This document shows positions 1-64,000 of a stretch of 64,000 bases of DNA, piece by piece. Under the pieces are notes generated by a model that saw only the letters and a list, made by a program, of their open reading frames with translations, was not told the DNA's origin and made no database searches. The translations under genes and the position numbers were made by a program. Each line of letters begins with the position of its first letter. Within the stretch, counting starts at the first letter, position 1. Source of the stretch: Candidatus Microsaccharimonas sossegonensis (GTDB lineage: Bacteria; Patescibacteriota; Saccharimonadia; Saccharimonadales; Saccharimonadaceae); NCBI GenBank assembly GCA_004100325.1, contig SCKX01000001.1, positions 1 through 64,000 on the forward strand, in the 5' to 3' direction.

Positions 1-99
1 CCGGAACCAAAACGGAAATTGTCGCCCGCGAGGGCGGCTTTTTCTTTGGTTTTGCGGAGCAAAACCCAGTGCTTTTTCTGGGGGGAGATTTGAAATTGC
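1..99. repeat. Left arm of a 99-bp perfect inverted repeat
   Basis: Positions 1-99 are the exact reverse complement of 1726-1824. The match stops on the inner side at 100/1725 and may continue left of the window. In the right arm the outer end lies two bases from the CCA end of tRNA-Phe and, read on the minus strand, supplies a terminator-like hairpin (CGCCC/GGGCG followed by a T run) for that tRNA. The left arm carries the same hairpin on the plus strand at about 23-47. Because the repeat begins exactly at base 1, an assembly effect at a contig end is a real alternative to a genuine element end. Confidence 0.9.
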
Positions 100-128
100 C
101 ACCCCGACAAGTCGGGGTGCTTTTTTGT
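100..128 (+). terminator. Rho-independent terminator
   Basis: A perfect stem CACCCCGAC / GTCGGGGTG with a two-base loop is followed by CTTTTTTG. It would stop transcripts entering from the left of the window and insulate the recombinase gene. Confidence 0.8.
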
Positions 129-172
129 TTTCTCGCGGCTAAAGTCGCGCCACTTCGTGGTAAAATAAAGAC

Positions 173-275
173 GGACACAACTTATCAACCGAGAGAGCTT
201 TTTTGTACGGCTTTAATAGCCGCCTCGTACAATTTTTGAGTTTTCTCGGAAGTTGTGTCCAGCGAGGCGGCTATT
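173..275 (+). promoter_or_regulatory. Palindromic leader of the recombinase with two exclusive foldings
   Basis: Two arrangements compete. In the first, 173-183 pairs with 250-260 (11 bp, perfect) and encloses a second hairpin, 203-209 with 226-232. In the second, 215-227 pairs with 263-275 (13 bp, perfect), ending about 10 bases before the purine-rich ribosome binding site of the recombinase. The shared bases 215-227 mean the two cannot form together. The element could act as an RNA switch, or as DNA bound by the recombinase for autoregulation or crossover. The pairings are seen; the function is inferred. Confidence 0.6.
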
Positions 276-295
276 TAAGTTATGGGAGGGGCGAG

Positions 296-1891
296 ATGGA
301 CGAAAAATATATTCTCTACGCGCGAAAATCTACCGATGTAGAGGACAAACAAGTATTGAGCATAGAGGCGCAAATGGTCGAGCTGCGCAAATATGCGCGA
401 GATAACGGCCTTATCGTTATTGACGAGCTAATAGAAAAGAAAACCGCAAAAGTTCCAGGGCGTAAAGTGTTTAATGCTATGCTCGCGCGCATACAAAACG
501 GCGAGGCAAACGGGATTTTAGCGTGGCACCCCGACCGACTGGCACGTAATTCGATTGACGGCGGACAAATTATCTATTTACTTGATCAAGTAATACTCAA
601 TTACTTGCGATTTCCAATGTTTCAATTTGAAAACACCAGCCAAGGCAAGTTCATGTTGTCAATCATGTTTAGCCAGAGTAAATACTATGTCGATAATCTC
701 GCCGAAAACGTCAAGCGCGGACTGCGGCAAAAAGTACGACGCGGCGAGTTCCCTGGACTTGCACCGCTCGGTTATTACAACCACCCGAAAACCAAAATGT
801 TGGCGGTGGACAAGCCTGCCGCACCGCTTGCACGGCAGGCGTTCGAGCTATACGCCAAGGACGAGAGCCGTTTTGAGGACGTTGCAGCCTTTTTGTACGA
901 TAACGGTGTAAAAACCAAAGGCGGCAAGCCGTGGCCAAAAGATAAAGTCAAGCTCATGCTGATAAACCCTGTGTACTATGGACATTTTCGCTATGGCGGC
1001 GAAGTACACGAGGGCAAGCATGAGGCGTTGATTACGAAAAAACTATTTGACCGAGTACAAGCGGTATTGGAGCGACGATGTCGCGCACGACAAAAGCTGA
1101 AAAATGAACCAATGCCACTATGCGGCATTGTGCGTTGCACTTGTCGTATGATGATTACCGCCGAGCGGCAAGTTAAGCGATACAAAAATGGTACGTCGTG
1201 CGCATATGTGTACTACCACTGTACGCGTAAGAGCAAAACGGTGCGGTGCAAAGAGCCTGCGGTGCGGAGTGAATTATTTGATGAGCAGTTGGCAAATCTT
1301 GCGCTTGGCTACGCCATGCCGAAAGCATGGGCGAGCCAACTGCTGGCGTGGTTGGAGCGCGACGAGGCGGAGAGTGTATGTATAGGAGAGCGGCAAGCTA
1401 ACGACTTGCGCCAGCAAATCGTTAGCTTGTCCGAAAAGCTGGAGCGGTTGCTTGATAGTTTCTTGGAGCAAGACATTGAGCGCGCCGACTATCTCGCAAA
1501 GAAAGCAAAAATTATGAGCGAAAAGAAAACACTAGAGGAGAAAATGGGCAGTATTTTGCTTGGGCAAAATACGTGGCTTGAACCAATGAAAAAATGGATA
1601 GAAACTGCCGTTTCTATCTGGGAAATAGCCAAATCTGACGATTTGGTAGCTAAAAAGTCGCTTTACCTCGAAATCTTTGGCTTGAACCTGAAAATGGAAA
1701 AACAAAAAGTCGGCCTTGCGGCCGAGCAATTTCAAATCTCCCCCCAGAAAAAGCACTGGGTTTTGCTCCGCAAAACCAAAGAAAAAGCCGCCCTCGCGGG
1801 CGACAATTTCCGTTTTGGTTCCGGTTTGGTGGCTCCTCCCAGACTCGAACTGGGGACACAAGGCTCTTCAGGCCTCTGCTCTACCAGCTGA
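296..1891 (+). CDS. Large serine recombinase / integrase
   Basis: Site-specific DNA recombinase of the large serine family. The resolvase domain occupies about residues 1-145, with the catalytic serine in YARKST (Ser12) and a DRLAR motif. A recombinase domain follows to about 265, then a cysteine-rich zinc ribbon (Cys276, 281, 283, 309, 318) and a coiled coil around 366-419. The ATG at 296 is chosen because GGGAGGGG lies just upstream and family homology starts there; the open frame extends back to a TTG at 203. Oddly, the last 35 or so codons lie in the right inverted-repeat arm and then antisense through tRNA-Phe, so the C-terminal tail is shaped by the integration site. No other mobile-element gene is visible in the window. 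The recombinase could mobilise an element extending to the left, or flip DNA between the repeats. Confidence 0.9.
   Translation: MDEKYILYARKSTDVEDKQVLSIEAQMVELRKYARDNGLIVIDELIEKKTAKVPGRKVFNAMLARIQNGEANGILAWHPDRLARNSIDGGQIIYLLDQVILNYLRFPMFQFENTSQGKFMLSIMFSQSKYYVDNLAENVKRGLRQKVRRGEFPGLAPLGYYNHPKTKMLAVDKPAAPLARQAFELYAKDESRFEDVAAFLYDNGVKTKGGKPWPKDKVKLMLINPVYYGHFRYGGEVHEGKHEALITKKLFDRVQAVLERRCRARQKLKNEPMPLCGIVRCTCRMMITAERQVKRYKNGTSCAYVYYHCTRKSKTVRCKEPAVRSELFDEQLANLALGYAMPKAWASQLLAWLERDEAESVCIGERQANDLRQQIVSLSEKLERLLDSFLEQDIERADYLAKKAKIMSEKKTLEEKMGSILLGQNTWLEPMKKWIETAVSIWEIAKSDDLVAKKSLYLEIFGLNLKMEKQKVGLAAEQFQISPQKKHWVLLRKTKEKAALAGDNFRFGSGLVAPPRLELGTQGSSGLCSTS
1726..1824. repeat. Right arm of the 99-bp inverted repeat
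   Basis: Exact reverse complement of 1-99. It lies inside the 3' part of the recombinase gene and ends two bases from the CCA end of tRNA-Phe. On the minus strand it gives a terminator-like hairpin directly behind the tRNA. Confidence 0.9.
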
Positions 1892-1902
1892 GCTAAAGAG
1901 CC
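1827..1902 (-). tRNA. tRNA-Phe (GAA)
   Basis: Full cloverleaf on the minus strand: acceptor GGCTCTT/AGGAGCC, D stem GCTC/GAGC, anticodon stem GAGGC/GCCTT around loop CTGAAGA (anticodon GAA), T arm CCCAG-TTCGAGT-CTGGG, discriminator A and an encoded CCA at 1827-1829. The recombinase gene overlaps it on the opposite strand, which points to the tRNA 3' end as an integration site. A candidate promoter upstream is TTGTGT, 17 bases, TAAAAT. Confidence 0.96.
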
Positions 1903-1965
1903 ACGCTCGCACTAGCAGTGAACTCTGTATATTTTACTAGAGGTGCGCTAATTACACAATATGGG

Positions 1966-2715
1966 CTACTTCTTTAACACGCGAGAGACGGTATCGGTGA
2001 GGTCGGCAGGGAGTACAAACACGGTTTTTTGACTTGGCTCGACTGCAATCTTTTCGAGCGTTTGGAGCGTACGAATGCTAATACCGCCGGGAATTTTCGT
2101 CAGCATCGCCGCAGCATCGGCGACGGCTTGCGCGGCAGATTTTTCACCTTCTGCCGTAATGATGACGGCTCGACGTTCACGTTCAGCCTCAGCCTGCTTT
2201 GCCATGGCACGTTTCATGTCGGTTGGCAGTTCAATATTTTGAATTTTGACGCTTTCGACGTCAATGCCCCATTTTTCAGTTTGCGTATCAACAATTTCTT
2301 TAATACTCGTACTGACTTCGTCGCGCTTACCCAGCAGCGAATCGAGCTCGATATTACCGGTCACGTCACGAAGCGCCGCCTGCGCAAACTGACTGCTGGC
2401 ATAAATAAAATTGGTCGTTTCAAGAACGGCTTTTGCGGCATCAACGACGCGGAAGTAGACGACTGCGTCGACATTGACCGTGACGTTGTCCTTTGTAATG
2501 ACTTCCTGCTTTGGAATATCAATCGTATTTGTACGGACATCGATCCGTGTCATTTTTTGAAAAATAGGTATAATGACCCGAAGTCCAGGCTGGCGAATAC
2601 CGGTAAAGCGTCCCAGCGTCAACACAACGCCTCGCTGATACTGGTTAACGACCTTTAATCCACTCAAAATAAAAATACTCACGATAACGACGACTGTCCA
2701 GAAAAATAATCCCAT
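1966..2715 (-). CDS. SPFH/band-7 (slipin-type) membrane protein
   Basis: 249 residues, the usual slipin size. An N-terminal membrane segment (about 4-20) precedes the SPFH core, with the typical run of TLGRF, a proline-rich PGLR turn and DVR-type beta strands, followed by an alanine/glutamate-rich helical stretch (about 165-200) that drives oligomerisation in this family. It probably forms ring-like membrane scaffolds on the inner face of the membrane. No NfeD-type protease partner is adjacent, which is unusual because many slipins pair with one. The start is supported by AAGGAG five bases upstream. It is divergent from rarA. Confidence 0.88.
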   Translation of the reverse strand: MGLFFWTVVVIVSIFILSGLKVVNQYQRGVVLTLGRFTGIRQPGLRVIIPIFQKMTRIDVRTNTIDIPKQEVITKDNVTVNVDAVVYFRVVDAAKAVLETTNFIYASSQFAQAALRDVTGNIELDSLLGKRDEVSTSIKEIVDTQTEKWGIDVESVKIQNIELPTDMKRAMAKQAEAERERRAVIITAEGEKSAAQAVADAAAMLTKIPGGISIRTLQTLEKIAVEPSQKTVFVLPADLTDTVSRVLKK

Positions 2716-2739
2716 AACGCTCCTTTTTTATAAGGCTAG

Positions 2740-2745
2740 TATAAT
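2740..2745 (+). promoter_or_regulatory. -10 box for leaderless rarA
   Basis: TATAAT lies six bases before the rarA ATG, so transcription should begin at or next to the start codon. No Shine-Dalgarno sequence fits between them. Confidence 0.7.
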
Positions 2746-2751
2746 AGAAAT

Positions 2752-3933
2752 ATGCAAAGAATACCACTTGCGGAACGGATGCGTCCGAAAACGCTGGATG
2801 AGGTCATTGGGCAAACACATCTTTTAGGCGATCACGAGATACTAAGGCAGATCATTAAAAACCGTGAGCCTGTTAGCCTTATTTTATGGGGTCCTCCTGG
2901 AAGTGGTAAAACAACTTTGGCACGGATTATCGCCACAGAAGTAAAGGCAGAGTTTGTTGAAATATCAGCCGTGACTAGTGGCAAAAAAGACGTCGAGCGC
3001 ATTGTCGAACATGCCAAGCAAAATTGGAATTTACAACTTCGCACCATTCTGTTCGTTGATGAGATTCACCGCTTTAATAAAGCCCAACAAGACGCATTTT
3101 TGCCGCATGTCGAATCCGGTTTAATTACTCTCATCGGTGCAACCACCGAAAATCCAAGCTTCGAAGTCATTACGCCGCTGCTGAGCCGTAGCCGTGTGCT
3201 TGTATTAGAGCCGCTGAAAAAAACGGAGGTTATTTCGATTTTAAAACGAGCCCTAACATTGGATAAAATGACCTCACGCGTTGACGCAAAATCACTTGAG
3301 TATATTGCTGAACTTTCTGGAGGCGATGCCCGTGTTGCACTGGGCAACCTTGAGCTTGCCCTGAGTATGATGGGAATGGCGAAAAAAATTACGATCGAAA
3401 CGGTCAAAACAGCCGCTCAAAAACGCCTGCCTGGCTATGATAAAAAGGGAGATATGCACTATAACGTTATCTCAGCATTTATTAAAAGTATGCGTGGCAG
3501 TAATGTTGATGCAACATTGTATTATCTGGCACGTATGATTGATGCCGGTGAAGATCCAAAGTTTATTGCTCGTCGTATGGTCATTTTTGCATCGGAAGAT
3601 ATCGGTCTTGCTGGTAACGGTGCGCTTGGTCTGGCCCTCAATGCGTTTCAAGCTGTTGAACGGATTGGCATGCCCGAATCTCGCTATATCCTTTTCCACG
3701 TCGCGACCGCACTAGCAAAAAGCGAGAAATCACGCCAAACGACTGATGCCATGGGGCGAGCGTCCGCACTGGCAAAACAATACTCAGACGCAGCCGTGCC
3801 TCTTTGGCTTCGCAACGCCCCAACCAAGCTGATGAAGGACCTCGACTACAGCAAAGACTACAGGTGGCAAGCCGACTTTCACTCAGAAAAAGGTTTTTTG
3901 CCTGACGAAATAAAAGATAGGAACATCTTTTAA
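2752..3933 (+). CDS. rarA: Replication-associated recombination protein A (RarA/MgsA AAA+ ATPase)
   Basis: 393-residue clamp-loader-like AAA+ ATPase that acts at stalled replication forks. It starts with the family-typical PLAERMRPKTLDEVIGQ. Walker A is GPPGSGKT at 47-54, Walker B is FVDEIHRF at about 101-108, and a sensor region GATTENPSF follows. The C-terminal MgsA domain, which forms tetramers and binds SSB or DNA in the family, is present (SAFIKSMRGSNVDATLYYLARM). Length and domain order are normal. The 3' end overlaps the convergent trehalase gene by four bases. Confidence 0.97.
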   Translation: MQRIPLAERMRPKTLDEVIGQTHLLGDHEILRQIIKNREPVSLILWGPPGSGKTTLARIIATEVKAEFVEISAVTSGKKDVERIVEHAKQNWNLQLRTILFVDEIHRFNKAQQDAFLPHVESGLITLIGATTENPSFEVITPLLSRSRVLVLEPLKKTEVISILKRALTLDKMTSRVDAKSLEYIAELSGGDARVALGNLELALSMMGMAKKITIETVKTAAQKRLPGYDKKGDMHYNVISAFIKSMRGSNVDATLYYLARMIDAGEDPKFIARRMVIFASEDIGLAGNGALGLALNAFQAVERIGMPESRYILFHVATALAKSEKSRQTTDAMGRASALAKQYSDAAVPLWLRNAPTKLMKDLDYSKDYRWQADFHSEKGFLPDEIKDRNIF

Positions 3934-5558
3934 CTAATTTTAAGTTCTTTCTTTAGCGCCAAATACACGCCATTTGTCCACCCAAAACCGTCTTGCAACA
4001 CGTATTCCCCACCACCGCCCAGACCACTTCCGCCCATGACATTGTATTTTTCTACCATGCGATGCGTTTTCATAAAGACTGCATCGTTTAATTCAATCCA
4101 GCGGTGCGCAATTATATCGGCCAGCTCGTTGTACCCATAGCGACGTAAGCCTTGGATTGTTATCCATTGTAGCGGCGCCCATCCATTCGGACTATCCCAT
4201 TGCTGTCCATTTTCAATAAGTGTCGTCACCACTCCACCTGGTTTTAAGAATTCGCGTTGAATCATCACCGCAACGTCAGCCGCTTCAGCTTCACCAGCGA
4301 TACCAGCGTATAAAGGAAAGACTCCAGCAAGACTAAAAACGGTCGTGTTTTTTTGGTGATGAAAATTGTAATCTAAATAAAACTTTTTGTCTTCATCCCA
4401 AAGATACTCATGAATAGCATCTTTTCTTTTTGCCGCCGCTTTTTTAAAGCGCCGTGTCTGCAGTGGGTGCAGCAATGAATTATACCCATCAGCAATCGTA
4501 CTCTCCATCAAGTACATCAAACTATTAAGGTCTACCGGAATGATATCGGCAGTGTGAATTGTCTTCAGATCATTTGGATCAGCAAGCCAACGTGAACTAA
4601 AGTCCCAACCAGACTCGGCGGCGGCACGAAGATGAAGGAACAACCGATCACGAATTCTTTTGCCTGATGCTTTGGCTGTCTCGATATCCTCGCGAAGGGA
4701 CTCAGGCCGCGCAGTGACTTTGTTGTCATAGTAACGATTGAGTAAACTTTTATCGGACAACTGAACAACGCGGCGATAGGCATTATGCTCTGTCTCTTCC
4801 AACTTCCGGCGACCTTTCATCCAAAAACGATATTCCGTTAAAAGCTGTGGCAGGTAGTAACGAATGACTTTTTTGCCTTTATGCTCGGCAAGTAATTTTA
4901 TCATCATCACGAAAAAAGGCGGCTGTGACCGACTCAAGAAATACGTCCGGTTTGCCGTAGGTACATAGCCATACTTTCGAATCATGTAGGCAGTATTTTT
5001 CAAGATGTCTTCTACCTTCTTCCATTCGCCTTGTGCCGCCAGTCCCAACATGATGAAATAGCTATCCCAATAAAATTGTTCATTAAAGCGACCGCCCGGC
5101 ACAATATATTTGTGAGGTAGTGCAATTAAGGAGCCGCGATCAACTCGGTTGCGACGCTCAAGGTACTCCCACAAGCGAGTGATGTGTTCTTCGGCCGTAT
5201 CACTGTCGTGGACAGCAAACGGGTCTTTCTTTGACACAGTCTGTGCAAGATCCGTAAAATGTCGACTCACAAATTCACGAAGATCGAAGTGTGGATCAGT
5301 TTTTAGGAGTTTATATTCTTCTTTGATGGATCGAATGCGGTTTTTTGGCGTCAGATCGACAAAGGTTTTCCCATCTGCATATATCTGCTGCGTCTGTACG
5401 TCGCCAAACAATTCTCCCAGCAGTTCGTCAGGACCTTTTTTCGATTTCATCAATACTCCTGCCGCTGAGACAAGTGAAGACTTTATAATATCGATGTTTT
5501 GTTTTGTATATGTTTTAGCTGACATTTTTTGATGTAACAAGAATATAGTTATTAACAA
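3930..5558 (-). CDS. treF: Trehalase, GH37 (cytoplasmic type)
   Basis: Hydrolyses alpha,alpha-trehalose to two glucose. Both trehalase signatures are present: PGGRFNEQFYWDSY at 154-167 and QWDSPNGWAP at 453-462. The C-terminal GGGGEY...GFGWTNGV motif of GH37 enzymes is also present. No signal peptide is visible, so it is likely intracellular and would feed glucose to glycolysis. Start choice is open: a TTG at 5558 lies five bases after a TATAAT box (5564-5569) and fits a leaderless message, while an ATG at 5525 has no ribosome binding site. It lies tail-to-tail with rarA. Confidence 0.93.
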   Translation of the reverse strand: MLITIFLLHQKMSAKTYTKQNIDIIKSSLVSAAGVLMKSKKGPDELLGELFGDVQTQQIYADGKTFVDLTPKNRIRSIKEEYKLLKTDPHFDLREFVSRHFTDLAQTVSKKDPFAVHDSDTAEEHITRLWEYLERRNRVDRGSLIALPHKYIVPGGRFNEQFYWDSYFIMLGLAAQGEWKKVEDILKNTAYMIRKYGYVPTANRTYFLSRSQPPFFVMMIKLLAEHKGKKVIRYYLPQLLTEYRFWMKGRRKLEETEHNAYRRVVQLSDKSLLNRYYDNKVTARPESLREDIETAKASGKRIRDRLFLHLRAAAESGWDFSSRWLADPNDLKTIHTADIIPVDLNSLMYLMESTIADGYNSLLHPLQTRRFKKAAAKRKDAIHEYLWDEDKKFYLDYNFHHQKNTTVFSLAGVFPLYAGIAGEAEAADVAVMIQREFLKPGGVVTTLIENGQQWDSPNGWAPLQWITIQGLRRYGYNELADIIAHRWIELNDAVFMKTHRMVEKYNVMGGSGLGGGGEYVLQDGFGWTNGVYLALKKELKIS

Positions 5559-5619
5559 TTTCTATTATAGATAACTCTGCCGTGGATGCACTACCTTTTT
5601 AAGAAAAAAGTGAATAATG

Positions 5620-6288
5620 TTACGTGGCTTCGGTGTACAACCAGTTTTCGTGAATCTCAAGCTGCGGAGGAATACGAGTCAATGTACCTGCTGCATTATA
5701 TATTATTGGTGTCATACCAATATGTGTATGGTGATTCATAAAAAATGCCAGTCGTGCCATGATTATCTTTCCAACAAGTTCTTTGTCTGGGTTATGTACT
5801 GCTTCTAGACGCAGCCATAGTTCTAACGATTCGTCAGAGTCAAATAATTCCCTTTGTTGTGTCAAAATATCTGGAATTCGGGCTTCTTCATTTTCAAGCA
5901 GTCTCCGTTGTATCGTCTTTCGTTCAGTCACAGTCGAAACGTTACTGATGATATCAAGGAAACGCATGTCGCGGCGATATTCAGTCGTGCGAAGCAGCGA
6001 GGATGCATTAAATCGAATAACTGGTTCAACTAAGCCGTAAAATCCCATCACGCGCTTTTCAAATGACATCTCAGCTGGCACGAGGATATTACCCTGTGGC
6101 AGAATGAGCTCTTCATATTCGAACACCCCATGTGACGTTGCTTCGATGACAGTGAGTTCTTCTGCCGTATCAAGAATAATTGATGTATGTTTCTCCAAGC
6201 CTTCACCGTCAAAGAAAACTTCGATTTGACCATTTTCGAGTTGCACCCGATTTGAAGAGGTATCTTCATATTGAAACGACTCTGTCAT
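5620..6288 (-). CDS. Hypothetical protein, 222 aa
   Basis: I do not recognise this protein. It is soluble, acidic and has no signal peptide or membrane segment. The N-terminal half is rich in beta-strand-like sequence and the C-terminal half in charged helices. A TGG-TACACT box six bases before the ATG suggests leaderless expression. It sits between typA and the trehalase gene on the same strand with its own spacing, so no operon can be claimed. It is probably a real gene, given consistent codon use and length. Confidence 0.7.
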   Translation of the reverse strand: MTESFQYEDTSSNRVQLENGQIEVFFDGEGLEKHTSIILDTAEELTVIEATSHGVFEYEELILPQGNILVPAEMSFEKRVMGFYGLVEPVIRFNASSLLRTTEYRRDMRFLDIISNVSTVTERKTIQRRLLENEEARIPDILTQQRELFDSDESLELWLRLEAVHNPDKELVGKIIMARLAFFMNHHTHIGMTPIIYNAAGTLTRIPPQLEIHENWLYTEAT

Positions 6289-6350
6289 AAACGAAGTGTA
6301 CCACCCTTTTCATACATAGTGGTACATGTTTTTAAATGACCTGCTGTTAC

Positions 6351-8177
6351 CTAGCTCTTTTGAGCATTTCGCTTACGCTGATTAGGATCTAGATATCGTT
6401 TGCGAAGCCTAAGTGACTTAGGTGTCACTTCTAAAAGCTCATCGTTTTCGATAAAGTCAATTGACTGTTCAAGGCTTAGGTCTGTGTACGGTGTTAATTG
6501 AATCGCACCATCACTCGACGACGTACGCATATTTGTCAGCTGTTTTCCACGACAGACATTAATGTCGAGGTCGCCGCCACGGTTGTACATACCAACAATC
6601 ATACCTTGGTAGACGGTCGTTCCCGGACCAACAAACAGCTCACCGCGCGCTGCCGCCGCATCAAGGGCATAGGCGGTCGTTGCACCGGCTTCGGTTGCGA
6701 TTAACGCACCATTACGTGTCTGCTGCAGCTTGGCACCGAGTGGTTGATAGCCGTGTGGTAAGCTATTCATAATCACCGTTCCCTTTGTTGCAGTTAATAG
6801 TAGGTTACGAAGCCCAATCATTGCACGAGTCGGAATGATATAGGTAGAACGAATCGTGCCGCTGGCGGTTGTTTCCTGTTTGATTGGCGCGGCGCGACGT
6901 GTCCCTAGTTCCTGGCTGACTGCTCCAAGGAATTCAGCACCGACTTCAATCAAAAGCTCTTCGACTGGTTCTTTGATGTCACCGTCTTCTTCGATCGTGA
7001 CTGCTTGGGGACGACCGACCTCAAATTCAAAGTCTTCGCGACGCAACGTTTCAATCAAAACCGACAAATGCAGCTCCCCACGACCTGATATAACGAACCC
7101 AATGCCTTCTTCTTGAACGCGTAGTGACACGTTCGTTTCAAGTTCTTGGCGAAGACGATCACCAATTTGTCGGCTGGTGTTGTACTTTGCTTCTTTACCC
7201 TTGAGCGGACTGGTGTTTGGGCCAAGATACATTGAAATTGTGGGTGCTTCAATATCAATCACCGGCAGTGCTTCAGGATGTTCCTTATCAGCAATTGTTT
7301 CACCAATGTGCGCGTCGGCAATGCCGGTCATTGCAATAATATCGCCTGCACCGGCTTCGGTAATTTCCTCGCGCACCAGACCGCGGTACACGAACAGTTT
7401 TTCAATTTTTGCAGATACAAGTGTGCCATCACGCTTCATCAGAACAAGAGGGGTTGCTTTGCTGATCTTTCCACGAGAAATACGTCCAATGGCGTATTTT
7501 CCAAGGAATGAATCGTAGTATAACGAAGTGACGAGCATTTGAAACGGCTCGTCAACACTGACGTCAGGGGCAGGAATATCGTTGATAATCGCATCGAAAA
7601 TTGGTGTCAAGTCGACATGCTCTTCTGGGTTGTCTGGCAGTGATGTCCATGCTTTTCCCTCACGTCCAATGGCATAGTAGACAGGATAGTGCAACTGGCT
7701 ATCGTCAATCGCAAGTTCAAGAAAGAGTTCAGATACTTCGTCTTCAACTTGTGCAATCCGACGTGATGGTTTGTCGATCTTATTAATAATTACCACTGGC
7801 TTTAACCCAAGTTCAAGCGCCTTAGAAAGGACAAACTTTGTTTGTGGCATTGGACCCTCCTGTGCATCAACGATCAGTAGGACGCCGTCAGCCATATTGA
7901 GCGTTCGTTCCACTTCACCCGAAAAGTCGGCATGTCCCGGCGTGTCGACGATGTTGATTTTGTAATCACCGTGATACACCGCCGTTTGCTTTGCTGTAAT
8001 CGTGATGCCACGTTCGTGCTCTTGGTCACCACTATCCATGATTAAAGATTGATCCATTTCAGCTTGGTTAGAACGAAACGTATTACTCTGCTTTAGCAGT
8101 CCATCAAGCAGCGTCGTCTTTCCGTGGTCGACGTGAGCAATAATGGCAACGTTGCGAATGTATTTTGGGTCTTTCAT
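6351..8177 (-). CDS. typA: Translational GTPase TypA/BipA
   Basis: 608 residues, normal for this ribosome-associated GTPase, which aids 50S assembly and growth under stress. G1 is AHVDHGKTT at 14-22, the switch region contains [10 protein letters not shown]3 is DTPGHADF and G4 is NKIDKP. An EF-Tu-like domain 2, EF-G-like domains and the BipA-specific C-terminal domain follow. The C-terminus ends in a basic tail. An unknown gene lies upstream at 8244 on the same strand. Confidence 0.97.
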
Positions 8178-8243
8178 AAAAATATGCCCAGCGTCTTTTC
8201 ACGCGAGGCTTCCTTATCTGTAAGTAAAGCACAGATCGGGCTT

Positions 8244-8861
8244 TTACGCAACCAGTTTAATGTGCTCGGGTACAATGAACTGCGCAAGTTTTGTGCCAAT
8301 TTCAATGGTTGGCTTGCTTGGTGCGTATTCACTGAAGTTTTCCGGATCCCAAACCGGTGCATATGCCTCGGCAATTTCTTCTTCATTTTTTCCTTCAAAA
8401 ATAATCCTACCCTGCGGAACCTCATCAATCGGTATGTAGTGATCCATAAAATAACGTGCCTGCAGCCCCATTTGACGCGCCAGTAACTCATGTTCGCCAA
8501 CAGGTAATGTCACAATTTTTTGTTTAGGAAAAAGCCTTCCTCTTCCGCTCATGGATAAATAACCCGCCGTTAACCCTACATACTTGTACAAACTTGTATA
8601 CGTGGCATCGAGAATCGTATCATCTTCGAGAATAATAAAATCATGGGCTTCTTGGTAATCGCTATCAATTTCCAGTGTTGTTTCAACAAGGTGGTGTTCG
8701 ACACTTAATTGATCTAACTTCTCAGATAAGGCAACTGTGACGATGCCGCAAATACCCATACTGAGTCTGTACTCAGGGTTAAACGCACTCAACAAGTCAT
8801 GTACTTCACCAAGCCCTTTTTCAAGATCTTTCGCAAGTGGTTCCGCCTCGACTAATTTCAT
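8244..8861 (-). CDS. Putative transglutaminase-like cysteine enzyme (hypothetical)
   Basis: 205-residue soluble protein without a signal peptide. I do not recognise a named family, but the spacing of Cys38 (SMGICGIVTVAL), His73 (EAHDFIIL) and Asp85 (TILDATYT) matches the Cys-His-Asp layout of papain-fold transglutaminase-like proteins, where the histidine and aspartate are about 12 residues apart. The substrate is unknown. A TGC-TATTAT box ends six bases before the ATG, suggesting leaderless transcription. It precedes typA on the same strand by about 65 bases. Confidence 0.6.
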   Translation of the reverse strand: MKLVEAEPLAKDLEKGLGEVHDLLSAFNPEYRLSMGICGIVTVALSEKLDQLSVEHHLVETTLEIDSDYQEAHDFIILEDDTILDATYTSLYKYVGLTAGYLSMSGRGRLFPKQKIVTLPVGEHELLARQMGLQARYFMDHYIPIDEVPQGRIIFEGKNEEEIAEAYAPVWDPENFSEYAPSKPTIEIGTKLAQFIVPEHIKLVA

Positions 8862-8886
8862 TGTAAAATAATAGCAGAAATAAAAT

Positions 8887-8912
8887 AAAACTCCACTCTT
8901 TAGGAGTTTTAT
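8887..8912 (-). terminator. Terminator after tRNA-Leu
   Basis: AAAACTCC / GGAGTTTT form an eight-base stem with an eight-base loop. The flanking A and T runs allow function on both strands. On the minus strand it ends the tRNA-Leu transcript. Confidence 0.7.
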
Positions 8913-8922
8913 TCATCATAGT

Positions 8923-9009
8923 TGGTGCGCGCGAGAGGACTTGAACCTCCACACCCGTTAGGGCATAGCCACCTCAAGGCTACGTGTATACCAATTTCAC
9001 CACGCGCGC
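8923..9009 (-). tRNA. tRNA-Leu (GAG)
   Basis: A class II tRNA with a long variable arm. The acceptor stem is GCGCGCG/CGCGCGC, the anticodon loop is TTGAGGT (GAG), the T arm contains GGTTCAAGTCC, and CCA is encoded at 8923-8925. A perfect promoter lies upstream on the minus strand (-35 TTGATT at 9043-9048, 17-base spacer, -10 TATAAT at 9020-9025). Confidence 0.95.
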
Positions 9010-9019
9010 AGACCCGGTT

Positions 9020-9048
9020 ATTATAGAGATAAATACAAAAAAAATCAA
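9020..9048 (-). promoter_or_regulatory. Promoter of tRNA-Leu
   Basis: TTGATT and TATAAT are separated by 17 bases on the minus strand, and the tRNA begins about 11 bases after the -10 box. Confidence 0.75.
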
Positions 9049-9050
9049 TT

Positions 9051-9113
9051 GAAAAGCCTGTCACGCAGGCGGAGGAGCTCCGATGAGTTCGACTCCGCCT
9101 GCGATGAACAGGC
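9051..9113 (-). terminator. Long GC-rich terminator behind the broken gene
   Basis: On the minus strand GCCTGT...ACAGGC encloses a second strong stem CGCAGGCGGAG...CTCCGCCTGCG, followed by TTTTC. It starts at the stop codon of the broken GC-rich gene and separates it from tRNA-Leu. Confidence 0.8.
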
Positions 9114-9347
9114 TTATTTGCTTGCGTTTTGCATACCGCCATGACCGTGCTTCGCCCCGGGGATGAGCGACTTAACAGCGTATGCCGCCAGTTTTAACTT
9201 GCTACGCGTCCAAGGCTGGGTGTTGAGCTCCGAGTTGTCGAACGGGATCTTCCCGAACTTGTCGTCAAAGACTTCGTGATTTCCCGCTGCGTCACCACGA
9301 TTGGAACGCTGCTGAACGCTTCTGCATCTGTTAAAGTTGGCCTTGCG
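9114..9347 (-). pseudogene. GC-rich gene remnant between two tRNAs
   Basis: From about 9347 down to TAA at 9114-9116 one minus-strand frame is open and reads like coding DNA, with strongly GC-biased third positions (TTC GAC AAG ATC), unlike its neighbours. It has no ATG, GTG or TTG before the last few codons. An ATG at 9327 in another frame runs only 11 codons, which suggests a frameshift or a lost 5' end. The C-terminal half contains KSLIPGAKHGHGGMQNASK. This resembles KSLIPETKQGKRGYRTQNS in the small protein at 58.7 kb, so both may come from one transferred family. The function is unknown. An RNA gene is an alternative, but no tRNA-like or tmRNA features are visible. Confidence 0.5.
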
Positions 9348-9350
9348 CAG

Positions 9351-9376
9351 ACAAAAAACCCGTCATTTCTGACGGA
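9351..9376 (-). terminator. Terminator after tRNA-Val
   Basis: CCGTCAGAAATGACGG followed by GTTTTTTG on the minus strand, ten bases after the CCA end of tRNA-Val. Confidence 0.85.
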
Positions 9377-9385
9377 TGGTTTGTG

Positions 9386-9462
9386 TGGTGGGCGCTGAGG
9401 GATTCGAACCCCCGACCCTCTCGGTGTAAACGAGATGCTCTAGCCAACTGAGCTAAGCGCCC
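9386..9462 (-). tRNA. tRNA-Val (TAC)
   Basis: Acceptor GGGCGCT/AGCGCCC, D stem GCTC/GAGC, anticodon stem TCTCG/CGAGA around TTTACAC (anticodon TAC), T arm GGGGG-TTCGAAT-CCCTC, and encoded CCA at 9386-9388. Confidence 0.96.
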
Positions 9463-9512
9463 TCATAGGAGGCAATTATATCGTACCTCACCCCTTAAAT
9501 CAATACGGATGA

Positions 9513-11312
9513 TTACGGTGTCTGTTCAACTAAGCGATCGCCCACCGTCCAATATAGAACATTGGCGTATCGGTCAGCGGCCGAAACAAGCACCTGCTTA
9601 TCAGGCATCGCTTGGGCACTCGTGCTACGCACATACTGAGTTGTCGCCTGGAAAAGTCCAATCGCCGGTGCGTCAGCCATCCACTGTTTTGCAAAAGTGA
9701 TATATTTCGCGTTACGAATGTTAGGTTCAATCCTTGTACGCGCACTGGCGAGCGCTTCGTCAGCAATCGGATTGGAATAGTTAGAGAAGTTAAAGCCATT
9801 ACTTGCCTGAGAAGAATGCCAGTATGCATAGACATCCGGATCACCACCAATCGTCAGCTGATACAGTAGCACATCGTAGGCACGAGGCTGCAAAATATTT
9901 TGCGCGACGTTTTGCGATGTATCAGATGGATCGACCACACTTGTCGTCACTGTCATACCCAATCCGCGCCATTGGTCCACTACATTGGATAGTGCTTTTT
10001 CAAAGTCATTATTTTTTGTTGTCACGACTTTCACACGCAGCAAGTTGCCATCTTTCTTGCGAACGTTACCCTCTAATTTCCAGCCGGCTTGGTCAAGCAG
10101 CTTTCCGGCTCCTGTTTTATCGTAGGCAACTTTAGAGGGAACGTCACCCGTGACTTGTCCGGTAATAAATGGAAGGTAAATTTCGGGTGTGTTCTTGCCG
10201 ACGGCATCTCTGACAGCTGCGGTATCAGTACCCATTTGCAGAGCTTTTCTCACCGTTTTGTCCGACATTACACCAACGGTCGTGTTAAAGAGCGCGTAGA
10301 TGCCGGCATTGATAGCTTTGCGCTCTACCACATAACGATCACCAGTAATCTTTGCGGTGTCTGAAACTGACAATTCGGCAGTCGCATTTACCTCGGAATT
10401 CTTTAAAGCACGTATGATGGCCTCGGTGTTAGCATAGACGTGCAGTTGAAGACGGTCGAGTTTAGGAGCACCACGATAATAAGCATCGTTTCTCGCTAGG
10501 TGAATAATACTTCGTCCAGTGGTAGTATCGACATTTTGTATCAACCGCAGCGTAAACGGACCACTCCCCACCGGGTTGGTACTAAATGCATTTTCGCGAA
10601 GCGCACTTGGGGCAACATCGCGTAAAATATGTTCTGGTAAGATAGGTAGGAAGTTTAAAGCATTAGGAAAAGCAGCATAGACATCCGGAAGTGTAAACTG
10701 AACTGTCAGATCATTAACCGCAGTTACTGTAATATCTTTCCATCCCGTAATGGTTGCGCGCGTTGCCGGATTTTTTAATACGTTAACGGTATATACGACG
10801 TCTTTGGCACGTACATAGACGCCGTCCTGCCACTTCGCGTCTGGTCGCAGCGTCACGGTATATGTTTTTTGATCCTTACTGATCGTCATACTCGTTGCAA
10901 GATCGTAATTAAGCTTACCGGACGTATCATAGGACAATAACCGTGAAAACAGTAAATAACTTGCCGATTCTTCAGCGCTTGTACTTGCGAAAATAGGATT
11001 CAAGGTAGTAACCGGACCCAGCACTGCTTCGGCATAAGTACCATTGTTGGCATTTGCAACCGTTCGATAACTCTGTTGATACCACAGTAGCTGAAGTCCG
11101 CTCGCGCCGATAATGAGTCCGACAGCAAGCACCCATAAAATGATATGTCGACGCACCTCCCGAATACTGTCCATACGTCTAAAAACAAAACGACGGGCAT
11201 GTCGTACGGTTGCGCCTTCAACTTTTCTCATACGGCGCGAAAGCTCTTTAGAGTTAAAGCTTAACTTTGGAATACGACGCCATTTACTCGGTTGGTTTTC
11301 AGCCACTTTCAA
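9513..11312 (-). CDS. Membrane-anchored peptide-type ABC substrate-binding protein
   Basis: 599 residues. An unusually long, basic cytoplasmic N-terminus (about 50 residues) is followed by one membrane segment (HIILWVLAVGLIIGASGLQLLW). The remainder is a family 5 (DppA/OppA-like) extracellular solute-binding fold, with the typical opening LGPVTTLNPIFA, DAKWQDG and ILPEHIL. It would bind peptides or similar solutes outside the membrane. No lipobox is seen, so the signal-anchor replaces lipidation. No permease or ATPase genes lie nearby, so its transporter, if any, is encoded elsewhere. Confidence 0.88.
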   Translation of the reverse strand: MKVAENQPSKWRRIPKLSFNSKELSRRMRKVEGATVRHARRFVFRRMDSIREVRRHIILWVLAVGLIIGASGLQLLWYQQSYRTVANANNGTYAEAVLGPVTTLNPIFASTSAEESASYLLFSRLLSYDTSGKLNYDLATSMTISKDQKTYTVTLRPDAKWQDGVYVRAKDVVYTVNVLKNPATRATITGWKDITVTAVNDLTVQFTLPDVYAAFPNALNFLPILPEHILRDVAPSALRENAFSTNPVGSGPFTLRLIQNVDTTTGRSIIHLARNDAYYRGAPKLDRLQLHVYANTEAIIRALKNSEVNATAELSVSDTAKITGDRYVVERKAINAGIYALFNTTVGVMSDKTVRKALQMGTDTAAVRDAVGKNTPEIYLPFITGQVTGDVPSKVAYDKTGAGKLLDQAGWKLEGNVRKKDGNLLRVKVVTTKNNDFEKALSNVVDQWRGLGMTVTTSVVDPSDTSQNVAQNILQPRAYDVLLYQLTIGGDPDVYAYWHSSQASNGFNFSNYSNPIADEALASARTRIEPNIRNAKYITFAKQWMADAPAIGLFQATTQYVRSTSAQAMPDKQVLVSAADRYANVLYWTVGDRLVEQTP

Positions 11313-11333
11313 TTATGCTCCTTCAGCTTGTCA

Positions 11334-11564
11334 TTATTTTGACGGCAGCAACAAGCCAACCACAATCGCAAGTACGAAAATTGCCGCAAAAACAACACTG
11401 ACTTCAAATAGGTTGCGATCGATACCACGACGTGTTGTGTACAATTCTCCCGAGCTGCCAAACCCTGCACCAAGCGTGGCACCTCGCTGCTGAAGCAAAA
11501 TAGAAGCTATCATGAGAACAGCCGATGCGATAGTGATAATTTGTAAAATTGTATCAATGGTCAT
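11334..11564 (-). CDS. secG: Preprotein translocase subunit SecG
   Basis: 76-residue membrane protein with two membrane segments flanking the SecG loop. The LLQQRGATLGAGFG signature is present and is the main evidence. It associates with SecYE and aids protein export. The start at 11564 has CAGGAGC just upstream; an earlier in-frame start at 11606 would add residues not seen in the family. The start overlaps the stop of the upstream small membrane-protein gene by 11 bases, indicating an operon. Confidence 0.93.
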   Translation of the reverse strand: MTIDTILQIITIASAVLMIASILLQQRGATLGAGFGSSGELYTTRRGIDRNLFEVSVVFAAIFVLAIVVGLLLPSK

Positions 11565-11952
11565 AATGTGCTCCTGATGTACCGCCACGAATTTCAACTG
11601 CGGCACTTACTATATAGTTTATCAAACTTAAAATGATTCCGGTAAGAATTGAGTTAAGAAATGACATTGAAAAGCCTGGCGTCAAAGCTATAGAAACGTA
11701 GACAAGGACGCCATTAACAATAATAACGAACAACCCTAAGCTTAAAAGAATCGCCGGCAATGATAATATGACAGCTAATGGTTTGAAAACACTATTGATA
11801 ATAGAGAAAATTAACCCAGCTAGAAGAAATCCCCCCATGCCAGCCGTTACTTCCACGTTTTGGATACCCGTTCCAAGTAGTCTGAACGCTATCCAAAGAC
11901 CAAATGAGTTAAGTACCCATCGGACAACAAAAATAAGGATGTGCTTTTTCAT
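11554..11952 (-). CDS. Phage-holin-4-2/YvlD-like small membrane protein
   Basis: 132 residues with four predicted membrane segments (about 8-25, 38-60, 62-85, 98-118). The pattern, including FSIINSVFKPLAVILSLP, is typical of the family named phage holin 4_2 (PF04020). Most members are ordinary cellular membrane proteins of unclear role, so a lysis function should not be assumed. It overlaps the secG start. Confidence 0.8.
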   Translation of the reverse strand: MKKHILIFVVRWVLNSFGLWIAFRLLGTGIQNVEVTAGMGGFLLAGLIFSIINSVFKPLAVILSLPAILLSLGLFVIIVNGVLVYVSIALTPGFSMSFLNSILTGIILSLINYIVSAAVEIRGGTSGAHYDH

Positions 11953-11984
11953 AACGTTATGTTTAGTATAACATGCATGTGTGG

Positions 11985-13178
11985 CTACATGTTGGTCGGA
12001 AGCGCCGCCGATAGGTTTTCATAGCCATCTTGCGTAATTAAAATATCGTCCTCGATACGAACGCCAATTCCCTCTTCAGGAATATAAATTCCTGGCTCAA
12101 CCGTCAAAATCATACCGGGCTGGAATGTTTCCGGACTGCCAAGCGAATCATGAACATCAATGCCCAGACCATGACTTACTGAGTGAGGGAAATACTTGCG
12201 ATAATCGTCTTTCTCTCTTAAAAGATCAAGGTTATGTAATGCGGCTCGCATAATCTCGTCAACTTGTTGAAAATATTTTTTCACATTCACACCAGGCCCA
12301 AGAAGTCCTATGATCTTGTGGTGCGCGGTTTCAACTTCGTGATGCACGGCCATATGTCGTTTTGAAACTTTACCGACTGCGTATGTTCTCGTTATATCTG
12401 CTGCATAGCCTTGATACCTCGCGCCAACATCAAGCAACACGAACTCGCCAGGAACAAGTGCGGCTTGATTTTTAACATAATGCAGCGTGCAAGCATTTTT
12501 ACCGGCAGCCACAATCGGATCATAGGCATGCCCAATCGCCCCTTGTTTTCGGAATTGATAGCTAACATCAGCTTCAATTTCGTACTCGTATGAATAGTTA
12601 CGAAGGTTGCTACGAACCGTTTCAAATCCATTGATGGTCAGCTGAATGGCACGACGTATCATGTCGATCTCTTCTGGAGTTTTTATCGATCGAATTTTTG
12701 CCATTTCCTGACGAATATCTTTGACATGTACGAATGTACTTCGCAGCATCTTGACCATTTCTACGGGGCCAGGATTGAGCCCAAAATGATACTGTTCTGT
12801 ACGCGGATCTTCCCCAATCGTCGCAATACTCATGTCTGATTCTTTTAATGTTTTAATGAGTTTTTCACCTTCCGCATGTTGAAGTACAACATCGACTCCG
12901 CTGATTGCTTTTGCCTCATCGTCAGATAAAGAGCCATCAAAAATACGACGTACTTCATCAACATCAGGTGCCACAAGGTACGATGCTTCCTTTTTAATAA
13001 TCAACCACCACCCCGGATAAGTAATGCTGGTTAGGTACCAAAAGTTTGCTTCTTGTTCAAAAGCAAACGAGGCATCGTGAGAGCGTTGCATAGAAATGTT
13101 GCCAGCCATAGCAATAGCGTCAACCTGTGCAGCGTCAAATAATGCCCGCCGGTTACGTCTGAAAAAATCCTGATTCAT
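11985..13178 (-). CDS. pepP: M24 family aminopeptidase (Xaa-Pro aminopeptidase type)
   Basis: About 397 residues. The N-terminal AMP_N domain (about 1-130) precedes the pita-bread M24 domain. Metal ligands are visible in DVGARYQGYAADITRTYAVG (two Asp), HSVSHGLGIDVHD (His) and TVEPGIY...RIEDDI (two Glu). It removes an N-terminal residue before proline, and may help use imported peptides. The start at 13178 follows TTGGAAAT; the frame extends nine codons further to 13205 without a better site. Confidence 0.93.
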   Translation of the reverse strand: MNQDFFRRNRRALFDAAQVDAIAMAGNISMQRSHDASFAFEQEANFWYLTSITYPGWWLIIKKEASYLVAPDVDEVRRIFDGSLSDDEAKAISGVDVVLQHAEGEKLIKTLKESDMSIATIGEDPRTEQYHFGLNPGPVEMVKMLRSTFVHVKDIRQEMAKIRSIKTPEEIDMIRRAIQLTINGFETVRSNLRNYSYEYEIEADVSYQFRKQGAIGHAYDPIVAAGKNACTLHYVKNQAALVPGEFVLLDVGARYQGYAADITRTYAVGKVSKRHMAVHHEVETAHHKIIGLLGPGVNVKKYFQQVDEIMRAALHNLDLLREKDDYRKYFPHSVSHGLGIDVHDSLGSPETFQPGMILTVEPGIYIPEEGIGVRIEDDILITQDGYENLSAALPTNM

Positions 13179-13222
13179 TATTTCCAATTGTAGAACGTTA
13201 CACACGTACTGTCGATAAACAA

Positions 13223-14191
13223 CTACTCTGCTTTTTTGGTGCGCGCAAACGCCGGATTAGAAAATGCCGCGCGCGTTTGGTCAAAATTAGCGGTCACTGC
13301 TTGGGCACGCATGAAGTAGCCAGTATACGGCTGTAATCCTTTGATCAAACCCGATGTAGTTATCACGCGCAACTCTGTTACATTATTCATAAAATTTATA
13401 TCAGTGGTGTACTGTAATACGTAATACTCGGCACCAGGAACTGCGTCCCATGAATAGCTTAATTCTGTACTCGATACGATAGTGGCCGTCATTTTTAAAG
13501 GGGGCTGTGAATAGAGATTTGTTTGCGCCTGAAGGGTTGACGACCACGTACTTTGACCATTTGGATTGGTTGCAGCCACCCGGCAATAGTACGAGGTATT
13601 AGCTACAAGATTGTCGATTCTGAAAGATTGATTAATTGTAGATTGTGAACTGAGACCTATTGTAAAACTCTGATTTTTCGCACATTGCACAGTATACCCA
13701 GTTGCATAAAGACTAGCCATCCATGAAAGTGTTATATCATTCACTCCACTAGAAGAGACTGCTACACTTCCAGGTACTGATGGTAGGGTTGATGTTTTAC
13801 CAGATGTGCAATTTCCACTTATAGGTCCGTCCTCGGGCGTCTTTTCGTTCATATAGAACGCGACTTTTGAATCAACATTACTCGTTGCCGAAATACAATA
13901 CGAGGTGCCAGTGACACTTACCTTTGCATCAATCTTTACTATACCAGTAGACGCAATGGTTGATGGTAGTGTTTGTTTATATAGGTTATTCATCGCCGAG
14001 GACTTAATAATTTTATTCTGTCGAATAAGTTCGGTTTTCACACTGTTCTCCAGATTAACGCGTTGAGCCTGCTGTATTATGAAAAAAACTACAGCCGCAA
14101 TAATCCCCACTGCGAGGAGGCCGATAATTATCCAACGCAAAGTATGACGTTTTTGTTGTGGTTCTTCTATAGTTATCGTGGTTGGCTGCAT
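13223..14191 (-). CDS. Membrane-anchored fibronectin type III protein
   Basis: 322 residues. One membrane segment at about 18-40 is preceded by a short cytoplasmic N-terminus. A pilin-like spacer region follows (residues 45-125, with paired cysteines in SYCISA...SGNCTSG), then two fibronectin III domains at about 138-227 and 232-320. The spacer and first FnIII domain resemble the same region of the adjacent collar-headed prepilin, so the two genes look like diverged paralogues. This one lacks the prepilin cleavage motif. The start has AAGGA upstream, and only nine bases separate it from the stop of the prepilin gene, so co-expression is likely. A role in surface adhesion is inferred. Confidence 0.8.
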   Translation of the reverse strand: MQPTTITIEEPQQKRHTLRWIIIGLLAVGIIAAVVFFIIQQAQRVNLENSVKTELIRQNKIIKSSAMNNLYKQTLPSTIASTGIVKIDAKVSVTGTSYCISATSNVDSKVAFYMNEKTPEDGPISGNCTSGKTSTLPSVPGSVAVSSSGVNDITLSWMASLYATGYTVQCAKNQSFTIGLSSQSTINQSFRIDNLVANTSYYCRVAATNPNGQSTWSSTLQAQTNLYSQPPLKMTATIVSSTELSYSWDAVPGAEYYVLQYTTDINFMNNVTELRVITTSGLIKGLQPYTGYFMRAQAVTANFDQTRAAFSNPAFARTKKAE

Positions 14192-14200
14192 ACAAATTCC

Positions 14201-16384
14201 TTAATACTTCACTGCAAAGTACTTAGTAATAGATGGCTGGATAACATTGTGTGCTTGATCACCACCGGTTGAGCCTGTGGTTTGATTTTGGGAGTAGGTT
14301 GCCGAACTTGCGTCGGATTTGTAATCAATGCGAATTGAGCTTCCGCCACTATTTGCGGTCACGTATTGATCATGACTATGCGAAGGCAATTCCGCAAGCG
14401 TCGTCACATGCGTCTTTTCACCGTATTTTTTTCCTATCATATTAAATTCTGCATCTATAGAGCTAAGATTTACTGCCACCCGACCTCGTGAGTCGGGTAG
14501 ATTGAAGGTCGTAGATCCGTTTCCAGCACCATAGGTTGTGCCGATCACGGCAAAGAGGGCTGCGTATGTGGTGCGAGATACAGCCGAACCATCCTCGAGG
14601 AGATAGCCCGAAGGTGCCGCTGACCACCATCCTTCAATCGTTGAGCCTGTCGTCATGCCCACATCGTCATTACTTCCGGTGCTTGCCGTTGCTTTAATGA
14701 CAGACAATTTAACAATTGAAGGTTGAATAACATTATGTGCCTGGTTCCCACCCTGTGAACCAGTTTGTATGCCTTGGTCATAGGTTCCACCTGCCGCATC
14801 AGCCGCATAGTCGGTTCGAATACCAGGACCGGCTGCTACGGAAGCAGTCACAATTTGTAGGTGACTATGCGACGCCATTTCTGCGATTGTCAGCAGGTGT
14901 GTCTTCTCGCCGTATTTTAGACCCAGCGTCGCAAACTGCGTATCAGCTGTATTTCTGTTTACACCCACCCGTCCGCGTGAGTCAGGAAGATTGAAAGTTG
15001 AGGTGCCATCACCCGCACCATAGGTTGTGCCTATTGCCGCGAATAAATCAGCGTAGGTTGTGCGCGATACAGCCGAACCATCTTCAACAAGGTAGCCGGT
15101 TGGTGCTGATGACCAATAGCCTTGCAGGGTTGTTCCAGCAGCAGTTGTAGAGGTCGTTCCAAAAGGGGCACGGTATTTGATGGCATATAGTTTTACCATT
15201 GATGGCTGGATCACATTGTAAGGCGTGTTACCTCCGCTGCTATTTGTTTGTACGCCTTGAGCATAAATGCCACCATTGCCATCTCTGCTGTAATCGTTTC
15301 GTATAGCAGTGCCTCCAGAGTTGGCAGTGACGTATTGCTGGTGATTATGTGACGGCATTTCAGCAATCGTTAATAAATGTGTTTTTTCACCGTATTTTTT
15401 ACCAATAGCATTAAACTCGACATCAGAGGGATTAAAGTTCACAGTCACTCTCCCGCGTGAGTCGGGTAGGTTGAAGGTTGAGGAACCATCGCCTCCGCCA
15501 TAGGTTGTACCTATTGCAGCGAATAAATCAGCGTAGGTTGTGCGCGATACAGCCGAACCATCTTCAATCAGATACCCGTCGGGTGGACTAGACCAATATC
15601 CAGCTATCGAAGAACCTACAGGGATCGAATCATACGCATAACAATTCGGATAGGTGCCGTATTGGTTTGAATCGGCACATGTACGTGACTGTGTATCGCT
15701 ACTATTCGTATTGCTCCAGTCACTTTGCCCATTTGCGTTTACGGCTCGCACTCGACAGTAATACGTTGTCGTTGCATTTGCGCCTGACAAGGTGGCATTG
15801 GTTGTCGTCCCACCGGATACGGTTTGTTGTAGTAAACCAGTAATAAAACTAGGATCATATGCACACTGCGCAAGATATTGTGTTGCGTAATTAGGTGATG
15901 CCAGCGTCCAATTCAGGGAAATTGAAGTCGAACTCGTCGTAAAGCTGACATTACTCACCGCGCTTGGCACTGGAACTGTTGTCCTCGCTGCACATGTGCC
16001 TGAAGTCGCGCCTTTAGCCTGCGTTACATTATCAATATAATATGTAATCGATGCCGACTGCGTGGTAGTTCCATCGATACAAAACGATTTTGTATCTGGA
16101 GCTGTTAACACAACTGTGTTATTTGCACTCGGCGAAAAAGAGGTCGGGAGTGTCATCGGATAGGCATTGCTAAATGTTCTACTCGACTCCATGGCTGAAG
16201 CGGCGTGAACAAGGTCACTTTTTAAAGAATTCGTCGCGACAGAATTGCGCCATGCACCATATGATACCAAAACAACACCAGCAAGAATTGCGATCACTGC
16301 AATGACGACAATCAGCTCGACAATAGTAAACCCAGACCGTAACTTGCTTTGTAGCGTACTCACCATAGAAAACTCTGCCTTCAT
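14201..16384 (-). CDS. Type IV prepilin with FnIII domain and three phage tail-collar repeats
   Basis: 727 residues. The prepilin motif SG|FTIVELIVV with cleavage after Gly18 and the hydrophobic helix place it in the type IV pilin or pseudopilin class. A pilin-like segment with cysteines runs to about 132, then an FnIII domain (about 141-232). Three copies of a tail-collar domain follow at about 255-405, 415-567 and 580-727, with period near 160 residues and shared marks such as EDGSAVSRTTYADLFAAIGTTYG and FNLPDSRGRV. Collar domains occur in phage tail fibres and in some microcystin-dependent-like proteins. The architecture suggests a tip adhesin of a pilus. An alternative start is Met7 (16366). 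The gene precedes the FnIII membrane protein by nine bases. Confidence 0.92.
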   Translation of the reverse strand: MKAEFSMVSTLQSKLRSGFTIVELIVVIAVIAILAGVVLVSYGAWRNSVATNSLKSDLVHAASAMESSRTFSNAYPMTLPTSFSPSANNTVVLTAPDTKSFCIDGTTTQSASITYYIDNVTQAKGATSGTCAARTTVPVPSAVSNVSFTTSSTSISLNWTLASPNYATQYLAQCAYDPSFITGLLQQTVSGGTTTNATLSGANATTTYYCRVRAVNANGQSDWSNTNSSDTQSRTCADSNQYGTYPNCYAYDSIPVGSSIAGYWSSPPDGYLIEDGSAVSRTTYADLFAAIGTTYGGGDGSSTFNLPDSRGRVTVNFNPSDVEFNAIGKKYGEKTHLLTIAEMPSHNHQQYVTANSGGTAIRNDYSRDGNGGIYAQGVQTNSSGGNTPYNVIQPSMVKLYAIKYRAPFGTTSTTAAGTTLQGYWSSAPTGYLVEDGSAVSRTTYADLFAAIGTTYGAGDGTSTFNLPDSRGRVGVNRNTADTQFATLGLKYGEKTHLLTIAEMASHSHLQIVTASVAAGPGIRTDYAADAAGGTYDQGIQTGSQGGNQAHNVIQPSIVKLSVIKATASTGSNDDVGMTTGSTIEGWWSAAPSGYLLEDGSAVSRTTYAALFAVIGTTYGAGNGSTTFNLPDSRGRVAVNLSSIDAEFNMIGKKYGEKTHVTTLAELPSHSHDQYVTANSGGSSIRIDYKSDASSATYSQNQTTGSTGGDQAHNVIQPSITKYFAVKY
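14204..15622 (-). repeat. Three tandem collar-domain repeats in DNA
   Basis: Units at about 15170-15622, 14684-15142 and 14204-14647 share long nearly identical stretches, such as the one encoding EDGSAVSRTTYA. The copies could recombine, so unit number may differ between strains. Confidence 0.85.
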
Positions 16385-16426
16385 AATATAGCGATGGTTG
16401 CCTTAGCACAAGCTTTATAAAGGTAG

Positions 16427-17995
16427 CTATACCCTCGGTTTAATAATCGGCAAAATGAGTTTGGCTTTCTTTTTACCGATTGCCTGAATAACCGCCGATT
16501 CTTCCGCTAATAGTACGCCGCGCATGCTGCCAAAGGTGCGGATAAGTTTTCGCCTGGTCGCTGGTCCAACGCCAGGAATTTCCTCAAGCACATTGGCTGT
16601 TTGTTTGGCACGTTTTAACACTGTATGATAGCTGACCGCAAAACGATGCGATTCATCACGAATCCGCTGGAAAAGTTTTGTGACATCAGTATATTTTGAA
16701 TGACTTGTCGCCGCTCGTAGATTCTTTGAGTGTGACGATGCGTTGAACTGCCCAACATGTAAATTTATAATATAGTACTCACCTGATATCGTCACCGCAA
16801 TATCATCGGTCGGGTTGTTCATAGATTCTATTAGTGTATCTGTCCCAATATTAGATCGAGTTCGATGGACAATGATTTCTTCCTCTCGCTTGGCGATGCT
16901 AATCGTTGGAATGTTCAAATGATACGCTTCGACTGCTTTTAGCGCCGCATCGAGTTGCCCTTTACCACCATCAATCAAAATCAGATCGGGTTTGCCCCAT
17001 GCTTTCAGATTCTTTTCACTCAAGCGCCGTTGCAGCGTTTCTTGCATATTGTAATAGTCATCATTTTGTTCGATGCGAGTTTTAAATTTACGATAGTTTG
17101 CTCGGTCACTGACGCCATTCGTAAACACCACCATACTGGCAACCACATTCGTTCCGCCCATATGGCTAATGTCGTAACCTTCGATACGGACTGGTATGTT
17201 AGAAAGTCCTAATAGTGTCGCGAGGTTGGTCAGTGCTTTGTCTTTGCTAATATCAAGGAACTCGCGATCACCAAACATGATCTTGTGCTGTAAAGACCGC
17301 AGGTCGTTGATGTTATTACGCACACGAGCGGCGGTTTCAAAATCATGCATCTTGGCAGCTTGGTGCATTTCTTTTTCTAGTTCACGCAGGATCGCACTAC
17401 GTCCACCCTCCATGTACCGAATCAGTCGCTTCAAGGTGGCTTTATACTCTGCCTGTGAAGTACCCGGTCGCGGACTCAGTCCAATATGCGCGTCCAGATC
17501 CGGACGACCATTGTCTTTTGGCGGCGTCGTGTAGTACGGAAAAACTTTACGAAGATAGCGCAGCGCTTTTTTAATTGCAAAACCGTTATAATATGGTCCA
17601 AAATACTCTGCGTTGTCATCGATGGGGTTACGCGTAAAGCTGACGGTTGGCCACTGACTTTTCATATCGATGCGGATAAATGTTTGTGACTTATCGTCAC
17701 GTAGCAAAATATTAAACCGTGGCAGGTAGCGCTTGACCATTTCTGATTCAAGAAATAATGCATCAATTTCACTTTCCGTTTCGACCCAATCGGTATCATC
17801 AATCTCTTCGACTAAAGCCCGTGTCTTGATGTCCATGTCACGGGTACTTTGAAAATACTGACGTACCCTGTTTTTTAAAAGTGCCGCTTTCCCAATGTAT
17901 ATAATTTCTCCAGATTTTGACTTATGAAAATAAACACCAGGCGAGCGCGGCAAAGTTTTTAATTTATCTTGAAGCTTCTTACTTTTTGACTCCAT
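16427..17995 (-). CDS. uvrC: Excinuclease ABC subunit C
   Basis: 522 residues, somewhat shorter than the usual 590-610. GIY-YIG nuclease domain at about 12-90 (SPGVYF...IIYIGKA), UVR domain near 205-245, UvrC RNase-H-like nuclease domain (GYDISHMGGTNVVASMVVF, LILIDGGKGQLD) and a C-terminal helix-hairpin-helix region (EEIPGVGPATRRKLI) are all present. It cuts on both sides of UvrB-marked lesions. UvrA is in the same window. TATAAT at 18002-18007 lies six bases before the ATG, giving a leaderless message. Confidence 0.96.
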   Translation of the reverse strand: MESKSKKLQDKLKTLPRSPGVYFHKSKSGEIIYIGKAALLKNRVRQYFQSTRDMDIKTRALVEEIDDTDWVETESEIDALFLESEMVKRYLPRFNILLRDDKSQTFIRIDMKSQWPTVSFTRNPIDDNAEYFGPYYNGFAIKKALRYLRKVFPYYTTPPKDNGRPDLDAHIGLSPRPGTSQAEYKATLKRLIRYMEGGRSAILRELEKEMHQAAKMHDFETAARVRNNINDLRSLQHKIMFGDREFLDISKDKALTNLATLLGLSNIPVRIEGYDISHMGGTNVVASMVVFTNGVSDRANYRKFKTRIEQNDDYYNMQETLQRRLSEKNLKAWGKPDLILIDGGKGQLDAALKAVEAYHLNIPTISIAKREEEIIVHRTRSNIGTDTLIESMNNPTDDIAVTISGEYYIINLHVGQFNASSHSKNLRAATSHSKYTDVTKLFQRIRDESHRFAVSYHTVLKRAKQTANVLEEIPGVGPATRRKLIRTFGSMRGVLLAEESAVIQAIGKKKAKLILPIIKPRV

Positions 17996-18034
17996 ACATC
18001 TATTATATCGGTCGACGGCTTAGTATAATAGTAC

Positions 18035-18928
18035 TTACGCAACTTGCGCTGCACGCTCACGACAAAGTTCAGTATGAAACAAAAGATCAGGATGCTGTTT
18101 GCAGTTTTCACAAATCAACACAAGATCGTTGCAGTTCGCATACGCACAGTTTTCGTAATTGCTGGTTGCTTGGTGACAGTGACTACATTCGCCAATAACC
18201 GCAGTGTGATCAGAAAAATCAACCGTCATACGATCATCAAACACCCGCAGGCTGCCTTCCCATAGTCCGTCGTCACCAAATGCCTCGCCGTACTTCACAA
18301 TGCCGCCGTCAATTTGATAGACTTCTTTAAACCCACGATTCATCATCAGTGAACTTAAGATTTCGCAGCGAATCCCGCCGGTACAATACGTGATGATTGG
18401 CTTGTCTTTGATGTCGTCATACTTGCCACTTTCCAGTTCTTTAATAAAATCGCGGCTCGTGTGCGTATCTGGCACTACCGCATTTTTGAACCTACCAATT
18501 GCCGCTTCATGGGCATTACGTCCGTCAAAGAAAATAACGTCGCCTCGTTCCTGCACAAGTTTGTTGACTTCTTTTGGCTTCAAGTGGATACCGCCGCCAA
18601 CAACGCCGTTTTCATCGACTCGAAGTTCATCAGCTGCATCGAAAGCAACTATTTCAGAACGAACTTTCACGCTCATACGCGGGAAAGCTTCGCGTCCACC
18701 ATCACTCCACTTGAACACGATATCTTTAAAACCAGGCAGTTCTTTGGTGGTTTTAATGTAGGTTTTTAAGTCAGCCATCTCACCACCGACCGTTCCGTTT
18801 AATCCATGAGGAGAAATGAGGATACGTCCGCGCAAATTCAAACTGTCGGTCAAAGATTTTTGCCATAAACGAATCGCTTCTGGGTCTTTGATTGGTGTAA
18901 ATTTGTAATAAAGAAGTATTTTTTGCAC
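18035..18928 (-). CDS. trhO: tRNA uridine(34) hydroxylase TrhO (rhodanese-like)
   Basis: About 297 residues with an N-terminal ferredoxin-like domain, a rhodanese domain with active loop YCTGGIRCE, and a C-terminal cysteine-rich region (CSHCH...C...C...CENC) typical of TrhO/YceA. Family members hydroxylate U34 of some tRNAs. The GTG start at 18928 is chosen because TGG-TATAAT (18936-18941) ends seven bases before it and family homology begins there with [10 protein letters not shown]. The open frame runs upstream to 18976. Confidence 0.92.
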
Positions 18929-19027
18929 AGATAGTATTATACCACGTCCACCAGTGTTATTAGTGTGTAAGAACACTATAAAACATACCCGCGATGATAG
19001 CGAGAATATATCAGAACGTTGTACTAC

Positions 19028-19795
19028 CTATTTGTTGGCATCAACATTCGACTGCTTCGGATCATCCTGAGCTTTTCCGCCTGGACGTTTTTCCTCAGCT
19101 TGTGAGTCTTGGTCACTATCCGAACCATTGTCAGATTCAACAGGATCATCAATAGTCGCTTCACCAGCCGCAGCATCATTTGCTGCTTCAAGCGCTGCCG
19201 GCTCATAGACACTTGCAACAACGAGATCCGTCAGTTGAGGCGTTTCTTCATCATCTTCTTCTCGACCAGTCGTGTGTTCTACTAGTACAACGCCTTCAGG
19301 CAACGTAATATCACCAAGGGTGATTTGGTCACCAGCTTCTTTGAGGTTTGCAATCGTCACTTCAAGTGCTTCAGGCAGCGAAAGTGGTAACGCCCGTACT
19401 TCGATGTGATCGAGTGCCTGCAATACGATGAGACCTGCCTTTTCAGCCTGACTTTCACCTTGTCCGACAAGGTGAATAGGCACCTCGGCATTAACTGGTT
19501 CGTTTTGCTTGACCGCGTGGAATGAAACGTGACGCGTTAGCCCACGCACTGCATCAGTTTCTACATCCTTTATCATGGCAATCTCTTTTTTACTGCCTAT
19601 GGTCAAATGAACGGGCGTATGTTTACCTGCGTCGCGTATTACTTTATTGATAACATTCAGTGGGGCCTGGACGTTGATTGGCTCAACACCTGCACCGTAA
19701 ACGACGGCTGGAATAATCCCGTCTTTACGCAGTTGTCGCACCTTCTTACCTTGTAGTGTCCGGGAATCTAATGATAGGTTAATTTTATCTCCCAT
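19028..19795 (-). CDS. rplY: 50S ribosomal protein bL25, CTC-type long form
   Basis: 255 residues. The N-terminal L25 5S-rRNA-binding domain (about 1-95) contains RKDGIIPAVVYG; the C-terminal TL5 domain (about 100-190) follows. A low-complexity acidic tail of about 65 residues, ending in a run of Asp, Glu, Ser and Asn, extends beyond the usual CTC protein. AAGGAG lies just upstream of the ATG. A TGA-TATAAT box at 19874-19879 implies a leader of about 70-80 bases, unlike the leaderless neighbours, which leaves room for regulation. Confidence 0.94.
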   Translation of the reverse strand: MGDKINLSLDSRTLQGKKVRQLRKDGIIPAVVYGAGVEPINVQAPLNVINKVIRDAGKHTPVHLTIGSKKEIAMIKDVETDAVRGLTRHVSFHAVKQNEPVNAEVPIHLVGQGESQAEKAGLIVLQALDHIEVRALPLSLPEALEVTIANLKEAGDQITLGDITLPEGVVLVEHTTGREEDDEETPQLTDLVVASVYEPAALEAANDAAAGEATIDDPVESDNGSDSDQDSQAEEKRPGGKAQDDPKQSNVDANK

Positions 19796-19905
19796 GTCTC
19801 TCCTTCTCTATCCTTTTATCGCGTAGCGACTGGATGTTAGATACCTTTACGGAAATATAATTGTTACCTTTCAATTATATCATTTTTAATGCTAAAATAA
19901 GAGGA

Positions 19906-20580
19906 ATGATACCCGGAGTAGACCTCGTTTCCTTTATACAGACCGTCAGCCTACTAGGGGTTGCTTTCGTTATTTTTGCCGAATCGGGGCTTTTAATCGG
20001 GTTCTTCTTACCGGGCGATAGCTTACTATTTACAACCGGATTCTTAATGTATACAGGTATTTTACCGATCAACCTTTTCATTGCTATCCCGGTACTCTTC
20101 ATTGCTGCCGCGCTGGGTGATTCGGTGGGATATGCCTTTGGACGGCGCGTGGGGGAGCGAATTTTTAGCCGACCTGACGCACGTATATTTAAACATGAAT
20201 ATATTGAACGTGCCCAGACTTTTTATGAAAAGAATGGATCAAAGACAATTATCTTAGCTCGATTTATTCCTGTCGTTCGTACCTTTGCGCCTATCGTTGC
20301 CGGCGCTGGAAGCATGCCCTACAAGCGATTCCTGACGTTTAATCTTGTTGGCGCATTTTTGTGGACCGTTGGTGTGACATCTGCCGGATTCCTATTAGGA
20401 AAAACATTCAAAATGATGGGTCTCGATATTGATCAAGTGCTTTTGCCGATCGTCGCGACCATCATTATCGTTTCTCTACTACCCCCACTGATTCACATTC
20501 TCCGTGATAAAAAAACTCGCGGTGCATTACAAAGTGGTGTAAAACGTCGATTCGCATCTATATTCCGTAAACGCAAATAA
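19906..20580 (+). CDS. DedA family (VTT) membrane protein
   Basis: 224 residues, standard length. The motif FAESGLLIGFFLPGDSLLFTTG, the F.GRR.G region and ILARFIPVVRTFAPIVAG are diagnostic of DedA proteins, which take part in lipid scrambling and envelope homeostasis. Several membrane segments are present, with a basic C-terminal tail. The start is ATG 19906: TGC-TAAAAT ends seven bases upstream (19893-19898), consistent with a leaderless mRNA. It is divergent from rplY. Confidence 0.93.
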   Translation: MIPGVDLVSFIQTVSLLGVAFVIFAESGLLIGFFLPGDSLLFTTGFLMYTGILPINLFIAIPVLFIAAALGDSVGYAFGRRVGERIFSRPDARIFKHEYIERAQTFYEKNGSKTIILARFIPVVRTFAPIVAGAGSMPYKRFLTFNLVGAFLWTVGVTSAGFLLGKTFKMMGLDIDQVLLPIVATIIIVSLLPPLIHILRDKKTRGALQSGVKRRFASIFRKRK

Positions 20581-20631
20581 AGGTAAGTGGGTTGTCAAAA
20601 ACTGTTTATGCCTCCATACTAATGGCTAACA

Positions 20632-22398
20632 ATGGGGCATCAAACAACACATTTCCTTGGTTCGCGCGTCACTGGTAATAACGTTGATTTCCGGGTTTGG
20701 GCACCATTTGCACAGTCTGTCCACGTCCTAATACTTAACGATTTTAATTGGCATGAGACGCCATTAACAAGCGAAGAAAATGGCTATTGGTCAGGGACAG
20801 TGAAGGATGCGCAACCAGGAAAATCTTACAAATATCGGCTCACTACACAAGATGGTAAAACGATTGATCGTAATGACCCTCGTTCCCGTCAATTAACCGT
20901 CTCAGATAACGGTGACTCGGTCATTATTGACCCGGAATACGACTGGGAAGACACGGTGTCACCCATTATCCCAAAAGAAAAGCGGATTATCTACGAGCTT
21001 CATATCGGTACCTTTCATCGACCTGATGCGGCCACATCAGGAACCTTCTATACAGCTATTGAGAAGCTTGATTATTTACAATCACTTGGCATTAATACGA
21101 TTGAGCTCATGCCCGTCACTAGTATGGCGACGAGTAATGGCTGGGGCTATGCACCCAACCATATTTTTTCGGTTGAAAATTCATATGGAGGACGCCGCGG
21201 TCTCCTTGACTTTGTAAAAGCCTGCCACCAGCGAAGCATCAGTGTTATCCTGGACGTTGTCTATAATCACTTTTCAAACCAGACAGAACTATGGCAATAC
21301 GATGGCTGGAGTGAAAATAATCGTGGAGGCATCTATTTTTATAACGACTGGCGCGGTGATACACCATGGGGCGAACGTCCAGATTATGGTCGTCCTGAAG
21401 TTCGTCAATTTATCTTAGATAACGTCACAATGTGGCTGACTGAATACCATATCGATGGGCTTCGGATTGATTCCACGATTTACATGCGAAATGGAAAAGG
21501 ATCCGACGGTGGCAAGGACACAGAGATTCCAGATGCCTGGTCATTACTACAAGACATCGCAAAGCTCGCCCACAAGATCGATCCAAACGCACTTATGATT
21601 GCCGAGGATAATTCAGGCAACGACTATATTACCAAACCTATCTCCGAAGGTGGCGCAGGTTATGATGCTCAGTGGGGACTTGGTTTTCCCTATGCGATTC
21701 GTTCAATGCTTCGTATTGGGGGGGCACATCGTACTGACAGTTTGACGAAACAACTGTTACATCGTTATAACGGGCAGAGTTTCCAAAAGGTTATTTTTAG
21801 CGACTCACACGACACCGCAGCGAACGGTTCTGTCCGCATCAATGAAGCAGCTACACCGGGCAACGCCGAAAGTGTTTTTGCCCGACAATTTGTCCTTCTT
21901 GCCAACGCCGTTACGCTGACTGCACCGGGTATTCCAATGCTTCTTCAGGGTGAAGAGTTTATGCAGGAAGGTAACTTTAATGACTGGCAAATGCTGGAGT
22001 GGGCGAAAACGAAACAGTTTGCTGGCATTGTTCTTGCCCACCAGCATCTTATTGGCTTAAGGTTGAATATCTATGGCAATACGACTGGACTGACAGGCCC
22101 TAGTATCAACGTCTTTCACCAAGACAATGAAAATCGGGTGCTTGCCTACCATCGCTGGCTAAACGGTGGCGTTCACGACGATGTCATTGTCATTGCTAAT
22201 TGTAGCGATCAAAGATTTAAAAGTTATGAAATAATATTGCCTCTACCTGGAACCTGGCGCGCACGCTTCAATAGTAGCTGGAAAGGCTACAGCCCAGACT
22301 TTAATGAAACACACACCTCAATCATAACTACCGATGCACATAACCGCTTGATAATTGAACTAGCAGATTATAATTTCGTCATCCTATCTCAGGACTAA
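20632..22398 (+). CDS. GH13 alpha-glucan enzyme, branching enzyme/TreZ-like
   Basis: 588 residues. N-terminal CBM48/E-set domain (about 8-95) with FRVWAPFAQSV, then a GH13 barrel with the four regions: DVVYNH (208-213), DGLRIDS (nucleophile Asp280), IAEDN (acid/base Glu325) and FSDSHD (Asp394). A C-terminal beta domain ends the protein. The layout fits glycogen branching enzyme or malto-oligosyltrehalose trehalohydrolase; sequence alone does not decide. With the trehalase at 3.9 kb, a trehalose-producing role is attractive, but no TreY is present in the window. Its 3' end is 16 bases from the convergent uvrA. Confidence 0.88.
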   Translation: MGHQTTHFLGSRVTGNNVDFRVWAPFAQSVHVLILNDFNWHETPLTSEENGYWSGTVKDAQPGKSYKYRLTTQDGKTIDRNDPRSRQLTVSDNGDSVIIDPEYDWEDTVSPIIPKEKRIIYELHIGTFHRPDAATSGTFYTAIEKLDYLQSLGINTIELMPVTSMATSNGWGYAPNHIFSVENSYGGRRGLLDFVKACHQRSISVILDVVYNHFSNQTELWQYDGWSENNRGGIYFYNDWRGDTPWGERPDYGRPEVRQFILDNVTMWLTEYHIDGLRIDSTIYMRNGKGSDGGKDTEIPDAWSLLQDIAKLAHKIDPNALMIAEDNSGNDYITKPISEGGAGYDAQWGLGFPYAIRSMLRIGGAHRTDSLTKQLLHRYNGQSFQKVIFSDSHDTAANGSVRINEAATPGNAESVFARQFVLLANAVTLTAPGIPMLLQGEEFMQEGNFNDWQMLEWAKTKQFAGIVLAHQHLIGLRLNIYGNTTGLTGPSINVFHQDNENRVLAYHRWLNGGVHDDVIVIANCSDQRFKSYEIILPLPGTWRARFNSSWKGYSPDFNETHTSIITTDAHNRLIIELADYNFVILSQD

Positions 22399-22414
22399 CA
22401 GGGTTTTATTGTCA

Positions 22415-25231
22415 TTACTTCAGCAGAGTTTTTAAATAAGCACCAGTAAATGAATCAGTGACTTTGGTAATATCTTCTGGTGTTCCCGAAGCTACCACCG
22501 CTCCACCACCAAGACCACCCTCGGGTCCCATGTCGATGACATAGTCGGCAGTCTTAATGACATCGAGGTTATGTTCAATAATGACCATACTGTTACCCCC
22601 CTGCACAAGCTGTTGAAGAATCGTCAGAAGACGTTTGACATCCGCGCTATGTAATCCTGTTGTTGGTTCATCAAGGATGTACAGCGTTTTACCGGTCGAA
22701 CGACGCGAAAGTTCAGACGCTAATTTAATACGCTGCGCTTCACCACCGCTAAATGTTGTCGCTGGTTGACCAAGCTTAATGTAGCCAAGTCCTACCTCGA
22801 CAAGAGTGTTGAGTTTCTTGGCAATCGTCGGAATGTTTTCGAAAAAAGCCGCACCCTGTTCGACAGTCATATCAAGCACATCGCTAATAGTCGCGTTTTT
22901 GTACTTAATTTCCAGAGCCTCGCGATTATACCGCTTTCCGTGACAAACATCACAGGTAACATACACGTCGGGCAAAAAGTGCATTTCGATCTTAATCACC
23001 CCATCGCCCTGACAGTTTTCACAGCGACCACCTTTGACATTAAAACTGAATCGCCCGGCTTTGTAGCCGCGAATGTTTGCTTCTGGCGTGCTGGCGAATA
23101 ATTCACGAATCGGCGTAAAGACACCAGTGTAGGTTGCTGGGTTTGAACGTGGCGTTCGTCCAATCGCCGACTGATCAATCACAATCACTTTATCAAGCTG
23201 CTCGATACCCTCAACATTATCGTGGATACCGGGTACGACATGCGCCCGGTGTAGACGTGCCGACAATTCTTTCGCCAAGATATCGTTGACAAGTGTCGAC
23301 TTGCCCGATCCACTGACGCCACTGACGACGGTTATCACGCCCAGCGGAAACGTCACGTCAATATTTTTAAGATTGTTTTCACGAGCACCTTTTATCGTAA
23401 GAATGCGGTCTTTTTGAATCGTTCGCCGTTTCTTTGGGACTTCAATTTTTTCCGTTCCAGCTAGATAACGACCGGTTATACTCGCTTCGTTTTTTCCCAC
23501 TTCTTCAGGGGTTCCGGACGCAACAACATGACCACCTGCCACACCAGCTCCTGGACCAATATCGAGCAAGTAATCTGCCTGTCGAATCGTGTCTTCGTCA
23601 TGTTCAACGACAAGGACGGTATTTCCCAAATCGCGGAGGTGCTTCAGTGTGTTGATCAAGCGATCATTGTCACGTTGGTGTAGACCAATTGACGGTTCGT
23701 CGAGAACATACAACACGCCTTGAAGACCAGATCCAATTTGGGTTGCCAAGCGAATGCGCTGTGCTTCTCCACCAGACAGAGTGTTAGCGGCACGTGATAG
23801 TTCAAGATAATTTAGTCCGACATTATTCATAAACCCAAGCCGCGACTTAATCTCTTTCATGATTTGTGCGGCAATAAACTGTTCTTGATCGTTCAGTATC
23901 AGTTTGTTGTTAAACATATCAAGCGCCGCATCGACACCAAGACTGGCAAAGTCCATAATGTTTAAACCATGAATCGTAACCGCTAGAACAACCGGTTTCA
24001 AACGAGCACCGTGACAGGCAGTACATTCGCGCTCACGCATAAATCGTTCGATATCTTTGCGCATGAAATCACTATCAGTTTCTCTATAGCGACGTTCGAG
24101 ATTAGGTATGACTCCTTCATAAGCTGCGTCATACGCTCGACCATCACCCAGTGAAATATGATATTTCTCGGTGCCTGTTCCATACAATATTTTTTTAATT
24201 GCTTCATCAGAAAGTTCACGAACCGGAACGCGCACACTAAATCGGTGCCGATCAGCAACCGCCTGCAAGCGCTTCATATACCAGGCATCATTATTCACTC
24301 GGTTGTAAGGACGAATGGCTCCTTCAGAAAGTGTGAGATTTACATTAAAAACCAGTTCTGGGTCAACCTCTAATCGACTCCCAAGTCCCGTACACACCGG
24401 ACAAGCACCTTGTGGGGCATTAAAGCTAAAAAGGCGAGGCTCAAGTTCTGGAATTTCCTCATTAGGGTGATCGGGACACGCGTAGCGCTGACTGTACACA
24501 TGGTGCATCTCTGAATCAACGTCTATAATCTGCACAACGCCATCAGCAATCTCCAGCGACTGCTCAATTGATTGTGCGACGCGTGGACGCACCTCTTCGG
24601 ATAGAGCGATGCGATCGACAACGATTTCGATGTCATGTTTAAATTTCTTATCAAGTTCCGGAAATTCATCGAGTGCATAGACGACTCCATCAACGCGGGC
24701 TCGGGCAAATCCTAACCGGTGATACTGTTCCGGAACGTGCGCAAACTCACCTTTTTTGCTTTTTATGATTGGTGCAAGAATCATCAGACGTGCTCCGACT
24801 TGAAACTTCATGACTTCGTCAATAATATCTTGTGGTGTTCGCCGGCTGACTGGTTTGCCACAAATAGGACAATGCGGTACGCCGATACGCGCAAACAAAA
24901 GACGAAGATAGTCATAGATTTCAGTAACCGTTGCGACAGTACTGCGCGGATTGCGACTAGTCGATTTTTGATCAATACTGATTGCCGGGCTAAGCCCATC
25001 AATTTGATCAACATCTGGTTTCTCCATCAGACCGAGAAACTGACGGGCATAACTTGAGAGACTTTCAACGTAGCGACGCTGACCCTCGGCATAAATGGTA
25101 TCAAATGCAAGGCTCGATTTACCCGAACCACTTAATCCCGTAATGACGACTAATTTATCACGTGGAATTTCAACACTAATATTTTTTAGGTTGTGTTCTC
25201 TAGCGCCAACAACCCGTATAACCTCTGACAT
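22415..25231 (-). CDS. uvrA: Excinuclease ABC subunit A
   Basis: 938 residues, full length. Two ABC ATPase modules with Walker [10 protein letters not shown] (near residue 33) and GVSGSGKST, and signatures LSGGEAQRI and FSGGEAQRI. Zinc-binding cysteine pairs (CPICGK, CENCQG...CDVCHG) are present. It detects distorted DNA and loads UvrB. A TATAAT box at 25241-25246 lies nine bases before the ATG. Confidence 0.98.
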
Positions 25232-25378
25232 AACCGTTTAATTATACGCTTTTTAGAAGAATCTTTCCAGTCCCATACCAGTAAAGAAGTTAAGGAGACT
25301 ATGTCTTTTGCCGCTTATGCTTGCATCTTCTTACCCCTGTTGGTATAGTTCGTACAACGCAAGAAACCCGGGAGCATT

Positions 25379-25636
25379 ATGAAAAAAACCATCACTATTA
25401 TCTGTAGTCTGCTGGCAGCCATCATTATTCTTGATAGCTTTAATGCATGGCAAGTCATTGTGATGTTTTATATTGTGGGCGAAGTTCCTGGCACGCGTAC
25501 GTCGATTAGCGCAAATACAATGATGTCTCTCTTTGCTCTCTTATTAGGATTCGTCTTGGCACGAATCAGTCATAATGCGGTACTTGCGCTGTTTGATTAC
25601 CTCATGCAAAAACGCTCGGCTGCTCGTCACATTTAG
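25379..25636 (+). CDS. Small membrane protein, 85 aa
   Basis: Two predicted membrane segments (about 5-35 and 46-75) and a short basic C-terminus. I do not recognise a family. GGGAG lies just upstream of the ATG, and a TGG-TATAGT promoter element lies about 35 bases further upstream, so this looks like a real, separately transcribed small gene. It is convergent with sbcB with a four-base gap. Confidence 0.65.
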   Translation: MKKTITIICSLLAAIIILDSFNAWQVIVMFYIVGEVPGTRTSISANTMMSLFALLLGFVLARISHNAVLALFDYLMQKRSAARHI

Positions 25637-25640
25637 TTGT

Positions 25641-27071
25641 TTAGTAGTTTTCAGCTGGAACGATACTTTCTGCCCAAAGTTGTAACTCTTCGAGCACAAA
25701 CCTTTTGTTCGTAACCTCTTCTTCATGACCAATCGTCGTACTTAAAGCTTGTAATCTTTTGATAAAACCAGGTAACTGTTTGGTGATCCGCTCAGTTCGC
25801 CACTTTTCCCATAACAATACTTCGTCTTCTGTTAGACTTTGTGGATAATTACGCGCCTTATAGTGTAATAAAAGTGGTGATAAGCGCTCATCATTGAAAT
25901 CGGGGTGTAAATCAGCCAATTGCTCCGCATCAGCTTTGCGTACTTTTTCAATCCGTAACGTATCGACGCTTTCAACGAAGCCATCATATAGCTGCGCTTC
26001 GGCGTCATATGATTTTGTAAATTCCGGACGCTTTTCAAAGATAGTACGGATATTCTCCGCAAAACTTGGGACGGACAATAACATATTCCGATGCTTTATG
26101 ACCCTTTCTTCATCCAGTCCGACGCGTTTCCAGCCATCAGATTGCTCTAACACACCTAGAGGGGCAACCGCCGGTGCGCGATTGTACTGCAGTTCTTTTA
26201 CCGGAATAAACATAAAGCCATCGGCTTGCCTTTCTTCCCAACTCGCGTACATACGTTTTTCTAGGTCAGATAGAGAGAGGTTTAAAAATGGCGTTGGGTC
26301 ATGGCGAAGGTCATACACGATTACGTTGCTATGACGACCACTGGTTAAAGGGAAGGCAACAGTAGCTTTATGAAATTCGGCATCGTACCGTCCACTGACG
26401 TACACAAATGGGCGTTTATCGTCAAGGTTCACGAGCTTTTTGACTTCTTTTTTATCCCGAACAGTGAAAAGATAGCGGTACAACTGTGGCTGTTTTTCTT
26501 TTATTAATCGAGTGACCGAGATAAGTGCATGGACATCACTGAGTGCATCATGTGCATGTTGGTGGTCGATACCATTCAGTTTGGTGAGAAGTTCAAGCTT
26601 ATTCACTGCTTTACCATCTATAAATGGCCACTCAATACCCTCAGGTCGCAGCGCCCGGGTCATCCTTGTGACATCCAACATATCCCAGCGTGATCGCCCA
26701 TCTTTCCATGTCCATTCATATGGATCATAAAAATTGCGCCAAAAAAGATGTCGGATAAACTCATCATCAAATCGAATATTGTTAAACCCAACTGTTATCG
26801 TATCGGGAGTAAAAACATCTTCCATTAAGAACCGGCAGAATTCGGCTTCGGTGTAACCATCGGCTTGCGTCTGCTGCGGAGTAATACCCGTTACCATTAA
26901 GGCATCTGGGCTTGGAAGGATATCGTCGTTTAATTTAACAAGAATATTATACGGTTCGCCTATCGGTTCCAGCTCCAAGGTGGTGCGTATGCCAGCAAAT
27001 TGCATGATCCGATCGTCTTGCGGGCTCAGTCCTGAAGTTTCAAGGTCATAAAAAAAGAAAGTATGAGACAT
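25641..27071 (-). CDS. sbcB: Exodeoxyribonuclease I
   Basis: 476 residues, the usual SbcB size. The DnaQ-like exonuclease domain shows FFFYDLETSGLSPQDDRIMQFAG (catalytic Asp and Glu), GFNNIRFDDEFIRH and HDALSDVHALI. The ExoI SH3-like and C-terminal domains follow. It degrades single-stranded DNA 3' to 5' in recombination and mismatch repair. The start ATG lies six bases after TATGCT, itself within the T run of the preceding RNA terminator. Confidence 0.93.
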   Translation of the reverse strand: MSHTFFFYDLETSGLSPQDDRIMQFAGIRTTLELEPIGEPYNILVKLNDDILPSPDALMVTGITPQQTQADGYTEAEFCRFLMEDVFTPDTITVGFNNIRFDDEFIRHLFWRNFYDPYEWTWKDGRSRWDMLDVTRMTRALRPEGIEWPFIDGKAVNKLELLTKLNGIDHQHAHDALSDVHALISVTRLIKEKQPQLYRYLFTVRDKKEVKKLVNLDDKRPFVYVSGRYDAEFHKATVAFPLTSGRHSNVIVYDLRHDPTPFLNLSLSDLEKRMYASWEERQADGFMFIPVKELQYNRAPAVAPLGVLEQSDGWKRVGLDEERVIKHRNMLLSVPSFAENIRTIFEKRPEFTKSYDAEAQLYDGFVESVDTLRIEKVRKADAEQLADLHPDFNDERLSPLLLHYKARNYPQSLTEDEVLLWEKWRTERITKQLPGFIKRLQALSTTIGHEEEVTNKRFVLEELQLWAESIVPAENY

Positions 27072-27084
27072 ATATCTAGCATAA

Positions 27085-27527
27085 CAAAAAACACGCCATC
27101 TGGCGCGTCTAGGTAAGAATAGTTCATTAAAATAAAAGAATAGCTAGGTACGGTGTCTGGAAACCACGGAGGAGTGATACCGCAGTATATGCGGTGGGCA
27201 GTGAGCTCGGGGGGAGTCTCGCCACTTCATCACTCCTCCGTGGAGGTGGGAACGGACTGGACGCCGCGCCGCACCATACTCGCCACCCGATCAAACGGGG
27301 AACACGAACTCCAATTGGGGGGGAGGAGCCGGTCGAAAGACCGTGGTGACGTTTGACGGCGAAGCGCCCATCCAGCCGGGGCCAGAATAGCGCAGTGCCG
27401 TTAAAATTACAGTCCCTTGCGGGACAAATGTGGAATATGTGGAATATATGGATTACATCCATACTTACCAAATTAACCGTACCTAGCTATCAACGTTCCT
27501 CAGGAAACTAATGCTTCGACTGATTCT
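27085..27527 (-). ncRNA. Unidentified long structured RNA
   Basis: About 440 bases without a convincing protein frame. A strong promoter (TTGACT at 27556-27561, 17 bases, TATAAT at 27533-27538) fires on the minus strand, and a hairpin with T run (about 27086-27110) ends it. A perfect 15-bp stem pairs 27140-27154 with 27476-27490. Inside it, 27164-27178 pairs perfectly with 27229-27243, and shorter hairpins include 27179-27183 with 27191-27195, a GNRA-capped GTCCC/GGGAC, and CGGTC/GACCG. The size and strong promoter suit a housekeeping RNA, but I see no RNase P core motifs, no tmRNA acceptor or T arm, and no SRP apical motif. A divergent RNase P RNA cannot be ruled out. Confidence 0.7.
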
Positions 27528-27532
27528 TTTTG

Positions 27533-27561
27533 ATTATATCACCAAGTTTTTAAAAAGTCAA
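27533..27561 (-). promoter_or_regulatory. Consensus promoter of the structured RNA
   Basis: TTGACT and TATAAT with 17-base spacing and a TG extension (TGA-TATAAT). It is the closest to full consensus in the window and drives no protein gene. Confidence 0.85.
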
Positions 27562-27587
27562 TGGTATTTTGTCATTTAGAAAGTATT

Positions 27588-28892
<1,305 letters not shown>

Positions 28893-28961
28893 TTATTATA
28901 ACAAATTCGCCTCTGAATTGATAGTCAATTAACAGAGGCGAATGAGGATGTGCGAATAGAT

Positions 28962-30311
28962 TTAATGAACGTACTGGTAAAGGCTTGCTTGACCGGCGCT
29001 AATCGTACGGGTGTTTATAATGTTAAATCCACCATACGCCCAGTTATTCATCTCACTGATGACGACGGTTCCATCGGCTGCAACACTTTCAACGACAGCG
29101 TTGTGACCAGGATTTCCCGCTTGGACGAGGACAGCTCCAAAAGCCGGTGTGTTGTCAACCACATACCCAGCGGCACGGCCACTGATTGCCCACGAACCAC
29201 CATTACCCCAGAAGCTTCCGACGGGCATACCCAAGGCTAAGCGACGCTCGTATACGTACCATGTACAGTTACCCCAGGCATATTTATTACCAGGTGATGG
29301 CGGGCGGGTATTTACATAGGCACCACCCCCAATACCAGCGCTCATAGAACCTGTAGCACCAGTAGTACCTGTCACACTCGTGTTTGCGGTGTATCTGACA
29401 GGCGCTACGTACCCAGGCTGTTCATTGTTAGGAAGAACACCATTTGGAATAATGATTTTCATACCAGGTGTGATACCACTAATTTCAAGGTCGTTATAGG
29501 TAGTGATAAGTGATACGTCGGACTTGTATTTATCGGCAATAATCTGGAGTGTATCTCCAGTCTTCACAGTGTATGCGATACCATCGCGAGGAAGAATAGT
29601 GAGGCTAGAGCCCACAATCAATGTATCAGTACTAAGGTTATTAGCCCATTTTAAGGTCTGCTTTGAAATACCATATTTTGCAGCAATTGAATCTGTTGTA
29701 TCGCCAGCCGCAACCGTATAACTGGTTATCTGCCGGCTGGCTGAAGCAACTTGGATAATCTGAGGTTTTGAAATTGCAGAGCCATCAGAGCTTGGAAGCG
29801 CACTTTGAATTTGGGTGGAAATGGCCATGCTTACTACCGATGGTGCGACGGAAAGATTTGTCGTATTTGCAACATTTGCCGCAATATTGGAAGCAACGAC
29901 GTCATTAACGGTGGCGGGTGCATCTGTCGGGGTTGTCGTAGTCGTTGCAATAGGTGCAGTGTTTGCGAGTCCGGAGACTTGCTGTGGTGCGCGGTAACCG
30001 ATAGCAATAAGTACGACCAGCAGTGCAAAAACACTTGCGTAGACAGCAACGCTGGACGATTTAATTCGACTTTTGTCTTTTATAAAACGTTTTCGGACGA
30101 GCGGTTGCGGCGACGTGGCCACAACGGATCCGTCGGCAGTGTTGCCAGTGATGTGATTACGGATTGTTGTTCTCCTGCCACACCGTATTACTACGAGGGC
30201 GACTACCTTACTAAGTCTTACTTCCACACAGGAAAGGGGTACATGTCGACCGATGTCATTAGTATTATTTCTTAAATATCGGTACCCGTGCGACCGTTTT
30301 GGTAGGCTCAT
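28962..30311 (-). CDS. LysM-CHAP cell-wall hydrolase
   Basis: 449 residues. An N-terminal cytoplasmic part of about 80 residues precedes a membrane segment (about 88-108), a Thr/Ala/Ser-rich linker, two LysM domains (about 198-242 and 246-290) and a C-terminal CHAP domain with catalytic Cys in WGNCTWYVYERR and His in PGHNAVVE. It is expected to bind and cut peptidoglycan during division or host contact. The ATG at 30311 has AGGA with suitable spacing. Another ATG four bases upstream opens an overlapping 16-codon frame (MNEPTKTVARVPIFKK). A promoter about 100 bases upstream gives a real leader. Confidence 0.9.
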   Translation of the reverse strand: MSLPKRSHGYRYLRNNTNDIGRHVPLSCVEVRLSKVVALVVIRCGRRTTIRNHITGNTADGSVVATSPQPLVRKRFIKDKSRIKSSSVAVYASVFALLVVLIAIGYRAPQQVSGLANTAPIATTTTTPTDAPATVNDVVASNIAANVANTTNLSVAPSVVSMAISTQIQSALPSSDGSAISKPQIIQVASASRQITSYTVAAGDTTDSIAAKYGISKQTLKWANNLSTDTLIVGSSLTILPRDGIAYTVKTGDTLQIIADKYKSDVSLITTYNDLEISGITPGMKIIIPNGVLPNNEQPGYVAPVRYTANTSVTGTTGATGSMSAGIGGGAYVNTRPPSPGNKYAWGNCTWYVYERRLALGMPVGSFWGNGGSWAISGRAAGYVVDNTPAFGAVLVQAGNPGHNAVVESVAADGTVVISEMNNWAYGGFNIINTRTISAGQASLYQYVH

Positions 30312-30410
30312 TCATGTCCTGTTCTCCCCACTCGCATGCGTTTATGTTCATAAGTTTTTACAACTTATTTAGATATCACTAGTAGACAGTACCACGTATG
30401 TGCTTTCACA

Positions 30411-30439
30411 ATTGTAACAAAAAACGGTTTTATGGTCAA
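30411..30439 (-). promoter_or_regulatory. Promoter of the LysM-CHAP gene
   Basis: TTGACC (30434-30439), 17-base spacer and TGT-TACAAT (30411-30416) on the minus strand. The leader that follows has a small hairpin AAGTT/AACTT and runs about 95 bases to the start codon. Confidence 0.75.
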
Positions 30440-30493
30440 TTTTGTTTGTGGTTTTTTTGTAAAAATTTTAGTGATACTGGATTAAAATATATG

Positions 30494-31519
30494 CTAATTT
30501 GTACTACACTTTTTCTGACAATACGCCTTTATGTTCGCTTCATGCTCACTTAAAGTATGAGCATAATAGGTCGTTCCATCATCGCCACTCAGAAAATAGA
30601 GGTTATCCCCAGGCGCTGGATTAGCTACTGCCAACAAAGAGGCGAGACCAGGTACAGAAATTGGCCCTGGAGGCAACCCTTTGTAAATACGAGTATTATA
30701 CGGGGATTCGAGCGTTGGATCGCGTGCTACCCCTGTTTTATCTGCGATGTATTGATAGGTCACATCAGATCCCAGTGGCATATTTTGTGCTAAACGAAGG
30801 TAAAAAACCTGGGCGATCTGCGCTTCGCTGCCAGAGGTGGCTTCTCTTTGAATAATAGAGGCTAATGTAATCCCCTGGTATAGTGTGAGACCCTGCGCCT
30901 TATACTTAGCAACCAGGTTATTGTCCTTGATAATTTTTTCGTATTGTATAAAGGTCATATTAAGAATAGCGCTAACAGTCGCGTTGCTCGCTATGTTGTA
31001 TGTCTCACCATAAATATACCCTTCCAAATCACTCCCAAGCGGCTTCGCATCAAACAGTGGGGTCGTATAGGTTGCTGCTAAGGCTGCATCTACTTCCTGG
31101 GCACTATACCCCGCTTTAATCAAAACCGTCCGGTTTTGTGCAAGCGTTGCGCCAGGAAGGAATGTAATCGTTAAAGCATCAGTATTGCCATTTACCAAAT
31201 GCGTCACGATTTGAGGCGTTGATTCAGCTGGTGATAATCGATAGTCTCCGGCTTGCAGTTTGTTTTGGGTGTTCGTAAAACGCGTATATAGAGAGAAAGC
31301 TTGTGTACTACGGATAACTCCTTTTTCTTTTAATAGTGTCGCGATACTATTTGGTGGCGTGCCAGTTGGAATCGTCAGTTTCACAAGCTCGGATTGACGA
31401 GAACCAACTGGGCTAAGCTGAGATTGATACCACAGCAAGGAAGCTGCTACCAATACAACCAGGAGTACCACCACTCCTAAGACACTAAAGAGGACAATTT
31501 TCTTTGTACTTCCAGACAT
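30494..31519 (-). CDS. mltG: Endolytic transglycosylase MltG
   Basis: 341 residues. One N-terminal membrane segment (about 8-30), then a LysM-like subdomain and the YceG catalytic domain with the conserved glutamate in ASIIQREATSG and the closing YNTRIYKGLPPGPI signature. MltG cuts nascent glycan strands and sets glycan length. Its ATG overlaps the ruvX stop by one base, as in the common ruvX-mltG arrangement of Gram-positive bacteria, so they are co-transcribed. Confidence 0.95.
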   Translation of the reverse strand: MSGSTKKIVLFSVLGVVVLLVVLVAASLLWYQSQLSPVGSRQSELVKLTIPTGTPPNSIATLLKEKGVIRSTQAFSLYTRFTNTQNKLQAGDYRLSPAESTPQIVTHLVNGNTDALTITFLPGATLAQNRTVLIKAGYSAQEVDAALAATYTTPLFDAKPLGSDLEGYIYGETYNIASNATVSAILNMTFIQYEKIIKDNNLVAKYKAQGLTLYQGITLASIIQREATSGSEAQIAQVFYLRLAQNMPLGSDVTYQYIADKTGVARDPTLESPYNTRIYKGLPPGPISVPGLASLLAVANPAPGDNLYFLSGDDGTTYYAHTLSEHEANIKAYCQKKCSTN

Positions 31520-31920
31520 TACTTCGTCTCCATATAATCTTCAAGGATGATCGCCGCTGCTTGCGCATCTATATCACCTTTCGTATAGGGGTTTTTTGTA
31601 TTTTTTAGACGATTTTCTGCTATCACGCTTGTGAGGGACTCGTCTTGAAACACTATCTCCTCAGCAATATTTTTTAGTTTGTCGGCAAACTGTTCAACAT
31701 AACATGTTTGTGCGGTGGTTTCTCCCAGTTGATTGCGTGGATAACCAACAATGATTGTTTTTGCACCCTCACGTATCATAATCTCGGCAATCTTGCTGAG
31801 TTCATTGCCATCGACAGCAATAGTATCGAAAGCAACCGCAATCCGTACAGAAGTATCTGCAACAGCAACACCAATACGCTTTTCGCCAACATCCAGACAG
31901 ACAAGAGTTTGACTAGCCAT
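31519..31920 (-). CDS. ruvX: Putative pre-16S rRNA nuclease / RuvX
   Basis: 133 residues with an RNase-H-like fold: LDVGEKRIGVAVAD at the start, VGYPRN in the middle, QDESLTS and a terminal DAQAAAIILEDYM acidic motif. YqgF family members mature 16S rRNA or act on branched DNA. It overlaps the upstream baseplate-J-like gene by eight bases and mltG by one base, giving a tight operon. Confidence 0.94.
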   Translation of the reverse strand: MASQTLVCLDVGEKRIGVAVADTSVRIAVAFDTIAVDGNELSKIAEIMIREGAKTIIVGYPRNQLGETTAQTCYVEQFADKLKNIAEEIVFQDESLTSVIAENRLKNTKNPYTKGDIDAQAAAIILEDYMETK

Positions 31921-33583
31921 TTTGGACTTGGAATTGAATGTTGATCTTGTTAGGGTCGTTTGGAACTCTCCGTACCCAGAAGTACGAGAATTTCACATCG
32001 ACATTTTGAATTCCGTTGATCTGTTGAAGGGTTGACTGCACTTCGCCATAAATTTTTCCCTTCACTTGTTGCTTGATCTGGTTTTCGTCAATCTTTGGCC
32101 CAATTTGTCCTGTTGCAGTAATAGCGACCTGCATGACGTCACCTTGTTTCGTGAAATTACTTAGGCCAACGTTCTTAATACCAGTATCGTAAATCTTTTG
32201 GGTGTTGCCATCTTTTATCTGCGCAGTCAAACTGCTATTTAAATAACTATCAAGCTCAGCAGTAGCGACTGCGTAGATCGTATATGTCGTGGTGATAGTC
32301 AATGTCGCTTTACCTGAACTTGCTTCGCTGTTAACGGTTGGTGAAGATACCGCTGGAGCACGCTCAACCGTAAAACTGCTATCGATCACTTTTTCACCAT
32401 TCATAAACTTTGCAGTTAATAATTTTTTTTCTGCGTCAGTTGATTGACCAATCAGTTGACCGGTTGCTTGATCAATATCAGCCTGTGAGACAACCTTTGC
32501 GATTCTACTCGTACCACCAGAAGTCGGTGCGGTAAATGTTCCTGTCGTTCCATTTGGACCAGCCGTCGTACCAGATACGTCGTTATAGTCCGTCCCAGGA
32601 TTTTGTGCGGTCACCGTGACATTCACCGATTGAGCACAGTAGGTCGGAAAACAAGGCACACTTGCAGGAACAACCACATCCTTGTCGGTCGTAAACACTA
32701 GTCCGCTAGAGGTTGTAAAACGACTCCCCGCCGGAACAGGTTGATCGCTTTGTGACAACTTTGAAACTTTTAGTGTTCCTGTTGCCGGTGTACCCACATC
32801 CTTTGTTCCCGTAGCATCAAAAGTCAGCGTTTCATCCTTTTTTTCAGATTGAGAAACAGACTGTATGACGCCAGTTTTATAATCGGTTGCCGCTGTTCCA
32901 CCTAATTTAACGGTCGCACTGACTGGGCTTGGTGTCGTTGCTGCTGTCACGATAATCGTTGCTGCCGGCGCAAAGACGAACATCCAAATAAGGAGCGCGA
33001 TCAAAAGAATACCGGCACCGATACCTAAGAAAAGTCGCTTTCGAAACTTATCAAAGTTAGGAATTTTTATTTTGCTGCTTGATGCTCTGGCGCTTTTTCC
33101 CACAACATACGACGTTGCGGCCATCACCGGCAGTGGTTTAGTGACATCATCTTGATCAACGTCAATCGAATCAATCACGTTGCTTCGCCCACCCATACTA
33201 GTCGGACGAGTAGCATCTTTTATCTTTAGGTTGCCGGCATGGTCACCAACAGGTAGAGCTGCGCCATCAATAATGTCATCGCCGTCATCCACCATAATTG
33301 CTGCAACTTCGGCGATCTCGGGCTTGGTTTGAAGATTTTTTGCAACCGGAATCAACGCATTGGACGCGAGTGCGATCAATGCTTGGTTATTAGTAATCAA
33401 GACAAGCTGCTTTTTATCAGCTTTTGCCATACGATCAAGAAGGCGCAGGTTGACTGCACTTTGGAGTGTTCCGGCTCGTTTTGGTGGAACAACGGCGACG
33501 ATCTTTTCGTTGGCTTTTTTTATCTTACCAATAATGGCAGTAACATCGTCGTCGACATCGATGTAAATGACGTCTTTATTCAT
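31913..33583 (-). CDS. Single-pass membrane protein, baseplate-J-like
   Basis: 556 residues. An N-terminal cytoplasmic domain of about 190 residues has a Rossmann-like feel (repeated hydrophobic strands, KQLVLITNNQALIALAS). One membrane segment follows at about 197-218. The long extracellular part has a Thr/Ser-rich baseplate-J-like pattern (GTLKV..., PAGSRFTTSSGLVFTT, and a VTAQNPGTDYNDV turn). Proteins of this type are frequent in Patescibacteria beside FtsA/PilM-type ATPases; the function is unknown, possibly envelope or pilus assembly. It sits two bases from the FtsA-like gene and overlaps ruvX. Confidence 0.7.
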   Translation of the reverse strand: MNKDVIYIDVDDDVTAIIGKIKKANEKIVAVVPPKRAGTLQSAVNLRLLDRMAKADKKQLVLITNNQALIALASNALIPVAKNLQTKPEIAEVAAIMVDDGDDIIDGAALPVGDHAGNLKIKDATRPTSMGGRSNVIDSIDVDQDDVTKPLPVMAATSYVVGKSARASSSKIKIPNFDKFRKRLFLGIGAGILLIALLIWMFVFAPAATIIVTAATTPSPVSATVKLGGTAATDYKTGVIQSVSQSEKKDETLTFDATGTKDVGTPATGTLKVSKLSQSDQPVPAGSRFTTSSGLVFTTDKDVVVPASVPCFPTYCAQSVNVTVTAQNPGTDYNDVSGTTAGPNGTTGTFTAPTSGGTSRIAKVVSQADIDQATGQLIGQSTDAEKKLLTAKFMNGEKVIDSSFTVERAPAVSSPTVNSEASSGKATLTITTTYTIYAVATAELDSYLNSSLTAQIKDGNTQKIYDTGIKNVGLSNFTKQGDVMQVAITATGQIGPKIDENQIKQQVKGKIYGEVQSTLQQINGIQNVDVKFSYFWVRRVPNDPNKINIQFQVQNG

Positions 33584-33584
33584 G

Positions 33585-34850
33585 CTAAATTCTCAAAAGG
33601 CGATTAAGTTTTTCCTTGATAGAATCACCCTCTCCACTCCCTAGTATTGTATCATAGCCAACCCTTAGCAGTCCCATTGCGGTAATAAAGGTATGGTCCG
33701 TGACGTCGTTCGTTGTATCTGTCACGCCGATCACTTCTGAAGGGCTGATAAGATGAACGGTAGGTTGTTTCGTGAACGGAAGTTCCTTACGCCATTCGCT
33801 ACCTTCAAGCGCTGTTACCAGCTTTTCAAGACTTGACCCACCACCACAAAGCAACATGCGGTTCGGAAGATGATCAATCGAATCAAACTCACTCAGCGCT
33901 AGCTCAACACCTGCAATCCAGACCTCGAGCGTTTTACCTATAGCCTCATTCACTTCTTTGGCAACCGATGGTTTGATCTGGTCATGACCAATGTTAATTT
34001 TTAGTTTTTCCGCATCTTTATAAGAAAGCTCCATGTCGCTGGCTATTGTCTGCGTAAAACTTCGACCACCAATACCAAACATCTTGGTACCCTCAACACC
34101 GCCATCGTTCACGACGGCGATATCTGTGGTACCACCTCCGACATCGGCAAGAATAGCTGTAAAGTTGCTGCTGGCGTCGTTTCCTAGAACCGATCGGCTG
34201 ACTGCAAAAGGCTCGGCTGCAACAGCGAGGAGTTCAAGCGAAAGTTCATCCGCCACCCGCTCAAGCGCCCCAATATGCACCATTGGGGCAAAAGCCGTAT
34301 AAATCTGTACCGCAACGTCCCGACCCTGAAAGCCAATTGGATTACTGACCTTGTACCCATCAATATGAATACTGACAAGGGCACTGTTAACCAACTTTAC
34401 CTCAACTTCGTCGTTACCAGACTCGAGGGCAATCTGTCGCTGCGCTTTAATTTGAGCTCGCTCCTGGACTTTTTCGATAATAAATTCCATCTCAGACGAA
34501 TCCAGCGGACGATCCGGTTGTGGACGACGATAACGAATCGTATCCGTTACACCCTTCACAAGCTCACCGGCAATGCCAATCACCACTCTCTTGGCCTGTA
34601 GTCCGGCCTGCTCTTCCGCATCGGCTAACGCTTCTTCGCAGTTTCGCACTACCCCAGCAATATCGGCGATTGCACCGGAGTGCATATCGCTTACCTCTTG
34701 ACGAGAACGACCGACGCCGACGATCTCAAGATCTTCGTCCCCAACTTTGGCAATGAGGGCCTTCACAAATTCCGTACCAATGTCGAGCGCAACAATGTAA
34801 TCATCGGCTGGCGCTTTTTTGCGAGCTTTTCGAAATTTTTCTAATACCAT
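33585..34850 (-). CDS. FtsA/PilM-like actin-fold ATPase
   Basis: 421 residues. The actin fold shows VALDIGTEFVKALIA (phosphate 1), ADVGGGTTDIAVV (phosphate 2) and LLCGGGSSLEKL (adenosine motif). An SHS2-type insertion is present, as in FtsA and PilM. FtsA tethers FtsZ; PilM acts in type IV pilus assembly. The C-terminus lacks a clear amphipathic membrane-targeting helix, although KEKLNRLLRI is weakly amphipathic. The adjacency to a membrane protein of unknown role and not to ftsZ makes the PilM-like option plausible. No ribosome binding site is obvious; a TATATAAT element lies 11 bases upstream. Confidence 0.82.
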   Translation of the reverse strand: MVLEKFRKARKKAPADDYIVALDIGTEFVKALIAKVGDEDLEIVGVGRSRQEVSDMHSGAIADIAGVVRNCEEALADAEEQAGLQAKRVVIGIAGELVKGVTDTIRYRRPQPDRPLDSSEMEFIIEKVQERAQIKAQRQIALESGNDEVEVKLVNSALVSIHIDGYKVSNPIGFQGRDVAVQIYTAFAPMVHIGALERVADELSLELLAVAAEPFAVSRSVLGNDASSNFTAILADVGGGTTDIAVVNDGGVEGTKMFGIGGRSFTQTIASDMELSYKDAEKLKINIGHDQIKPSVAKEVNEAIGKTLEVWIAGVELALSEFDSIDHLPNRMLLCGGGSSLEKLVTALEGSEWRKELPFTKQPTVHLISPSEVIGVTDTTNDVTDHTFITAMGLLRVGYDTILGSGEGDSIKEKLNRLLRI

Positions 34851-34931
34851 ATGTACCGTCCATTATATAACATTGGTGCTTATGCTCCTAAAGGTTGTAA
34901 AATTATTGATTTTGTGCTATAATATATTAAT

Positions 34932-35789
34932 ATGGAACAAAGCCTGTCAGACGACCTTAGCCCCCAAGAACAAAGACGGGCAGAATTTCAACAATTAGCT
35001 CTAGACCTTATTGATGGTCGTTATGAACTTGAATCAGAAGTGAAACAAAAAGCCACGACTTGGTCAACACTACTCAGTGGCTACAGTCGTGATAACCTTC
35101 AGCTGCCAGACTTCCTCAATCTTCCACGGAATGCAAATGGTATTTCAGGTAGTATGAATTTTGAGGTTGGGGCCAACGGTGGCGAGACCAGAGTCTCTAA
35201 AATTATTATCGTACCAGATGATGCCCTACCCATCACCATACGCGATGACCATGGCATTATACTACAAGAATTGGGTGACTCAATATCACCACTTCCTCAA
35301 ACGGCATTTGTAGAAACGCTGTACAGTCTTTTCCCTGAAAATGTCAGGTATAAACTAACTGTCGACACCGCCGTTGATGTTATTAGCCAATTATCACCAG
35401 AAAGTTACACTGTCTACGAATTCGAGGATGATTCAGCCGATTACCTTACAAAGATACGTGTTTCTCATACAGAAACTGTTGACGATAGCATTTTCAGTCT
35501 GGAGGTAGCAAAAACTATTATTCACCCATCGGGACATCTTCTTGGTACGCGTATGAACTTATCAGAGTCTATACAGCGTCAAATAAAGGGCGTCGATGTG
35601 ACGCGCAACAATCTTTCTATTGATGTTAGTAGAAATGCTTCACCAATTATTGAACTGTCGTTCGAGACACTTTCTGGAGATAAGATTATCCCTGTTACGC
35701 TCCCAACGAGACGACATATTGATGATGTCATGGACGCAATTATGCGACTAAACGAGTACGGCTTTAATACGCCTAATGCCAGCGCTTGA
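34932..35789 (+). CDS. Hypothetical protein, 285 aa
   Basis: Soluble protein with no signal peptide or membrane segment, acidic, rich in beta-strand patterns. I do not recognise a family. TGC-TATAAT at 34918-34923 ends eight bases before the ATG, making a leaderless mRNA likely. It is divergent from the FtsA-like gene, and its last 42 bases overlap the end of the convergent alaS on the other strand. Confidence 0.72.
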   Translation: MEQSLSDDLSPQEQRRAEFQQLALDLIDGRYELESEVKQKATTWSTLLSGYSRDNLQLPDFLNLPRNANGISGSMNFEVGANGGETRVSKIIIVPDDALPITIRDDHGIILQELGDSISPLPQTAFVETLYSLFPENVRYKLTVDTAVDVISQLSPESYTVYEFEDDSADYLTKIRVSHTETVDDSIFSLEVAKTIIHPSGHLLGTRMNLSESIQRQIKGVDVTRNNLSIDVSRNASPIIELSFETLSGDKIIPVTLPTRRHIDDVMDAIMRLNEYGFNTPNASA

Positions 35790-37640
35790 TGATTCTTCTT
35801 TCATAATCTTAAAAACTTTATCACCAGGCTGAATCAGTTCACGTGTGTGCTCGACGTGGGGACCGCCGCAAATTTCGAAGCTAAACGGCTTGTCTTCATT
35901 ATCAGCAATCATTTGGTAGACTTTCACTGTTTCGCCGTAACGATCACCAAACTGCCCTAATGCTCCCATCTCTTCGCGGGCAACTTTTGTCGGGTATTCC
36001 GAATAACTAATCTTCAGGTCCTTTTTAATTTCGCGGTTGACAATGTCTTCGACTTCACGAATTTGTTCGGGTGTCATTTTTTCAGGATGTGAAAAGTCAA
36101 AACGCAGTCGTTCTTCGGTGATATTTGAACCGTGTTGCACCACGTGATCACCCAGTACCTGACGAAGCGCCGCGTACATCAAGTGTGTTGCTGTGTGGTA
36201 CTGTTTGTGAATTTCAGTCTGTCCCCCTAGGCCACCCTTGAAGGTTCCCTTGGCGGCAGTTTGCGAACGTTGACGCTGGGCTTGCATGTTGGCGTCAAAT
36301 TCCTCTCGCCAATTTTCCGACAGGGTAATAGCTTGCTTGAAAGCTTCTTCGGTTGAAAGTTCAATCGGGAATCCATAGGTGTCATATAGTGTAAAAATAT
36401 CGGCGCCGGTCAGACCGTTATCTTTCAGTTTCGTCATTTCGTTAATGCCTTTTCGGAGTGTCTGTCGGAAGACTTTTTCTTCTTTGACTAAAATCGCGAT
36501 AATGTCGTCACGCTTCAGGGCAACTTCTGGATAATCACTATCGTACATGTCAGCAATAACCGGTACGATACTTTCGAGGAAATTCTGTTCAATACCAAGG
36601 TCAAAGGCAAAGCGAATAGCTCGCCTGATCAAACGGCGCATCACGTAGCCTTGTTCTTTGTTCGAAGGTGTGACGCCATCGACCGCCAGAAAAGTGGCCG
36701 CTCGCAGGTGATCGGCAATCACACGCATACTGGAGGTGTTATTTTCGTAGTTTTTGCGAGAGAGTTTTTGCAGTTGCTCAATGATTGGCCACAGCAGGCT
36801 GATTTTAAAGACATCCGGACTGTTGATGCTTGCGGCGGCAATTCGCTCCAGACCACCGCCAAAGTCAACATTTTGTTTTTCGAGTGGTTCAAATGAACCG
36901 TCTTCCAGGCGACGGTACTGCATAAAGACTTGGTTACCAATTTCCATGAATTGCCCACTATCGCTAGCTGGGTGCGCCGCGCCGTAGCCTGTGGCGTGAT
37001 GTTCAGAACCAAAATCGTAAAAAACTTCACTATCGGGACCACATGGATCACCGATTGGCGTTTTATCAATGCCACCACCCCGAGACCACCAGTTTTCACC
37101 GTCGTCGTAAAAGAAGATGCGTTCGCCGGGTTTGATGCCGCGGGCGTTGCCATCTGCTTGTGAACCGACTTCAACAATTTTTGCCTCAATACCCTTTTCT
37201 GCAAATACTTTCTGCCAAATGTTTGCGACCTCATCATCACGTGGAATACCATGCGCTTCATCACCAATAAACGCCGTGACATATATCTTGTGTGGGTCGA
37301 GTCCGACCTTTTCAGTTAAGAATTCAAAAAACCAACGAATTTGCTGTTCTTTAAAGTAATCTCCTAGGCTCCAGTTACCAAGCATTTCAAAAAACGTCGT
37401 GTGACGATTATCGCCCACGTCTTCAATATCCTGAGCCCGCAGTGCTGTCTGGCTGTCAACCAGGCGCACACCGTCCTGATGTGGTTCCCCTAGCAGGTAG
37501 GGAAGGAGCGGCTGCATACCACTGCCTGTAAAGAGCGTCGTTGGGTCGTTATACGGTACCAGTTTGGCACGTGGAATAATGACGTGGCCACGTTCTTTAA
37601 AAAACTCTAGGTATGAGTTGCGGATTTCTTGTGCGTTCAT
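35748..37640 (-). CDS. alaS: Alanyl-tRNA synthetase, short form
   Basis: 630 residues against about 870 in most bacteria. The class II catalytic core opens with RNSYLEFFKERGH; GGGLERIA and GDPCGPDSE are also conserved, followed by the tRNA-recognition and editing regions (HTATHLMYAALR and CGGPHVEHT zinc ligands). The C-terminal oligomerisation/C-Ala domain (DHHA1) is missing. Such shortening occurs in reduced genomes. TGA-TATAAT (37649-37654) lies eight bases before the ATG. The 3' end overlaps a convergent gene by 42 bases. Confidence 0.96.
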   Translation of the reverse strand: MNAQEIRNSYLEFFKERGHVIIPRAKLVPYNDPTTLFTGSGMQPLLPYLLGEPHQDGVRLVDSQTALRAQDIEDVGDNRHTTFFEMLGNWSLGDYFKEQQIRWFFEFLTEKVGLDPHKIYVTAFIGDEAHGIPRDDEVANIWQKVFAEKGIEAKIVEVGSQADGNARGIKPGERIFFYDDGENWWSRGGGIDKTPIGDPCGPDSEVFYDFGSEHHATGYGAAHPASDSGQFMEIGNQVFMQYRRLEDGSFEPLEKQNVDFGGGLERIAAASINSPDVFKISLLWPIIEQLQKLSRKNYENNTSSMRVIADHLRAATFLAVDGVTPSNKEQGYVMRRLIRRAIRFAFDLGIEQNFLESIVPVIADMYDSDYPEVALKRDDIIAILVKEEKVFRQTLRKGINEMTKLKDNGLTGADIFTLYDTYGFPIELSTEEAFKQAITLSENWREEFDANMQAQRQRSQTAAKGTFKGGLGGQTEIHKQYHTATHLMYAALRQVLGDHVVQHGSNITEERLRFDFSHPEKMTPEQIREVEDIVNREIKKDLKISYSEYPTKVAREEMGALGQFGDRYGETVKVYQMIADNEDKPFSFEICGGPHVEHTRELIQPGDKVFKIMKEESSSAGIRRIKAVLV

Positions 37641-37679
37641 AAGGCTTCATTATATCAGTTACGAGCTGTTTCTCGAAAG

Positions 37680-38132
37680 CTAACAACTAGGAACACCTGC
37701 GCCCCACCATACTGGATTGATATTCACACCAGTTTTACAGACTACTTTTGCTTCATAACTTACGAGAATACCATAGCTGTCGGTGTTTGCTGCATCACGC
37801 ACGTACTGATAATCCATCGCTGAGTCAACAGGACGACTGGGGTCATGTGGAATTTTTGAGAGATACTGGGTTAGTGGTGTTGTAAGATTGCTTATTGCAC
37901 AAGGATTTCCGTTGCCACCTGGACAGGCGTCAGGATATTGACTTCTATCTGCCCGGTATTTCTCAATTGCGATTTTTAATTGCATAGTATCGCTCTCTCG
38001 TTGAGAATCACGCGAACGTTGCTGGATACCGGTATACGAAACGATCATGATGGCCGCTAAAATGGCGATGACGGTAATGGCAACGATCAATTCGATAATC
38101 GTAAAACCTTTTTTTGATGCCCACGTATTCAT
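37680..38132 (-). CDS. Type IV pilin-like protein
   Basis: 150 residues. Short leader MNTWASKKG, cleavage before Phe10, then the hydrophobic helix IIELIVAITVIAILAAIMIVS, and Tyr-Thr-Gly-Ile-Gln after it as in many pilins and pseudopilins. The C-terminal half has four cysteines in two pairs (CPGGNGNPC and VVCKTG...PSC). It is a plausible major pilin, since it lacks extra domains. A TATAAC element ends seven bases before the ATG. It lies between alaS and mnmA on the same strand, each with gaps of tens of bases. Confidence 0.9.
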   Translation of the reverse strand: MNTWASKKGFTIIELIVAITVIAILAAIMIVSYTGIQQRSRDSQRESDTMQLKIAIEKYRADRSQYPDACPGGNGNPCAISNLTTPLTQYLSKIPHDPSRPVDSAMDYQYVRDAANTDSYGILVSYEAKVVCKTGVNINPVWWGAGVPSC

Positions 38133-38204
38133 TACTCTAGTTATAACGTACCATCATACTGGTGGCAATGTACTAGCAAGCATAAAGGTGTCAAAAGCCG
38201 CGAA

Positions 38205-39242
38205 TTAAGCGATAACACCGCCGCCAAGGCAATTCTCGCCGTCATATATAACAACTGATTGGCCGGCTGCGGCAGCACGTTCGGCGTTGTGAAGTACCAA
38301 CCTCACCCCGTCACTATTAAATGAAAGCGTCGCAGGAGTCAAAGGGGCTCGATGACGGATACGCACCTTACATATACCTTCAGTGGGGGTGTGGTTAATC
38401 CAGTGGACACTTGCAAGTATCAAATCAGTTTTCCATAATGTCTTATCGTTTAAATCGGTTGTGACGAACACTTCATTTTTATCCATATCTTTACCAACAA
38501 CATAGTATGGCAGTCCGCCACCCACATCGAGACCGTGACGCTGACCGATCGTATAAAAAATAGCGCCGTCGTGCTGCCCGATTGTTTTACCAGATTTTTT
38601 ATCAATTATTGGACCGGCAACTTGTTCGACATAGTGCGAAAGGAACTCACGAATACCAATTTGACCAACAAAGCAAATGCCTTGGCTATCTTTTTTAGCT
38701 GCTGTATATAGTCCACGCTCTTTTGCCATGTCACGAACCGTTGGTTTGGTAAACTCACCCAGCGGGAAAAGAGTTTTTTTAAGTGCTTTTTCAGTGACGC
38801 GGTATAAGAAGTAGGTTTGATCTTTATTTGTATCAACCGCCTGCTTTAACACGCCGTTTTCAACCCGGGCATAGTGACCAGTCGCTATCAAATCTGCACC
38901 GTCTTCAAGCGCCGTCTCAAGAAATAATTTAAACTTTACTTCCTGATTACAGATAATGTCAGGATTTGGTGTTCGACCACGCTTATATTCTTCAATCATA
39001 TAATCAACAACCTTGTGCTTGTATTCGTTTTCAAAATCAAAGACTTTAAAATCAATGCCAAGTTGTACAGCAACGCGCTTTGCATCCGCTAGATCATCTG
39101 CCCACGGACACTTCATACCCGGCAAATCTTTTGTCCAATTTTTCATATAGACACCGGTTACGTCGTAGCCTTGTTCTTTCAATAGCGCGGCAGTCAAACT
39201 TGAATCAACACCGCCACTCATACCAACGTATACTTTTGTCAC
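38205..39242 (-). CDS. mnmA: tRNA 2-thiouridylase MnmA
   Basis: 345 residues. PP-loop GMSGGVDSSLTA, the catalytic cysteines in CNQEVKF and GICFVGQ, and the C-terminal beta domain are present. It transfers sulfur to U34 of tRNA-Lys, Glu and Gln. Its ATG overlaps the stop of the YdcF-like gene by four bases, and the cysteine desulfurase lies just upstream, so the sulfur donor and acceptor are in one operon. No separate Tus relay proteins are seen. Confidence 0.97.
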   Translation of the reverse strand: MTKVYVGMSGGVDSSLTAALLKEQGYDVTGVYMKNWTKDLPGMKCPWADDLADAKRVAVQLGIDFKVFDFENEYKHKVVDYMIEEYKRGRTPNPDIICNQEVKFKLFLETALEDGADLIATGHYARVENGVLKQAVDTNKDQTYFLYRVTEKALKKTLFPLGEFTKPTVRDMAKERGLYTAAKKDSQGICFVGQIGIREFLSHYVEQVAGPIIDKKSGKTIGQHDGAIFYTIGQRHGLDVGGGLPYYVVGKDMDKNEVFVTTDLNDKTLWKTDLILASVHWINHTPTEGICKVRIRHRAPLTPATLSFNSDGVRLVLHNAERAAAAGQSVVIYDGENCLGGGVIA

Positions 39243-39847
39243 GGCGAAGCTCCTCCTAGGTAGAAGATGGCGATTTTTACCAGTTCACCGCCGGCAAGCC
39301 ACCAGCCGCGTGGGCTGAGCCACCACCAAAATGACCAGTCTTTATCTTGTAAGAGTGGGTGATTTAGCACAGTAATTTTTGTATTTTCTTTTTTAAAAGC
39401 AAGTTCAGATCGTCTTTGATGGTAGCCGGATGTGACGAGGATCACATTGTTAAAATTATTGTTGGCAAGGATCGCGCTTGTATTCAAGGCGTTTTCGGCC
39501 GTGGTTGCCGAACGTTCCTCAACATAAATTGAGGCGGCTGGTACACCGGCGCTCAGTGCACGTTGTCGCATTGTAGCTGCATTGCTCGGACCGGATTTAT
39601 CTTGAGCCGCACCTGAAAATACGATTGAATTCGCCCACCCGTTTTGCAGCAGCTTTATACCCTCGTCGGTACGGGCAATTGTATCACCGCCACTCACTAC
39701 CACAATGGCGTCAGCTTTCACACACTGTGCTGTGCCGGTTGCTGGTTTATCACCACATCCTATAAAATCATTCGGTTGCAAATAAAAACTGATTGCTCCA
39801 ATAATCGCTGCTACTACTGCTGGAACAATGAAAAACCATTTTATCAT
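39239..39847 (-). CDS. YdcF-like DUF218 membrane protein
   Basis: 202 residues with an N-terminal membrane segment (about 3-21) and a DUF218 domain showing DAIVVVSGG, GWANSIVFSGAA, ERSATTAENALNTS and VTSGYHQRRS. Family members are linked to envelope sugar or elongation functions, unproven here. It is sandwiched between the cysteine desulfurase and mnmA with four-base overlaps at both ends, so it is co-translated with them although no link to thiolation is known. Confidence 0.87.
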   Translation of the reverse strand: MIKWFFIVPAVVAAIIGAISFYLQPNDFIGCGDKPATGTAQCVKADAIVVVSGGDTIARTDEGIKLLQNGWANSIVFSGAAQDKSGPSNAATMRQRALSAGVPAASIYVEERSATTAENALNTSAILANNNFNNVILVTSGYHQRRSELAFKKENTKITVLNHPLLQDKDWSFWWWLSPRGWWLAGGELVKIAIFYLGGASP

Positions 39848-40998
39848 GACTGGACCCGAGCGTACTCACGCCTTACTTCCTCAATAATATGCATTGTGGC
39901 TTGTGCTATATTTTCTTCGTTCGACATATGACCAAGTGTCATGCGGATGCTTCCATCAGCAATTTTAGGTGGCAGTCCGATCGCTGTGAGAACATGTGAC
40001 CGTGTGCCTTTATTTGCAGCACAAGCACTTCCCGTGGCCACTAAAACGCCGCGTGATTCAAGCGCGAATAGCACTCGTTCTGCGTCGAGATTTGGAAACG
40101 AAATATGAAGATGACCAGCCAAGCGGTGCTTTTGATGACCCGATAGGACAGCGTTTGGAAACGCCGCCATAAGCTTATTTTGCAAAGTGTCTCGTAACGT
40201 CGCCAAACGATCAGATTCATATTTTCGGTGTTCCGATGCCAGTTCCATAGCTTTTGCGAAACCGACCACTCCCGCAACGTTTTCGGTGCCGCTACGAATG
40301 CCTCCTTCTTGTCCTCCGCCACGTACTTGGGGGTTCAACGTCACAAAAGAAGCAGCCCATAAAAGCCCAACTTGTTTTGGACCATATACTTTTGCAGCAT
40401 TTAAAGTTAACAAATCAACACCGAGGCGTGCAACGTTAATATCGAGTTGCCCAACGCCTTGCGACGCATCACTGTGTAAATAAATTGGAGTGTGATTACC
40501 GTGTGCGAGGCGTGTTTTGCGCACCTCGCGAATTACTTCTGCAATTGCACGCAGCGGCTGGATCGTTCCTAGTTCATTATTGGCAATTGCGATACTGACA
40601 AGTCGCGTGTCAGAACGAATGGCTGCTTTGACCATCGTAGGCGTCATAAGTCCACGCTCGTCGGCTTTGACTAACGTATGTTCATATTGTTTTGCTGCCT
40701 CAAGGACTGCGTGATGCTCTACGTTTGCCGTAACAATATGCCCACCAATACTATGAAAAGCCAGATTGATCGATTCAGTTGCTCCAGCCGTCATTACTAA
40801 CTCGTCACCTTTTACACCAAGTGTATGCCCTAGACTATCCTTGGCGGCTTGGTAGGCGCGTCGAACGACAATTGCTGGCGCATACGGCGCAGACGGGTTA
40901 TAAAAATTTTCAGAAAAGTACGGCTGCATTGCAGCTACTACTTTTGGATCCATGGGTGTCGCCGCCGCATGATCAAGATATATTACTGAGTCATTCAC
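39844..40998 (-). CDS. Cysteine desulfurase (NifS/IscS type)
   Basis: About 384 residues. Opens with VIYLDHAAATPMDP. The PLP lysine lies in NAAKVYGPKQVG, where the usual histidine before the lysine is alanine. The catalytic cysteine is in TGSACAANKG. It takes sulfur from cysteine for MnmA. The GTG at 40998 is chosen since TGA-TATAAT (41006-41011) ends seven bases upstream; an open frame continues to 41049 but would enter the promoter. Confidence 0.94.
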   Translation of the reverse strand: MNDSVIYLDHAAATPMDPKVVAAMQPYFSENFYNPSAPYAPAIVVRRAYQAAKDSLGHTLGVKGDELVMTAGATESINLAFHSIGGHIVTANVEHHAVLEAAKQYEHTLVKADERGLMTPTMVKAAIRSDTRLVSIAIANNELGTIQPLRAIAEVIREVRKTRLAHGNHTPIYLHSDASQGVGQLDINVARLGVDLLTLNAAKVYGPKQVGLLWAASFVTLNPQVRGGGQEGGIRSGTENVAGVVGFAKAMELASEHRKYESDRLATLRDTLQNKLMAAFPNAVLSGHQKHRLAGHLHISFPNLDAERVLFALESRGVLVATGSACAANKGTRSHVLTAIGLPPKIADGSIRMTLGHMSNEENIAQATMHIIEEVRREYARVQS

Positions 40999-41014
40999 TC
41001 CAATAATTATATCA

Positions 41015-41797
41015 TTACGACGTGAGGTCGTAATCGCTTTTAGAACCAAATCTAAAACGAGGTGAAGGCGTTTTTATATATACTTTGCCGGTTACTTTTT
41101 CGTAGTATTTTTTGGAAGCGATAAGAAGGTTTTGCGCTTCAACGTCATCGACGTATACGGTTCGCATGACTTCAGCACCAATGTCTTGGTGATAAAATGT
41201 TGAACTTTTTAAAATATAATCATCTGTCACTTCATATTTATTCGTAAAATTCTTCATCTTGTTTGCTGATACCTGCTGGTGGAACCAGTCATTTTCATGA
41301 AGGAAATATTTTATTTCTTTTACGTCAGCATCGTGTTCAAATAGCTCGTGTCCATTTTGGCTTTCACGCTCAATAATCTTATCGATAGTTGGGTGAAAGT
41401 AAAAATCAACATCTTTTGGACTGAGTAATAGTTTCAGTTTGGCTCGCTCGACAAGCCCCATTTCTTTTGCGCGACTCAAAAGGTATTCAAGGTATATATA
41501 CCGACGCTGTTGGAGATCGACAGCGATTTTACCGATTTCTATGGCAACCGGGTGAGGTTCTGATAATTGTATTTCGGGCTGTGTACGATGTTCAAATCCC
41601 GAGACTGACATCTCAAGATCCTGGGTCATTTTGTTGAAGGCTTGCAGCACTTCTTCCCTTGCGATTGTTGAAAAACGTTGATCAACTTCGGCTTGGGAGA
41701 TGGGAACTTCAACCGGTGCCATTAAAACATCCAAAGATTCGCCACTGTGTGACGCTGGAACCTGATAGACGTTTTTTTGAAATTGATTATTGTCCAT
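41015..41797 (-). CDS. Hypothetical protein, 260 aa
   Basis: A soluble, charged protein that I do not recognise. The middle is helical (VEQRRYIYLEYLLSRAKEMG-type sequence) with several His, Asp and Glu residues (residues about 130-165) that could bind metal, but no known motif emerges. It lies between tatD and the cysteine desulfurase on the same strand. Confidence 0.7.
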   Translation of the reverse strand: MDNNQFQKNVYQVPASHSGESLDVLMAPVEVPISQAEVDQRFSTIAREEVLQAFNKMTQDLEMSVSGFEHRTQPEIQLSEPHPVAIEIGKIAVDLQQRRYIYLEYLLSRAKEMGLVERAKLKLLLSPKDVDFYFHPTIDKIIERESQNGHELFEHDADVKEIKYFLHENDWFHQQVSANKMKNFTNKYEVTDDYILKSSTFYHQDIGAEVMRTVYVDDVEAQNLLIASKKYYEKVTGKVYIKTPSPRFRFGSKSDYDLTS

Positions 41798-41814
41798 GGT
41801 GGTAATCTTGTGTG

Positions 41815-42564
41815 CTAGATTGCAAATAGCTTTTTGGCATTCGCTGTAGTGGCAGATGCGATTTCTATAAGAGAAATACCCCGCCGCTTGGCATGATATT
41901 CCGCGATATTCCTCACATATGCTGGCTGATTTACTTTACCACGAAATGGTATGGGCGTCAAGAAAGGCGCGTCAGTTTCAAGCAGTAAACGATCGAGAGG
42001 AATACTATCGAACATTTCTTTATGCGCTTCATCTTTCGTAAAAGTACTGATGCCATTAACGCCAATGTATAAACCTTTTTCAAGGGCGATATCGAGATTG
42101 GCTTTGGTATCTGTAAAACTGTGTAATTCCCCTCGAATGCCAGGATATTTATTAAAAATAGGCCAAAAGTCGTCAAAAGCATCTCTTACATGAAAGATGA
42201 TGGGCAAATCGTGAGCTACTGCCACTTTGATCTGGTCTTCAAGCGCCTTTATTTGCACATCTTTTGGACTATTGGTATAGAAATAATCGAGGCCTATCTC
42301 ACCAATAGCAACAATTTTCTGTGATGAATGTGCTAAACTTTCAATGTTTGCATAGCCATCTTTAGTGTCATGCGGATGAACGCCAATTGATGCCCAACAA
42401 TACTGATGACTCGTTGCAAATGTCAAGGCTGCCCGGGAACTTGCTTCACTCGTGCCTACGCAGATAATCGTATCAACACCAGCGTCTTTGGCGTCGGACA
42501 GCGTTTCATCAATGGAAAGAGGGAAATCGGCTTCATGAATATGACAATGTGTATCAATAAACAT
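41815..42564 (-). CDS. tatD: TatD family metal-dependent hydrolase
   Basis: 249 residues, normal length. Metal ligands in DTHCHIHE, EIGLDYFY, FHVRDAFD and LETDAPFL. TatD proteins act as 3'-5' DNases in repair and in D-aminoacyl or other hydrolytic steps. The stop-to-start spacing from metG is only two bases, so they form an operon, the same pairing seen in Firmicutes and Actinobacteria. Confidence 0.95.
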   Translation of the reverse strand: MFIDTHCHIHEADFPLSIDETLSDAKDAGVDTIICVGTSEASSRAALTFATSHQYCWASIGVHPHDTKDGYANIESLAHSSQKIVAIGEIGLDYFYTNSPKDVQIKALEDQIKVAVAHDLPIIFHVRDAFDDFWPIFNKYPGIRGELHSFTDTKANLDIALEKGLYIGVNGISTFTKDEAHKEMFDSIPLDRLLLETDAPFLTPIPFRGKVNQPAYVRNIAEYHAKRRGISLIEIASATTANAKKLFAI

Positions 42565-42566
42565 AG

Positions 42567-44051
42567 CTATGCCTTTGGAGCACGTGGATCGGTAGTATGA
42601 ATATACACTTTTGGAAAGAGCACGCCTTCTGGGAGTTTGACGACACCACTTTCAAAAATATCCTGAATTTTGGTAGCGGCAGTCGGAAGAAAAGGGACTA
42701 ATAAGTCTCCAATTTGTATTAAGGCGCCGGCACAATGGGCCAATATTTCCGCTAAGTGCGGTTCGGCTTCTGTATCTTTACCAATTCCTTTGGCAACGTC
42801 CCACGGTTTGACATTGTCGATGTACTGGTTCAGGCTCCGCACCATGTTCCACACTTCGTCAATCGCTTTATTAAACTCCAGCCCGTCCATCGCTGCGTGA
42901 TACGCCGACATATCGTGTTCGGTTTGCTGAGATTCGCCAATAACGCCAGCTTGATATTTTATAATCATGCTTGCCACCCGTTGAATTAAGTTTCCGAGGT
43001 CATTCCCAAGTTCATTATTGTAAGCATCTTCGAACTTTTCCCAAGTAAAATCGCCGTCGTCAAGCGTTGGTATGTGACGAGAGAAAAAGTAGCGGAAAGC
43101 GTCAAGTCCGTATGTATCAATAATTTCATTTGGATCAATCACGTTCCCAACTGTCTTACTAATTTTTGCACCGCCTATATTCACAAAGCCATGTGCCAAC
43201 AGCTTTTTTGGAAGCGGCAACCCTAACCCAATCAGCATTGCTGGCCAAATTCCAGCGTGAAAACGGAGAATATCTTTGCCAATCACTTGAACGTCAGCTG
43301 GCCAATATTCTTGCCACTCTGGACGGTCAGGATACCCAAGTACTGTGATGTAGTTTGCCAAGGCATCGAGCCAGACGTACATGATCTGGTCTGGGTCACC
43401 AGGAACAGGGATACCCCACGTCAGATTCTTTTTTGGACGTGAGACACTCACGTCAACCAGTCCGTCCTTGATGAGTTCAAGGAACTCAAGCTTTCGAAAT
43501 TCTGGATAGATCTGCATTATTCCATCGTTTAGTGCCGTGCGGATGTGGTCGGTAAATGCGCTCGTCTTGAAAAAATAGTTATCTTCACTCACCTGCTGGT
43601 ATGGGGTCTGGTGATCGGGGCAGACACCGTTTGTTGCCTGAACTTCCTTATCGGTAAAGAATGCCTCATGACCAACACAGTACCAACCGGTGTACGAACC
43701 TTTGTACATGAAGGGTTGCAGCTTTTCCCAAATATATTGCACCGATGCAACGTGATGCTCATCGGTCGTCCGAACAAAGTCTGTGTAGCTGGTGCCGACT
43801 TTTTTCATGAGCGCTTCGAAATTGACATAACTACTGTCCGTGTATGCTTTTGGCGTCATCCCAAGCTCAGCCGCTTTTACCGCAATTTTGTTACCGTGTT
43901 CATCAGTTCCTACCTGGAAACGAACGTCATGACCATTTTGTTTTTGGTAACGAGTCCAAATATCAGCAATAAGATAATCGAGGGCATTGCCAATGTGCGG
44001 TGTCCCATTTACATAGGGAATAGCGGTTGCAATGTAGAGTTTCTTTTCCAT
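42567..44051 (-). CDS. metG: Methionyl-tRNA synthetase
   Basis: 494 residues. Signature region PYVNGTPHIGNAL and the KMSKS loop as KISKT; anticodon-binding domain with WDVAKG and a helix bundle. The C-terminal tRNA-binding extension found in some MetRS is absent. TGT-TATAAT (44060-44065) ends eight bases before the ATG, so leaderless translation is likely. Confidence 0.97.
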   Translation of the reverse strand: MEKKLYIATAIPYVNGTPHIGNALDYLIADIWTRYQKQNGHDVRFQVGTDEHGNKIAVKAAELGMTPKAYTDSSYVNFEALMKKVGTSYTDFVRTTDEHHVASVQYIWEKLQPFMYKGSYTGWYCVGHEAFFTDKEVQATNGVCPDHQTPYQQVSEDNYFFKTSAFTDHIRTALNDGIMQIYPEFRKLEFLELIKDGLVDVSVSRPKKNLTWGIPVPGDPDQIMYVWLDALANYITVLGYPDRPEWQEYWPADVQVIGKDILRFHAGIWPAMLIGLGLPLPKKLLAHGFVNIGGAKISKTVGNVIDPNEIIDTYGLDAFRYFFSRHIPTLDDGDFTWEKFEDAYNNELGNDLGNLIQRVASMIIKYQAGVIGESQQTEHDMSAYHAAMDGLEFNKAIDEVWNMVRSLNQYIDNVKPWDVAKGIGKDTEAEPHLAEILAHCAGALIQIGDLLVPFLPTAATKIQDIFESGVVKLPEGVLFPKVYIHTTDPRAPKA

Positions 44052-44088
44052 TAGTTGCTATTATAACAGATTAACGGTTGGCTCATTG

Positions 44089-45138
44089 CTACTGGGCTCC
44101 AGCACTGTAGATTGTAGAAACGTCACTAGACGAAAGTGCCGTGTTGTAAACACGAACATCATCAATGCTACCACTCACACACTCCGAACCTACTGAACTC
44201 AGACATCCGAGGTACATATTCGCCCCAGTGGAGGACAGACCATTAAACGTACTGGTACTGGTAACGTCACTGCCATTGACATAAAATTTTGCAGTCGTAC
44301 CCGACCAACTCACTACTAGGTTATACCAACTCCCTGGACTGATAGTTGATGTCCCAACTATCGTTCCAGTCCCGATGCGTGCTGATACGATAGTACCTGA
44401 GGAGTTCAAGCTAAGGTAGATACGACTGTTATCGGATGATTGAGGAACAGATGCTATATACCAACTTCCTGGCGACGCAGGCTGCACACCACTCGATCTA
44501 AACCATACACTCATCGTCCCTGCGCCTGGACTATGAACCGCCGGTGTTTGAATGAACTGACCATTTCCATTGAAAGCATACGCACCGTTTGCCAAACCAC
44601 TTCCACCAGTTGTTGAAGTAGCGCCTGTTATGGTGCCATTTTTACCTGCTCCGCTTGCGTCGATCGCATCACTATTCAGTAGCCAAGCTCCCGTTGTCAT
44701 CCCACCAGTCCCGCCTGCTGCTACTGAAGCAAAGAGCATACTACACGCATATGCTGACGAGCCCTTTGTATAAGCTTTTGAAATGGAGGTATAGGTTGAA
44801 CCACTACTATAACCTCGAATACAGTAATCGTTTGTATTCGTCACCACGTCAATCTTATTACCAGCCGAGGGCGTAAAACTAATATTGGCATTTGAGCCAC
44901 TGGGTGAATACCAAGCCACAGCAGATCCATAAACGCCATTATTATTGGTTGCATAACGAGTCAATTCACCTGCGATGCCATCAATATCTGAAATAATACT
45001 CTTATCTCGTGCCCCTCTTTGCACACCGTTATACGCAACGACCGAAATCGCCACTAGAATACCAATCACTATAATTACAATAAGCAGTTCGACTATCGTA
45101 AAGCCAGCTAAAGGTCGGCGCGCCGTGACATATGCCAT
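44089..45138 (-). CDS. Type IV prepilin with LamG/concanavalin-like head
   Basis: 349 residues. Leader MAYVTARRPLAG is followed by the cleavage-site phenylalanine and the helix TIVELLIVIIVIGILVAIS. A pilin-like region to about 150 is followed by a LamG-type beta-sandwich (about 180-345), with GAYAFNGNGQFI, TMSVWFR, WYNLVVSWSGTTAKFYVNG and GSIDDVRVYNTALSSSDV, the standard signature series. LamG folds bind sugars and proteins, so this is probably an adhesive pilin. It interrupts an otherwise conserved metG-tatD and rpfB-rsmA neighbourhood. A TGC-TAAAAT box lies nine bases before the ATG. Confidence 0.92.
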   Translation of the reverse strand: MAYVTARRPLAGFTIVELLIVIIVIGILVAISVVAYNGVQRGARDKSIISDIDGIAGELTRYATNNNGVYGSAVAWYSPSGSNANISFTPSAGNKIDVVTNTNDYCIRGYSSGSTYTSISKAYTKGSSAYACSMLFASVAAGGTGGMTTGAWLLNSDAIDASGAGKNGTITGATSTTGGSGLANGAYAFNGNGQFIQTPAVHSPGAGTMSVWFRSSGVQPASPGSWYIASVPQSSDNSRIYLSLNSSGTIVSARIGTGTIVGTSTISPGSWYNLVVSWSGTTAKFYVNGSDVTSTSTFNGLSSTGANMYLGCLSSVGSECVSGSIDDVRVYNTALSSSDVSTIYSAGAQ

Positions 45139-45165
45139 ATTGCCATCATTTTAGCATGAGCGATA

Positions 45166-45381
45166 TCAGCCGACAATTTTCATCAGGTCAATCCATTGAT
45201 TGATAGCCAGCGCCTCGGCGCGATCATCAGGATTGATACCAACCTGTTTTAACATTGATTCAATTTCTGGCTTTGACATTGAAAGGCCAGCTGACAAACT
45301 ACTCCGTAATTTTTTTCGCTTTGAAGAAAAACCCGCCTTGACGATTTTAAAAAATCTTTTTTCATCACCAGGAGTTATCAA
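45166..45381 (-). CDS. rsmA: C-terminal fragment of RsmA
   Basis: About 71 residues matching the RsmA/KsgA C-terminal helical domain: FFKIVKAGFSSKRKKLRSSL and DRAEALAINQW are typical. It starts at a TTG that overlaps the stop of the N-terminal part by two bases. One added T in the CCGTTGATAA stretch would fuse both into a normal RsmA with LITPGDEKRFF continuing the reading. It is therefore half of a split gene and may be translated by reinitiation or frameshifting, or reflect a base error. Confidence 0.85.
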   Translation of the reverse strand: MITPGDEKRFFKIVKAGFSSKRKKLRSSLSAGLSMSKPEIESMLKQVGINPDDRAEALAINQWIDLMKIVG

Positions 45382-45938
45382 CGGTTTGAGCGCGTCTTTA
45401 CGACAACAATTTGACTGTCCACTTTTGGTGGTGGTGTAAAAAGATGTGCCGGCACTATTTGATCCAGTTCTACCTCACCGTATATCTGAGCGCTGATGCT
45501 GAGGATGCTCATGTTGCCCGGTTCAGTAGCCAGTCGTACGACGACTTCTTTTTGGATCAAAAGTACGGTCTTTTTCGGTTTGTTGTCACTCGTTAGTAAT
45601 TTTTGAATAATTTTAGACGTAATATAGTAGGGAACATTTGCAACCACAATATAGTTCTTTGGAAGGAGGTGGAGGTCAAAATCCAAGATATCCTCATGAA
45701 TCACTTGTAACGTCTTACCTGGAAATTGACCGGGTAGTTTCGCGGCCAGTTCACCATCGAGTTCAATAGCAACCACCTTTTCAGCGCGTCGCAATAATTC
45801 ACTCGTCAGTGTCCCAAGGCCTGGACCAATTTCAAGGACAGTATCAAAAGGAGTAATGTCGGCAAGTTCGGCGATATCAGCCAGTACGCGCCGGTCTTTC
45901 AGCCAATGTTGACCAAGCGATTTTTTTGGACCGATCAT
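45378..45938 (-). CDS. rsmA: RsmA (KsgA) N-terminal methyltransferase part
   Basis: 186 residues. SAM-binding motif LEIGPGLGTLT, acidic motif IELD, and catalytic NVPYYITS. Family enzymes dimethylate two adenines near the 3' end of 16S rRNA. The usual length is about 270; together with the downstream fragment the total is 257. The catalytic core is intact but the C-terminal domain lies in another frame, so activity depends on how the break is handled. It starts six bases after the RpfB-like gene. Confidence 0.9.
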   Translation of the reverse strand: MIGPKKSLGQHWLKDRRVLADIAELADITPFDTVLEIGPGLGTLTSELLRRAEKVVAIELDGELAAKLPGQFPGKTLQVIHEDILDFDLHLLPKNYIVVANVPYYITSKIIQKLLTSDNKPKKTVLLIQKEVVVRLATEPGNMSILSISAQIYGEVELDQIVPAHLFTPPPKVDSQIVVVKTRSNR

Positions 45939-45944
45939 ACGTAT

Positions 45945-47144
45945 TTAATACCACTTCTTTATTTGCCAAGCACTCCAGGCGCCACACGGTGTACCGTAAC
46001 GACCCTTGATATAGTTCAGACCCCATGTAATCTGCGTCTGGGCACTGGTCAAATAATCTGCACCGTACGTCGCCATTTTGGTTGCTGGGAGTGCCTGCGG
46101 AATACCGTATGCACCCGATGAAGTGTTACCAGCAGTTGTTCTCCAACCTGATTCACGCATCCAAAGCGTGTAAAGACATGCCCACTGATCTTCACCAAAA
46201 CCGGCGTTGAGCATCATGCTATAGCCCAGGGCTTGATTTTCGGTTGGGGTGGCTGGCGTAGGAAGTTTCGCGCCAATAATTTCAACCTGTTGGGTTGGCT
46301 GAGCGGTCACAATGGACGCAATTGCCGTACGTCCAACTTCCTTACCATCACGAATTTCTACTTCATACGTCACGTTTTTCTTACCATTAACGCCAGGGGT
46401 CTGAACCGCTTTATAGCCATATGCCTGATCGGCATCTTTAATTTGTTTCGTATCAAAAGCAACCGACTCTTCAACAGTTACTGTTTGTTTGCCTTCACGC
46501 CAAACTTGTATGGTGCTATTGGCTGTAACCGGAGTATTAAGCGGAACCGAAACTTTATCGTTCGGGCCAATCTTAATATTTTTTTCTTGCAACATATCAC
46601 CAATTGTCTTTGCCTGTGTACGTGCGACGGACGTTGTTCCATAAAGCGTAAAGTTAAAAGGTATCGCACGGCTAATGGTAAGTTGAAGTCCGGCACCGTC
46701 TGCCATCAAATTATCGGACTGACTTAGTTTCGTTTTATCTTCCGGATACAGCGTGATTCCCGCATCTTTCGCAATTTGCTCAGGAGTTTGATATGGCGTG
46801 ACTATTTTTTGTCTAATTGCACCGTCAACAACAGTAACCGGCCGAGCCCGATAGATATTTACCTGATATTCGGTCGCCACAATTTTTTGAGTTGCAGCTG
46901 GCTCAACGGTATCGTGGCTATCTAAAGTGATGCCGGCATTTTTTAACGCCTCACCGATTGTGGCAGCGTCACTCAAAACAACTTTTTGTTGATTGCGGTC
47001 AAAAATGGTAATGAGGTGACCGCCCGTTCCAGTTTGTGCGTTTGCCCGACTATACAAGACAACAAAGAGTGAGATAAACAAAAGAATAGCGATAGCAATG
47101 CTAGCGCCCCATATTGTGGTGGGTTTACTAATAATACGTCTCAT
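45945..47144 (-). CDS. RpfB-like DUF348/G5/transglycosylase protein
   Basis: About 399 residues. N-terminal membrane segment (about 12-36), three DUF348 repeats (such as TIGEALKNAGITL, QTPEQIAKDAGITL and TIGDMLQEKNIKI), a G5 domain (about 215-275) and a C-terminal lysozyme-like/SLT domain beginning near FGEDQWACLYTLWMRESGW. This is the architecture of RpfB and related cell-wall enzymes of actinobacteria. It is expected to cut peptidoglycan, and sits upstream of rsmA as in many Gram-positive genomes. The ATG at 47144 is preferred; a GTG five codons earlier also is possible. Confidence 0.9.
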   Translation of the reverse strand: MRRIISKPTTIWGASIAIAILLFISLFVVLYSRANAQTGTGGHLITIFDRNQQKVVLSDAATIGEALKNAGITLDSHDTVEPAATQKIVATEYQVNIYRARPVTVVDGAIRQKIVTPYQTPEQIAKDAGITLYPEDKTKLSQSDNLMADGAGLQLTISRAIPFNFTLYGTTSVARTQAKTIGDMLQEKNIKIGPNDKVSVPLNTPVTANSTIQVWREGKQTVTVEESVAFDTKQIKDADQAYGYKAVQTPGVNGKKNVTYEVEIRDGKEVGRTAIASIVTAQPTQQVEIIGAKLPTPATPTENQALGYSMMLNAGFGEDQWACLYTLWMRESGWRTTAGNTSSGAYGIPQALPATKMATYGADYLTSAQTQITWGLNYIKGRYGTPCGAWSAWQIKKWY

Positions 47145-47226
47145 GAATAAGTAATACACCCCTACTCGTGTGTATCCATATTATACCAAAGAAAACTTGA
47201 AATTAGAATTAAAACGTAAGCTTTTG

Positions 47227-49344
47227 CTAGAGCTTTTCAAGGTGAGCATATTCGGCGTTTAATTTTTTTGTCTGTCCATTTGAAAAGTTAATTGTCACCG
47301 CCATACCTTCGACATCAATCACTTCGCCAATACCAAATACCGCCGAACGAACGCCATCACCAACCTCAAGACCAATTTCATCACTGTAAAACGGCTCATC
47401 GGTTTGTTTTTGACCCATAATGCCCAGCTGAGAATGTGTCAATGTAATCTGATCGCCCATGTCACTAATAAATCGTGACAGGGGATTGTAAGTGCGTTGT
47501 CCAAACTGCAAACGGCTATAAGCATAACTGAGATGCAGTTCTTCGCGGGCGCGAGTCATGCCGACATATGCCAGCCGGCGTTCTTCCTCCAGGTCTGCTG
47601 GTGATGCTTCAAAGACACGGGCATGCGGAATGATCCCCTCTTCCATGCCGATAATAAAGACAACCGGAAACTCGAGTCCTTTTGCCGCATGGAGTGTCAT
47701 TAACGTTACTTTTTGTCCATCTGAAGATGTATCGGCACTCGACATCAACGCAGCTTCCTCCAAAAAATCCGGCAAATCAGTAAATGTTTGCGCATCAGAA
47801 AGGAGTGATCCAATGTTTGCTTCGCGGTCTTCTGCCTGAGGTGAGCCATCGAGTATATAGTCTTTATACCCCGTCATTGTTATCACCGCCTCGATCAATT
47901 CAGCTGGTGTGGACGTTTCGACTTTTAGCTGTAGTAGTTTCAAAGTGCGTCCCAGCGCACTCAGCCCAGACTTTGCTTTGCCAGTTACAACCTGGGTATT
48001 CTCGATATGTACCAGCGCCGTGATAATGTCAAAACCATGCTCGGATTGCCAATTCAAAAATTTCTCTAGGCTGGTTGCACCTACGCCTCGAACAGGAACG
48101 TTCGCAATACGCGTAAAACTCATACGATCATTTGGTTGATATAACAAACGTAAATAGGCAATCACATCCTTAATTTCTTTTCGATCATAAAACCTTATCC
48201 CACCAACCAATTGATAGGGGATTCGTAGCTGTAAAAAAGCCCGTTCTAATGTATAACTTTGCGCGTTTGTTCGGTATAATACAGCAAAATCACCATAGTT
48301 TCTGGCTTTTATTTGCACATGGGTTGCAATACGTTCGCCAACCATTCGTGCTTCCTCGGCTTCATCATATACACCATGTACTTGCACTGGTGACCCAGGT
48401 CCTTTTGCGGTCCACAATTGTTTATCGGTTCGCTGCGTGTTCTTTTCGATAACGTTTGCTGCCGCTGCTAGAATGTTGCCGCTGCTACGATAGTTTTGTT
48501 CAAGCTTAACAACAACAGCGCCTGGAAAGTCTTTTTCAAAGTTAAGAATGTTGGTAAAATCAGCGCCACGCCAGCTATAAATTGACTGCCAATCGTCCCC
48601 AACCACGCAAATATTTTGATCTTCATTAATCAGTAGTTTGACAATCTGATATTGTGCGGCATTAGTGTCTTGATACTCATCAATCAGAATGTGCTTAAAA
48701 TGACTGCGCCATTTGGCTCGCACATCCGGTGCATCTCTTAAAAGTCGCACGCCTTCCAAAAGCAAATCATCAAAATCGAGTGCCTTGGCATCATTTCTCA
48801 TCTGTTCGTATTGGCGGTATATTTTTGCGACGTTTTTCTGATATGGGTAACTCGCACTGGCTTCAAACTCATCTGGATCAATCATCTGGTTTTTAGAATG
48901 TGAAATAATACCGCTTAGTTGCGACGGCTTCATCTCTCGATCGACAACGCCTAATTGTTTCATGGCTTGTTTAATGAGTGACTGTCGATCATCCTCGTCA
49001 TAAATAACGAAGTTGCGACTAATATTAATCGCCTGGCCATCTTGTCGAAGTAACCTGACACACATGCTGTGAAATGTCCCCATCCAGGGCATAAAGTCAC
49101 GCCGGCTACCGTCCTGGTCAAGCAATCTCCCCAAGCGTTCCCGCATTTCTTTAGCAGCTTTATTGGTAAAAGTCACCGCCAAAATTTGATTCGGCCAGAT
49201 AGCTTCGTTGGCAATTAGATGCGCAATCCGGTGGGTGAGTGTTTTGGTTTTGCCACTACCAGCCCCCGCCAAAATAAGGAGTGGTCCTTTTACAACGTTG
49301 ACCGCCGTGGCTTGTGCCTCGTTTAAACCCTCAAGAACATTCAT
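47227..49344 (-). CDS. pcrA: UvrD/PcrA-type DNA helicase
   Basis: 705 residues, superfamily 1. Walker A AGAGSGKTKTLTHR, motif II DEYQDTN, motif III GDDWQSIYSWRGA, motif IV QNYRSSG, motif V LMTLHAAKGLEFPVVF and motif VI YVGMTRAREEL are all visible. A C-terminal Tudor-like part is present (VGDGVRSAVFGIGEVIDVEG), as in PcrA. It unwinds DNA in repair and removes UvrA/B products. TATAAT ends seven bases before the ATG (49352-49357). Confidence 0.97.
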   Translation of the reverse strand: MNVLEGLNEAQATAVNVVKGPLLILAGAGSGKTKTLTHRIAHLIANEAIWPNQILAVTFTNKAAKEMRERLGRLLDQDGSRRDFMPWMGTFHSMCVRLLRQDGQAINISRNFVIYDEDDRQSLIKQAMKQLGVVDREMKPSQLSGIISHSKNQMIDPDEFEASASYPYQKNVAKIYRQYEQMRNDAKALDFDDLLLEGVRLLRDAPDVRAKWRSHFKHILIDEYQDTNAAQYQIVKLLINEDQNICVVGDDWQSIYSWRGADFTNILNFEKDFPGAVVVKLEQNYRSSGNILAAAANVIEKNTQRTDKQLWTAKGPGSPVQVHGVYDEAEEARMVGERIATHVQIKARNYGDFAVLYRTNAQSYTLERAFLQLRIPYQLVGGIRFYDRKEIKDVIAYLRLLYQPNDRMSFTRIANVPVRGVGATSLEKFLNWQSEHGFDIITALVHIENTQVVTGKAKSGLSALGRTLKLLQLKVETSTPAELIEAVITMTGYKDYILDGSPQAEDREANIGSLLSDAQTFTDLPDFLEEAALMSSADTSSDGQKVTLMTLHAAKGLEFPVVFIIGMEEGIIPHARVFEASPADLEEERRLAYVGMTRAREELHLSYAYSRLQFGQRTYNPLSRFISDMGDQITLTHSQLGIMGQKQTDEPFYSDEIGLEVGDGVRSAVFGIGEVIDVEGMAVTINFSNGQTKKLNAEYAHLEKL

Positions 49345-49384
49345 TACACTTATTATAGCCTAGAAATACTTGTTTTAGGATGAA

Positions 49385-50431
49385 CTATCGTAAGGTCGGA
49401 AGCAGAATGAAGTAAATCCCGGCACCGATGCCGCCACCAACCAAAATGAGCGTCAGAATCCAGACCACAATCAACACACCGGCATGTTTTTTCGGTGCAT
49501 GTGTCAGCGGCAGATGATAAGCATCTGTATCAAAGATTGCTCCAGACTGTTGCGCTGTCGAACTTGGTTGCTCGACATATTGCTGGCTAATCGAAGTTGG
49601 GACAGCGGGCACATCGTCAGTAACTTTTGTTGGGGCTGTGGCGGATAGATTGGTTGCTTCTAGGAGCGGCTCTTCAATATCATGCCTATCAAGCGCTAAA
49701 ACATCCGGGTGAAGCTCTTCCAGATGGGTATCATGTTCCTCGATAGCAGAATGTTCAGTCACCACTTCAGGTGTCACCTCATCCTCAACTGGGTGTTGAC
49801 TAGGCTCTGTCGAGAGAGAAATAGTATCTTCACGCATCGGCAGTCCTTCATCTGAACCAGAAAATGCACCGAGTGGTCGCTTGTCTACTTTTGTGCCTGG
49901 AAGGAATGGCGATTCAAGCGGCGTCGTGCCTTCATCAGCTACTACGTCGTCGTTAAGATGGTTTTCTTGTTCTAAAGCATCTCGTGGTGTGTCAGCAATG
50001 TCGGCTGTCGAGTTGGGAAGTGGTGATTCTGATGTTGCTGCTGAAGCTGGCGCCGATGCAGCAATATCAATAGGGTCTGGCCAATGGAACACGCTATTGG
50101 GTACTGTCGTTGATTCTGGTCGATCGGGTATGTCATTACGCGATGCATCGTCTTCGCGGTGCAGATTTGGTGCGGATGGAACCGGGCGCTCGGGAATTGT
50201 TGGTCGCATGTCCGAAGAAGGGTGCACCACATCCATAAAGCGACCACTGCTACGACGAGCCACAGGCAACGACGGTGAGGCTACCGATATGGATGACTCA
50301 GGCGAAGTTGCTACAGTTGATAGGTTGGGAGCAGGAGATATATCTGCTACATTCGGTGTTGACGGCGCAGCAGCAGAATTTGTCAGCGAGTTGACTGCTC
50401 GGTCGATTTCGTCAAAGTCTATATCTTGCAT
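49385..50431 (-). CDS. Low-complexity protein with C-terminal membrane anchor
   Basis: About 348 residues, acidic and rich in Pro, Ser, Thr, Asp and Glu over about 300 residues, then one membrane segment near the end (GVLIVVWILTLILVGGGIGAGIYFIL) and a six-residue outside tail. The main body is expected in the cytoplasm. No family recognised. It starts at ATG 50431 with AGGGG upstream and lies 14 bases downstream of tpiA, so it is probably co-transcribed. A scaffold role is conceivable but unproven. Confidence 0.75.
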   Translation of the reverse strand: MQDIDFDEIDRAVNSLTNSAAAPSTPNVADISPAPNLSTVATSPESSISVASPSLPVARRSSGRFMDVVHPSSDMRPTIPERPVPSAPNLHREDDASRNDIPDRPESTTVPNSVFHWPDPIDIAASAPASAATSESPLPNSTADIADTPRDALEQENHLNDDVVADEGTTPLESPFLPGTKVDKRPLGAFSGSDEGLPMREDTISLSTEPSQHPVEDEVTPEVVTEHSAIEEHDTHLEELHPDVLALDRHDIEEPLLEATNLSATAPTKVTDDVPAVPTSISQQYVEQPSSTAQQSGAIFDTDAYHLPLTHAPKKHAGVLIVVWILTLILVGGGIGAGIYFILLPTLR

Positions 50432-50445
50432 GCCCACCCCTTTCT

Positions 50446-51216
50446 TTATTTCTTAATTGTATACGCTTTTTCAATGATACCTGAAAATATGTGCGCATCG
50501 AGACTTGCGCCACCAATCAAAAGCCCGTCAACATCAGGTAGTTCAAGATATGCGGCCGCACTGTCTGCCGTCACACTCCCTCCGTACAGCACTTGTATAT
50601 TTGCGGCGGCTTTTGCGCCGTATAGATGTTTCAGTTGGCTTCGAATTGCTTGAATTGCAAACGTCACATCTGGAGGAAGTGCGTTTTTCCCTGTGCCGAT
50701 TGCCCAGACAGGCTCATAGGCGATGACTATTTTTTCCAGCTCTTCGCTCGTGACGTTGGCAAGTCCACCAATTAACTGATCAAACAACACATCTTTGGTT
50801 TCGTCGGCTGCTTTTTCACCGGCAGTTTCACCGACACAGAGGATCGGACGAATGTCATTTCGAATCGCTGCCTGAACTTTTGCTCGAATATCTTTGTCGG
50901 ACTCGTGAAAAACATGACGGCGCTCTGAGTGACCGACAAGAACGTATTGGACAATCCCTCGAAGCATAGTTGCTGATACTTCACCGGTGTAAGCACCATG
51001 GTCGCGGTAATAAAAGTTCTGAGCCGCCAGTTTTATTTGACGTAGATTAACCTGCACACTCAGGGTCTGCAACGCCAAGATTGTTGGGGCAATCACCACC
51101 TCGACATTGCGATGAATTTTAACGACTTTAGCAAGTTTATGAAGGTATAGACTAGAATCATGAACCCCAAGGTTCATCTTCCAGTTGCCGATAATGAGCG
51201 TCTTATCTCGTGCCAT
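50446..51216 (-). CDS. tpiA: Triosephosphate isomerase
   Basis: 256 residues, normal. Catalytic Lys in NWKMN, His in VGHSERR and Glu in AYEPVWAIGTG. The phosphate-binding loop ends with YGGSV. It interconverts dihydroxyacetone phosphate and glyceraldehyde 3-phosphate. It is followed by the membrane protein and preceded by pgk; pgk, pyk and tpiA form a glycolytic run on the minus strand with gaps of about 45 bases. Confidence 0.97.
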   Translation of the reverse strand: MARDKTLIIGNWKMNLGVHDSSLYLHKLAKVVKIHRNVEVVIAPTILALQTLSVQVNLRQIKLAAQNFYYRDHGAYTGEVSATMLRGIVQYVLVGHSERRHVFHESDKDIRAKVQAAIRNDIRPILCVGETAGEKAADETKDVLFDQLIGGLANVTSEELEKIVIAYEPVWAIGTGKNALPPDVTFAIQAIRSQLKHLYGAKAAANIQVLYGGSVTADSAAAYLELPDVDGLLIGGASLDAHIFSGIIEKAYTIKK

Positions 51217-51261
51217 TGTCTCTCTTAGATGCCGTTTATGCTTATTGCATTCAAGTGTAGC

Positions 51262-52485
51262 TTATTTACGAGCATCTAGCAAACTCTCTATCCCTGGTAA
51301 TGTATCACCAGCCATCAGTTCAAGGCTTGCACCACCGCCGGTTGAAACATGAGTGAAGCTTTTACCTCCATTGTTATCCCATTTGAGGACAAAATCGGCT
51401 GTATCACCGCCGCCAATAATCGACGCCGTCTGCGGCTGCGTTGCCAGCGCTAACGCCAGCCGCGCTGATCCGTGCGCAAATTCGGGAAGTTCTGCATAAC
51501 CAAGCGTTCCATTCCAGATGACGGTTTTCGCTTTAGCAACAGTTGCGACAATATGCTCAATTGTCCGGTCACCAATATCAAGAGCAATATCATCACTCTC
51601 AATAGTTTCAAGACCAACGCTTCGTCGGGTTGCTTTTGGAGCAATTTCTTTTGCCACCGCCACGTCCTGCGGCAATATGATAAAAGTATCAACCTCATCA
51701 CCTACTTTCTCATGGGCAGCGTGATAAATACGATCGAGCGTGTCAGTCTGATCGCTTTCAAGCATACTTGCCCCCATCTCTACGCCTTTGTAGGCAAGAA
51801 ATGTATTTGCCATTGCACCACCAATGATAATGTTGTCGGCAACATGAACGAATCGCTCAATCACAGCGATTTTATCACTGATTTTTGCGCCGCCCATAAT
51901 GGCAACAAGCGGTCGCTGCGGGTGCTGCATTGCACCAGTGATGGTTTCATATTCTCGTTCCAGTAAAAGCCCGGCCACACTGGGAATACAAAGTGTTATG
52001 GCATGGGTGCTGGCATGGGCACGGTGAACCACACCAAAACCATCTTGGACAAAATAGCGAGCGCCAGTAGACTTTGCTATATTCTTTGCGAAAGCTTCAT
52101 CGTCAGCTTCTTCTTCTTTGTAATACCGCAGGTTTTCGAGCAGCGTTATTGAATGTGCGCCAGATTTTTTGATAGTTTGCGTTACCCTATCACCGATGCA
52201 ATCATCGACAAATTCAACGTGGTGATCCATCAATTTTGATAAACGAACCGCGACTTGTTCAAGGCTATATTTAGGATCACGACCTTCAGGACGACCGAGG
52301 TGACTGATAACGACGATTTTGCAACCGTGATCATGAAGGTACTTCAGAGTTGGCAGATTGGCTTTGATACGAAGATCATCACTGATCTTACCGTCTTTAT
52401 CTAACGGAACATTATAGTCCGCCCGCACCAAAACGATGTGATTGTCGATCGGCACATCACGAATCGTTAGTTTAAAAAAGCCCAT
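51262..52485 (-). CDS. pgk: Phosphoglycerate kinase
   Basis: 407 residues. VLVRADYNVPLD and LLENLRYYKEEE in the N domain, a central AIMGGAKISDK, and a C-terminal STGGGASLELMAGDTLPG are present. Makes ATP from 1,3-bisphosphoglycerate. One residue in the usual FGTAHRAHAS motif region differs (FGVVHRAHAS), still plausible. It lies between pyk and tpiA. Confidence 0.97.
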   Translation of the reverse strand: MGFFKLTIRDVPIDNHIVLVRADYNVPLDKDGKISDDLRIKANLPTLKYLHDHGCKIVVISHLGRPEGRDPKYSLEQVAVRLSKLMDHHVEFVDDCIGDRVTQTIKKSGAHSITLLENLRYYKEEEADDEAFAKNIAKSTGARYFVQDGFGVVHRAHASTHAITLCIPSVAGLLLEREYETITGAMQHPQRPLVAIMGGAKISDKIAVIERFVHVADNIIIGGAMANTFLAYKGVEMGASMLESDQTDTLDRIYHAAHEKVGDEVDTFIILPQDVAVAKEIAPKATRRSVGLETIESDDIALDIGDRTIEHIVATVAKAKTVIWNGTLGYAELPEFAHGSARLALALATQPQTASIIGGGDTADFVLKWDNNGGKSFTHVSTGGGASLELMAGDTLPGIESLLDARK

Positions 52486-52530
52486 CTATTCACCCACCCT
52501 GTCATCTGATTATCTATTACTTGCTTGAGT

Positions 52531-53946
52531 CTATTCTAGCATGCGGACTTTAATTGTGTCAGTAGTGCCAACAATACCAGGCTGTTGTCCGCTCACGATA
52601 ATGACTGTCGCTGAACCTTCGCCGAACAAACCATCTTTTTTCAACTCTTTAAATAGAGCAAAGCCAGCCTCTTCGGCGTCTGGGCGAACATAGCTGCGGT
52701 TTGCATAGTTTAGTCCAAGTTGTTGGGCTGAGCGCATCTCGCTTGTCACGCTAATAATAGGTAGGTTTGGCCGGTGAGAAGCGATATTTGCTGCCGTCGC
52801 ACCCGATTTTGTTTCCGCAATAATTGCGTCTACTTTCAACTGCTCGGCCAGCTGTACAGCCGCGGAACTAATGGCATCACGTTGGAGGTTTTTCGCAATT
52901 GCGTAGTCATGTAGCGGAGAAACTGCTGCATGTTCCTGGGTAAAAAGAATGACCCGCTTCATCGCTGCGACGGTTTCAAGAGGATACGAGCCATTTGCCG
53001 TCTCGTCTGAAAGCATCACCGTATCAGCTCCTTGAATGACGGCATTGGCAACGTCACTAACCTCGGCGCGAGTCGGTTCCGGAGCGTCCACCATGCTTGC
53101 CATCATCTGGGTTGCAACGATGCTCAATTTTCCATGTTTGCGGCACAGGGCGATTAGTTCTCGCTGTACGATTGGGACGACTTCGGCGCCAGCTTCAACC
53201 GCCAGGTCACCGCGCGCCACCATAATGCCATCAGACGCCTTGACGATTTCTTCCATGATCTCGGGCCTAATAGCTGCTTTAGTTTCTATTTTTGCAATAA
53301 TTTGCGCCTGTGAACCACCAGCAACTAGAATTTGGCGAAGATTGTGAATGTCATCCACGCTCTGTACGAAACTAAGCGCTACAAAATCAATGTCTTTGGT
53401 CAGACCATAGTCGATATCTCTTAGGTCTTTGGGTGTCAGGATATCACCGCCAAAATCTGTATCGGGCAAATTAATGCCTTTTTTGCTCATTAAGGTTCCG
53501 TCGTTCTCGATACGTACTTTAATCGCGGTTGCAGAAGTTATTTCCGTCACGGTTGTGCGGACTTTTCCATCAAAGATATAGATTGGTTCACCGACTTTGA
53601 CCTTTTCAGCAAGATTGTACTGAATAGGAAGTACCGTCCCTTCATGTTCAGCCCCATAGTCAAGGATAATTTCATCACCTTTTTTGACTGTCATATTTTC
53701 TTTCAACATGCCTAGGCGGATCTTCGGACCTTGCAGGTCCTGTAAAATTGCAACTGGTTTACCGTTTTGTCTACTCGCCTGGCGAATCCAATTGATTTGG
53801 TCGTCACGCTCGTCATAGTCACCGTGACTAAAGTTAAGGCGGAACCCATTGGTTCCAGCCGTGATCAGCTCCTTGATCATTTCAGGCGTACTCGTCGTGG
53901 GACCAAGTGTTGCCAGGATTTTGGTTCGTTTAAATATAATTGCCAT
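52531..53946 (-). CDS. pyk: Pyruvate kinase
   Basis: 471 residues, the size of short bacterial enzymes lacking the extra C-terminal domain. RTKILATLGPTTS, LQGPKIR, MVARGDLAVE and AVIQGADTVMLSDETANGSYP are conserved. Converts PEP to pyruvate with ATP formation. It starts the glycolytic run pyk-pgk-tpiA, likely the main ATP source of this metabolically limited cell. Confidence 0.97.
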   Translation of the reverse strand: MAIIFKRTKILATLGPTTSTPEMIKELITAGTNGFRLNFSHGDYDERDDQINWIRQASRQNGKPVAILQDLQGPKIRLGMLKENMTVKKGDEIILDYGAEHEGTVLPIQYNLAEKVKVGEPIYIFDGKVRTTVTEITSATAIKVRIENDGTLMSKKGINLPDTDFGGDILTPKDLRDIDYGLTKDIDFVALSFVQSVDDIHNLRQILVAGGSQAQIIAKIETKAAIRPEIMEEIVKASDGIMVARGDLAVEAGAEVVPIVQRELIALCRKHGKLSIVATQMMASMVDAPEPTRAEVSDVANAVIQGADTVMLSDETANGSYPLETVAAMKRVILFTQEHAAVSPLHDYAIAKNLQRDAISSAAVQLAEQLKVDAIIAETKSGATAANIASHRPNLPIISVTSEMRSAQQLGLNYANRSYVRPDAEEAGFALFKELKKDGLFGEGSATVIIVSGQQPGIVGTTDTIKVRMLE

Positions 53947-54087
53947 AACCTAAGGTAGTGTACTCTTTTTAAAGTGTTTTTTAAACCCCAGGACTTTGTC
54001 ATTAGGATATTTAAAAAACGTTGCAGTTTTATCTGCCTTATGCTTAAATATACGCAACAAATAATAAAAAGATAACTGGAAACAAAC

Positions 54088-54696
54088 ATGACTCAATCAA
54101 TAAAAAAAATAACTATCGTCTCATCTATTCCACTTCTAGCGGTCGCACTGGTCGCGGTTTTTTTGACCTTGCAAGCAAACGCGGTCACAACCTCTGTCAA
54201 CTCAACGGTTGGCTCTATCATTAGCGTCTTCACGAGCTCTGGCACCGTTGCGGTGAATGTCACCCCAACCGCTGGTGGTGTCCAAACAATTGCCAACGAT
54301 ATTATAACGGTCAGTACGAATAATTCTGCTGGATATACGCTAAAAATAAATGAAACTGCTGGATCTACCGCACTTGTATCGGGTGGTAATTCTATTCCGG
54401 CAACCTCAGGAACGTTTGCATCACCGATTGTCCAAACCGTCAATACCTGGGGGTACCGAGTTGATGGCGTCGGATCGTTCGGTGCCGGACCAACCTCTGC
54501 AGTTTCAAACGCGGCAATAAGTGGTTCAATTAAGTTTGCAGCCGTTCCGGTCACTGCTTCACCTGACACAATAAAAACAACTTCGTCAACTGCTACCAAT
54601 GACACCACAAACGTATGGTACGGCGTCGCTGTCAACACAGCAACACCATCGGGTTCATATACCAATAATGTTACCTATACGGCAATTGCTAACTAG
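54088..54696 (+). CDS. Secreted WxL-like surface protein
   Basis: 202 residues. A signal peptide ends near residue 32 (LLAVALVAVFLTLQANAV). The mature part is a Thr/Ser/Asn/Val-rich beta-sandwich with repeated ITVSTNNSAGYTL and SGSYTNNVTYTAIAN at the very end, like the terminal strand of WxL-type and fimbrial-like surface domains. No clear WxL dipeptide motif is seen. It is followed nine bases later by a DUF916-type protein, the usual partner of WxL proteins. A candidate promoter is TTGCAG, 17 bases, TTAAAT upstream. Confidence 0.75.
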   Translation: MTQSIKKITIVSSIPLLAVALVAVFLTLQANAVTTSVNSTVGSIISVFTSSGTVAVNVTPTAGGVQTIANDIITVSTNNSAGYTLKINETAGSTALVSGGNSIPATSGTFASPIVQTVNTWGYRVDGVGSFGAGPTSAVSNAAISGSIKFAAVPVTASPDTIKTTSSTATNDTTNVWYGVAVNTATPSGSYTNNVTYTAIAN

Positions 54697-54705
54697 GAGT
54701 CATTC

Positions 54706-55620
54706 ATGGTACAGCGCATTCGCCGACTTTTTCCCGCTTTTATCATCGGCGCTGCTATCGTCACCTTCGGTCTACAACCCTTAGCGACAATCCATGCCCA
54801 ATCGGTCGGCACACAAGCAATCACCCTTTCGCCGACTTCTACCGATGTTTCAATTGATCCGGGCGGAACTCTCACCAAGACGGTCGATATTATTAATAGT
54901 GGTAACGACTCGTTCAATGCCACGCTGTCTGTCACGCCTTATTACGTTTCAGGTGCAAACTATGACCCGCAATTTACACAGCTTCCTGGCACCGTCGACG
55001 CATCCGCTTGGGTGACTTTTTCTGTCACCAATCAAAAAGTTGCTGCTTTGAAAACAGTCACCGTACCTTACACGATTCAAGTTCCCAAAAATACCCCTTC
55101 GGGTGGCTACTATGCGGTTATTTTTGCCGCCACGAGCACTGATAATAATAAAACAGGTGTCGTCACACAGAATCGCGTCGGTAACATCCTCTATATAACA
55201 GTGAATGGTCCTATTAAAAGCGGTGGCAGCCTTACCGCCACCCCACTACCAGTGGTCAGCTTTATCGGCTCTATTCCTATTTCTACCAAAATCAGCAACT
55301 CGGGCGGCACTCATTTTATCACTACCGCAACCTACACTGTCACAGATATCACCGGTAAACAAGTCTTTAGTGCAAAAACAGAACGATATGTGCTCCCTCA
55401 AACCGAGCGGACAATAAGCGCCACCTGGAACCCGCAAGCTTTTATCGGTATATTCACCGTTCACCGAAGCGCGACCGTGGCCGGTAACGTTAATACATTA
55501 CCCGATGAAAAGATTGTCGTCATCAATCCGTGGTTTTTCGTGATACTTGCCTTTATCGTTGGTCTATTACTCGCAATCTTGTTCAACCGCAAACGTTGGC
55601 AAAGACTAAAGCACAAGTAA
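54706..55620 (+). CDS. DUF916-type (WxL-interacting) membrane protein
   Basis: 304 residues. Signal peptide to about residue 33, then a domain like the WxL protein peptidoglycan-binding domain: ITLSPTSTDVSIDPGGTLTKTV, PKNTPSGGYYAVIFA and GNILYITVNG. A second beta domain follows, and a C-terminal membrane segment (VILAFIVGLLLAILF type) with a basic tail ends it. It probably anchors its neighbour to the wall. AGGAG precedes the ATG. Confidence 0.82.
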   Translation: MVQRIRRLFPAFIIGAAIVTFGLQPLATIHAQSVGTQAITLSPTSTDVSIDPGGTLTKTVDIINSGNDSFNATLSVTPYYVSGANYDPQFTQLPGTVDASAWVTFSVTNQKVAALKTVTVPYTIQVPKNTPSGGYYAVIFAATSTDNNKTGVVTQNRVGNILYITVNGPIKSGGSLTATPLPVVSFIGSIPISTKISNSGGTHFITTATYTVTDITGKQVFSAKTERYVLPQTERTISATWNPQAFIGIFTVHRSATVAGNVNTLPDEKIVVINPWFFVILAFIVGLLLAILFNRKRWQRLKHK

Positions 55621-55623
55621 AGC

Positions 55624-57879
55624 CTATATAGTAATCTTATAAATATGACAATCGTACTCGTTTGTGAACGTGTCACTAAACTTGCCTGCACTAATGGATA
55701 TGGTGCGGCTTTCATCAATAACTGTTACCGTTGTGCCTGAAATACCACCTGGGATAGTGAAGGTACGGACACCAGTTCCAGGAGAGGCCATGGCAAAGAT
55801 ATACACATATCCGTCACCGGGAACTTTTAGCATGGTTATCTTATCCACGCCGAAGGAATATACTTTACTAGGCGTATTGATAACCGCCGCAAGAGCTCGA
55901 ACCCTTCCCGACAAAGACGTCAATTTCGTACGAATACCGGATGCATCAGGCGAATCAACAATCGAATACGTGCCATTCACGTTGTCGTTATTGTGCTGAA
56001 ACCAGGAAATACCGGCTGCCCCAGCAATGATAGACGCCCACACTGCACCTTCTATCTGCCCGGGAGTGATGGTAGTAGCGCCATCTTCAGTCAGGAGAGG
56101 CTTGGCGGTTTCAACAAACGTCCAGATCGGACGGGCGTCGTTCGCCCATTTCCGCATCATTTTAGTCAGCCACCAATACGTCCAAGCGTTCTTGGCATCA
56201 CTATCAACACCGATTGGTGACCCATTTTTTTCTACTGGATTATTAATATCTGGCCAATAGGATGACCGGCGAATTTCGAACCGGACAGCGGGGGATGTAT
56301 AGGCATACTTATCGACCGATTCATTATCAACTGCGGCAGCGTAGTTAGTCATATTCCCATTCGGTGCCCAGTAGGTTCCAAGGGCACCGTTGCCGAAGTT
56401 TGCCTGGACGAAGCGCCCATCGTTCAAAGCTCGAGCATTCGAGGCTAACTGCTGTAGTGCAGCCAGCCGGGCAGCATCATTACCATAGGAACTGTTCATC
56501 TCGATCTCATCGGCAAGGTGATAGCCAACGACACTCCCGGCTTGAGCAGCTATTTCTGCAGCCGTCCAATCACCTTGTGCAAGTAGGTAGATATTGCTGG
56601 CAGCCATTTCCGACAGGTTTCCGCCACTTGTCGGTCGTTCGGCTCCCATGAACACATTGACCCCCGCCGCTGAAAGAATTGCCGGGTGCCCATCAACCGG
56701 TTTACCATAGAAAACCGCGAACGGGAAAAAACTAGTGCTGTTCATCCCAGCGCCGACCGCACGGGACCACGTGTTCTGATACGACGGGCCGCCATACCAG
56801 GCCTCATTAGATAGCGATGATAAGGCCGCACCAGAACCAGTATCGGTTGGTTCGCCTGCGCCAGTGACTAAATTAGGATATAGCTCAGTCGTCCCGATGT
56901 AGGCCTTCGCTACCGGTAAAGTACCGACTTTTATATCGATAACGTTTGTAGTGCCCACTTTGAAACGCGTGAACGAAGCACCCCCAGCTGTAGCAACTGT
57001 CACTGATTTGGATACTGTCCCCGTACTGCTCATATTATCGGTGACGGTCTGGGTAATCGTATAAGTACCTGCAGTAGCGTAGGTGTGAGAGATCAACGAA
57101 TTTGTCGTTCCATCCCCCCAATTGTAGACAGTGGAGACGATAGTCCCATCCGGGTCTGATGCGGTAGAAGTTACCGTAGCCGTAAGCCCGGACGACGTCA
57201 CGCTAAAACCGGCAATTGGCGGCTGGTTACCCGTCGAAGGCCGTAGGGCAAGCAAAAATGCCGTCCAACCATAGGTGTCATTCCCCGTGATCGTGGCCGT
57301 AACGGTACCGGACGCTCCAGCAGTCGCTTGAATAGCATCCGCAGTACAAATTACCGTCGGACCTGTTGGTGTACGAGATGTATAGCCGGGCGGCTGTATT
57401 CCCTGTATGTAAGTGTTCCAGTCGGCTCCAAGCCACACCAGCATAGCATTGTTCGTCACCGTCGTTACCGAAGCTGCGCTCAGTGTATTACCCGTCCCTC
57501 GAGCAGTAGAAGCCGCCACGTCGACTGGGTTACCAGGATCGACGCCGGTGTAGGCTGCAACCGTTAAATTCGATGCCGACACCGCTGGATGCGTGAATGT
57601 ATACGCTGAAGGTTCAGCGCTACCTGCCACTAGTGTGTAGACCCATTCAGTCGTGGTCCTTTCACCAGATCCGATAGTTGGCGCGAACGCATAATTGTCA
57701 ACCTGCACTACCGCCCCTGAGGGAACTGCCGTAAGCGTCGGATAAGTGACATTATCATCATTTTCCAAATAAAGATGAAATACTAGTACATCACCTGCGA
57801 CAACCCCGGCAGGTTTCGTAACGGTGGTATCGGCACGAGCACCATACAGAGTTTGCGCACTAGAACGAAATGTGATCAT
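55624..57879 (-). CDS. Tail-fibre-like protein with PKD and glycosidase-like domains
   Basis: 751 residues without a signal peptide or membrane segment. N-terminal beta domain (about 1-215), a PKD domain at about 218-298 (GLTATVTSTASDPDGTI, YNWGDGT, SHTYATAGTYTITQTVTD), then a segment near 300-340 (KVGTTNVIDIKVGTLPVAKAYIGTTELYP) typical of phage minor tail proteins. The C-terminal 400 residues look like a TIM-barrel glycosidase: candidate acids are Glu in YHLADEIEMN and Glu in WTFVETAKPL. The ribosome binding site is AGGGG. It follows a fibre-like gene by 15 bases. It may be an actinophage-derived fibre or an adhesin exported by a non-Sec route. Confidence 0.8.
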   Translation of the reverse strand: MITFRSSAQTLYGARADTTVTKPAGVVAGDVLVFHLYLENDDNVTYPTLTAVPSGAVVQVDNYAFAPTIGSGERTTTEWVYTLVAGSAEPSAYTFTHPAVSASNLTVAAYTGVDPGNPVDVAASTARGTGNTLSAASVTTVTNNAMLVWLGADWNTYIQGIQPPGYTSRTPTGPTVICTADAIQATAGASGTVTATITGNDTYGWTAFLLALRPSTGNQPPIAGFSVTSSGLTATVTSTASDPDGTIVSTVYNWGDGTTNSLISHTYATAGTYTITQTVTDNMSSTGTVSKSVTVATAGGASFTRFKVGTTNVIDIKVGTLPVAKAYIGTTELYPNLVTGAGEPTDTGSGAALSSLSNEAWYGGPSYQNTWSRAVGAGMNSTSFFPFAVFYGKPVDGHPAILSAAGVNVFMGAERPTSGGNLSEMAASNIYLLAQGDWTAAEIAAQAGSVVGYHLADEIEMNSSYGNDAARLAALQQLASNARALNDGRFVQANFGNGALGTYWAPNGNMTNYAAAVDNESVDKYAYTSPAVRFEIRRSSYWPDINNPVEKNGSPIGVDSDAKNAWTYWWLTKMMRKWANDARPIWTFVETAKPLLTEDGATTITPGQIEGAVWASIIAGAAGISWFQHNNDNVNGTYSIVDSPDASGIRTKLTSLSGRVRALAAVINTPSKVYSFGVDKITMLKVPGDGYVYIFAMASPGTGVRTFTIPGGISGTTVTVIDESRTISISAGKFSDTFTNEYDCHIYKITI

Positions 57880-57894
57880 TTCACCCCTCTGGTT

Positions 57895-58323
57895 TTAGCC
57901 CGTTACGACATAAAGGATAGTTGCGGTCTTCGACGTGATCGCATCGTACTGTGCCTGTGTACCGATCCACACCCCAGTTAATCCGTTCAACGCAAAGTTG
58001 GTGCCAAGCTTGCCGTCTAGCCCTGCCTGTTGTGACGTTGAAACCGGTTTATTAACGTCAGCGGTATTATCGACATTTCCTAGACCCACGTCAGCCTTTA
58101 CCAGTGTGACAGCACCAGTTTTGCCAGAGACTGAAGTAACTGGTGCGGCCTGCAAAGCCGTATCGGCTTTACCAAGCGATGTCTGAACAGCTGTCGTCAG
58201 ACTAGTGAGTGGCACGACACCATCAGCAATCGTACCGTCAGCTTTGTGGGCAGCCGATAGAAAACCATTAAGAATGGTTCCCCAGGTGCCGTTATCCGAT
58301 CCAGGTGTTGGAAGTCGTGCCAT
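57895..58323 (-). CDS. Short phage tail-fibre-like protein
   Basis: 142 residues, no signal peptide. A conserved start (MARLPTPGSDNGTWGTILNGFL) and the segment KADVGLGNVDNTADVNKPVS are typical of tail-fibre and collar proteins; the C-terminus YDAITSKTATILYVVTG matches the closing repeat of the same class. AGGA precedes the ATG. It is the first gene of a two-gene operon located downstream of tRNA-Glu. Confidence 0.82.
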   Translation of the reverse strand: MARLPTPGSDNGTWGTILNGFLSAAHKADGTIADGVVPLTSLTTAVQTSLGKADTALQAAPVTSVSGKTGAVTLVKADVGLGNVDNTADVNKPVSTSQQAGLDGKLGTNFALNGLTGVWIGTQAQYDAITSKTATILYVVTG

Positions 58324-58426
58324 GTCCTAATACCTTATGTTACCCTCGTATAGTTATCTGTATTATGAGCCACAAGCAGTATGGTTGTCAATCTGCGAGA
58401 AAGCGTGTGAAACAATGAGAGGACAA

Positions 58427-58459
58427 AGAAAATAACCCATACGACGATGGGTTATTTTT
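58427..58459 (-). terminator. Terminator behind tRNA-Glu
   Basis: AATAACCCAT and ATGGGTTATT form a perfect 10-bp stem around ACGACG, with flanking T and A runs, so it may work on both strands. It lies between tRNA-Glu and the tail-fibre operon. Confidence 0.8.
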
Positions 58460-58472
58460 GGGGCACTTTCTT

Positions 58473-58547
58473 TGGTGATCTCACGGAGAATCGAACTCCG
58501 ATTGCCAGGATGAAAACCTGGTGTCCTGACCGTTAGACGATGAGACC
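58473..58547 (-). tRNA. tRNA-Glu (TTC)
   Basis: Acceptor GGTCTCA/TGAGATC, anticodon stem CCAGG/CCTGG around TTTTCAT (anticodon TTC), T arm CGGAG-TTCGATT-CTCCG, and encoded CCA at 58473-58475. MnmA-type thiolation would act on its U34. Accessory genes lie on both sides. Confidence 0.96.
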
Positions 58548-58557
58548 GTGAAGGTGA

Positions 58558-58567
58558 GTGTGTCAAA
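58558..58567. repeat. TTTGACACAC repeat, copy 1 of 3
   Basis: The ten-base word TTTGACACAC occurs on the minus strand here and at 59155-59164, and on the plus strand at 59411-59420, all around the small GC-rich gene near tRNA-Glu. Confidence 0.6.
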
Positions 58568-58606
58568 AAAAGCAGGTTTTATCCTTATTCGACTGGAGAA
58601 TTGTAT

Positions 58607-58634
58607 CAAAAAAAGCCTCCGTTGACTAGGGGCT
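58607..58634 (-). terminator. Terminator of the 58.7-kb gene
   Basis: On the minus strand AGCCCC / GGAGGCT form a stem with one bulge, followed by TTTTTTTG. It ends the small gene upstream and precedes a TGA-TACAAT element that may start tRNA-Glu. Confidence 0.6.
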
Positions 58635-58713
58635 CACAGATCTAAAGTTGATTGTCCCGTGAGGGCCGCCAGTCCAAAGACGGCGACCCCCACAGGTTTT
58701 GAGCTAATGCTGA

Positions 58714-58998
58714 TCAGAACACTAGCTCTACGTTGCCGCTGAGGGAAGCGCTCAGCGTCGTTAGTACAGGACTGCGCTCATTGCTGTTCTGCGTGCGGTA
58801 GCCCCTTTTTCCCTGCTTGGTTTCGGGAATCAATGACTTGCACGTGATGGCGTCCTTCACCTCCATCTGCCACGCATCGAAGTTGCCACCGTAACGACCA
58901 GTCAGCTTTCCAGCCAGCTCATCGGGTGTTCTTGCCTCCAACCAGTAGTCCTCCCTTCCGAGGAATCGCTCCATTGCTTTACCTGGCTTGCATGCCAT
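58714..58998 (-). CDS. Small hypothetical protein with KSLIP motif
   Basis: About 94 residues from the ATG at 58998, chosen for GAAAGGG upstream; the frame is open back to 59124. GC-rich with codons unlike most neighbours. MACKPGKAMERFLGRED opens the protein, and the tail is Ser/Leu-rich (TTLSASLSGNVELVF). I do not recognise a family. The KSLIPETKQGKRGYRTQNS stretch resembles the C-terminus of the broken gene at 9.1 kb, and both sit just upstream of a tRNA on the minus strand. Transcription is likely from a consensus promoter at 59135-59163. Confidence 0.6.
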   Translation of the reverse strand: MACKPGKAMERFLGREDYWLEARTPDELAGKLTGRYGGNFDAWQMEVKDAITCKSLIPETKQGKRGYRTQNSNERSPVLTTLSASLSGNVELVF

Positions 58999-59134
58999 GT
59001 TTTTCCCTTTCAGGGATACTAGTGCCTGGTAATACATTACCGTAGCGAAGTCGTCAGTATGTCCAACTTCGCCCTTTTTGCTCCAAAAAAGCAAAATGCC
59101 CCCCGTCCCATCGGTGGGTAGCACTTAGCTGGTG

Positions 59135-59163
59135 ACTATACTCTCCTATAAGCGGTGTGTCAA
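59135..59163 (-). promoter_or_regulatory. Consensus promoter of the 58.7-kb gene
   Basis: TTGACA (59158-59163), 17-base spacer, TATAGT (59135-59140) on the minus strand. The distance to the chosen start codon is about 130 bases, so a substantial leader is expected. The -35 lies in a TTTGACACAC repeat. Confidence 0.75.
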
Positions 59164-59164
59164 A
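59155..59164. repeat. TTTGACACAC repeat, copy 2 of 3
   Basis: Same orientation as copy 1; together they bracket the small GC-rich gene at about 58.6-59.15 kb. Confidence 0.6.
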
Positions 59165-59275
59165 CCCCATTACATCTAGAGCCACACCACTTTTAATAAC
59201 GCTATATGTGGGGTAGTACATTGAGTGATATCCTTTAAAATGCTTGTGCTTTTAGCGATTATATTGCATATGATA

Positions 59276-59304
59276 TTGACTTTTTTAGATTTATGTGGTA
59301 AATT
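59276..59304 (+). promoter_or_regulatory. Promoter with unassigned leader
   Basis: TTGACT (59276-59281), 17 bases, TGG-TAAATT (59299-59304) on the plus strand. The transcript would run through TCACGGGTGA and AGGAGG-containing sequence that opens no obvious gene, then toward the island at 59.6 kb, about 290 bases away. Confidence 0.55.
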
Positions 59305-59593
59305 CATAACATCATTCACGGGTGAGGTGTGAGAGCCTAACCAGGGTGAGGAGGTCATTAACAAGTCAGATCATTATAGTGCATGTCTTGAATGTGTTTT
59401 TTAATCATGTTTTGACACACTATAGCTATAGATTTATCAGCACTCCTTCGGAAGCAGCGCGCCAGCCTACCTCACCTTGTAGATGAGATGAGTTGACGCG
59501 CTGCTCCCGACCCCCAGGGACAGCAGCTGCGGAAACGCACGTTTACTCGCGCATCCGCGCGCACATCCCAGGGGAGAACAAGGAGTACTACCA
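59305..59593 (+). other. Leader and boundary of the GC-rich island
   Basis: Up to about 59440 the sequence is AT-rich host-like DNA; beyond it GC content rises sharply. A TTGACA at 59412-59417 with a weak -10 TATCAG 17 bases later could start island transcription. A stem 59453-59461 with 59497-59505 (AGCAGCGCG / CGCGCTGCT) follows, and AAGGAG lies eight bases before the ATG at 59594. I see no gene in this stretch. Confidence 0.5.
59411..59420. repeat. TTTGACACAC repeat, copy 3 of 3
   Basis: Inverted relative to copies 1 and 2, and just before the jump to GC-rich sequence. Confidence 0.55.
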
Positions 59594-60019
59594 ATGTCCA
59601 CAACCGCTTCTATCAAGAAGATCAACACCTTCCACCTCACCGATTCGGCTGTCGCGTTTGGGCTCACGCTCATCGCGGTCATCCTGATCGGTCTGGCGAC
59701 GGTCATCGGCTTCAATCTCGGCGTGTTCGAGTCCAGTTTCTGGCTCGGTCTCGTCGTGCTCTACTTCGTCGGCATCGCCGTGTACGTCATGTGGTGGGTC
59801 TCTCACCCCACGACCAAGAAGTGGCCTGGCTTCGCGTTGGGTGTCGCCGATCTCATCATCGCACCGACGGTGCTGGTGCTGCTCTGGCCCGGAGAGGGGT
59901 TCCAGGTCGACAAGTTCGGCTGGGGCATTCTCGACGCGGTCCTCGTCGCTGTCCTATTCGCACTGATCAAGCTTTACGGCAAGATCTCGCGGATTCTCAA
60001 GTCCAAGTCTACCAAGTAA
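59594..60019 (+). CDS. Four-helix membrane protein of the GC-rich island
   Basis: 141 residues with four predicted membrane segments (about 17-43, 48-70, 80-98, 106-128) and a basic C-terminus (KLYGKISRILKSKSTK). I do not recognise a family. Codons are almost wholly GC-ending, unlike flanking genes, so this is likely a recent acquisition from a high-GC donor, perhaps an actinobacterial host. It lies nine bases before the lipoprotein gene, with its own AAGGAG, so the two are co-transcribed and may act together at the membrane. Confidence 0.75.
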   Translation: MSTTASIKKINTFHLTDSAVAFGLTLIAVILIGLATVIGFNLGVFESSFWLGLVVLYFVGIAVYVMWWVSHPTTKKWPGFALGVADLIIAPTVLVLLWPGEGFQVDKFGWGILDAVLVAVLFALIKLYGKISRILKSKSTK

Positions 60020-60028
60020 GGAGAAGCC

Positions 60029-61330
60029 ATGCTCCGCACGAACAGGCTAGTCCCCTTGATCGGACTGACACTGGTGGCTACATTTACCCTCGCGGCATGC
60101 AGCCTGAAGCTGGGTGGGGGCTCTTCGGAGCCCTCAACCGTCGCTTCGTCCAGTGCCTCAGCACCATCGTCTTCGACGCCCACGACTCAGACGGTCAGCA
60201 ATAAGCAGCCGACAGTCAAGGACGCCGAGAAGACCGCCACGCTCGATGAGAGACTCTGGGGTCACCTGACCTGGAAGTACCCGACTCGCTACACGAACCT
60301 CGTCACCGAGTACTACGGTACCGACGGAGTTCAGAAGCTGAAGAAGGACACCTTCCCCGTTTTCGTGGTCGGCTCGAATGAGCCCGGCAAGGTGTGGACC
60401 GATGCGGTTCGCCCCCCGCTGGTACCAACGAGCATGGAGTACGTTTATGCCAACATCCTATCTGAGCCCGACTACGGTGCTCAGGTGGGAAGCGGGCTAG
60501 CGCAGTCCACGATCATGGGCGGCAAGTCACTCCTCGAGCTAAATCCTTGGCTCAGGGAGTTCAACGACCCTGCCGGTATCAACGACTGGGCACAAGCTGC
60601 TATGGACGGTTCGTCGGCCGAGCAGCTGGTGGCAGCCAAGAAGCTCGTTCTTGTGGTGATGCTCCTCGAGCAGCTCCGCGACGAGAAGATCGAGACTCGC
60701 GCTACTTCCCTCAACTACCGCCTAGTGGTGGGCGAAGCTGGTAGCGCGATGACGGTCAACCCGAACAACCCCGACGCGGTCAAGGAGTTCGAGCTTTCCC
60801 CCGTCCAGTACGTGGGTAAGTTCGTAACCGTCCAGCTGACGTACAAGGGCCAAACGGGTTGTTGGCTAAAAGTCGGATTCAACACTGGTGACGGACGTTT
60901 CGCGGGTTTTGCCTGTGAGACCCCCAAGCCACCGACTCCACCGGTAACGCCCCCGACGGGTTGCGTCACCAACTGCGGCTCGCCCACTCCCAGGTGCACG
61001 AGCAACTGTGGTGAAACGCCTGGGTGCAAGTCAAACTGCACTCCGGTCTGCCCCTCGACGAAGTGCCTGACGCCGAAGGATCCCAAGAACGACGTTACTC
61101 CCCCCCAGGGAACGACGCTGCTTGGACGTGATCAGCTTCAGCCTACGGCGCCTACGCCCAAGCCGAAGCCGCTCGATCCCACCACACCTGTGACTGCAGA
61201 TCCCGGACCGTTGGTGCCAGTGCAGGGTGCAAAACCTGCGCCTCCCGCACCGCCCGCTCCGAGCATCCCCGCACCACAGCAGCCCACCCCTACAGCTCCC
61301 GGAACCCCTATCAAGGATCCAGACAGCTAG
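60029..61330 (+). CDS. Proline-rich lipoprotein of the GC-rich island
   Basis: 433 residues. Signal peptide with lipobox LAAC (Cys24), so it should be lipidated and surface-anchored. A Ser/Thr linker is followed by a globular domain (about 65-290), which I do not recognise. A cysteine cluster follows (C...NCG, C.SNCG, CKSNC, CPSTKC, about 310-345) and then a Pro/Ala-rich tail of about 80 residues that could span the wall. GC-ending codons mark it as foreign. AAGGAG lies five bases before the ATG. A large hairpin follows the stop codon. Confidence 0.8.
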   Translation: MLRTNRLVPLIGLTLVATFTLAACSLKLGGGSSEPSTVASSSASAPSSSTPTTQTVSNKQPTVKDAEKTATLDERLWGHLTWKYPTRYTNLVTEYYGTDGVQKLKKDTFPVFVVGSNEPGKVWTDAVRPPLVPTSMEYVYANILSEPDYGAQVGSGLAQSTIMGGKSLLELNPWLREFNDPAGINDWAQAAMDGSSAEQLVAAKKLVLVVMLLEQLRDEKIETRATSLNYRLVVGEAGSAMTVNPNNPDAVKEFELSPVQYVGKFVTVQLTYKGQTGCWLKVGFNTGDGRFAGFACETPKPPTPPVTPPTGCVTNCGSPTPRCTSNCGETPGCKSNCTPVCPSTKCLTPKDPKNDVTPPQGTTLLGRDQLQPTAPTPKPKPLDPTTPVTADPGPLVPVQGAKPAPPAPPAPSIPAPQQPTPTAPGTPIKDPDS

Positions 61331-61336
61331 AAAGGA

Positions 61337-61372
61337 CCGAGGGTGGCACGATGCATTTCGTGCCACCCTCGG
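61337..61372 (+). terminator. Large hairpin ending the island
   Basis: A perfect 14-bp stem (CCGAGGGTGGCACG / CGTGCCACCCTCGG) with an eight-base loop lies seven bases after the lipoprotein stop codon. No T run follows, so it may be a weak terminator, an RNA-protecting hairpin or an actinobacterial-style terminator. Confidence 0.65.
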
Positions 61373-61504
61373 ATGGACTGATGGTCTATCTATAGCTTTA
61401 CCGAGGAGTCTTACTCGCAATGTGTGATTTAGTTCACCGTCGCTTGAGTCTGACTCTTCGTGAGTCCTTTTTGGACTCGGACATGCACTTTATAACGATC
61501 TGAT

Positions 61505-61531
61505 TTGATAATGTTAACAATCCGGTAACAA
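61505..61531 (+). promoter_or_regulatory. Candidate promoter of the LPRTG gene
   Basis: TTGATA (61505-61510), 15 bases, TAACAA (61526-61531). The spacing is short and the boxes weak. Between 61373 and 61600 there are GAGTC/GACTC palindromes but no gene. Confidence 0.3.
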
Positions 61532-61600
61532 TGTTCTCACAACTTTTAATATTAATTTTTGATGTCATCCTGCGAGATACATCAAGAACGGAGAGAAACC

Positions 61601-62857
61601 ATGAGTAAATTCACCTCATTCGTTCGTCGTGCTCCAAAGCGTTTTAGCGCACTAGTTGCAATAGTTGCTGCGGCAATTATCATTCCAGTCGCTGTTAACG
61701 CCTATGGACCAGAACGAGCAACATTCACATATGAAAACCCAGCTCCATATGTCACCTTTAACTCAATCACTAACAACCCTAAGGTTGGTGACGAACGAAA
61801 TTTCGTTCGCGTTAAAGAAGATAGCACAACAACTACCTATGGCAAAGACGTTACTCTTCAGCCTGGTAAAACATACCAAGTGGAAGTCTACTACCACAAC
61901 AACGCTGCATCGAACCTTAATGCTTCGGGCGTAGGTATCGCAAAAGACGTTAGTCTTCGTATGCAAATGCCTGCGAGCATCGCTGCAGGGGCATCTGACA
62001 CAGTTGATGGATTCATCAATTCATCGAATGCTAACCCAACATCAGTATGGGATAGCGCAAACCTAAAGAACGGAAGCACGGGCGCAGTTGCCCTACGGTA
62101 CGTTGCAGGTTCAGCAAAAGTTACCAGCAATGGTGCAGTTAATGGTGCGACGCTTCCAGATGCCTTCCTGACAACAGGAACGCCACTTGGATACGACGCA
62201 CTCAACGGTACCCTGCCTGGTTGTAACCAATATGCCGGATATGTAACCTACAAGTTTACTGTTGTTCAGCCTAACTTTACTGTTGAAAAAACGGTCAGCG
62301 TTGACGGTGGTAAGACGTACGTAAAATCAGGTGCTACCACACCTGGAAGCACCGTTATTTACAAAGTTGGTTACACAAATACAGGCTCAACGCAACAAGA
62401 CAACGTGACGCTAAGCGACAAATTGCCTGCCGGTGTTACGTATGTTCAGGGATCATCTTTGATAGCTAACTCAAAGACTTCTGGTAAATACGAAGCAACG
62501 TCTGATGGTATTACTACCACTGGACTGAATATTGGTTCATATGCACCAAATGGCGGAAACGCATTCTTCAAGTTTAGCGCTAAGGCTCCAGCTGCCGACA
62601 CCCTAAAATGTGGTGTCAACACCTTTACAAACACTGCTCGTGCAACCACAAGTGGTGGATACAAAGAAAGTAGCGCTGACATTACTATTACCAAAGAGTG
62701 TGTCCCGGGTACACCCCCACCTGTGACTCCACCTGTAACACCGCCTGAACTACCACGTACTGGTATGTCAGAAAACATTGTTGCCGTTATTGGTCTGGGT
62801 GCCATTGTCGCCAGCGTTGCTTATTACATCGCTAGCCGCCGTGCGCTTAACCAATAA
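61601..62857 (+). CDS. LPRTG-anchored surface protein with DUF11-like domain
   Basis: 418 residues from the ATG at 61601, which has GGAGAG upstream; the frame opens at 61559. Signal peptide to about 34, an N-terminal beta region, and a DUF11-like domain (about 230-360) marked by VEKTVSVDGGKTYVKSGATT and SDKLPAGVTYVQGSS. A Pro/Thr linker (PPPVTPPVTPPE) leads to LPRTG, a membrane helix and a basic tail, the classical sortase signal. It should be covalently attached to peptidoglycan by a sortase encoded elsewhere. Codon use is host-like, unlike the island just upstream. Confidence 0.9.
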   Translation: MSKFTSFVRRAPKRFSALVAIVAAAIIIPVAVNAYGPERATFTYENPAPYVTFNSITNNPKVGDERNFVRVKEDSTTTTYGKDVTLQPGKTYQVEVYYHNNAASNLNASGVGIAKDVSLRMQMPASIAAGASDTVDGFINSSNANPTSVWDSANLKNGSTGAVALRYVAGSAKVTSNGAVNGATLPDAFLTTGTPLGYDALNGTLPGCNQYAGYVTYKFTVVQPNFTVEKTVSVDGGKTYVKSGATTPGSTVIYKVGYTNTGSTQQDNVTLSDKLPAGVTYVQGSSLIANSKTSGKYEATSDGITTTGLNIGSYAPNGGNAFFKFSAKAPAADTLKCGVNTFTNTARATTSGGYKESSADITITKECVPGTPPPVTPPVTPPELPRTGMSENIVAVIGLGAIVASVAYYIASRRALNQ

Positions 62858-62903
62858 TTAGAGTCTGACCGCTCCGCTCTCACATTTCTGAAGCGACTTC
62901 AGA

Positions 62904-62940
62904 CAAAAATAGCCCCCGCTTTAAACGGGGGTTATTTTAT
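62904..62940 (+). terminator. Terminator behind the LPRTG gene
   Basis: CCCCCG (62913-62918) pairs with CGGGGG (62926-62931), extended by A/T pairs and followed by TTATTTTAT. A second hairpin CTGAAG/CTTCAG lies at 62888-62902. Confidence 0.8.
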
Positions 62941-62958
62941 TTGTTATAATAATCCTAC

Positions 62959-63180
62959 ATGGCAAACAAGCAAAAGAAAAAACGAAATAAAGCATACACC
63001 GGCGTTGATGCGGCGATTACTCGACCAATCGTCACAAAGATTAGCGCCGTCAACCGCAATACGGTTAGTCAATGGTGGTTTGATCACAAACGAATTGCAC
63101 GACCGATTATTATTGCGGCGATCGTTGTCGCTATCATTATTATATTAATTGTTCAAATTGTCAGCCTCGTGTCCAAGTAG
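62959..63180 (+). CDS. Small basic membrane protein, 73 aa
   Basis: A very basic N-terminus (about 48 residues; KQKKKRNK) precedes one membrane segment (IIIAAIVVAIIIILIVQIVSLV). No family recognised. TGT-TATAAT at 62945-62950 ends eight bases before the ATG, so the message is probably leaderless. It is convergent with the sensor kinase, with a five-base gap. Confidence 0.7.
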   Translation: MANKQKKKRNKAYTGVDAAITRPIVTKISAVNRNTVSQWWFDHKRIARPIIIAAIVVAIIIILIVQIVSLVSK

Positions 63181-63185
63181 CATTT

Positions 63186-64000
63186 TTATGCTTTCTTCAC
63201 TGGTAGCATAAAACCAAAGGTGCTTCCCTTATGTTCTTCTGATTCAAAAACGATTTTTCCATCATGTGCATCAACTACTTTTTTGGCAAGAAAAAGCCCT
63301 ACGCCGGTTCCATCAGGCCGTTGTTTGCGAGCGTTCGTCGCACGGAAGAATTTAGTAAAAAGCTGCCCTTGCTCGGTAACCGGTACGCCAATTCCTGTAT
63401 CTTTGACGGTAAATTCTACTTGGTTACCAATAAGCGCAAGGCCGACGTTGATTTTAGAATGCTCTTTTGAATAATAGATCGCATTATCGCAAAAATTCAT
63501 AATCACCTGCTGAATTTTATTTTCGTCCAGTTCGATTTCGGGAATATTCTTCGGCTTTTTGTATATAAATTTTAAGTTATGCGCCGCCGCACTTGACGCT
63601 AATGCATCGACCTGCTGCGCCACCAACTTCGCTAGATTGACGGGATGTTTATCGACGATGAATTTTCCGGTTTGCAGGCGCGAGACATTCAAAAAATCGC
63701 TGATTAATCGCACCATGCGTTCACTGCTCATAAAAGCTTCTTCTAGAAGATGTTTCTGATCTTTAGAAATCTTCCCCACATCACCGTCCATGATCATGCT
63801 GATGTACCCTTTTATGCTCGTCAGAGGTGTTCGAAGTTGATGACTTGCCATGCTAATAAATTCATCCTTCGCCTCATCGAGCTTCTGTAGCTGCGCATTG
63901 CTGGTACGAAGTTCTTTTGTGGCGGCGTCGATGCGTTGTTCAAGGTGCGCGTTCAAGTCTTTCACCTCCTGGACCGATAGGGCATTTTGAATGGCAATGA
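63186..64000 (-). CDS. Sensor histidine kinase, N-terminus beyond the window
   Basis: The frame stays open to the window edge, so the start is not visible. The visible 271 or so residues have a coiled coil, the HisKA domain with phosphoacceptor in SHQLRTPLTS, and the HATPase_c domain with N box (IMNFCDNAIYYS), G1 DTGIGVP, F box and GTGVGLFLAKKVVDAHDG. It autophosphorylates in response to a signal sensed by the missing part. The response regulator is not in the window. A GTG at 63963-63965 with GGAGG upstream might serve as an internal start. Confidence 0.93.
   Translation of the reverse strand, partial: IAIQNALSVQEVKDLNAHLEQRIDAATKELRTSNAQLQKLDEAKDEFISMASHQLRTPLTSIKGYISMIMDGDVGKISKDQKHLLEEAFMSSERMVRLISDFLNVSRLQTGKFIVDKHPVNLAKLVAQQVDALASSAAAHNLKFIYKKPKNIPEIELDENKIQQVIMNFCDNAIYYSKEHSKINVGLALIGNQVEFTVKDTGIGVPVTEQGQLFTKFFRATNARKQRPDGTGVGLFLAKKVVDAHDGKIVFESEEHKGSTFGFMLPVKKA

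Follow-up and report, generated by a model that had tools for sequence, protein, structure and literature searches.

What is the RNA that appears to be encoded between obgE and sbcB in this genome of Saccharibacteria? A sequence-only reading had proposed a strongly structured RNA of about 440 bases belonging to no family. It had been made on the window, by which we mean the whole stretch of DNA analysed, i.e. the first 64 kb of the 796-kb contig C1 (genome size, 810 kb). The elements that define the locus are as follows.

27588..28886, minus strand: obgE, the upstream neighbour (from the ORF list), used as synteny anchor
27533..27561, minus strand: sigma-70 promoter TTGACT-N17-TATAAT, matching 11/12 consensus positions; an equivalent promoter is found in the same place in congeners
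27086..27527, minus strand: predicted RNA-gene transcript of ~442 nt, its start set ~6 nt past the -10 box; modelled from the promoter and terminator positions and the fold (z = -8.1)
27086..27110, minus strand: intrinsic terminator AGACGCGCCAGAUGGCGUGUUUUUU, an 8-bp GC-rich stem followed by a T-run (-12.6 kcal/mol, z = -4.5)
25641..27071, minus strand: sbcB (exonuclease I), the downstream neighbour (from the ORF list), with homologues in 17/17 genus genomes

A predicted RNA gene on the minus strand

obgE, the RNA gene and sbcB are co-directional, all on the minus strand, and little spacing separates them. The earlier reading had not named a strand; its stems, promoter and terminator all fit the minus strand. 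The promoter, with its -35 box at 27561-27556 and its -10 box at 27538-27533, had been described as the best in the window. It does match 11/12 consensus positions, but it shares this score with three other window sites and is thus not the sole best, although it is the only one of the four with a perfect -10 box. The terminator was also found as described: at 27110-27086, the minus strand has a hairpin rich in GC that is followed by a T-run.

Folding of the minus-strand RNA (27527-27088) gave -181.1 kcal/mol, compared to -133.2 ± 5.9 kcal/mol for shuffled sequences (z = -8.1), none of the 100 shuffles reaching the same value, in agreement with the strong structure that had been claimed over some 440 bases. 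The fold of the plus strand was weaker (z = -5.65), and a plus-strand reading was rejected on this ground and because the promoter, the terminator and the covariation described below are all on the minus strand. Taking the region for an independent minus-strand RNA gene, and not for a UTR, is a reading supported by the sequence. In many congeners, a TATAAT-like box is present immediately upstream of the ATG of sbcB. Because this box abuts the start of the gene, it suggests that the sbcB mRNA is leaderless in these bacteria.

The transcript would be made up of the following parts.

27500..27523, minus strand: 5' hairpin UCAG-UC-GAAGC....GUUUC-CUGA with a 2-nt bulge (z = -3.3; covariation in 12 relatives)
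27486..27496, minus strand: boxA-like motif ACGUUGAUAGC, a weak one in the window RNA, at the position of boxA in the 16S leader of the genome
27476..27490, minus strand: leader arm of the closing helix, AUAGCUAGGUACGGU, a perfect 15-bp complement with covariation at 13/13 pairs in 23 RNAs
27155..27475, minus strand: core between the arms, 321 nt, GC 0.57 (genome, 0.46), hypervariable between congeners
27371..27386, minus strand: hairpin with a C-run loop, UCUGGCCCCGGCUGGA (predicted fold)
27309..27330, minus strand: hairpin with a C-run loop, GGCUCCUCCCCCCCAAUUGGAG, holding the anti-SD-like CUCCUCC
27164..27243, minus strand: 3' three-way-junction domain with the inner 15-bp stem (-45.1 kcal/mol, z = -7.1)
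27140..27154, minus strand: trailer arm of the closing helix, ACCGUACCUAGCUAU, on the same basis as the leader arm (15-bp complement, covariation)

Both perfect stems noticed from the sequence were recovered: 27476-27490 and 27140-27154 are exact 15-bp complements, as are 27229-27243 and 27164-27178. A further C-run loop, GACUC-CCCCC-GAGCUC (27203-27218), lies within the 3' domain, and both nearest relatives have kept a C-run hairpin. The CUCCUCC found in one loop region is complementary to Shine-Dalgarno sequences. The core is probably the mature RNA that RNase III cleavage would leave.

Known RNA families and proteins

With Rfam 15, no family reached its gathering score in the region, and matches with E values up to 10 were at chance level; the homologous gaps of 23 relative loci gave no Rfam match either, in line with the suggestion of a new class. 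The other suggestion, a very divergent RNase P, tmRNA or SRP RNA, was not supported, since RNase P RNA and tmRNA are encoded elsewhere in the genome, the SRP core motif is absent and the core is far too variable; the search against Rfam indicated for this purpose gave no significant match to any of the three. The RNase P RNA model (RF00010) did not match the region at E values up to 10, and the real rnpB is at C1:355255-355600 (263 bits). Similarly, the tmRNA model with tRNA-like ends (RF00023) did not match the region, the real tmRNA being at C1:358519-358915 (85.8 bits). The SRP RNA models RF00169 and RF01854 had no match in the region, and the helix 8 core CAGG..GGAA..AGCA was found on neither strand. 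Neither of these two bacterial SRP models detected an SRP RNA anywhere in the genome (G000), so that, in contrast with the detected RNase P RNA and tmRNA, the SRP RNA of this organism is either divergent or missing. These three RNAs resemble the window RNA in size range and strong promoter. A housekeeping role, which size and promoter had suggested, is doubtful, since in one close congener the RNA is gone, with a scar left in its place.

The models for 6C RNA and RNAIII did not match in the region, and no rRNA match was found within the core (Rfam). A 114-aa ORF overlapping the RNA on the minus strand was discarded as a protein gene: it had no Pfam match and its GC content was flat over the codon positions (0.58/0.54/0.54), and it looks spurious. 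No coding periodicity was seen in the core. A phage or plasmid origin was also considered and rejected, blastn of the RNA in phages giving no match; four pattern matches in IMG/VR had no trailer arm and were put down to chance. No paralogue of the RNA was found in its own genome, and a search of open papers found no published description of it. The window contains one other structured RNA, lysM-TM7 (RF03005, 97.7 bits), at 30172-30307 on the minus strand, overlapping the start of an ORF for a LysM-type protein. It comes from the same lineage, is classified by Rfam as cis-regulatory (138 positions) and is unrelated to the region studied here.

Comparison of obgE–sbcB gaps

Since a family-wide blastn recovered only two congeners, we used synteny, i.e. 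the obgE–sbcB gap, to find homologues. sbcB was located in 17/17 genus genomes and in the best 80 database loci, and the gap was read wherever both genes were present. Its size was bimodal, either 0-103 bp or 310-1,700 bp, with ordinary protein genes occupying a few of the long gaps. A long gap led by a consensus-type promoter was detected by the scan in 13/17 genus genomes, and a fourteenth (L025) was visible by eye. Typically, such a gap holds, in this order, a promoter, a 5' hairpin, a long-range closing stem, a GC-rich structured core and a terminator; three gaps (L024, L044 and probably L056) contain tandem units. Looking for homologues between the two genes, as had been advised, thus disclosed a class of RNAs with a common layout. 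The gap of L026 measures 53 bp and has no RNA. In the congener G007, a scar is left, in which the end of the 5' hairpin is fused to the trailer arm and terminator. The RNA is thus dispensable in this close congener, and since it has been lost there, we do not regard it as essential.

The covariation check on these homologues, also advised, brought out compensatory changes in both the closing helix and the 5' hairpin. In the closing helix (13 bp, 23 RNAs), two-sided changes were found at 13/13 pairs, with 102 two-sided cells as compared to 26 in shuffled controls, and a covariation score of 0.938 versus 0.218 after shuffling and at most 0.13 in slid registers. In the 5' hairpin (12 RNAs), both sides had changed at 9/11 pairs, and 0/500 shuffles reached the observed score of 0.642 (versus 0.246). 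The helix arms were registered by hand and chosen partly for their complementarity, so that the percentage of paired positions is biased upward. Independently of this registration, the 796-kb contig contains 81 promoter-like sites, of which the window locus alone is followed by a complementary arm of more than 10 nt. The cores, by contrast, are nearly unalignable, even among close congeners. A covariance model built on the 5' leader (R1) was too weak for a broad search: with 16 candidates scored per genome, it gave matches at E ≤ 0.05 in 7 of the 394 genomes of the family.

An rRNA-type frame

The layout is that of the genome's own 16S unit, which consists of a promoter, hairpins, a boxA (GATCTTTGACAATTTAG), an arm (TTTAGTAGTGCAAATC), the 16S sequence, the complementary arm and a terminator; CTTTGACAATTTAG is retained in congeners with a readable 16S leader. 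In the RNAs of relatives, the corresponding place is taken by CAUUGACAAG or CUUUGACAAG, and in L069, L085 and L172 by the exact rrn boxA core, TTTGACAA. The motif of the window RNA, GUUGAUAG, is degenerate, its version CGUUGAUAGC being the weak end of the series. The leader-trailer helix expected of an rRNA-type unit is present, with 15 bp and covariation at 13/13 pairs. The window RNA has in common with the pre-16S leader and trailer of bacterial rrn operons the promoter, a leader hairpin, a leader/trailer helix and a terminator; its helix arm starts at what may be a boxA-type motif. It differs in its weak boxA match and in its core, which is hypervariable, measures ~320 nt and encloses no rRNA. 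The leader hairpin is also unlike the rrn one, model R1 finding no match in rrn leaders at E up to 5.

Scanning the 796-kb contig for a boxA-like core with a 12-nt complementary arm within 2.2 kb yielded six hits: the 16S gene, the present RNA (at a distance of 340) and four others at 1.45-1.88 kb, which are unannotated and which we regarded as chance. Applied to the complete congener G117, the scan picked up the 16S gene and the homologous RNA, along with a third unit, located at 429 kb, and two more hits at long distance. The RNase P and tmRNA genes of the genome studied here have no such boxA/helix leader. The genes for NusB and RNase III are present and adjacent (G000 C1:771170-772780). 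Formation of active 30S subunits in E. coli requires the leader–trailer helix, and boxA mutations have 2-3-fold effects there (PMC10250234). Taken as a whole, the comparison supports the existence of a lineage-wide, uncatalogued class of RNAs with an rRNA-like frame.

C-run loops and small ORFs within the frame

Over the 23 RNAs, 15 hairpin loops made of C-runs were counted, versus 1-6 in 12 shuffled sets, and no G-run hairpin loop. The window RNA had 2 such C-run loops and its two nearest relatives 3 each (about 0.3 per RNA when shuffled), and no conserved ORF was seen in these three. Other relatives contained more short ORFs led by a Shine-Dalgarno sequence than expected by chance (51 versus 21.4 ± 5; for those of 3-12 aa, 42 versus 22). 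Eight SD-led ORFs ended in SGF plus 0-2 residues and a stop, where 0.003 were expected; because their serine codons are of both the TCN and the AGY type, this points to selection on the peptide sequence. Heptapeptide-size ORFs of this kind, ending SGF(T/I/E/LM)-stop, recurred in the gaps of L024, L038, L039, L043, L060, L073 and L100. A basic-x-basic motif was present in nine short ORFs (1.4 expected).

Ten SD-led ORFs of 17-45 codons, picked by eye as candidates so that the figure is descriptive, had a pooled GC content of 0.48/0.56/0.93 at the three codon positions; for reference, the mean GC3 of G117 ORFs was 0.51 ± 0.057, and two genes for ribosomal proteins had values of 0.43-0.44. One pair of 43-codon ORFs (L068 and L071) differed by 2 synonymous and 10 non-synonymous nucleotides, which does not fit purifying selection. 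Longer ORFs with no Pfam family above cut-off were found inside similar frames in L085, L079, L093, L107 and two further units of G117. The G117 units (C1:429079 and 476737) lie between other genes and contain ORFs of 52 and 153 aa with a GC3 of 0.87-0.88; a 149-aa ORF of like kind follows. Upstream of sbcB in L085, a frame with an rrn-like boxA surrounds the ORF of a 168-aa protein that probably has a signal peptide (MSHSSNIGRRIFGLAATS...) and that matches no Pfam family. Neither the 153-aa protein, searched in phages, nor the 168-aa protein, searched in plasmids, had a match. In gut or rumen Saccharibacteria (L079 5992(-), L093 6339(-) and L107 6323(-)), a frame of promoter, hairpin and closing stem surrounds a membrane-protein ORF, the stop codon of which is inside the closing stem in L079.

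Proposed function and alternative explanations

The explanation that we retain, with a probability of about 0.45, is that the locus is a gene for a stable RNA, probably processed by RNase III, that the window copy probably acts in trans as a regulator with C-rich loops and that the frame is a general high-expression cassette, since in relatives it holds micro-ORFs or small proteins. The Nus complex would allow RNA polymerase to read through the strongly structured, untranslated core, after which RNase III would cleave the closing helix and set free a stable core RNA of ~320 nt. In the subclade of the window, this core might work in trans like RNAIII, its C-run loops, one of them with CUCCUCC, pairing with mRNAs at their G-rich Shine-Dalgarno sites. 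Elsewhere in the Saccharibacteria, the frame would carry translated micro-ORFs or small proteins, the window copy being a non-coding form. As relatives place translated ORFs in the frame, this non-coding form may be derived or decaying. The C-run loops may also serve only against misfolding.

We favour the trans-acting function of the window copy by analogy with two known RNAs. RNAIII of Staphylococcus aureus is likewise a multi-hairpin RNA (~500 nt) with C-rich hairpin loops and small ORFs (here present in relatives; dual function). It brings its C-rich loops to bear on the sites where ribosomes bind its target mRNAs (PMC2837412). The window RNA differs from it by its rRNA-like framing and by the lack of an Rfam match. 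The 6C RNA of Actinobacteria has hairpin loops made of cytosine runs (PMC4046766), as do the window RNA and its relatives, a resemblance and not a membership: 6C RNA is ~100 nt long with two such hairpins, while the window RNA has ~440 nt, a closing helix and no Rfam match.

The chief competing view takes the frame for a high-expression mRNA cassette that serves micro-peptides and small proteins. The function would reside in the peptides, and the window copy, having earlier contained ORFs of this sort, would be a non-coding derivative reduced to its RNA scaffold, or would retain an ORF that is hard to recognise (MKWRDSPRAH...). The excess of SD-led short ORFs, their SGF endings and basic-x-basic motifs, the GC3 of 0.93 and the full small-protein ORFs enclosed in L085, L079, L093, L107 and G117 all speak for it. 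However, such ORFs are missing from the window RNA and from the two relatives nearest to it, among which the MKWR frame is not conserved, and the substitutions in the L068/L071 pair (2 synonymous, 10 non-synonymous) also argue against it; we consider it possible, at well under even odds. Another view, that the locus is a relic, or an almost neutral insertion into an intergenic site of very high variability, with a working promoter and terminator around a functionless core, would account for a core that can hardly be aligned between close congeners, for the clean loss in G007 and for the absence from the 53-bp gap of L026. It does not sit well with a closing helix maintained by compensatory changes in 23 RNAs, with the strong fold and C-run loops that both the window RNA and the relatives nearest to it have retained, or with a promoter-led long gap in at least 13/17 genus genomes, and seems rather unlikely.

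The co-directional and closely spaced arrangement of obgE, the RNA and sbcB is what one would expect of a cis element, either a regulatory leader of sbcB or the 3' UTR of obgE. We hold this to be very improbable in view of the RNA's own promoter after obgE and the strong terminator before sbcB, and also of the box that suggests a leaderless sbcB mRNA in many congeners. Even less credible is a divergent housekeeping RNA (SRP, RNase P or tmRNA): its size and strong promoter, and the failure of two SRP models to find an SRP RNA elsewhere in the genome, speak for it, and the RNase P RNA and tmRNA at other sites, the missing SRP core motif, the unconserved core and the loss in a congener speak against it.

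Significance

No known family matches the putative class, and no description of its combination of an rRNA-type frame, a hypervariable core and, in relatives, micro-ORFs was found in open papers. As a group, Saccharibacteria are known as episymbionts that live with hosts. A broader idea, which we consider improbable, is that they reuse the transcription and processing frame of rRNA as a cassette holding RNAs that are very stable, evolve fast and carry micro-peptides, the codon usage of which would resemble that of high-GC actinobacterial hosts; these RNAs or peptides could act at the interface between symbiont and host, the window RNA being the non-coding form with C-run loops. If the explanation retained above is right, episymbiotic bacteria have a lineage-wide, unlisted class of RNA in which the frame of the rRNA operon was copied for non-ribosomal RNA. 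It would provide a natural test of the roles of boxA and of the leader–trailer helix outside rRNA, and it draws attention to recurrent peptides of very small size (SGF(T)-stop, 7-8 residues), the amino-acid sequences of which seem to be under selection.
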